Shown here in pieces: positions 1 to 39,146 of a stretch of DNA of 39,146 nt. The translations under genes were made by a program, and so were the position numbers. The notes beneath the pieces are model-generated. The model searched no databases. It was not told the origin of the DNA and saw nothing but the letters and a program-made list of their open reading frames with translations. The DNA lies in the NCBI GenBank assembly GCA_013153685.1, contig JAADDX010000088.1, positions 1 to 39,146 of the forward strand, given 5' to 3'. Each line of letters opens with the position of its first letter. Positions within the stretch are counted from its first letter, which is position 1. The DNA comes from Campylobacterota bacterium. GTDB lineage: Bacteria; Campylobacterota; Campylobacteria; Campylobacterales; JAADDX01.

Positions 1-118
1 GAAAAAATATCTGGTGTAAAATTACACTCAACCCGAAGGGTGGCTTTGCCATTTGTAATTTTAAGATATTTGAAGCGTTAAAAAAGTAAACTTATCTTGA
101 ATGAGAGGAATATTAGCT
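1..118 (+). ncRNA. Putative structured RNA element, copy A (5' side cut by window edge)
   Basis: Nested stems AAATATC(5-11)/GATATTT(65-71), AAAATTACA(18-26)/TGTAATTTT(54-62), ACCC(31-34)/GGGT(38-41); shares loop sequence GCTTtGCCATTTG and downstream GTTAAAAAAGTAAACTTaTCTtGAATGA with copy B at 38857-38960. Confidence 0.55.
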
Positions 119-139
119 TATAATAAATAATAAAAAAGT

Positions 140-928
140 TTATTCGTAATTTACCAATTCTTGATAAATCTCTTTTGTAGTTTTGTTGGAAATTTTGCTT
201 AATAATTTTGCTTTTTGTTTAAGAGGAATATCAAATGCCAAAATATCCTCATACGTCAATTCAATAGTAGGGGCTTGCTGAGCCTTATCAATAACTACAA
301 CCCACTCCCCCTTCGTATTCCCCAACACCACATCCTTCGCCTTTGCTTTTATAAATGTCTGATGTAGCTTGGTTAGTTCTTTAGCAAAAAAAACCTCTCT
401 TTGTGGAATAAGTGCTTGGAGTTGAGAGAGCAACTTCTCAATCCTATGCGGTGCTTCATACAAAATAACGATTTTGGGGGTATTAATTATCTCTTTGAGT
501 TTCTCTTGTCTTGCTTTGGTTTTGTGAGGTAAAAACCCAACAAAACAAAACTCCCCCTCAAAACCGCTCGCCACCAAAGCAACCAACATAGCATTCGCCC
601 CTGGTAATACATCATACTTGATATTATGAGCAATAGCAAATTGAACCAATTTACTCCCTGGGTCACTAAGCCCTGGCATTCCAGCATCACTCACATATAC
701 GACATTTTTATCAAATATGGAAATATCTAGATTTCTTAACACAGCTTCTTCATTGTGTGAATGCATCGAATAAAAAGTTTTATTAAGAGGAATATTTAAA
801 AGAGATAGTAGTTTTTTGGTGACTCTCGTGTCCTCACAAAAAACGACATCGGCTTCAGATAAAGCCTTTTTAGCCCTATCTGAAATATCCAAAAGATTGC
901 CAATTGGCGTGGGAACAAAATAGAGCAA
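140..928 (-). CDS. rsmI: 16S rRNA (cytidine-2'-O)-methyltransferase RsmI
   Basis: MLYFVPTPIGNLLDISDRA...EDTRVTKKLL, SDAGMPGLSDPG motifs. Confidence 0.95.
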   Translation of the reverse strand: MLYFVPTPIGNLLDISDRAKKALSEADVVFCEDTRVTKKLLSLLNIPLNKTFYSMHSHNEEAVLRNLDISIFDKNVVYVSDAGMPGLSDPGSKLVQFAIAHNIKYDVLPGANAMLVALVASGFEGEFCFVGFLPHKTKARQEKLKEIINTPKIVILYEAPHRIEKLLSQLQALIPQREVFFAKELTKLHQTFIKAKAKDVVLGNTKGEWVVVIDKAQQAPTIELTYEDILAFDIPLKQKAKLLSKISNKTTKEIYQELVNYE

Positions 929-1129
929 CTACGCAAGTCCGTATTTTTTCTTAAATTTATCTACTCTACCACCCGCACTAACTTTTTTCTCATTTCCTGT
1001 ATAGAAAGGGTGACATTGATCGCAAAGCTCGATTCTTAGAGTATCTGTTGTTGAATAGATTTCGAAACTATTTCCACAAGCACAGCTTACTTTACAAGGT
1101 ATATATGTTGGATGAATATCTTTTTTCAT
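929..1129 (-). CDS. rpmE: 50S ribosomal protein L31 (zinc-binding form)
   Basis: [22 protein letters not shown]...[13 protein letters not shown]. Confidence 0.95.
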
Positions 1130-1187
1130 TTGATTTCCTTATGAATGTTTTTTTAGTGCGGAATTTTATCATATTTTTTTGCAAAAA

Positions 1188-1535
1188 TCAATATTTACCT
1201 TTTAAACTACCAAAATAATTAATCTCCTCAATCGGTTTATCAGCATTTACTTCTTGTAGCGAATTTTGAAGGTCTATATCCTTCATCATCTCCTCTAATT
1301 CCTCTTGACAATAACTCATATGCATATCAGCACTAATTACATGATCTAGCGATTCAAGTATTCTTACTTTAGCAATTTCCTCTTCTACATTTTTCCCTTC
1401 TACTGTCACGATAATTATCCCTTTTTGTGCATCACTAAAATGGATATCGCACACACCGCTTTGTTTTAAACTCTCTTTTACCTCATCCATATATTCCGGT
1501 CTTGTTTTAACTATAATACTTGATATATTCATCAT
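1188..1535 (-). CDS. napD: NapD-like periplasmic nitrate reductase maturation chaperone
   Basis: MNISSIIVKTRPEYMDEVKESL...GIIIVTVEG...HVISADMHMSYCQEEL resembles the NapD family. Confidence 0.75.
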   Translation of the reverse strand: MMNISSIIVKTRPEYMDEVKESLKQSGVCDIHFSDAQKGIIIVTVEGKNVEEEIAKVRILESLDHVISADMHMSYCQEELEEMMKDIDLQNSLQEVNADKPIEEINYFGSLKGKY

Positions 1536-2842
1536 TTCTCCTTTTCGTCTTGTTCTAGATTTTTATCAATATACAGTGATAGCTTTGCATGCTCCATCTT
1601 GTAATATACATAACTAAAAAATGCTACCCCCAATATCACCAAACTACTGCTTAATAAGTTTTTAGGATTGTGAATTATATTATAACCTATCAAAATCAAC
1701 GTTGCTGCACTAGTAAGCACAAAACCCAATAAAGCGATAAATCGATTTGCGTTTGTTTGATGAGACAATTTATAATTAGCCAAATTTACCAAACTAAAAA
1801 TCAACAAAAACCCAATACTCCCTGCAATTGAGATATTTTCTATATTGAAACTAATAGCAAAAATAATAGCTAACAATCCCAAAATTATCATCCCTTCATA
1901 ACCGTTTTTAATCTGTTTTTCAAATACTCTTGGTAACTCCCCAAATTTAGCGACCAAATATCCCACTCGTCCAGCTCCGTAAATAGTCGCATTAATCGCA
2001 CTAGCAGTTGACAACATCGCCGCAATAGCAATAATAACAAATCCCAAATGTCCCAAATACGGCTCTGCCGCAATTGCCAATACATAATCACTTGCTTTTT
2101 TGGCTTCTTGGAAAGTTACATTTCCAATAGTTACAATTGCAATTAATACATACAACACAATTACAAAAATCACACTACTATAATAGGCAAGAGGAAGAGT
2201 TTTTTGGGGATTTTCTACATCTCTAGCGGTATTTGCAATCAACTCAAATCCTTCATAAGCTAAAAATATAATCAACCCTCCAGTGGAAATCGACAAAAAA
2301 TCACTCCAATACTGCGGATGTAATTGCGTAGGGTCAAAAGTAATCATCCCAATTGCAATAAATCCTAATAAAATGAAGATTTTGGCAAATACCATAATAT
2401 CTTCCGCCTTTCCTGTCAAAAACGCACCAAATAGATTGATAAATACAAATATCAAAATCACTCCCGCACTTGCTAATTTTGCAAACCACTCTACATCATG
2501 CCCATAAAACAAAGCCGATGAATAGCTCCCAAACGCATACGCATACAAGCTCAACATAATCACATAACTCATCAATAATAAATTGTTTATCAACATCGAG
2601 AAGAAATTATTACCAAAAGCCTGCACGATAAATTCGATAGTCCCACCTTCGCTTGGGTATCTAATCGATAATTTGGCATACGAATATGAAGTAATTAACG
2701 CAATCAAACCAGCTATCATAAAAGCAATCGGTGCTGCTCCTTTGGCAAGGTCGATAGTAAGTCCCAATACGGCAAAAATACCTCCCCCTACCATTCCACC
2801 AACACCGATACTAAACGCTTCTAATAATCCTATTTTTCTCAT
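1532..2842 (-). CDS. APC-superfamily amino acid permease
   Basis: GVGGMVGGGIFAVLGL, multiple TM segments, APC signature. Confidence 0.85.
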   Translation of the reverse strand: MRKIGLLEAFSIGVGGMVGGGIFAVLGLTIDLAKGAAPIAFMIAGLIALITSYSYAKLSIRYPSEGGTIEFIVQAFGNNFFSMLINNLLLMSYVIMLSLYAYAFGSYSSALFYGHDVEWFAKLASAGVILIFVFINLFGAFLTGKAEDIMVFAKIFILLGFIAIGMITFDPTQLHPQYWSDFLSISTGGLIIFLAYEGFELIANTARDVENPQKTLPLAYYSSVIFVIVLYVLIAIVTIGNVTFQEAKKASDYVLAIAAEPYLGHLGFVIIAIAAMLSTASAINATIYGAGRVGYLVAKFGELPRVFEKQIKNGYEGMIILGLLAIIFAISFNIENISIAGSIGFLLIFSLVNLANYKLSHQTNANRFIALLGFVLTSAATLILIGYNIIHNPKNLLSSSLVILGVAFFSYVYYKMEHAKLSLYIDKNLEQDEKEK

Positions 2843-3391
2843 CTATTCTCCTAATTTACGAGCGACAATACCCAAATAGATCATCGCAACAGCATCAAAA
2901 ACAAAACTAATCCCAACAAGTACCCCCACAATTGCCAAGCTACTAAATGGCCAATTAACCAACAACACAATAGCCAAAACCAAAGAAATCACTCCATTTA
3001 ACACCAAACTCCACCAACCGCTAATAGGTCTAAATTCAAATCCCATATAAATAGAACTAAACGCATCCACAAAAAAATAAAAGCTCATCAACATCGCAAT
3101 AGTTGCAGCCCCAATTACTGGAAATACAAACAACAAAATACCGCTAAGCACTAAACCAAACGCCTTAAACCACGCACCGGCACTACTATTGTGTGACTTA
3201 AATACCAAATACCCCTTAAAAATCCCAATCACAATAAACAAAGATGCAAGCAACCACACAAAACTAATCCCGCCAATTACTGGCTGAGTGATAGCGATAA
3301 TCCCAGCTATCAAAAATAACAATCCACCAATAATTGATAAATTGGAATATTGCTTAAAAATATCTTCATCAATATTATGAAACACTATCAT
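2843..3391 (-). CDS. HdeD/DUF308-family membrane protein
   Basis: Six-TM pattern with repeated halves, GWWSLVLNGVISLVLAIVLLVNWP typical of DUF308. Confidence 0.75.
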   Translation of the reverse strand: MIVFHNIDEDIFKQYSNLSIIGGLLFLIAGIIAITQPVIGGISFVWLLASLFIVIGIFKGYLVFKSHNSSAGAWFKAFGLVLSGILLFVFPVIGAATIAMLMSFYFFVDAFSSIYMGFEFRPISGWWSLVLNGVISLVLAIVLLVNWPFSSLAIVGVLVGISFVFDAVAMIYLGIVARKLGE

Positions 3392-3612
3392 TAATTCGCC
3401 TTACATCTCAATAATTCGGTATTTTTGATTTTTTCAAGTCTTTTGATTAATTCATCAATCTCATCAAGACTTTGTTGGATTTGTTGTTTTTTCTCCACTA
3501 ATGCTTGGATTTGTTTATCTATACTTTCAATAGGAATTTTACACTCTTTTGCCAATTCTTCCTCTTTTTGCAGTGTCCATTCAGAAATTTTTTTTAGAAA
3601 TTCTTTTATCAT
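3391..3612 (-). CDS. Small coiled-coil protein of unknown function
   Basis: 73-aa ORF, Lys/Glu/Gln-rich heptads, overlaps the DUF308 start. Confidence 0.55.
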   Translation of the reverse strand: MIKEFLKKISEWTLQKEEELAKECKIPIESIDKQIQALVEKKQQIQQSLDEIDELIKRLEKIKNTELLRCKAN

Positions 3613-3633
3613 TTTTTGCTCCTTTTTTTGGAA

Positions 3634-4428
3634 TTATATCAATTTTTTGTGCTTTTTTTGTCTCTGCACAAAATATGCTACTTTGGTAAAGCCGATTTGC
3701 TTAGCAATTGCAATAGCCTCATTTAAATAAAATCCCACTTGTGATGGTGTGTGTGCATCGCTAGCAAATGTAATATCAATGTCATGTTGTTTAATCATCT
3801 CAAGCAAAGCGATACTCGGATATAATTCATGCACCTTCTTTCTCATACCAGCTGTATTAATTTCCACCACCAAGTCATTATCGGCAATAGCTTGAATAGC
3901 TTCTTTAGCCAATACCTTAATATCCTCTTTTGGTCTAAATCCAAAGACTTTTATCAAATCCAAATGCCCTACAATGTCAAATAATCCGCTATTAGCTAAT
4001 TGCACTATCAAATCGAAATATTCCTTATATACCTCATCCACATCCCGTTGAGCCCATTGAGATAGAAATTGCGGATTATCAAATCCCCAATTATCCAAGA
4101 AATGCACACTTCCTATAAAATAATCCACATCTTGTTGTAAGATACGCGTATCAACTGTCGGCACAAAATCCACCTCATACCCTTTTAGGATCGTAATTTG
4201 AGGGTATTTTTCTTGTAAATTCCTAATCCATTTATCATATATTTCCATCTGGAAATAATCCATACGATATTGTTGATCAAAATCCATATAAGCATGGTCT
4301 GCAAACCCGTAAATGTGTATATTTTTTTTGATTGCTTGTTGGATGTATTCTTGCATACTCCCAATTGCGTGATTACATAAAATAGTGTGATTGTGTAAAT
4401 CTACCATTTTTTTCCTTTTTTTTAGCAT
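3634..4428 (-). CDS. PHP-domain histidinol-phosphatase-like protein
   Basis: VDLHNHTILCNHA, GFADHAYMDF, ASDAHTPSQVG PHP metal motifs. Confidence 0.85.
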   Translation of the reverse strand: MLKKRKKMVDLHNHTILCNHAIGSMQEYIQQAIKKNIHIYGFADHAYMDFDQQYRMDYFQMEIYDKWIRNLQEKYPQITILKGYEVDFVPTVDTRILQQDVDYFIGSVHFLDNWGFDNPQFLSQWAQRDVDEVYKEYFDLIVQLANSGLFDIVGHLDLIKVFGFRPKEDIKVLAKEAIQAIADNDLVVEINTAGMRKKVHELYPSIALLEMIKQHDIDITFASDAHTPSQVGFYLNEAIAIAKQIGFTKVAYFVQRQKKHKKLI

Positions 4429-4447
4429 TATATTACCATTTTTTTGA

Positions 4448-4453
4448 TATAAT
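4448..4453 (+). promoter_or_regulatory. Putative -10 element for the cheZ-like gene
   Basis: TATAAT in the divergent intergenic region, followed by SD TAGGAG and ATG at 4488. Confidence 0.45.
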
Positions 4454-4487
4454 TTAACAAAGAATTTTATTTTTGTAGGAGTGTGTT

Positions 4488-5168
4488 ATGACACAAGAAG
4501 AACTAGATGCCCTAATGAGTGGCGATGTAGATGTGGATAGTATGGAAGAAGACACATCTAATTCATCGGATACATCAGATGAGTTGCCAGAGGATGTAGG
4601 ACCGCTTGATCCTAAAAAGAGTGATGGCGTATATCCACCACCAGCAACCGATGATCATAAAGTAGTATCTCAACTTGATGAAGTAACAAGAGAGAGTGAA
4701 GCAAAAGCAACTGAGATTTTGGATATCATGGATCAAATCTCAAATGCAATGATGGATAACGAAGAGCATTTAAATACGGTATTGGAATATCTAAATCACA
4801 ACAAAGCTTTGTTTGAAAAATTAACCAACAAATTTCCGCACGTCAATACCTTCAAAGAAGAACTATCAAAAATCGATGATATGATTGAATTGGTGCAACA
4901 ATCATTGGAAAATTCACAAAACGCAAGCGATAATATTATGATGGCGATGGATATTATGCAATTCCAAGATATCCATAGACAAAAAATTGAGAGAGTTATC
5001 AATATCATGAGAGAGCTGCTTAAATATATGAATAGAATATTTGAAGGTAAGATTGATGATAGCAAAAGAGTTTCGTCAGCAAGACATATTCATGGTGATA
5101 GCACAGAAGATGTAGTAGAAGAAGATGATTTAGAAGCATTAATAGCTCAATTCGCAGGGAAAAAATAA
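4488..5168 (+). CDS. cheZ: CheZ-like chemotaxis protein (protein phosphatase CheZ family)
   Basis: MDIMQFQDIHRQKIERVINIMREL (CheZ QFQDxxxQ-type signature), C-terminal EEDDLEALIAQFAGKK. Confidence 0.7.
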   Translation: MTQEELDALMSGDVDVDSMEEDTSNSSDTSDELPEDVGPLDPKKSDGVYPPPATDDHKVVSQLDEVTRESEAKATEILDIMDQISNAMMDNEEHLNTVLEYLNHNKALFEKLTNKFPHVNTFKEELSKIDDMIELVQQSLENSQNASDNIMMAMDIMQFQDIHRQKIERVINIMRELLKYMNRIFEGKIDDSKRVSSARHIHGDSTEDVVEEDDLEALIAQFAGKK

Positions 5169-6424
5169 TGGTAGAATTACTCTCACCAGCAGGTGATTTT
5201 GAAAAGTTAAAAATTGCATTAGAATACGGTGCAGATGCCGTATATGCAGGTGTTAGTCATTTTTCTTTGAGGTGTCATAGCGGTAAAGAATTTGATTATG
5301 ATACATTTAGCGAAGCGGTCAAATACACACACTCCAAAAACAAAAAAATCTACGCTACGGTAAATGGATTTCCTTTTAACAATCAAATAAAACTTATCCA
5401 AAACCATATCAAAAAACTCGCTCAAATCGGTGTAGATGCGATGATTATATCGACTCTTGGTGTGATTAGAGAAGCTAAAAATTTAGCACCAGATGTAGAT
5501 ATTCATCTCTCAACCCAAGCAAATGCTTTGAATGTGCTTGATGCAAAAGCTTATTATGAATATGGAGTAAGCAGAATTATTGCCGCAAGAGAAGCAAGTC
5601 TTAAAGATTTAAAAGAGATAAAACAAGCCATCCCAGAGCTTGAAATCGAAGCATTCGTGCATGGTGCTATGTGTTTTGCATATAGTGGTAGATGTCTTAT
5701 CTCATCACTCCAATTTGGTAGAAATGCAAATAAAGGTAGTTGTGCGAATGATTGTAGATACCCTTATGTTATGTATGCCCAAAACCCAGAAACAGGCACA
5801 CTTTTAAAACTTGAAGAATATTCAGATGGCACTTATATTATGAATTCAAAAGATTTAAATTTGATTAAATATGTAGATCAAATTCTAGAGAGTGGAGCAG
5901 TAGATAGTATCAAAATCGAAGGAAGAACAAAAGCTCCTTATTATGTAGGTGTAGTTACAAAAGCTTATAGAATGGCAATAGATGATTATTATGCAAACAA
6001 ATTTGACCCTCAAAAATATGAAGAGGAAATTTTAACTACAAAAAATAGAGGATTTACTGATGCTTATTTAGTAAAAAAACCGCATGAAAAACACGATACT
6101 CAAAATTTATTAACCTCACTAACGCATGGAGATTATCAAGTAAGTGGGATTGTAAATGAAGATGGACTTACTTTTATGTGTAAATACAAAACTTATCCAA
6201 ATGATGAGATTGAGATTGTATTGCCGTATAATAAAGATATTCAAGAATGTGAAAATGAAATAGGAAAAATTTATAAAGATGGTGATAAATATAAATTAAA
6301 ACTTTATAAAATCGTTACCGAAAATAATAAAGAATTAAAAAGTGTGCATAGTGGAAATCTCAATCCTATCAAGCTTCCTTGTAAATTGCCTTATTTAACA
6401 TTTCTAAGAAAAAAAGAACTATAA
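5168..6424 (+). CDS. Peptidase U32 family protein (TrhP/YegQ-like)
   Basis: VELLSPAGDFEKLKIALEYGADAVYAG..., EAFVHGAMCFAYSGRCLIS, SCANDCRYPY. Confidence 0.92.
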   Translation: MVELLSPAGDFEKLKIALEYGADAVYAGVSHFSLRCHSGKEFDYDTFSEAVKYTHSKNKKIYATVNGFPFNNQIKLIQNHIKKLAQIGVDAMIISTLGVIREAKNLAPDVDIHLSTQANALNVLDAKAYYEYGVSRIIAAREASLKDLKEIKQAIPELEIEAFVHGAMCFAYSGRCLISSLQFGRNANKGSCANDCRYPYVMYAQNPETGTLLKLEEYSDGTYIMNSKDLNLIKYVDQILESGAVDSIKIEGRTKAPYYVGVVTKAYRMAIDDYYANKFDPQKYEEEILTTKNRGFTDAYLVKKPHEKHDTQNLLTSLTHGDYQVSGIVNEDGLTFMCKYKTYPNDEIEIVLPYNKDIQECENEIGKIYKDGDKYKLKLYKIVTENNKELKSVHSGNLNPIKLPCKLPYLTFLRKKEL

Positions 6425-6433
6425 AGGGATTAG

Positions 6434-9400
6434 ATGAAAATCGTAATTGATATGCAAGGCTATCAAGGAGCAAGTCGCAAACGGGGTATTGGTCGCTATA
6501 CCAAAGATTTCATCTTAGAGCTTCTAAATAACTCCGATGATGATATTTATCTGCTTTTTAATGACAAAATCCCATACGATAAAGAACTATTTCTTGCAAA
6601 ACAAATCATCTTTCATACTACCGAAGATAAGCAAGTAAATGAATTATTACGTGAAAAGCTAATAGCGGATATTGAACCAGATATCATCCTAATTACATCT
6701 TTGTTTGAAGGGTTTGTAGATGAGAGTGTAGTATCTATCAAAAAACTAGCTAATATTACAACAGCTGTTATCGTATACGACCTTATCCCCTACATCCACA
6801 AAGAACAATTTTTAATCGGTGAATACAAAGATTTTTATCTAAACAAAATCGAACAACTCAAAAATGCCGACTTGTATCTTAGTATTTCCGAATCGGCTAG
6901 AGATGAATTGATTCGATATTTAAATATTAATCCAAATAAAATAGTAAATATATCCTCAGCTACTAACATTGATACATCTAATGTGATGGATTTTGAACAA
7001 TTAAAAGCGGAATTATCCATCTCCAAACCATACATCATGCATGTAGGTTCATACGAACCACGCAAAAACTTCGATACCCTTATTAAAGCCTTTGAAGAGT
7101 TGCATTTACCATATCAGCTCGTCTTAGTAACAAAAAAACAAAAATCCAACAACAAAGACATCATCTATACCGGTTATCTAAACGATACCAAACTCAATAC
7201 ACTATACAAACATGCAAGTTTGCTAGTCTTTCCATCATTACATGAAGGGTTTGGATTGCCGATTTTGGAAGCTTTCGCATTTAAAACACCGGCTATTGCA
7301 TCAAATATCTCATCGATGCCAGAAGTAATTGGTGATGGGATTACATTCAATCCATACGACAAAGATGATATAGCCAATAGCATCAAAAAAGCACTCGAAA
7401 ATCGCGATAAACTCACAGAAATTGCTACTATTCAATATAACAAATTTAGCTGGCAAAATACCGCTAAAAAGGCTCTCAAAGCCATACATTCCATCCCCAC
7501 CACCCATCAAAGCGTCTCTGTAGATACTTTGATTGCTAAAATTACTCAAATTAGAAAATTCACAAATATGGAGCTAATCGATATTGCCAACAAAATAGAT
7601 CTCAATTTAGAAGAAGCGGAAAATACGAAACTGAAAATCAGAATCGAAGGACCTTTTGATAGCACTTATAGTTTGGCATTACTCAATAGACAAACTGCAT
7701 TGAGTTTGGAGAAATTGGGATTTGAAGTAGCACTACACTCTAGAGAAGGGCATGGGGATTTCAAGCCAAATACCAAATTCCTCAAACAAAACCCACACAT
7801 CAAAGCACTATATCAAAAATCATTCAAAATCACACCGGAAATAGCCGATATCACATCACGCAACCTCTACCCACCTACAGTTGATGATATGCATTCCAAA
7901 ATCAACACCATGCACCACTATGCATGGGAAGAGAGTGGATTTCCTAGTGAGTGGATAGATAATTTTAATCAACACCTCACCTACATCACCACACTCTCAA
8001 AACATGTCAAAAAAATACTTATTGATAACGGTATCAAAATACCTACTAGAGTATCTGGTTGTGGTGTAGACCATTGGGAAGGGATTGTCCCGTCAAATTA
8101 CACTATTCAAGCTAAAAAATTCAAAATCCTGCATGTATCGTCTTGTTTTCCTAGAAAAGGGGTCGATGTATTGCTAAAGGCGTATAATGAAGCCTTTAGT
8201 AAAGATGATGATGTTAGTTTGATTATCAAAACTTTCGATAACCCACACAACCAAGTCGATACTCTTATCAAAAACATGTGGCATAAAAACAGTCCAGATG
8301 TAATCGTAATTAAAGACGATTTAAGTGATAATGACCTCAAAGCCTTATATGAACAATGTGATATATTAGTAAATCCAAGCCGAGCTGAAGGGTTTGGACT
8401 ACCTCTTGCGGAAGCTATGTTAAGCTCATTAGGAGTAGTTACTACCAACTGGGGAGGACAGTTGGATTTTTGTAATGATAAGAATTGTTTTTTGATAGAT
8501 TATTCTTTTACAGCAGCTCAAACGCATTTTCATCTATTCGATTCGGTATGGGCAGAACCAAAGGTAGAACATCTAAAACAAATTTTACAAAACCTCTACC
8601 AAAACCCATCACTAATCCATCCAAAGCTTGCACATGCCAAAGAAACTCTCAAAACATTTACATGGCTGAATGCATCAAAGCGGATGTTGCCTATCTCAAC
8701 TACTCACAAAAAACCGAAAATCGGGTGGGTTAGTACATGGGATATGAAATGTGGGCTTGCTACTTACTCACAACATTTAATACAATTTCTCGATGATGTA
8801 GTAGTTTTTGCACCATACGAATCTAATGACGAAAACGCTATTAGATGTTGGGATACAAATGATAGGATTCAAAACCTTGATAAATTATGCACTCAAATCA
8901 AAAATCACAATATTGACATTTTGGTAGTGCAATTTAACTACGGGCTATTTAATTTCAAACAACTCAATAAATTAACCAAATTAAATATCCCTATCCTAAT
9001 GACGCTACATTCCACAATCGACCCTCCGCATGCACCAAAAAAAGCACTCAAAAATCTAGACCTCAGTAAATACACAAGGTTACTCGTGCATTCGATTGCG
9101 GATTTGAATAGGCTCAAGGATTTGGGATATGTGGATAATGTAACACTATTTCCGCATGGTGTTTTGGATACGAATCTCACCAAATCTCCATCGGATGAGA
9201 TTGTGATTGCTACTTTTGGATTTTTCTTACCACATAAAGGCTTGATAGAAACAATGGAAGCGTTTAAGATACTCAAAGAAAAATATCCAAAACTCAAATT
9301 AAAAATGTTAAATTCACAATACCCTATCGAGCTATCTGAGAAATTAATCAAACAAGCAAAAGAACATCTAGTAGATGGTATAGACCTAGATACACGCTTT

Positions 9401-9757
9401 TTGAGTGATGAGGAAATATTGCAAGAATTAAATAAAGCCGATATAGTGGTATTTGCTTATCAAAACACCAACGAAAGTGCAAGCGGTGCTGTGAGATATG
9501 CAATCGCACTTGATAAAGAGATAGTAATCACTCCTGTGGGGATTTTTGATGATATTAAAGACTTTTGTTTCGTAACAAAGGATATGAGTATTCAAAGTAT
9601 TGCTCAAACTATCTCTGAAGCGATAGATGCTCTCACCCACCAAACACCCACACTCAAACACAAACAAACCTTACGCCAAAAATACCTCAAGACACATAGA
9701 TACTCAAAACTTGCTAAGAGACTATATAATATGTGTTGGCAGTTTGTTAATAGCTAG
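6434..9757 (+). CDS. Multi-domain glycosyltransferase (three GT4-like segments)
   Basis: Two EGFGLPxxEA motifs (HEGFGLPILEAF, RAEGFGLPLAEAM) plus a third Rossmann/GT-like C-terminal segment (KPKIGWVSTWDMKCGLATYSQHL...). Confidence 0.85.
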   Translation: MKIVIDMQGYQGASRKRGIGRYTKDFILELLNNSDDDIYLLFNDKIPYDKELFLAKQIIFHTTEDKQVNELLREKLIADIEPDIILITSLFEGFVDESVVSIKKLANITTAVIVYDLIPYIHKEQFLIGEYKDFYLNKIEQLKNADLYLSISESARDELIRYLNINPNKIVNISSATNIDTSNVMDFEQLKAELSISKPYIMHVGSYEPRKNFDTLIKAFEELHLPYQLVLVTKKQKSNNKDIIYTGYLNDTKLNTLYKHASLLVFPSLHEGFGLPILEAFAFKTPAIASNISSMPEVIGDGITFNPYDKDDIANSIKKALENRDKLTEIATIQYNKFSWQNTAKKALKAIHSIPTTHQSVSVDTLIAKITQIRKFTNMELIDIANKIDLNLEEAENTKLKIRIEGPFDSTYSLALLNRQTALSLEKLGFEVALHSREGHGDFKPNTKFLKQNPHIKALYQKSFKITPEIADITSRNLYPPTVDDMHSKINTMHHYAWEESGFPSEWIDNFNQHLTYITTLSKHVKKILIDNGIKIPTRVSGCGVDHWEGIVPSNYTIQAKKFKILHVSSCFPRKGVDVLLKAYNEAFSKDDDVSLIIKTFDNPHNQVDTLIKNMWHKNSPDVIVIKDDLSDNDLKALYEQCDILVNPSRAEGFGLPLAEAMLSSLGVVTTNWGGQLDFCNDKNCFLIDYSFTAAQTHFHLFDSVWAEPKVEHLKQILQNLYQNPSLIHPKLAHAKETLKTFTWLNASKRMLPISTTHKKPKIGWVSTWDMKCGLATYSQHLIQFLDDVVVFAPYESNDENAIRCWDTNDRIQNLDKLCTQIKNHNIDILVVQFNYGLFNFKQLNKLTKLNIPILMTLHSTIDPPHAPKKALKNLDLSKYTRLLVHSIADLNRLKDLGYVDNVTLFPHGVLDTNLTKSPSDEIVIATFGFFLPHKGLIETMEAFKILKEKYPKLKLKMLNSQYPIELSEKLIKQAKEHLVDGIDLDTRFLSDEEILQELNKADIVVFAYQNTNESASGAVRYAIALDKEIVITPVGIFDDIKDFCFVTKDMSIQSIAQTISEAIDALTHQTPTLKHKQTLRQKYLKTHRYSKLAKRLYNMCWQFVNS

Positions 9758-9780
9758 GCTACGCCAAGCTAGCAACAAAC

Positions 9781-12700
9781 TCAAGCTTTGATTTTATAGA
9801 TAATCACATACAATAACGGCAAATAAAACAAATTCAACAATGTCGAAAACGCTACCCCATATCCGATTACAATAGCAAGCGGTTGTAGGATAACTGATTG
9901 TCCAAACGGATAAAAAATCAACGTAGCCAATCCCAAAATAGTTGTAATAGATGTCAGCAAAATAGGTCTTACTCTAAGCAATGCTCGATGCTTTACCTCA
10001 TCTAATGTTTTGGCTTGTTTGAGAAATTCTATCATTATAATCCCATCATTTACCACAATTCCAGCAAGACCTACAATACCTATCATACCAATCATAGTAA
10101 AATTCATACCCATAATCCAATTTCCAATAATCACCCCCAACATAGACAAAGGTATTACGGAAATTACTACAAAAGGCAATAATACAGAATTAAACATAGC
10201 AACCAAAGTCAAAAAAATCAAAATTATCGCAATAATACCGGAATATTGCAAATCTTTGCGAAATGTTTTACTGACCTTCTTCGCTCCTGCAATATTTACT
10301 TGCACCCCCTCTTTTTGTAGTTTTTTAAGCAACGGATCGATGATCTTGTATACTTCGCTTGTAGTGATAATAGATTTATCCAGATTCGCATACACACTCT
10401 TAGCTAATACACCATCGTATTTATTTAGTTTTTTAAAATTATCCACTACTATCAAATCCACCACTTTTGAGAGTAGAATTTCTTGATTATTTCCAATTGG
10501 GATTTTTAGTGTTTTGAGGAAATTTAATTTATCTTTATTGATATCTTCTAACTTGATTTTAATCACATCATCATCGATTGTTTTTGCTATTTCCTTATCA
10601 AAATAAAACGCTATGTGTGAAAAAATATACCCTTGAGTTAGTCCTAAACTTTTACCGTAAGAATTGATACGCATCTTCAAAAGCTTAGCACCCAAAGTAG
10701 CATCATCATAGATAGAATGCACCCCTTTAATATCGGCAAGTGCTTGTTTGAGTTGACGGATATGATATAAAAGCTTATGGATATTATCCTCGCTAAGGCT
10801 AATTACAATATCACTCTTTACCATTCCAGCACTTGGCACCTCAACACTCAAATCCAAAAATTTCAAATGCAATTTGGCAAATTGTTTTTGTAATTGTTTA
10901 GCTACTTCCTTAGCACTTTTATCTCTTCTTACATCATCCGCATTAGGCTTGATTGGTATAAAAAGAGGAGCGATGTATTTGTTGTAAAAATCGGTTGGTT
11001 TTTTGTCGTATAAATCAACAAAAATATGAAAATTATTCTCTGCACTATCGATATTAGCCTTTCCATTTAGCTTCATACCCACAATAGTTGTGAAGCTTTT
11101 GATATCTTGTTTGTGGAGATTTTGTTTGAGAATATTTTCAATTGGCACGATAGCTTTGTAAGTATCATAAATAGTGCTATTAGCTTCCACACTCCCTTTG
11201 ACATATATTTGCGTAGTGTCAAAATCGGGAAATAACTGGAATTTGGAATGTTTCATACCGATGATGATAAATAGCACAATCGACATAAACCCAAACAAAC
11301 TAATCCATCGATAAGCTAGTATTTTATCCAAGATTTTAACATAGGCAGTGTTGATATAATTCCACAATTTACGTTGTTTTTGTGGGATTAATACCTCTTT
11401 TGCGTGAAGAGGCAAAAACACAAACGCTTCTAGCACGCTTGATGCAATCAAAATAGTAATCATAATAGGAATAATCTTCAAAAACACCCCTATCTCACCC
11501 TCTATCATCAACAGCGGTAAAAACGCAAAAATAGTAGTCAAAGCAGACGTAACAACAGGCCAAAATACTTCCTTTGCTCCATCAATAGCCGCATTTAATC
11601 TATCTTTACCCATCTCCAGATGCCGTTGTATATTTTCAGCAACTACAATCGCCTCATCCACTATCATCCCAAGGGCTATCAACGCTCCAAGCATCGATAA
11701 CAAATTCAACGAAAAATCAAAATAATCCAACAAAATCAACGCAATAGCAAATGACGTAGGAATCCCTATAGTCACAACAAACGAAATCCTTTTATTAATA
11801 AAAATCCACATCGCAAAAAACACCAAACACAGCCCAAAGATAATATTGGAAATAACCGTATTTAGCCTATTTCTAACCCAAACAGACGTATCCATACTAA
11901 ACCCAAACGTCACTGATGGATACTGTTTGGCAAATTGTTTGGTTAATTGACGAATTTGTTTGGTAAGGTATATAGCATCTCCACTTTGGGATTTTTTGAT
12001 AGTTAGAGATACATCTCTTAGACCATTGTATTTCCCTAGCGTAGTAGGTTTGGCAAGTGTATAATAAATATTGGCAATATCACGTAACCGAACCACTTTT
12101 TGCCCTATTTTTAAAATAGAATTAGAAATCGTATCGATGTTTTTGATGTTTTTAAAAGAGATATAAAAGTGTGTTTTATCTTCTATTTTACCAATTGGCA
12201 TAATCGTGGATATATTGGATAAAGCATTTATAAGAGCATCTTTATTCAATCCCAACGCCTCGACTTTTTGTAAATTAATATCGACTTTTAATTCTTTATC
12301 GCTATCACCATCAATTTGGATTTTAGCTAAATCTTTTAGAGTCAATAACCTTTGTTTGAGTTTGTTGGCGATTTTTAACAATTCAAATTTATCTTTATTT
12401 GCGGCAATAGTCACTGTAATAAGCGGAAATGCCTTTTTGATAATACTCACACTAGGTTCACTCATATCATCTGGTAGATTATCACGAATATTACTTACTT
12501 CACTCTTAAAATCACTCAAAAGAGTATTTTTATCACTATTTGGCTTAAGATCAACAACAATCGAAAAGCTACCATTTAAAATCGTAGATTCGATACTCTG
12601 AACTTCTTGATAGTTTTTAATAGCATCTTCAATAGGTGTAACGGCAATTTTATTGAGTGTATCACTACTTGCACCGGCGTAGTGCCCAGTGATGGAAATT

Positions 12701-12822
12701 TTATCCAATGTAGAAGGGGGAAATAACTCTTTTGAGATTCTGTGATAAGATAGGATAGATAATACTATCAAAAAAAAGAAGATAGTATGGGTTAGGGTAG
12801 CATTTTTGATAAAAAATCTCAA
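9781..12822 (-). CDS. RND-family efflux permease (AcrB/CzcA-like)
   Basis: 1013 aa; LGALIALGMIVDEAIVVAENIQRHLE; GMIGIVGLAGIVVNDGIIMIEFLKQA. Confidence 0.92.
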   Translation of the reverse strand: MRFFIKNATLTHTIFFFLIVLSILSYHRISKELFPPSTLDKISITGHYAGASSDTLNKIAVTPIEDAIKNYQEVQSIESTILNGSFSIVVDLKPNSDKNTLLSDFKSEVSNIRDNLPDDMSEPSVSIIKKAFPLITVTIAANKDKFELLKIANKLKQRLLTLKDLAKIQIDGDSDKELKVDINLQKVEALGLNKDALINALSNISTIMPIGKIEDKTHFYISFKNIKNIDTISNSILKIGQKVVRLRDIANIYYTLAKPTTLGKYNGLRDVSLTIKKSQSGDAIYLTKQIRQLTKQFAKQYPSVTFGFSMDTSVWVRNRLNTVISNIIFGLCLVFFAMWIFINKRISFVVTIGIPTSFAIALILLDYFDFSLNLLSMLGALIALGMIVDEAIVVAENIQRHLEMGKDRLNAAIDGAKEVFWPVVTSALTTIFAFLPLLMIEGEIGVFLKIIPIMITILIASSVLEAFVFLPLHAKEVLIPQKQRKLWNYINTAYVKILDKILAYRWISLFGFMSIVLFIIIGMKHSKFQLFPDFDTTQIYVKGSVEANSTIYDTYKAIVPIENILKQNLHKQDIKSFTTIVGMKLNGKANIDSAENNFHIFVDLYDKKPTDFYNKYIAPLFIPIKPNADDVRRDKSAKEVAKQLQKQFAKLHLKFLDLSVEVPSAGMVKSDIVISLSEDNIHKLLYHIRQLKQALADIKGVHSIYDDATLGAKLLKMRINSYGKSLGLTQGYIFSHIAFYFDKEIAKTIDDDVIKIKLEDINKDKLNFLKTLKIPIGNNQEILLSKVVDLIVVDNFKKLNKYDGVLAKSVYANLDKSIITTSEVYKIIDPLLKKLQKEGVQVNIAGAKKVSKTFRKDLQYSGIIAIILIFLTLVAMFNSVLLPFVVISVIPLSMLGVIIGNWIMGMNFTMIGMIGIVGLAGIVVNDGIIMIEFLKQAKTLDEVKHRALLRVRPILLTSITTILGLATLIFYPFGQSVILQPLAIVIGYGVAFSTLLNLFYLPLLYVIIYKIKA

Positions 12823-13094
12823 TGACTAACCCCATTTTTATATTTTAAGATTGCGATTTTGCTTTTTAATATCTCATTTTCATTTTTCAATGAGAGATAT
12901 TCACTTTTTAACGCCTCAATTTGCAACGAATTAGTATAAATGTGATTTGATAGGTAAATCTTTGGCACAAACAAAAATAGCACCAACATAATAACACTAA
13001 CCACAGCTATCGCAAACGATATAGTAACGTTTGCATCACCGACAATCAACACTTCATCTAATTCATCAAGCAATAATTCTTTTTCGGTATTCAT
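12819..13094 (-). CDS. FtsL-like small membrane protein (one TM plus coiled coil)
   Basis: Single TM followed by a heptad-like coiled coil; located directly downstream of rsmH. Confidence 0.5.
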   Translation of the reverse strand: MNTEKELLLDELDEVLIVGDANVTISFAIAVVSVIMLVLFLFVPKIYLSNHIYTNSLQIEALKSEYLSLKNENEILKSKIAILKYKNGVSH

Positions 13095-13104
13095 TTTGAC
13101 ATCC

Positions 13105-14013
13105 TTATCTAAACCTAAAACCTCTTAGTTTGGCACTCCTACTCCTTGGATTAGCCAAAACTTCCTCCTTGGAAGCGGTTATAGGCTTTTTGGTTAATAC
13201 ATAACCCTTGTGATTATCCCTTCCACATTCACATCTCATAGCCTCAGGCGGACAAATACACCGCTGTTGCCATTGTTTAAATGTGTTTTTTACTATCCTA
13301 TCCTCAAGAGAGTGAAAGGTTATCACCCCTACTATCGTCCCTTTATTAGAAATCTTTAACGTCGCATCCAAAAGTTTATGCAATTCTTCAAGTTCATTAT
13401 TCACTTCTATTCTAATAGCTTGGAAAGCTTTTGTAGCGGGATGAATTTTGCCTTTTGGGATTAGTGTGGCGATAAATTCAGCAAGTTCTTTGGATGAAGT
13501 GAATTTTTTGTGTTTACGTGCCGTAACGATAGCTTGTGCTATTTTTTTGTAAAATCGCTCATCGGCAAATTCTTTAAATATTCGCTCTAATTGTTCTTTA
13601 GAGTAATAATTCACTACGTCATAAGCACTAAATTCTTGCTTTTGATTCATTCTCATATCTAGCGTATCTGAATTGAAATTAAATCCTCTTGCATCTTCAT
13701 CCAATTGATAACTACTCACGCCAATATCAGCTAAAATACCGCTAATAGGCAAATTGGCAAATTCTCCCAACGCATCTGATGCTCTTTTGTTAACAAACGT
13801 GATTCTATCTGCGTATTTGGATAATCTTTGCTTAGCAAAATCCAACGCATCGCTATCTTGATCAATTGCGATGAGTTTTACATTGGGGTAGTGTTGCAAA
13901 ATAGCTTCACTATGACCACCAAAACCGCACGTACAATCAATAAAATACCCATCGCTCATATCTTCAAACAAAGCAACAGTCTCATTTAATAAAACAGGAA
14001 TATGCGGTATCAA
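13105..14013 (-). CDS. rsmH: 16S rRNA (cytosine(1402)-N(4))-methyltransferase RsmH
   Basis: HIPVLLNETV, DCTCGFGGHSEAIL, ILADIGVSSYQLD, FHSLEDRIVKNTF. Confidence 0.97.
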   Translation of the reverse strand: MIPHIPVLLNETVALFEDMSDGYFIDCTCGFGGHSEAILQHYPNVKLIAIDQDSDALDFAKQRLSKYADRITFVNKRASDALGEFANLPISGILADIGVSSYQLDEDARGFNFNSDTLDMRMNQKQEFSAYDVVNYYSKEQLERIFKEFADERFYKKIAQAIVTARKHKKFTSSKELAEFIATLIPKGKIHPATKAFQAIRIEVNNELEELHKLLDATLKISNKGTIVGVITFHSLEDRIVKNTFKQWQQRCICPPEAMRCECGRDNHKGYVLTKKPITASKEEVLANPRSRSAKLRGFRFR

Positions 14014-14046
14014 TAAATATCCTTATATAAAAGGGAAATAACCCTT

Positions 14047-14562
14047 TTATTTAGCAGCTTCTTTAAGAGCTTCTAAAGCTTTTTCGTAATCCGGTTCTGC
14101 AGTAATTTCCTCTACGATTTCCTTATACGCAATCTTACCGTTTTTATCAATTACAAAAATCACTCTTGCACTAAGTCCTCTTAGAGCTCCTTCTGCGATT
14201 AATGTCCCATAAGTAGTACTAAAAGTTTTTTCTCTATAATCACTCAATACTTCCAAATTCTCAATCCCTTCAGTTGAGCAAAATCTCTTAGCGGCAAACG
14301 GTAAATCCATAGAGATTACATACACGCTCGCACCCTCAACGGCTGCTGCTTGATTGTTGAATTTAGTAGTCTCCATCGCACACACGGGCGTATCCAGACT
14401 CGGCACAGCTACGATTAATTGTGCTTTATCTTTAGCACCTCCGATAGTGATATCTTCTAACGCACTATTTGGTAATGTAACTTCTGGAGCATTATCCCCG
14501 ACATTTACTTGATTTCCATATAATGCTACATCATTTCCTTTTAATTTGGTTAGTGTTGGCAT
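14047..14562 (-). CDS. tpx: Thiol peroxidase
   Basis: VGDNAPEVTLPNSALED, PSLDTPVCAMET. Confidence 0.93.
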   Translation of the reverse strand: MPTLTKLKGNDVALYGNQVNVGDNAPEVTLPNSALEDITIGGAKDKAQLIVAVPSLDTPVCAMETTKFNNQAAAVEGASVYVISMDLPFAAKRFCSTEGIENLEVLSDYREKTFSTTYGTLIAEGALRGLSARVIFVIDKNGKIAYKEIVEEITAEPDYEKALEALKEAAK

Positions 14563-14733
14563 CTTTCCTCCTTCATCTTTTAATCTAAGTTAGTGATTAT
14601 AACATAAAAAGCAAAATTTTCACGCAGACGATATGGAAAATTTACATTATTCTCTAAAAATATCAAAAACTTATGCTTTTGTTGTGAATTTATGCTATAA
14701 TAAGAGTCCTAAATTTAAATTAAGGAGTTTACC

Positions 14734-14838
14734 ATGACATTTGGTGCAGGAGTAATTGCAATTTCTCTATGCTTTATTGCAACAGGAATGATGTTAATGG
14801 TGGCAAGAGGTGCTGTGAGTGCTTCACCATTAGACTAA
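14734..14838 (+). CDS. 34-aa small single-TM protein
   Basis: MTFGAGVIAISLCFIATGMMLMVARGAVSASPLD; TATAAT at 14696-14701, SD AAGGAG just upstream, intrinsic terminator just downstream. Confidence 0.6.
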   Translation: MTFGAGVIAISLCFIATGMMLMVARGAVSASPLD

Positions 14839-14841
14839 GAT

Positions 14842-14874
14842 AAAATGAGCTTTTGCTCATTTTGTCTATTTTTT
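14842..14874 (+). terminator. Intrinsic terminator after the small ORF
   Basis: AAAATGAGC-TTTT-GCTCATTTT perfect 9-bp stem followed by GTCTATTTTTT. Confidence 0.75.
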
Positions 14875-14911
14875 AGACACTCGTGTAGTAGATAATCTCT
14901 CCAAATTACTT

Positions 14912-14917
14912 TATAAT
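14912..14917 (+). promoter_or_regulatory. Putative -10 element for amtB
   Basis: TATAAT about 26 nt upstream of amtB ATG; SD AAGGAG. Confidence 0.4.
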
Positions 14918-14942
14918 TTCCCCAAAAAAACAAGGAGCAACA

Positions 14943-16590
<1,648 letters not shown>

Positions 16591-16602
16591 GCTTTGCTTT
16601 GG

Positions 16603-16935
16603 ATGATGGAAGAATTTATAAAAAATCTCCAATTAGCCGGTGGGGAAATATTAGATACAATCCCCAAAGATTGGTATGTAGCTAAGGCTAAGTTTGGAGT
16701 GAGTGAAAATGGTAGTGTTTTTGTAGAGGATTATACTAAAGAGCTATTTTTAAGCACGAATGTAGCAGTAATACTTAATAAGGCCCACATATATCCTACA
16801 ATGATGGATGTGATGGAACAAACTACTGAGGGTGTATTTATCAGTGGACCTTCTAAAACTGCGGATGTTGAGAGCTTCTTGGTATTAGGAGCACATGGGG
16901 CTATGAGATTTGGAGTGTATTTGATATCCGATTAA
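16603..16935 (+). CDS. Short LUD/LutC-like domain protein
   Basis: ISGPSKTADVESFLVLGAHGAMRFGVYLI resembles the C-terminal motif of LUD-domain proteins; ATG at 16603. Confidence 0.6.
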   Translation: MMEEFIKNLQLAGGEILDTIPKDWYVAKAKFGVSENGSVFVEDYTKELFLSTNVAVILNKAHIYPTMMDVMEQTTEGVFISGPSKTADVESFLVLGAHGAMRFGVYLISD

Positions 16936-16945
16936 TCTCTTGGTC

Positions 16946-17626
16946 TTATTGCTTGATGCTTTTTGTATCGGCTTTTTGATATACTTCTTTGGCTTGCACA
17001 CTAAACTCATCGCCTACAAAATTAAAAATAGGCGGATGAAATCTAATAGCACTCCTAGCATGTCTTTTAGCCCGTATCATTACCAAATTTGCAATTTTAT
17101 CCGGTTTTGGATATACAAATTGCACATCAATTACTTTGAGCGGCTTGGGTAATGTTTGGATAATTTTATCAAATCTACTTGCTTCATAGCAAAAAATAAA
17201 TTCCCCGTTTTCTTGCAGTGTATTATTCACCTTAGTAAAGAACGCTTCCATCGGCAAATATTCATCATATCTTGCTATCTGCTTGATGGTATTATCAGTT
17301 TGTTTAGTGGAGTTATAAAAAGGAGGATTTGATATAATATAATCAAATCTACATGTAAAGTCGTGTTTTAGAAAATCATTATTAATTACAGTTGCTTGTA
17401 TGTTGTTTTGTTGCAAATTTTTATGTATGAATGTAGTCATAATTTGTTGGTATTCAATTATTGTCAAATCAACATCAAAATCCCGTGCTACTAACAATCC
17501 CAATACACCACACCCTCCACCAACATCGAGAATGCGGCGTTTTGGATTGAACTTGGTAATAAAATTGTATAAAAACAGGGTATCAGAGTTGTAGCAATAC
17601 CCATTGTTTGGTTGGTATAGCGTCAT
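16946..17626 (-). CDS. tRNA1(Val) (adenine-N6)-methyltransferase-like protein
   Basis: ILDVGGGCGVLGLLVARDF, DYIISNPPFYNS (NPPF N6-MTase motif). Confidence 0.8.
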   Translation of the reverse strand: MTLYQPNNGYCYNSDTLFLYNFITKFNPKRRILDVGGGCGVLGLLVARDFDVDLTIIEYQQIMTTFIHKNLQQNNIQATVINNDFLKHDFTCRFDYIISNPPFYNSTKQTDNTIKQIARYDEYLPMEAFFTKVNNTLQENGEFIFCYEASRFDKIIQTLPKPLKVIDVQFVYPKPDKIANLVMIRAKRHARSAIRFHPPIFNFVGDEFSVQAKEVYQKADTKSIKQ

Positions 17627-17738
17627 ATGACTCCTTCATGAAATAATGCCCCTTTAGTATTATCTCTCTCCCCATAAATAAATATGCATTATATCAAGTG
17701 TTTGGCTTTTTGGCAAGCTACAACTCCGATTTATTTAA

Positions 17739-18839
17739 TTAAGAGTAGTGAATATCCGCATCTGTTGTATCAACTACTACGTCATCTTCACATGCCACAT
17801 CGCTGCTATCATCCAATACGTAATGATTAATGCTTGCTGGCAATTCAAATACAAATTGTGCCGTGCTTGATGAAGAGCTACTGCTTGATGAACTATCACT
17901 TGATGAACTATCACTTGATGAACTATCACTTGATGTATTGTCTGTTGATACTGTATCACTATCATCTAATTTCAAGTCATGATCCATATCTTGATCCATA
18001 TCTTGATCCATATCTTGATCCATATCCATATCTTGATCCATATTTTGATCCATATCCGGTGCAACTACTTTGTCTTTAATCTCACGTGCATGCTCAAGCA
18101 CAGCATCCACATCATCCGCACCATGAACATTTTTAACTAATTCTTGCATATCTTTAAGAGCATCAGCATCCACTTTTACACTTGGGATTTCTTTTGCGAT
18201 CTCTTTTGAAACTTGCACTTTTGCTCCAAAAGTAGTGGCAGCTTCAACAGCACTTTTTGCATAATCTTCACTATATCCCGCTTTTAGATATTGCTCTATC
18301 GCTTCTTGAGGATGTGCTGCGATATCATTTGCTACATTTACCACATCTTTGATTACTTCACCGATTGTTTTTTGACCACTTGTTATTTGTTCTACCCAAT
18401 AATGAACTCCATCTGGATCATCTTGTGCAGTTTTATTAAACAATGTTTGATACACGCTCTCAACAATCGCTTGCACCGCTTGAGTATATGCATCAGTCGC
18501 ATTATCTGTATCAGTGTCTGTGTTTGTATCTGTATCAGTGTTTACATCAGTGTCTGTGTTTGTATCAGTATCTGTGTTTGTATCTGTATTTACTTGCGAA
18601 TCAGCATCTGCACTTGTGTTTGTATCCACATCAATATCAGCATACGCTGGATATAAATCTTTCAAATCAGGGTTTGTCTTTACTGCATCTACAGCCGCTA
18701 CAAACATTGATTGAGCTAATTGCTCATCAGTGTAATTATTTTCTTGAGCTGTTTGTGCCCAATAATCAATCTCTGCCTCACTTGGTGCTCTTTGAAACAT
18801 CGCTAAATATAGCTCCGTAATATAATCTTGTGAAATCAT
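17739..18839 (-). CDS. DUF4214-domain protein with low-complexity Asp/Thr/Ser/Met repeats
   Basis: ITELYLAMFQRAPSEAEIDYWAQ and VESVYQTLFNKTAQDDPDGVHYWVEQI DUF4214-like repeats; start moved to 18839 (MISQDY) with SD GGAGAG. Confidence 0.75.
   Translation of the reverse strand: MISQDYITELYLAMFQRAPSEAEIDYWAQTAQENNYTDEQLAQSMFVAAVDAVKTNPDLKDLYPAYADIDVDTNTSADADSQVNTDTNTDTDTNTDTDVNTDTDTNTDTDTDNATDAYTQAVQAIVESVYQTLFNKTAQDDPDGVHYWVEQITSGQKTIGEVIKDVVNVANDIAAHPQEAIEQYLKAGYSEDYAKSAVEAATTFGAKVQVSKEIAKEIPSVKVDADALKDMQELVKNVHGADDVDAVLEHAREIKDKVVAPDMDQNMDQDMDMDQDMDQDMDQDMDHDLKLDDSDTVSTDNTSSDSSSSDSSSSDSSSSSSSSSSTAQFVFELPASINHYVLDDSSDVACEDDVVVDTTDADIHYS
17884..17928 (-). repeat. 15-bp tandem repeat x3 (Ser/Asp coding)
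   Basis: CTTGATGAACTATCA repeated three times. Confidence 0.95.
17981..18056 (-). repeat. 12-bp tandem repeat (Met-Asp-Gln-Asp coding) with one 18-bp variant
   Basis: GATCCATATCTT units in tandem. Confidence 0.9.
18509..18595 (-). repeat. Degenerate 6/12-bp tandem repeat (Asp-Thr/Asn-Thr coding)
   Basis: GTATCAGTGTCTGTGTTTGTATCTGTATCAGTG...; protein NTDTDTNTDTDVNTDTDTNTDTDT. Confidence 0.85.
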
Positions 18840-18949
18840 GTTCTCTCCTTTTGTTTTTTCTTTCGTTGATTTCGTGGTGGAATTATAAGAAGTGAATATT
18901 AATATTTTGTTAATGATGAGATTTTTGGAAAAAATTTTAGTTTTTGTGG

Positions 18950-18955
18950 TATAAT
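18950..18955 (+). promoter_or_regulatory. Putative -10 element of the rpsB-tsf operon
   Basis: TATAAT about 105 nt upstream of rpsB. Confidence 0.5.
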
Positions 18956-18973
18956 TCATCTCCAAAAACTCAT

Positions 18974-19015
18974 CTACCAATCCTTTGAATAGGTTGCCGC
19001 AAGGTTAATGGGTAG
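18974..19015 (+). promoter_or_regulatory. Candidate rpsB mRNA leader structure
   Basis: CTACC(18974-18978)/GGTAG(19011-19015) enclosing CAAtCCT/AGGTTG and CC-GCAA-GG. Confidence 0.5.
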
Positions 19016-19059
19016 AGAGGCAAAACCTAAACAAACAATTAAAACACAAGGAGAACGAC

Positions 19060-19863
19060 ATGTCATGCAACGTAACAATGAAAGATTTACTTGAGAGTGG
19101 GGTTCATTTCGGACACCAAAAAAGAAGATGGAATCCAAAAATGAAAAAATTTATTTTTGGTGTGAGAAAAAACATCTATATTATAGATTTACAAAAAACT
19201 CTAAGATATTTCAAATATACTTATAATATTGTAAGAGATTTTGCAGCAGAAGGTAAAACTATCCTTTTTGTAGGAACAAAAAAACAAGCAATCAATGTAA
19301 TCAAAGAAGAAGCTCAAAGATGTGGGATGCCATACGTAAACCACAGATGGCTTGGTGGAATGATGACAAACTTTCAAACTGTAAAAAAATCTATTAGAAA
19401 ATTGGAAATTATTGAAAAAATGGAAGAAACTGGACAAATCAACCTTTTAACTAAAAAAGAGAGATTAATCCTAAGCAGAACCAAAGCAAAACTTGAGAAA
19501 TATATCGGTGGTATTAGAGACCTTAAAACTACTCCAGATGTATTATTCGTAATTGATGCGGTAAAAGAGAGAATTGCTGTAAATGAAGCTAGAAGATTGG
19601 GTATTCCAGTAGTAGCACCACTTGATACAAACTGTGATCCAGATGTGATTGATTATCCAATTCCAGGAAATGATGATGCAATTAGAAGTATTCACTTATT
19701 TGCAAAAACTATGGCAGATGCAATTATCGAAGGAAAAGAACTTGCAGCTCAAGACGCTGAAGGTGAGGCGGATATGCCAATTAGTGATGAAGAAGTAAAT
19801 GAAGTGATCAACGAAACAAAAGAAGAAGCACAAAAAGAAGAAGCACAACAAGAAGAAGAATAA
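19060..19863 (+). CDS. rpsB: 30S ribosomal protein S2
   Basis: [28 protein letters not shown]. Confidence 0.98.
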
Positions 19864-19882
19864 TTCAAAGAAGGAGCAAAAA

Positions 19883-20803
19883 ATGGCGGAAATTACGGCT
19901 AAAATGGTGAAAGATTTAAGAGCAAAAACCGGTGCTGGAATGATGGATTGTAAAAAAGCATTGGTTGAAGCTAATGGTGATGAAGAAAAAGCTGTTGAGG
20001 TATTAAGAAAAAAAGGTCTTGCAAACGCGGATAAAAAAGGTGACAGAAATGCAGCAGAAGGTGTAGTGCATATTCAACTTAGTGATGATTATAGAACCGC
20101 TACAATTTCAGAAATCAACTGTGAGACTGATTTCGTAGCAAAAAATGCAGATTTCCAAACTTTTGTTACAGAAACTACACAACATATCCAAAAAATCGGT
20201 GTAGCTGATGTGGATGCACTACTAAATAGCGAGTTCAAAGGTGCTAAATTTGAAGAAGAATTAAAAACAGTAATTGCTAAAATCGGTGAAAATATCGTTA
20301 TTAGAAGATTTGCTACTATCAAAACAGATGAAAACGGTATCTTAAATGGATATGTTCATATGGGTGGAAAAGTTGGTGTAGTAGTAGGTGCTGCTTGTGA
20401 TAATCCACAAACGGCTCAAGCTGTAAAAGATGTCTTAAGAGATATCGCAATGCACGCAGCCGCTATGGCTCCTAGATACCTAGACCCACAAAGCATTCCG
20501 GCAGAAGATATTGAAAAAGAAGTGGAAATTGCAAAAGCACAACTCCTAAAAGAAGGTAAACCAGAAAACATTATCGAAAAAATTATCCCTGGAAAAATTA
20601 AAAAATTCGAAGCGGATAATTGTCTAACAAAACAAGCATTCGTAAAAGATGATAAAAAAACTGTAGAAGAAGTGTTAAATGAAGCTGCAAAAGCTGCTGG
20701 TGGTAAAGCAACACTTGTAGAATATATCAGATATGAAATGGGTGAAGGACTTACTAAAAACGGATGCACACTTGCTGCAGAAGTTGAAGCTGCTTTAAAA
20801 TAA
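19883..20803 (+). CDS. tsf: Elongation factor Ts
   Basis: MVKDLRAKTGAGMMDCKKALVEANGDEEKAVEVLRKKG. Confidence 0.98.
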   Translation: MAEITAKMVKDLRAKTGAGMMDCKKALVEANGDEEKAVEVLRKKGLANADKKGDRNAAEGVVHIQLSDDYRTATISEINCETDFVAKNADFQTFVTETTQHIQKIGVADVDALLNSEFKGAKFEEELKTVIAKIGENIVIRRFATIKTDENGILNGYVHMGGKVGVVVGAACDNPQTAQAVKDVLRDIAMHAAAMAPRYLDPQSIPAEDIEKEVEIAKAQLLKEGKPENIIEKIIPGKIKKFEADNCLTKQAFVKDDKKTVEEVLNEAAKAAGGKATLVEYIRYEMGEGLTKNGCTLAAEVEAALK

Positions 20804-20824
20804 TCAAGGATTTTTCCTTGATTA
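20801..20824 (+). other. Perfect hairpin spanning tsf stop and downstream SD/start codon
   Basis: TAATCAAGGA-TTTT-TCCTTGATTA. Confidence 0.85.
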
Positions 20825-21459
20825 AGGCTCATAATCTCTCTTATCAATTCGACTATCCGTTATTTCACAATATTTCCATCGAAGTCAATCCAAAAGAGAA
20901 AGTTGCAATTGTTGGAGTAAGTGGTAGCGGCAAATCTACATTACTTCATATTCTATCGACGTTCTTACCACCAAAGAGTGGAAAGGTTTATCTGTTTGAT
21001 CAAGATATATACACACTCAAACCTCAACAACTTATTAAAATTAGAAGACATCAAATCGGGATTATTTTTCAGTTTCATTATCTCTTTAAGGGATTTTTGG
21101 CTTATGATAACTTGATGGTAGCAAGCTTATTGGCAAATACGAATATAGATCAAAAACTCCTAAAAAGACTAAATATCTCGCACATACTACACAAAAACGT
21201 AGCCACATTAAGTGGTGGTGAACAACAAAGAGTCAGTATTGCACGCGTGCTAAGCAAACAACCCAAAATTATTTTTGCTGATGAGGCTACTGGAAATCTA
21301 GATAGCGGTATGGCAGATGAGGTGATGGAGGTGCTAAGTGAATATTGCGATATGAATAATGCTAGTTTGGTGATGGTCACCCATGATGATAGAGTAGCAC
21401 ATAAATGTGATAAAATATATAGGCTTCAAGACCATGAATTACGCAGCATTACTAACTGA
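20818..21459 (+). CDS. ABC transporter ATP-binding protein (LolD/MacB-type)
   Basis: TTG start: MIKAHNLSYQF; Walker A GVSGSGKST; LSGGEQQRVSIARVLSKQPKIIFADEATGNLD. Confidence 0.93.
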   Translation: MIKAHNLSYQFDYPLFHNISIEVNPKEKVAIVGVSGSGKSTLLHILSTFLPPKSGKVYLFDQDIYTLKPQQLIKIRRHQIGIIFQFHYLFKGFLAYDNLMVASLLANTNIDQKLLKRLNISHILHKNVATLSGGEQQRVSIARVLSKQPKIIFADEATGNLDSGMADEVMEVLSEYCDMNNASLVMVTHDDRVAHKCDKIYRLQDHELRSITN

Positions 21460-22198
21460 CCAAAATGTAGTTACGTTTTTTTTGTTATTTATCCGATGGA
21501 GTGCTTTGTTGGCTTTTTTGCCAGTGTTTAATTACACTACAATACCCATGAACATCAAAGTAGCTTTTGCGATGTGGTTTACGTTTATCACATTTCCACT
21601 CGTGCCTTTAGTACAATTTCCTATTACTACAGATCGCGTGATATTGGCTGTATTAAATGAAGTTACCTTTGGGTTTTTTACCGGAATTGCTTTGCAGATG
21701 GTATTTATGATATTGCAATTTGCCGGACAGTTAGTAGCCTTTGTGATGGGTCTTACGATGGCTAACATTGTTGATCCTTCTACCGGTATGCAAACACCTG
21801 TGACTTCTCAAATATTCAATATTATCGCACTTACGGTATTTTTGGCTGCGGATGGACATCATTTGATGTTGTTATTAGTAGCCAAATCTCTTCATTCGAT
21901 GCCCTTTGGGGAATTTTTTGATATGCAACACATGGGTGATTATCTATTTGCGGAGATGAAAAAATTCTTTACGTTAGGATTATCTTTAGCATTTCCAATA
22001 TTGTCCATTTCCTTGCTTAGTGATATTATTTTTGGAATGATTATGAAAAGCATGCCTCAATTCAACTTACTAGTAATCGGATTTCCTATCAAAATAGGAT
22101 TAAGTATAGCGGTGTTGATTACTATACTTAGCAGTATGATGTTTATGTTCAAAAAAGAAATATTGCATACCATACAAGTCTTAAGCTCTTTTATCTAA
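21434..22198 (+). CDS. fliR: Flagellar biosynthetic protein FliR
   Basis: FliR-like TM pattern, IVDPSTGMQTPVTSQIFNIIALTVFLAADGHH; start ATG 21434 overlaps the ABC gene. Confidence 0.88.
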   Translation: MNYAALLTDQNVVTFFLLFIRWSALLAFLPVFNYTTIPMNIKVAFAMWFTFITFPLVPLVQFPITTDRVILAVLNEVTFGFFTGIALQMVFMILQFAGQLVAFVMGLTMANIVDPSTGMQTPVTSQIFNIIALTVFLAADGHHLMLLLVAKSLHSMPFGEFFDMQHMGDYLFAEMKKFFTLGLSLAFPILSISLLSDIIFGMIMKSMPQFNLLVIGFPIKIGLSIAVLITILSSMMFMFKKEILHTIQVLSSFI

Positions 22199-22625
22199 TC
22201 CTCTTAATAGACGAATTGGATAATTTAAATATCTGAGATGGCGTATCTTCAAAATATCCTCTTTTATCATACACCCACACATCCGCATTATCAATTGCAA
22301 ATTGTTTATCGAATTTGTGTGCACTTTTGTTTGCACTGCTTGAATACATCCATTTGAATTTGTCTAGAAATTCTTTGTGGATTGGATGAGTGATGAGTCT
22401 GTATGCTTGATTGTTAATGATATACGTATTTGTATCTGGAGTTAATCTCACCCTTCTTTTGTGTTTATTAGGCACACGTGCAAATAAGGAAATATGATTG
22501 ACTACCTTGACGAATTTTTTGTGAGGCGGTCTTTGTTTGATACGATTGAGTTTATCTAGATTTTGAGACAAAAAGCCAACTGTGGTATTTGTCTGCACCA
22601 AATACACCAAATCAGCTCTCAACAT
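22191..22625 (-). CDS. Sua5/YciO/YrdC-like domain protein
   Basis: LVYLVQTNTTVGFLSQN...KLNRIKQRPPHKKFVKVV...SSSANKSAHKFD. Confidence 0.65.
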   Translation of the reverse strand: MLRADLVYLVQTNTTVGFLSQNLDKLNRIKQRPPHKKFVKVVNHISLFARVPNKHKRRVRLTPDTNTYIINNQAYRLITHPIHKEFLDKFKWMYSSSANKSAHKFDKQFAIDNADVWVYDKRGYFEDTPSQIFKLSNSSIKRIR

Positions 22626-23805
22626 ACTCCTCCACTATATACTTTGCAAAAGGCATACTACTAGTAAACGCCGGACTAACCGCATTTAATACATGCACCG
22701 TATCCTCATCCGCCTCCACTACAAAATCTTGCAACAATTCTAAAGTGCGTGTATTAAGTAGCTGTGCCCTAATACCTGGTTTGCTACGTTGAGTAAATCC
22801 ACTTTTGTCGATATGCTTAAGCATCTTTGCTGCTAAATTAATAAAATACGGCTTATAATATTTCTTCATTTCCTCATAAGCCAAATCTCTAAATCCAAAT
22901 GAATTTGTAACAAATAATTTGAGTTCGTATTTTACAATTTCCATAAACTCATCGAATCTAAAATTCGATAATCCTTGATAATTTTCACGCCAAAACGCCG
23001 GAATAGCTGTTGGTCCTATTTTGATCGTATCATCAACACTCACAGTATAATGCACTCCCAAAAATGGATTTTTAAGGTTTGGGACTGGATAGACGTTGGT
23101 CGTAACTGGTCTATCATCTTTGGTGTACTTAAGATAAATCCCCTTAAAAGGGATAATAGTATAGTCTTGTGCATAACCAAAATCCTTGGCTATTTTATCA
23201 GCATAAAGTCCAGCAGCATTAATAATCTTATGTGCCCTTAATCTATTTTTCTTGCTAGTGAGGATTTCATTGTGATGTAAATTGGCATTATACCCCTCAT
23301 CAAATCGAAATTCCACACCTTTAGCACTCAAATCTTTTTTGAGAAACTGTAAAATTTCCAATGGATTAATCGTAGCGGTATTTGGCGAAAATAAAGCTTT
23401 TTTGTAAGTTTTGATATTGGGATACATCTCCTCAAGCTCATCTTGACTAATCAACCTTACATCCACCTTATTGGTAATTCCCCTTTTATACAACTCCTCC
23501 AATCCTGCAAGATCTTGCTCTCCTTGGGCTATTACTACTTTTTTGCATTTATTAATAGAGAGATTATTTGCTTGAGCAAATTCATGCCACCACAAACAAC
23601 CATCTCTTGTGAATTTGGCTTTGAGTGAATCGGCATTGTAATAAAACCCTGCATGTAATACACCACTATTGCGTCCGCTGCTATGATAACCTACATCACT
23701 TTCCTTTTCTAAAACAACAACTCTTTTATGCGGATACTTCTCTATCAAAACTTTCGCAATACTTAGTCCTATAATGCCCGCACCAATGATAATATAATCA
23801 TACAT
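22612..23805 (-). CDS. lhgO: FAD-dependent L-2-hydroxyglutarate oxidase/dehydrogenase-like
   Basis: YDYIIIGAGIIGLSIAKVL; YHSSGRNSGVLHAGFYY; KPGIRAQL. Confidence 0.85.
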   Translation of the reverse strand: MYDYIIIGAGIIGLSIAKVLIEKYPHKRVVVLEKESDVGYHSSGRNSGVLHAGFYYNADSLKAKFTRDGCLWWHEFAQANNLSINKCKKVVIAQGEQDLAGLEELYKRGITNKVDVRLISQDELEEMYPNIKTYKKALFSPNTATINPLEILQFLKKDLSAKGVEFRFDEGYNANLHHNEILTSKKNRLRAHKIINAAGLYADKIAKDFGYAQDYTIIPFKGIYLKYTKDDRPVTTNVYPVPNLKNPFLGVHYTVSVDDTIKIGPTAIPAFWRENYQGLSNFRFDEFMEIVKYELKLFVTNSFGFRDLAYEEMKKYYKPYFINLAAKMLKHIDKSGFTQRSKPGIRAQLLNTRTLELLQDFVVEADEDTVHVLNAVSPAFTSSMPFAKYIVEEYVES

Positions 23806-23808
23806 TCA

Positions 23809-24981
23809 TCACTCCACTTCCTGTAATGCCGCTTTGAGAGATGCAAAACCTTTATCAATTTCCTCTTTGGTAATAGTAAGTGGCGGCAAAAATCTAATAG
23901 AACTTCTACCGGCTTTTAGCACCAATACATGATGTTTATGAGATAATTTGTAAATTGCTTCTTGTGTTTGGTCATCCTTACATCTAAGTGCTCTCATCAT
24001 CCCAATACCGGCAACTTCCGTAAATAAATGTCTAAACTCTTCAAACACCTCTACAAGCTTTTGATGGAAATATTCAAAGACACTATCCATTTGTGTTTGT
24101 TTATATTGACTTAAGATATCACACACCTCACATCCAGCAGCACTTGAGAGATAATTTCCACCAAAGGTTGAACCATGATCACCAGCTTTTAATACATCTA
24201 GTGTAGTCAATATAGCACCTATTGGCACACCGCCTCCAAGTCCTTTTGCTAATGTGATGATATCTGGTTGGATATTGTATAGATTACTAGCTAGAAATTC
24301 ACCGGTACGATATACCCCAGTTTGCACTTCATCAACAATTAATAATATATCATGTTGTTTGAGATATCTATGCAAAGCTTGCACTTCTCCTTTATCAAAA
24401 GGATATACACCCCCCTCTCCTTGGATAAGCTCAATCATAACTGCAACTGTCTTATCATCTATTTTGTTATAAATATCAGCAATATCATCAGCATACACAA
24501 ATCCATCTGGATAAGGAGAGAAATAACTCGCATGCATTTTTTCCTGACCGGTAGCTTTTACGGTAGTAATGGTTCGCCCATGAAACGAATTTTGCAAAGT
24601 GATAACTTTGTATCTCTTAATCTCGCCATTTACTTCTCCATATTTTCTAGCAATTTTAATAGCACCTTCATTCGCTTCAGCTCCACTATTGGCAAAAAAG
24701 CATTTCCCTTCAATACCGCTTAATTGAGCGATTTTATAAGCTAATTGTGCTTGTGGCTGAATGTAGTAAAGATTGGAGATATGAATAATACTACTTGCTT
24801 GTTTGCAAATCACATTGGCTAATCTTTCGTTGGCATGCCCTACGCTAACTACCCCTATTCCACTGGTAAAATCTATATATTCTTGCTCTTGTTCATCAAA
24901 CAAAGTAGCATTTTTTCCTCTTGTAAAATTGATATAATTTCTATTGTATGTAGGCAAAACATATTGTTTATCCAAATGCAT
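23809..24981 (-). CDS. argD: Acetylornithine aminotransferase
   Basis: ANSGAEANEGAIKIARKYG; SFHGRT; LLIVDEVQTGVYRTG; TLAKGLGGGVPIGA. Confidence 0.92.
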   Translation of the reverse strand: MHLDKQYVLPTYNRNYINFTRGKNATLFDEQEQEYIDFTSGIGVVSVGHANERLANVICKQASSIIHISNLYYIQPQAQLAYKIAQLSGIEGKCFFANSGAEANEGAIKIARKYGEVNGEIKRYKVITLQNSFHGRTITTVKATGQEKMHASYFSPYPDGFVYADDIADIYNKIDDKTVAVMIELIQGEGGVYPFDKGEVQALHRYLKQHDILLIVDEVQTGVYRTGEFLASNLYNIQPDIITLAKGLGGGVPIGAILTTLDVLKAGDHGSTFGGNYLSSAAGCEVCDILSQYKQTQMDSVFEYFHQKLVEVFEEFRHLFTEVAGIGMMRALRCKDDQTQEAIYKLSHKHHVLVLKAGRSSIRFLPPLTITKEEIDKGFASLKAALQEVE

Positions 24982-25030
24982 TCTAAATCCTTCTTTTTAG
25001 ATGTATTTTATCAAATTTTAACAAAATTTA

Positions 25031-25675
25031 CTATTTATCGTCCGCTTTTGTAGTGAAATTGATAGTAGAAGTGAGGTTATTGAGCTTAGATACATCTATC
25101 CTAGAGAGATTCTCTAAAAAAAGATGCAATTTATCTTGCGGCAAGTTAGTCGCAATCACGCTATAGCTTAGCTGGTGATTATGTACAACAATTTGTATTT
25201 TGATAAAATCACCATCATCCGTCTCCACACTATTCCACACTCTAGTTAATTCACTTTGCATATAGTCAATATCTTTTGTTTCACCAGAAGTGCTGGATAC
25301 TTTGAGTGTAGTTTTGAGTTTGGAGAGTATTTTTTTGACTTCATCTAGATTGTTATGACCGATTTGTTTGGTCATATTTTTACGTTTTTTATGTTTGATT
25401 TTGGTAGTTTTTATTTGGTCACTCACAGTGGAAAATATATCATCAAACTTAATATCTTCTCCACCTTGTGAAAATTCATCAGCTGTTTTTGCGATTTTCT
25501 TTTGTTGGGTTTTCTTGATGGTAATATTTTTACTAACAGTTGGAGATATTATTGCTTGGTGAATATATACTACTTGGGGTTTGGTGTGTTTTTGATTAGT
25601 AATAAGATAAACAAAAAAAAATACTATAGCCGCATAAATCACACTACTTAACAAAAAAGAGAGCAATAACCTCAT
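25031..25675 (-). CDS. TolA/TonB-like periplasm-spanning protein
   Basis: N-terminal TM, Lys-rich linker, C-terminal domain; downstream of exbB/exbD. Confidence 0.65.
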   Translation of the reverse strand: MRLLLSFLLSSVIYAAIVFFFVYLITNQKHTKPQVVYIHQAIISPTVSKNITIKKTQQKKIAKTADEFSQGGEDIKFDDIFSTVSDQIKTTKIKHKKRKNMTKQIGHNNLDEVKKILSKLKTTLKVSSTSGETKDIDYMQSELTRVWNSVETDDGDFIKIQIVVHNHQLSYSVIATNLPQDKLHLFLENLSRIDVSKLNNLTSTINFTTKADDK

Positions 25676-26052
25676 TTTGTCAGTAATCCTATCTGCGTAA
25701 ATCCTAATTTTACCACTCCGGCATACACTCGCATAAAAATCTTATAAGGGATACTTTTATCACAAGCGATATACACAAGCGAATTTTTGTCATAATTTCC
25801 ATATTCCAAATTAAAATTTTCCAAGAAATGTTGGAGGGTGTATTGTTTTTTGTTGATAATTACTTTTGCATCTTTTGTAATAGTAATATTGATGGCTGCT
25901 TTTTGGATAGCTTTTGTAGTTTTGCTACCATTTGGCAGATTCACGTTTTTTTCTTGATATGTAGTAGCAGTAACACTCACCATCAAAATAGCAAGCAACA
26001 CAAGCATAATATCCACAAATGGGGTAATATTGAGATCCGGTTTTTTAATCAT
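25672..26052 (-). CDS. exbD: ExbD/TolR-family biopolymer transport protein
   Basis: LNITPFVDIMLVLLAILMV. Confidence 0.9.
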   Translation of the reverse strand: MIKKPDLNITPFVDIMLVLLAILMVSVTATTYQEKNVNLPNGSKTTKAIQKAAINITITKDAKVIINKKQYTLQHFLENFNLEYGNYDKNSLVYIACDKSIPYKIFMRVYAGVVKLGFTQIGLLTK

Positions 26053-26602
26053 TTATAATAAAATCTCTTTGCATTTTCAAAATTGAGATTAGATCCTCAT
26101 ATTTACTTACCAAAATCTGATGGAAAGAGTAAGCCGGAATAGCTACCAAAATCCCTATCGCAGTCGCTACTAGAGCCTCACTAATAGCAGGTGCTACAAG
26201 GGATAAAGAAGTGTTATTCCCCATATGAGAAAAAGCTATCAAAATAGATACCACAGTCCCAAACAACCCTATAAAAGGTGAAGTAGATGAGACGATAGCA
26301 AGAAATGTAAGACCTTTTTTAGCTTCTTTTTTGGCTGCTTCTACACACGCATTTAAGACAGTTTTATCTATTTTTTCTACTCTTTCTTTGCACGAATTAA
26401 GAGATGATTCACCCGATAGGACACCGCCCATCAATAATGCATTCAAGCTACTATTTTCTCTTTTGATCCAACCATTAATAGAAAACAATCTATAAAAGAA
26501 TACAAAAAACACAAAAAACAAATAAAGAAGCAACCAACCAATTACACTCAGTGTAATTGGATTTGCTAGATATTGATATTTAGATAATATTTCGGGCAGC
26601 AC
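26045..26602 (-). CDS. exbB: ExbB/TolQ-family MotA-like proton channel
   Basis: GLTFLAIVSSTSPFIGLFGTVVSILIAF...ISEALVATAIGILVAIPA; probable GTG start at 26602 overlapping the atpC end. Confidence 0.8.
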   Translation of the reverse strand: MLPEILSKYQYLANPITLSVIGWLLLYLFFVFFVFFYRLFSINGWIKRENSSLNALLMGGVLSGESSLNSCKERVEKIDKTVLNACVEAAKKEAKKGLTFLAIVSSTSPFIGLFGTVVSILIAFSHMGNNTSLSLVAPAISEALVATAIGILVAIPAYSFHQILVSKYEDLISILKMQRDFIIND

Positions 26603-26960
26603 TTTCAATTTTCCCTTCAGTATAAGCAAGAGCTTGACTTGATTCGGCAAAGTCAGCCATAAGTTTTTTAGCTTTTTGGATAGCGTCTGCAATATCATGC
26701 CCTTGTGAATTTGATAAAGGCACAGCTTCATCTACTATCATCGTAATTTTCTCTGGAGATACTTCTACATATCCCCAATTAATCGCTATCAACTCCTCAC
26801 CGCCATCTTTTTTGATATCCACTACTCCCGCTTTGAGAGTAGAAACCAATGGAGCGTGCCCTTCAAGTACACCAAATTCTCCATCTTCTCCCGGTAAAGT
26901 AACTTCTTGTACTTCACCTTCGTAAATTTTCCCTAAGGGAGCTACAACTTCAAGTTTCAT
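26580..26960 (-). CDS. atpC: ATP synthase epsilon subunit
   Basis: MKLEVVAPLGKIYEGEVQEVTLPGEDGEFGVLEGHAPLVS. Confidence 0.95.
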   Translation of the reverse strand: MKLEVVAPLGKIYEGEVQEVTLPGEDGEFGVLEGHAPLVSTLKAGVVDIKKDGGEELIAINWGYVEVSPEKITMIVDEAVPLSNSQGHDIADAIQKAKKLMADFAESSQALAYTEGKIESAARNII

Positions 26961-26975
26961 TTTAAACCCCCTAAA

Positions 26976-29263
<2,288 letters not shown>

Positions 29264-29272
29264 CTTCTAACC

Positions 29273-30778
29273 TTATGCACTGAATTGACTTTTGAAATCC
29301 TCTAACGCCGCTTTTAATTTATTTTCAATTTCATCATCAATTTTTTGTTTAGTTCTAATACCCTCTAAAATTTCCGGATATTTAGCTTCGATAAACGGAT
29401 AAAGTTCCGCTTCAAATTTAGTCACTGCCGTTACCGGAATGTCATCTAAATATCCGTTTGCTCCAGCATAGATAATTACCACTTGATTTTCAATTGGTAA
29501 TGGTTGATAAGGTGGTTGTTTTAATACTTCAACCATTCTTTGTCCACGCTCTAATTGTTTTCTACTTGCTTCGTCTAAATCAGATGCAAATTGAGCAAAC
29601 GCTTCAAGTTCTCTATATTGTGCTAAGTCAAGTCTTAGCGTACCGGCTACTTGTTTAGTTGCTTTGATTTGTGCTGCACCACCAACTCTTGATACAGAAA
29701 TACCCACGTTAATCGCCGGTCTTAAACCTTTGTTAAATAGTCCTGTTTCTAGGAAAATTTGCCCATCCGTAATAGAAATTACGTTTGTTGGAATATATGC
29801 CGATACATCCCCAGCTTTAGTTTCAATAATAGGTAAAGCAGTTAAACTTCCCGCACCTTTTTCATCACTAAGTTTTGCTGCTCTCTCAAGAAGTCTACTG
29901 TGTAGATAGAATACATCCCCTGGATAAGCTTCTCTTCCTGGAGGTCTTCTAAGGATTAGAGACATTTCTCTATAAGCATCAGCTTGTTTTGTCAAGTCAT
30001 CATAGATAATTAAACCATGTTTTCCATTGTCTCTAAAATATTCACCCATTGTTACACCAGTATAAGGTGCTAAGAATTTAAGTGAAGCCGCTTCAGATGC
30101 ACTTGCATTTACAACGATTGTATAGTCCATCGCTCCGTGTTCTTCTAAAACTCTTACGATATTAGCAACTGTTGATTGTTTTTGTCCTATTGCTACATAG
30201 ATACAAATTACATCTTGCCCTTTTTGATTGATAATAGTATCGATTGCAACAGTAGTTTTACCTGTTTGTCTATCACCGATAATAAGCTCTCTTTGTCCTC
30301 TTCCGATTGGAACAAGTGCATCAATTGCTTTGATACCTGTTTGAAGAGGTTCATGAACTGATTTTCTATCCATGATTCCAGGAGCTTTTTCTTCTACATA
30401 TCTGTATTCAGTTGCTTGGATTTCCCCTTTGTTATCAATCGGCTCACCAAGTGCATTTACAACTCTTCCAACCAACGCTTCACCAACCGGCACACTCAAA
30501 AGCTTTCCAAGTCTTTTAACTGTGCTTCCTTCGGTAATCTCAGTTCCTTTACCAAGCACAACTACACCAACGCTATCAGCTTCAAGATTAAGTGCTAATC
30601 CTTTCTCACCTGTTTCAAACTCAACCATCTCACCGGCCATTACGTTTGTAAGACCATAAACTTTTGCAATACCGTCTGCACTATAAATTACTTTCCCAAC
30701 CTCTTTTACATCAACTTCTAAATTAAAGTTTTCGATTCTTTCTTTTATAATTGATGTGATCTCAGCATATCCAGCCAC
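29273..30778 (-). CDS. atpA: ATP synthase alpha subunit
   Basis: [46 protein letters not shown]. Confidence 0.99.
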
Positions 30779-30794
30779 TCAATACTCCTTTTGT

Positions 30795-31316
30795 TTAGAT
30801 TGCTCTTATGATATTTTGAATTAATCTATTTTTGATATCTTCTTCATATAATGCAATTTCTACATTCAATGAATCAACATATACTTGAACACCACTTCTG
30901 TCTGTAAGTTTTTGCTCAAGTGTAATATTTTTGTTAAATTTTTTCGATAGCTTGTCTTCTATCTCAGCGATTTTACTCTCAGCCAACGCTTCATGAGAAT
31001 AAACATACCCTTTGTAATTACCGGTAATATCAGCAATCGCATCTTTTAATAGCGATAGTAACTCCGGTAATTGTGATAATCTTTTGTTCGCTGCTAACAA
31101 TTTTAGTAAATTAACCGCTTTTTGGTCTTTGATTCCCAAAGATTCTACCAAAAATTCAACTTTTTTATCACCACTAATCAACGGTGAAGAGATAATTAGC
31201 TTATACTTATCGTCTTTGGCTACTTGCGTAATAGCCGCTAATTGATTGTAAATCTCTTCTAAATGTTCTTTTGTCGTTGTTTGAATTAGTGCTTTTACGT
31301 ATTTTTTGATACTCAT
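30795..31316 (-). CDS. atpH: ATP synthase delta subunit
   Basis: Position between atpA and atpF, OSCP-like sequence. Confidence 0.88.
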   Translation of the reverse strand: MSIKKYVKALIQTTTKEHLEEIYNQLAAITQVAKDDKYKLIISSPLISGDKKVEFLVESLGIKDQKAVNLLKLLAANKRLSQLPELLSLLKDAIADITGNYKGYVYSHEALAESKIAEIEDKLSKKFNKNITLEQKLTDRSGVQVYVDSLNVEIALYEEDIKNRLIQNIIRAI

Positions 31317-31822
31317 TATCCAACCTTTTTAGCTACAATATTAGCAACTTCTTCGCTTGATAAATGCACATCTTTTAGTAATGTTTCAAGATAAGCTTTT
31401 ACCACTTCTCTTTTGGCAAGGCTTTCTTCATAAGCCATTTGCTCTTTTAGATTTTTATTTAAGATTTCCACTTCCTCTTTTGCTTGTGCGATGATGTGAG
31501 ACTTAATAAGCTCCGCTTCTTTTGTAGCTGTTTTGATGATATCCTCAGCTTTTTTATGAGCCAATTCAACTTCTTTTTTTAGTGCTTCTTTGTGTGCTCT
31601 ACTTTGTTTTAATTTCTCCTCTACTTCCGTAAAGGCATCCGCGATTTCTTTGCTTCTATTAGCATAAAAATCTTTCACTTTATCCGCCAATAGATACCAC
31701 AAAATACCCGCAAAAATGACAAAGTTTATCACTCTTGGTATAAAATCAGTGTCACTTAATGCTACATGTTCGTTTGCAAAAAGTCCCACAAACAATACCG
31801 CTAACGCTACTATCTTTTTCAT
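31316..31822 (-). CDS. atpF: ATP synthase b subunit
   Basis: FVIFAGILWYLLADKVKDFYANRSKEI, coiled coil. Confidence 0.93.
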   Translation of the reverse strand: MKKIVALAVLFVGLFANEHVALSDTDFIPRVINFVIFAGILWYLLADKVKDFYANRSKEIADAFTEVEEKLKQSRAHKEALKKEVELAHKKAEDIIKTATKEAELIKSHIIAQAKEEVEILNKNLKEQMAYEESLAKREVVKAYLETLLKDVHLSSEEVANIVAKKVG

Positions 31823-32244
31823 GCTATTCCTTTTAATTTAGATGATAGCATATCTTTCAACTCTTGTGCTTGTTCTTGTAAAGAGTTTGCTAACTCACCT
31901 TTTTTGCTTTCAAGTTCCGCATAAAACGCCTCTTTTTGTTTATCCATCTCACTCATAGCTTCTTGGATAATCTTCGCCGCTTCGGCTTTGGCTTCATCAC
32001 TTGCAGCTTTTTTAATCTTCGCCGCTTCGGCTTTAGCATTTGCTAAGATATTAGCAATCTCAGCTTCATATCTTTTTGCTTCGTCATCATTGCTTGAAGC
32101 AGCTTTTCTCTCAGCTTCTAATTTCGCATCCCTTTGTTCCATGAATGTTAACAACGGTTTGAATAACATCATGTTGAGCAAAATTAGAGTTATCAAAAAT
32201 ATAGCCGCTTCGATCAGCATTACAACTACATTAATGTCTAACAT
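31819..32244 (-). CDS. atpF': ATP synthase b' subunit
   Basis: LNMMLFKPLLTFMEQRDAKLE, Ala-rich coiled coil. Confidence 0.93.
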   Translation of the reverse strand: MLDINVVVMLIEAAIFLITLILLNMMLFKPLLTFMEQRDAKLEAERKAASSNDDEAKRYEAEIANILANAKAEAAKIKKAASDEAKAEAAKIIQEAMSEMDKQKEAFYAELESKKGELANSLQEQAQELKDMLSSKLKGIA

Positions 32245-32298
32245 CTATACTCCTTTACATATTTATGAAATTTTAACAAACTTTTTATTGAATTTAGC

Positions 32299-33138
32299 TT
32301 AAATCTTAAAAATTTTTTGAATTTTTTTCAAATCGTTGCTTGAGGTAACATTTATGACGATGGAATTATTATCTTTACTTATATTTAAGTCATATTTGTC
32401 TTGGATTTCATCTACCAATTCATCTAGGCTTAGATTTTTTAGGACTTTTTTTTGGGGTTGTTTTTTTGGCTGGGGTTGTTTGTATGTTTTGACTAATTGT
32501 TCTACATCTCTAGCGGATAATTTCTGTCCAATAATCGTATCGACTATTTTTTTTTGGGTTTGTTCATCCAAATTTACCAGGCTTTTAGCATGTCCTAACG
32601 TAATCTTATCTTCAGCCAATTTCTCCTTAGCATAATCAGATAATTTTAAAACACGCAAAATATTCGTGATATAACTTCTGCTTTTTGAGAGAATATTTGC
32701 TACTTCTTCGTGCGTATATGAATGTTCTTGAATTAATTCATACAAAGATGTAGCTAAATCCAATACATTCAAATCCTCTCTTTGTAAATTTTCTACAATT
32801 GCATACTCTCTTAATCTAGACAGATCAAAATCCACTATTAACGCTTTGATTTTATCATACCCCAACATCTGACATGCTCTAAGTCGTCTCTCGCCAGCTA
32901 TTAAAATATAATCATCATCCTTTACTACCAAAATAGGTTGCATCAAGCCTTGTTGTTGGATAGAATTTGCCAATTCTTGCAGTGACTCATCATCAAAATG
33001 TTTACGCGGCTGATATGGATTGGGTACGATTTTGGAAATTTCAATTTCCTTAATAACATCTACGTTTTTTGATATATCTTTGATATAACTCTCCTCAACA
33101 TCCCCCAAAATTGCTTCTAATCCTCTTCCTAACGCCAT
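32299..33138 (-). CDS. parB: Chromosome partitioning protein ParB
   Basis: IVPNPYQPRKHFDDESLQELANSIQQQGLMQPI; GERRLRACQMLG. Confidence 0.96.
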   Translation of the reverse strand: MALGRGLEAILGDVEESYIKDISKNVDVIKEIEISKIVPNPYQPRKHFDDESLQELANSIQQQGLMQPILVVKDDDYILIAGERRLRACQMLGYDKIKALIVDFDLSRLREYAIVENLQREDLNVLDLATSLYELIQEHSYTHEEVANILSKSRSYITNILRVLKLSDYAKEKLAEDKITLGHAKSLVNLDEQTQKKIVDTIIGQKLSARDVEQLVKTYKQPQPKKQPQKKVLKNLSLDELVDEIQDKYDLNISKDNNSIVINVTSSNDLKKIQKIFKI

Positions 33139-33926
33139 TATTTCTCTCCTAAGATTGTTTTTGCTAGTTTTTGATATGCTATCGCACCCTTGCTTTTGAT
33201 ATCATACAATGCTACTGGTTTACCAAAACTTGGTGCTTCTGCTAATCTCACATTACGAGGAATTACTAAATACCTTTTTTTGTTATCTTCCTCTTCTGTA
33301 AACATAATACTACTAAAATGCCTTACCAAATCCGATAATACTTGTTTTGATAAATTATTTTGTGAGGTATACATCGTAGGAATGATACCTCTTATAGACA
33401 ATCTAGAATTTTTGGTTTTGGTGACTAATTTGATCGTATTTAATAACTGTGCCAACCCTTCTAATGCATAAAATTCACACTGAATTGGAATAATCACGCT
33501 ATCACTTGTACACAGTGCATTGATAGTGATACTTCCGAGTGCCGGCGGGGAATCGATGATAATATAGTCATACTCGTCTTTAATACTTTGTAAGACTTTC
33601 TTTAAGACAAATTCCTTATCTTCAAAGTTTTCAAGCTCTTTTTCTACCGCTACAAGCCCAATATTAGATGGCAACAAATCTAATGTTTCTATGGTGGTCT
33701 TTAGGATGACTTCTTCTACGTTTTTTGCACCTATTAATGCATGATAGATGTTAAACTCGTAATCACTTTTATAAAATCCCAGCGAACTCGTAGCGTTTGC
33801 TTGAGGGTCAAAATCTATCAACAACACCCTTTGTTCCGCAATCGCCAGTGCAGCAGCCAAATTCACAGCAGTGGTTGTCTTACCAACCCCTCCTTTTTGA
33901 TTTGCAATTGTAATTATCTCTTTCAT
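33138..33926 (-). CDS. parA: Chromosome partitioning ATPase ParA/Soj
   Basis: IITIANQKGGVGKTTTAVNLAAAL. Confidence 0.97.
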   Translation of the reverse strand: MKEIITIANQKGGVGKTTTAVNLAAALAIAEQRVLLIDFDPQANATSSLGFYKSDYEFNIYHALIGAKNVEEVILKTTIETLDLLPSNIGLVAVEKELENFEDKEFVLKKVLQSIKDEYDYIIIDSPPALGSITINALCTSDSVIIPIQCEFYALEGLAQLLNTIKLVTKTKNSRLSIRGIIPTMYTSQNNLSKQVLSDLVRHFSSIMFTEEEDNKKRYLVIPRNVRLAEAPSFGKPVALYDIKSKGAIAYQKLAKTILGEK

Positions 33927-34509
33927 CGTAAACTATATATCCTTTCGTTATTTATCTCCAAACTGCCATCGCTATGCAGTATAGCGTTTTTGTGTATTTC
34001 CATCTTATGAAATTCTTCTTGATATTGCCTAAAAATTTCCTGCCATGATAACCGCTTAGCTATCAACTCGAAATATTTTTGTAATAAATCTTCATTTTGA
34101 ACCTGTATATCCAAACTTCCAAACTCCTTGCTGTGTTTTGTATTTAATCCTATCCCAACTACTACGATATCGTTTTTGATATTACTGATACATCCACCAA
34201 TTTTTTTTTTAGATACAAATCATTAGGCCATTTAAATTTTACTTTGCTACCAAGCTGTGTTAGGAGCATTTTTAGTTGGTACATATAATAAATCGAAATA
34301 GACTGCAAAGGTAAATCCGGTGCTAATTGCTCTTTTGAAATAGCAAAAGAAAAAAACAAATTTCCCCTCTCACCTATCCATTTATTGGCTCTACTTCCAA
34401 TTCCATCTGTTTGGTATTGCGTCCATACACATACGTTTGATTGCGTGTGTTGTAATAAATATTTCTGTGTCGAAGGTATTTCCTCAAAATATACAAATTC
34501 CATCACCAT
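33923..34509 (-). pseudogene. birA: Biotin--[acetyl-CoA-carboxylase] ligase, reading frame split at a 10-A tract
   Basis: FEEIPSTQKYLL, WTQYQTDGIGSRANKWIGERGNLFFSF, KFKWPNDLYLKKK, then IGGCISNIKNDIVVVGIGLNTKHSKEFG only in another frame; A10 at 34201-34210. Confidence 0.85.
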
Positions 34510-35261
34510 CGCACCTTGTGGAAATTGAGATTGGTATTTGGATGGATGCGTGGCAAAGAGATACTGCCATCTTCTGGTATCATTGATTGAACATCTACAT
34601 CCACAACACCGCTTATCTCTCTTGGGGGATTATCATCCGTATCTATCTTGGCAAAATTCGCATCTGTTATGTGTAGAGTTTGTGAGCCTGCTTGTTTGAA
34701 TATAATATACCCCGCACCCTCACCTTGTGAAATAGCAAAGCTATATGCGATATCTTGTGGTATGTTATTGCTATTGAGTGATGTAATATTCAAATCGGTA
34801 GGTTGGCAACTATAACGAGTCGTAACCGTATCATCATCAGCTAAGGCTTTGATTGTAAAATAGGTCTTTTGGTATTGATAAGGGTTGGTTTTAGAGAGCT
34901 GAATGACAAATCTCTTGGGTGTGATAGCAAAATGCTGGGTGCTATTTTCTTCGTGGTTGTTATATGTGATATGAACAAACACATTTCTATAACAATCAGT
35001 AATATTAAAATCTACGTTATTGTGTTGTTGAATATTGCTCAGTTGACGTGTGTGTGTAATCTTGCTACCGTTAACATCGCATAAATCATACGAGATATTT
35101 TGGATATTCGAACATCCATTAGAATTGAGCAATTCAATATCAAGCGTAAATTGTTTGCTAGCGTATTTGCTAGTGATATTTTCATCATTGTCAGTATCAT
35201 GCACCTTAAAACACCCAGCAAACAACACAGACCCTATCAACAACACAACAATAAGTCTCAT
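34503..35261 (-). CDS. Putative lipoprotein of unknown function
   Basis: MRLIVVLLIGSVLFAGC lipobox. Confidence 0.65.
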   Translation of the reverse strand: MRLIVVLLIGSVLFAGCFKVHDTDNDENITSKYASKQFTLDIELLNSNGCSNIQNISYDLCDVNGSKITHTRQLSNIQQHNNVDFNITDCYRNVFVHITYNNHEENSTQHFAITPKRFVIQLSKTNPYQYQKTYFTIKALADDDTVTTRYSCQPTDLNITSLNSNNIPQDIAYSFAISQGEGAGYIIFKQAGSQTLHITDANFAKIDTDDNPPREISGVVDVDVQSMIPEDGSISLPRIHPNTNLNFHKVRW

Positions 35262-36359
35262 TTATTGGTTCCTTGTAATAAGCACATCTTCAATCACTTC
35301 ATCCAATTCACCATCTAAAATCTTATCCACTTGAGAATAAGCTTTATTGCTTCTTACATCTTTTACTTGTTGGTATGGAAATAATACATAACTTCGAATC
35401 TGATGTCCCCATCCTATATCGCTTTTTTCTTCATTCTCTTCTTGAGCTTTTCTTTTTTCTAGTTCTAATTCATACAATTTAGACTTCAACATCTTAAATG
35501 CAGTTTCTTTGTTTTGGTGTTGACTTCTACCATTTTGACATTGCACTACAATCCCGCTTGGGAAATGTGTGATTCTAACGGCACTCTCGGTTTTGTTGAC
35601 ATGTTGTCCACCAGCACCGCTTGCTCTATAGGTATCGATTCTGATATCTTTATCATCAATTACAATATCTATATCATCATCGATTTCTGGAGATACTTGC
35701 ACACTTGCAAAAGACGTATGCCTTCTTCCAGCACTATCAAACGGTGAGACTCTCACTAATCGATGTACCCCATTTTCCACTTTTAGATATCCATACGCAT
35801 TCTCTCCTTTTACCAAAAACGATACATCCTTAATACCAGCTTCATCGCCATCTTGATAATCAAGAGTCTCTACCTTCCATTTTCTCTTCTCAGCAAATCT
35901 TAGATACATTCTATATAACATACTCGCCCAATCATGACTCTCAGTCCCTCCAGCACCTGGATGGATAGTAATAATAGCGTTATTTGCATCATGCTCTGCA
36001 CTTAACATCACCTCTATCTCTAATGCTTTGATTTTCTCTTCTAAAAGAGGTATTTCATCAAATACTTCTTGTAACGTATCTTTATCATCTTCCAACGTCG
36101 CAAGCTCAAACATATCTTTATTATCTTGTAAAGCTTGCTTAGCTTGGTTGTATTTGTTTAGTTGTCTGGTAATAATATTTTTTTCTTTTTGGATTTTGGC
36201 TACTTTTTTTGGTTCGTTCCAGAAATCTTGATTATTCTCAAGTGTATTAATTTCCTCTAGTCTTGTTTGTAACTGTTGTGGATTAATAATCTTTGATATA
36301 TTATCAAGTTTGTTTTGAAGGTCTTTTATTTTTTCGCTATATTCATAATTATCCATCAA
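35262..36359 (-). CDS. prfB: Peptide chain release factor 2
   Basis: Single-frame RF2; [43 protein letters not shown]. Confidence 0.96.
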
Positions 36360-36441
36360 TATCCTTTAGGCAAAAACTACTCTCATTTTTGTCGCAATTA
36401 TATCATATTTTTGAAAAATTCTAAAAAAAAGTATTTTTATA

Positions 36442-36485
36442 TTGACATATGTTCATTTATGTGATATAATTCGACGAACATATGT
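36442..36485 (+). promoter_or_regulatory. Sigma70-type promoter with overlapping operator palindrome for the DUF134 operon
   Basis: TTGACA(36442-36447)-17 nt-TATAAT(36465-36470); inverted repeat ACATATGTTC(36445-36454)/GAACATATGT(36476-36485). Confidence 0.8.
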
Positions 36486-36501
36486 GCATATGGAGAAAGT
36501 T

Positions 36502-36795
36502 ATGAGAAAAAGAAAATGCAGAAATATATCAGCAGACCATAGCAAAATATGCTTTAAGCCTTGCGGTATGAGGGGAGGTGGGCTTGAAGAGATAATTTTG
36601 TTTGAAGATGAAGCAGAAGCTTTGAGACTTGCGGATTATGAAGGGCTTTATCAGCAAGAATGTGCTCAAAGAATGCAAATATCAAGGACTACTTTTGTGC
36701 GTTTGATTGAGAGTGCTCGAAAAAAGGTAAGTGATGCTTTATTGCATCAGAAGAAATTAAAAATACAATTACAAGGAGAAAACAATGCAAAATAG
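36502..36795 (+). CDS. DUF134-family HTH regulator
   Basis: MRKRKCRNIS..FKPCGMRGGGLEEIILFEDEAEALRLADYEGLYQQECAQRMQISRTTFVRLIESARKKVSDAL; SD GGAG before ATG 36502. Confidence 0.88.
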   Translation: MRKRKCRNISADHSKICFKPCGMRGGGLEEIILFEDEAEALRLADYEGLYQQECAQRMQISRTTFVRLIESARKKVSDALLHQKKLKIQLQGENNAK

Positions 36796-36967
36796 ACAAA
36801 GATTTAGAAACCAAAATTGCCAAGGACAAGGAAAAGGGCAAGGACAAAGAAGAAGAATGAGATTAAGAGATGGTAGTTGCCAAAGAGAAGCGATGGAGGG
36901 TGGATATGGAAATAGACAAAGAAAGAGATTAAGAGATGGAAGCTGCCAAAGAGGATTTGCTGAATGA
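36785..36967 (+). CDS. Small Arg/Gln/Gly-rich Cys-containing protein with RLRDGSCQR repeat
   Basis: 60-aa ORF overlapping the DUF134 stop and the next start (ATGA). Confidence 0.6.
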   Translation: MQNRQRFRNQNCQGQGKGQGQRRRMRLRDGSCQREAMEGGYGNRQRKRLRDGSCQRGFAE

Positions 36968-37815
36968 TAATCACAATAGCAAGTGGTAAAGGTGGGACTG
37001 GTAAGACTACCATCTCATCTAACCTCACACATTATTTAGCAAATAACAATAAAGAAGTAGTATTGGCGGATTTGGATGTAGAAGAGCCAAATTCATCTTT
37101 ATTTATCAAAGGGCAAAAACACAATAGCCAAACTGCTTATACAATGAAGCCAGTATGGGTGGAGGAGAATTGTAAGTTATGTGGCAAATGTGGGGAAGTG
37201 TGTAATTTTAATGCTATTTTGGCTTTGCCAAAAGGGATTTTGACATTTCCTGAATTATGTCATAGTTGCTATGCTTGTAGTGAGCTTTGCCCTAGTGATG
37301 CTTTGCCGATGAAACCTCATAAAATCGGAGAAATAACCCACTATAAGTTGGAGAATTTTGATTTTGTAGAAGGTAGGCTTGATTTAGGGCAAGAGATGGC
37401 AGTGCCACTTATAGCACAAACGATAGATTATGTAAATGAACATTTTAAAAATGCTCTAAAATTATACGATTCGCCACCTGGGACAAGCTGTCCGGTGATT
37501 GAAGCAAGTAAAAATAGTGATTTTGTGGTGTTAATTACTGAACCTACACCATTTGGGCTAAACGACTTAACATTAGCAGTAGAGACTATGAAGGTATTGA
37601 ATAAAAAAGTCGGTGTGATTATCAATAGATACGGAATTGGGGATAATAAAGTAGAAGAATATTGCCAAAAAGAGAATATCCCTATCATCACCAAAATTCA
37701 AAACGACAAAGAAGTAGCAAAACTTTATTCAAATGGAGAGTTAATCTATCCAAAGATAGAGCATTTTAGAAAATCTATTGAGGATATAGCAAAATTTATA
37801 GAGGAAATAAGATGA
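36964..37815 (+). CDS. MinD-superfamily P-loop ATPase with inserted 2[4Fe-4S] ferredoxin domain (paralog 1)
   Basis: ASGKGGTGKTTISSNL; CKLCGKCGEVCNF; CHSCYACSELCPSDA. Confidence 0.92.
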   Translation: MIITIASGKGGTGKTTISSNLTHYLANNNKEVVLADLDVEEPNSSLFIKGQKHNSQTAYTMKPVWVEENCKLCGKCGEVCNFNAILALPKGILTFPELCHSCYACSELCPSDALPMKPHKIGEITHYKLENFDFVEGRLDLGQEMAVPLIAQTIDYVNEHFKNALKLYDSPPGTSCPVIEASKNSDFVVLITEPTPFGLNDLTLAVETMKVLNKKVGVIINRYGIGDNKVEEYCQKENIPIITKIQNDKEVAKLYSNGELIYPKIEHFRKSIEDIAKFIEEIR

Positions 37816-38699
37816 AAGAGATAGTTGTAATATCTGGAAAGGGTGGAACCGGTAAGACAAGTATTAGCTCCTCATTTGCATATTTAGAACCAAATGCAAT
37901 AGTTGCTGATTGTGATGTGGATGCAGCAAATATGCATTTGCTTTTGGATGCGGATTTTGAATATCAAGAGGATTTTTTTAGTGGAGAAGTAGCAGTTATT
38001 GATGAGGATAAATGCACTTCTTGTGGTAAATGCTATGATGTATGTAGGTTTGATGCTATTAGCAAAGAAGATGGATTTTATAAAGTAAATCCGATTGATT
38101 GTGAAGGGTGCTGGTATTGTTATAGAGTATGCAAAGATGAAGCAATTACTATGCAAACACAAAAAGCGGGAGATTTGTATATCTCAAATATCAAAAATGG
38201 CTCAAAAATGGCTCATGCAAAGCTTGGATTTGGGGCGGAGAATTCTGGGAAGTTAGTAGCCCATGTCAAAAAACATGCCAAAAGCATAGCCAAAAAGGAA
38301 AATAAAGAGTTTATCATTACAGATGGAAGCCCAGGGATTGGTTGTCCGGTAATTTCATCATTAAGTGGAGCAAATTTGGTAGTGTTAGTTACCGAAGCGA
38401 GTGTATCTGGACTGCACGATTTAGAGAGGGTGTTTAAACTTATTAAAACTTTTAAATTAGATAGTGTATGTATTATCAACAAATATGACTTAAATGAAGA
38501 GATGACATCTAAAATCGAGCAGTTTATCGAAAATGAAAATTCAAAAGTAATAGCAAAATTACCATACGATGAAACATTTACAAAAGCTATGAGCGAAGCT
38601 AAAACAATTATTGAATATAATAAAGACTCAGATATAGCAAAAGCTATAATTGATAGTTGGAGAGAGATAAAAAATCATTTAGCAGATACCAAAAGATAG
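37812..38699 (+). CDS. MinD-superfamily P-loop ATPase with inserted 2[4Fe-4S] ferredoxin domain (paralog 2)
   Basis: ISGKGGTGKTSISSSF; CTSCGKCYDVCRF; CEGCWYCYRVCKDEA. Confidence 0.92.
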   Translation: MKEIVVISGKGGTGKTSISSSFAYLEPNAIVADCDVDAANMHLLLDADFEYQEDFFSGEVAVIDEDKCTSCGKCYDVCRFDAISKEDGFYKVNPIDCEGCWYCYRVCKDEAITMQTQKAGDLYISNIKNGSKMAHAKLGFGAENSGKLVAHVKKHAKSIAKKENKEFIITDGSPGIGCPVISSLSGANLVVLVTEASVSGLHDLERVFKLIKTFKLDSVCIINKYDLNEEMTSKIEQFIENENSKVIAKLPYDETFTKAMSEAKTIIEYNKDSDIAKAIIDSWREIKNHLADTKR

Positions 38700-38820
38700 C
38701 CCAAAGGGAGTGGTAAATTCCCTAGTGGCTAAATGCTAAATATAAATAGCACAAAGCCATAATAATATGGACTAACGTACATTGCTGGTTTAACTAAAAA
38801 ATAAAGTCTATAAAAGGCAC

Positions 38821-38970
38821 AAGGAAATTATTTGAATGAGAGACTTTTTTCTTTTAGGTAAAAACGACTGCTAAAAAATTGCTTTTACCCGTTAGGGTGC
38901 TTGCCATTTGCAATTTTTAAGGAGTTTTTACCGGTAAAAAAGGAAACTTGTCTCGAATGAAAATAATGTT
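38821..38970 (+). ncRNA. Putative structured RNA element, copy B
   Basis: ATTATTT-GAATGA-GAGAC(38827-38844)/GTCTC-GAATGA-AAATAAT(38950-38967); GGTAAAAAC(38857-38865)/GTTTTTACC(38924-38932); AAAAATTGC(38874-38882)/GCAATTTTT(38910-38918); ACCC/GGGT hairpin (38887-38898). Confidence 0.65.
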
Positions 38971-38991
38971 TTGTCTTTTTCAAATAGTCAT

Positions 38992-39101
38992 GTGAGTATG
39001 GGCTATCGTATCGGTAATCCACCATCTATCCCGATAGCTGGTGAAACTATCACGCAAAAAAAAGCCCCATACCCAAAAAGGATATGAGGCTTTCTACTCA
39101 C
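38992..39101 (+). ncRNA. Second putative structured RNA/leader region
   Basis: GTGAGTA(38992-38998)/TACTCAC(39095-39101) closing GCTATCG/CGATAGC and AAAGCCcCATAcCC-AAAAA-GGaTATGaGGCTTT. Confidence 0.5.
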
Positions 39102-39146
39102 CTATCAAGGAGAGATTTAATGTTCCCATCAAAGTAAAGGCTACCA

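Follow-up and report, generated by a model that had tools for sequence, protein, structure and literature searches.

A probable MITE-like element family with a conserved, covarying core in Campylobacterota

Two copies of a branched palindrome on one contig

The window analyzed here is the whole of contig C74 (39,146 nucleotides) of a Campylobacterota MAG (1.30 Mb, 92 contigs). Structured noncoding elements, copies A and B, lie at its two edges, and both were scored with covariance models, i.e., a first model built from four copies of the source genome only and a core model built from 18 sequences. Their features, all on the forward strand, are as follows.

1 to 120: copy A, 5'-truncated at the contig start (first model, 102.9 bits), with the core (1 to 87), the right arm, TTGAATGA (97 to 104), and the right terminal repeat GGAATATTAGCTTA (107 to 120)
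5 to 12 and 64 to 71: copy A helix AAATATCT/AGATATTT, from sequence
18 to 26 and 54 to 62: copy A helix AAAATTACA/TGTAATTTT, from sequence
31 to 50: copy A apex, from sequence and fold, with mini-hairpins H4 (ACCC-GAA-GGGT, 31 to 41) and H5 (GGC-TTT-GCC, 42 to 50)
38832 to 38960: copy B as a whole, from TTGAATGA to GAATGA, with degenerate outermost arms (first model, 124.7 bits, a partly circular score as copy B is among the sequences used to build that model)
38849 to 38944: conserved core of copy B, H1 to H5 (core model, 68.9 bits, E = 2.4e-12, copy B being 1 of the 18 training sequences)
38857 to 38865: copy B H2, 5' strand GGTAAAAAC, pairing with 38924 to 38932; from sequence and fold
38874 to 38882: copy B H3, 5' strand AAAAATTGC, pairing with 38910 to 38918; from sequence, fold, and family alignment
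38887 to 38898: copy B mini-hairpin H4 (ACCC-GTTA-GGGT), from sequence; its C/G pairs are conserved family-wide
38899 to 38909: GCTTGCCATTT, the H5 site and an unpaired TTT in copy B, placed by the alignment of relatives
38910 to 38918: copy B H3, 3' strand GCAATTTTT, same basis as its partner
38924 to 38932: copy B H2, 3' strand GTTTTTACC, same basis as its partner

The nested helices that the initial annotation had described in copy B were all recovered at their positions, and the minimum free energy of this copy (-40.9 kcal/mol) was far below that of shuffled sequences (-26.3 +/- 3.4 kcal/mol; z = -4.35; 0 of 200 shuffles). Alignment of copy A with copy B likewise bore out the proposed relationship, namely, a shared architecture with different helix sequences and near-identical loop and flank segments. 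Copy A by itself folded no better than its shuffles (z = -0.66), because the contig begins within the element and the left arm is absent. In relatives, the H5 site takes the form GCAGCGAAGCTG, GGCTTTGCC, or a short variant. Two further repeats were observed in the window: an inverted repeat (AGCCCCATACC...GGATATGAGGCTT) in the intergenic DNA past copy B (38985 to 39100), possibly a leader or terminator, and 12-, 15-, and 18-bp tandem repeats of low complexity (17870 to 18640) inside an open reading frame on the reverse strand (17739 to 18980).

The two copies originally reported are real, but they understate the number present, since both belong to a multicopy family. Near-identical relatives of copy A sit at contig ends (C11, C60, C63, C79, and, in part, C89), and the end motif TAAGCTAATATT, present at eight contig ends genome-wide, adds C46 and C85. 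Five of these (C11, C46, C63, C74, and C89) carry right halves and three (C60, C79, and C85) carry left halves, so that the genome holds at least five such copies in addition to copy B, which has diverged from the A-type copies and has no clear ends. The position of copy A and its near-identical relatives at contig breaks indicates a dispersed repeat, which the assembly was unable to resolve. The A-type right end (window positions 97 to 125; also C63 and C46) contains TTGAAT-N16-TATAAT, a promoter-like match facing outward, and on C63 a gene start follows it. At position 11125 of contig C79 in G000 (L237), a short palindrome consists of both A-type ends with the core absent, as if deleted between TTGAATGA direct repeats or as a core-less form.

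The conserved core and its distribution

The core, about 100 nucleotides long, has been conserved in 15 genera, among which it covaries strongly. From the outside inward, lineage-specific arms are followed by H1, H2, an internal loop, and H3, the last of which closes a three-way junction bearing H4 (consensus ACCC-GNA or GNNA-GGGY) and H5 (e.g., GCAGCGAAGCTG and GGCTTTGCC). In an alignment that was not fitted to the model, 16 of 26 pairs varied on both sides (10.4 in shuffles and at most 11 in slid controls), with 51 compensatory cells (18.4 and at most 21, respectively). When the alignment was fitted to the model (81 distinct sequences), two-sided change was seen at 22 of 26 pairs, and compensatory cells numbered 382, compared with 116 in shuffles and at most 110 in slid controls. 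Four A-T pairs in the A/T tract of H3 hardly vary (79/79, 80/80, 80/80, and 76/79), while the adjoining pairs covary. The unpaired features (i.e., the two mini-hairpins, a bulge, TTTTTAG, and asymmetric loops) are kept across genera and across the classes of ends described below. The core thus has the conserved, covarying fold expected of a structured noncoding RNA, although the covariation may also have arisen at the DNA level.

The search for homologs by covariance model that the initial annotation had suggested was productive. The first model retrieved homologs in 11 of 60 genomes, the source genome included, and reached other families (best E outside the source genome, 1.3e-13). The core model detected homologs in 51 of 299 genomes, covering 15 of 81 genera in the order, and a single genome often had many; these copy numbers are lower bounds, as up to 13 candidates were scored per genome and several genomes reached 13. 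Of 397 genomes drawn from the whole phylum, 18 carried the element, all within the same order. The E-values of these models are rough, and many of the searched genomes are drafts. Carriers include a Nautiliaceae MAG (G228) and Campylobacterota isolate L_MaxBin.107 (G037), and carriage within genera is patchy. Copies are dispersed, mostly in intergenic DNA, are amplified within genomes, and have no fixed orientation relative to neighboring genes. The initial annotation had recognized no RNA family, and no Rfam 15 family matched at the gathering cutoff or, for 15 loci, at E <= 1. Distant blastn searches of plasmid and phage records with the copy B region and one relative's element gave no matches, nor did an exact-pattern scan of viral contigs.

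Ends, target-site duplications, and mobility

Intact copies are mostly noncoding imperfect palindromes of 150 to 220 bp with sharp boundaries in alignments of copies and flanks, and they have terminal inverted repeats (CTGACC/GGTCAG, TACCAATCC/GGATTGGTA, and CAGGG/CCCTG) and target-site duplications. Several marks of a MITE were observed, i.e., short length (154 to 220 bp in most intact copies), no coding capacity, terminal inverted repeats, target-site duplications in excess of cross-copy controls, and many dispersed copies. End sequences of the family include CTGACCTTACGC, CAGGGCTGTTTCA, TACCAATCC, GGYACTGACT, and TAAGCTAATATT, and four classes were paired with duplication lengths: CTGACC with 7 bp, CAGGGCTG with 10 bp, TACCAATCC with 3 bp, and GGYACTGACT with 8 bp. 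The evidence for duplication comes from the genomes of relatives, as the source genome's own copies break contigs.

In G039 (CTGACC...GGTCAG), 13 of 26 copies are flanked by perfect duplications 7 bp or longer (cross-copy control, 2/650), about half of the copies being without one, and the terminal repeat has 138 matches (control, 0). Ten-base-pair duplications were found at four of six copies in G246 (CAGGGCTGTTTCA...TGAAACAACCCTG; control, 0/30), with two more read by eye. The 3-bp class in G004 (TACCAATCC...GGATTGGTA) shows TNA at 12 of 13 copies (control, 43/156), TNA being a frequent triplet. For the GGYACTGACT class (GGYACTGACTAAAT), which occurs in several genomes, 8-bp duplications were detected at about 6 independent loci of 27 (control, 11/702). 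Comparison between end classes (G246 versus G100) gave identities of 0.5 to 0.95 inside the element and 0 to 0.35 at the outermost ends, and G039 versus G004 showed the same pattern of similar interiors and dissimilar ends. Several copies of the element in G039 (L163, L166, L169, and L191) have another repeat (GGGCACCTCTA/TAGAGGTGCCC) nested in them, and L188, from the same genome, contains a neighboring inverted-repeat element (about 1344 to 1494) whose ends are related (CTGATGTTACGC...GCGTAACGTCAG) but whose interior differs.

Partial searches of G039, G004, and G246 (many of the genomes being drafts) found no autonomous partner with matching ends. The terminal-repeat matches in these three genomes pair at MITE lengths, the single matches examined have no transposase alongside, and the single CAGGG-type ends in G246 have only ordinary genes as neighbors.

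The family has terminal inverted repeats, duplications, amplification within genomes, a conserved covarying core, and ends that vary by lineage. We consider it very likely (probability of about 0.82) that copies A and B are noncoding, nonautonomous MITE-like transposable elements of Campylobacterota. The fold proposed at the outset is thus real and conserved. The initial preference for a functional RNA over a simple repeat is, however, not supported: the element is a repeat that transposition has dispersed, with inverted repeats at its ends and duplicated target sites beside it. Transposases would act in trans on the inverted ends, cutting and inserting the element and leaving duplications, and different enzymes would recognize the ends in different lineages. 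The length of a target-site duplication generally depends on the transposase, so that duplications of 3, 7, 8, and 10 bp suggest the involvement of several transposases. Lineages would have exchanged the outer ends and retained the core, which would persist because its fold is of use to the element or can be tolerated by the host, acting perhaps as a DNA hairpin or cruciform or, after read-through, as an RNA hairpin.

Role of the core and relation to known elements

What maintains the core can be read in several ways. It may be transcribed as a structured RNA serving as a regulator, an RNase III substrate, or an mRNA stabilizer, with mobility spreading an RNA gene. The strong covariation, the conserved unpaired positions, and the greater variation of unpaired sites relative to paired sites are consistent with this reading, as is the excess of G.U over A.C at paired sites among the G039 copies taken alone (35 versus 15 cells). 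Across three genomes, however, no strand preference was detected (38 G.U versus 33 A.C variants at paired sites; P = 0.64); the orientation of insertions relative to genes is variable, and an Rfam match is absent. Moreover, template switching on DNA perfects imperfect palindromes and can create compensatory changes (PMC7202029), which would account for covariation in a palindrome. We regard an RNA function as rather unlikely. The covariation could instead be a mere by-product of such quasipalindrome correction, with a functionless core surviving by descent; template switching is known to improve imperfect palindromes (PMC7202029), strand asymmetry is lacking in the three genomes, and compensatory changes occur even between copies of one genome. 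The conservation of unpaired features across genera and end classes is left unexplained by template switching, and we hold this reading, too, to be improbable. As template switching can correct palindromes and strand preference is absent, covariation by itself is not proof of RNA function.

Alternatively, the A tract of H3, a G/C stem, and the T tract might form a bidirectional terminator or insulator that stops transcription entering from both sides, a reading suggested by the near invariance of the H3 A-T pairs next to covarying neighbors. A simple terminator scan, however, gave no hit in copy B and one in each of two relatives, which is near chance; the stem is short and branched, and copies are not enriched between convergent genes. 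We see such a termination role as a minor prospect, and it seems equally questionable that the element is thereby silenced and its insertions made harmless.

Mobilization as a REP-like element by a REP-associated tyrosine transposase (RAYT; Y1_Tnp) is very improbable. All eight carriers from f4 and f15 in the first set have single-copy RAYT-like genes of about 255 amino acids. These genes have no flanking element, with only marginal matches (E = 0.07 and 0.76) around 13 Y1_Tnp loci; many carriers (f18, f22, G000, G001, and others) have no Y1_Tnp gene, and noncarriers have one as often as carriers (15/34 versus 17/37). RAYT/IS200 chemistry is not known to make target duplications, which the present family has. 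As a general explanation, a RAYT-driven REP was rejected for want of flanking and of co-occurrence with Y1_Tnp. The RAYT-like genes of about 255 amino acids (L275 to L277, L280 to L284, L286, and L287) are single copy and frequent in f15 (Nautiliaceae), and the two that were tested fall under the NCBIfam REP_Tyr_transpos cutoff. An integron attC site and a retron noncoding RNA, both considered from the hairpin shape, are made less likely by the target duplications and terminal repeats.

Within the preferred reading as MITE-like elements, the core might be an independent module, either a structured RNA or a DNA hairpin, that repeatedly took the ends of unrelated insertion sequences; we offer this as a tentative, somewhat doubtful possibility. 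If true, the core would hijack several transposase families and spread through the order by virtue of its own conserved function. One fold under four end classes suggests that the interior of a MITE can be selected separately from its transposase, and covariation in a dispersed palindrome, taken alone, calls for the caution noted above. MITE-like palindromes are already known from other bacteria. In the open literature, neither an account of a family like this from Campylobacterota nor a paper on Campylobacter MITEs came to light, although an earlier description may exist elsewhere, and a MITE review (PMC10969869) is silent on both Campylobacter and Helicobacter.

The nearest kinds of element are ERIC, YPAL, NEMIS, RUP, RPE, and QMITE (PMC2229807, PMC10969869), and the Campylobacterota family works alike. 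ERIC/IRU (RU-1) and YPAL/RU-2 of Enterobacteria are intergenic, MITE-like imperfect palindromes of 100 to 170 bp that form an RNA hairpin if transcribed (PMC2229807). The present family shares this intergenic palindromic form but has a branched apex with two mini-hairpins and target duplications of 3 to 10 bp that vary with end class; comparison through Rfam showed no sequence relation to them. REP/BIME elements with RAYT are likewise intergenic hairpins of high copy number and lineage-specific sequence, whereas the present family has target duplications and neither an associated nor a flanking RAYT. QMITE of Coxiella and RUP, BOX, and SPRITE of pneumococcus have terminal repeats, a core, and a stable hairpin, with 7- to 9-bp direct repeats in QMITE2 and a terminator-like SPRITE (PMC10969869); as described, they are confined to a species or genus, whereas the Campylobacterota core spans 15 genera of an order. 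Correia/NEMIS of Neisseria are inverted-repeat elements of about 107 or 155 bp whose transcripts fold, with processing by RNase III proposed (PMC2229807), and they combine common ends with a variable interior, while the Campylobacterota family has one conserved interior and several kinds of ends. The unusual part is this single branched core, found order-wide under four end classes.
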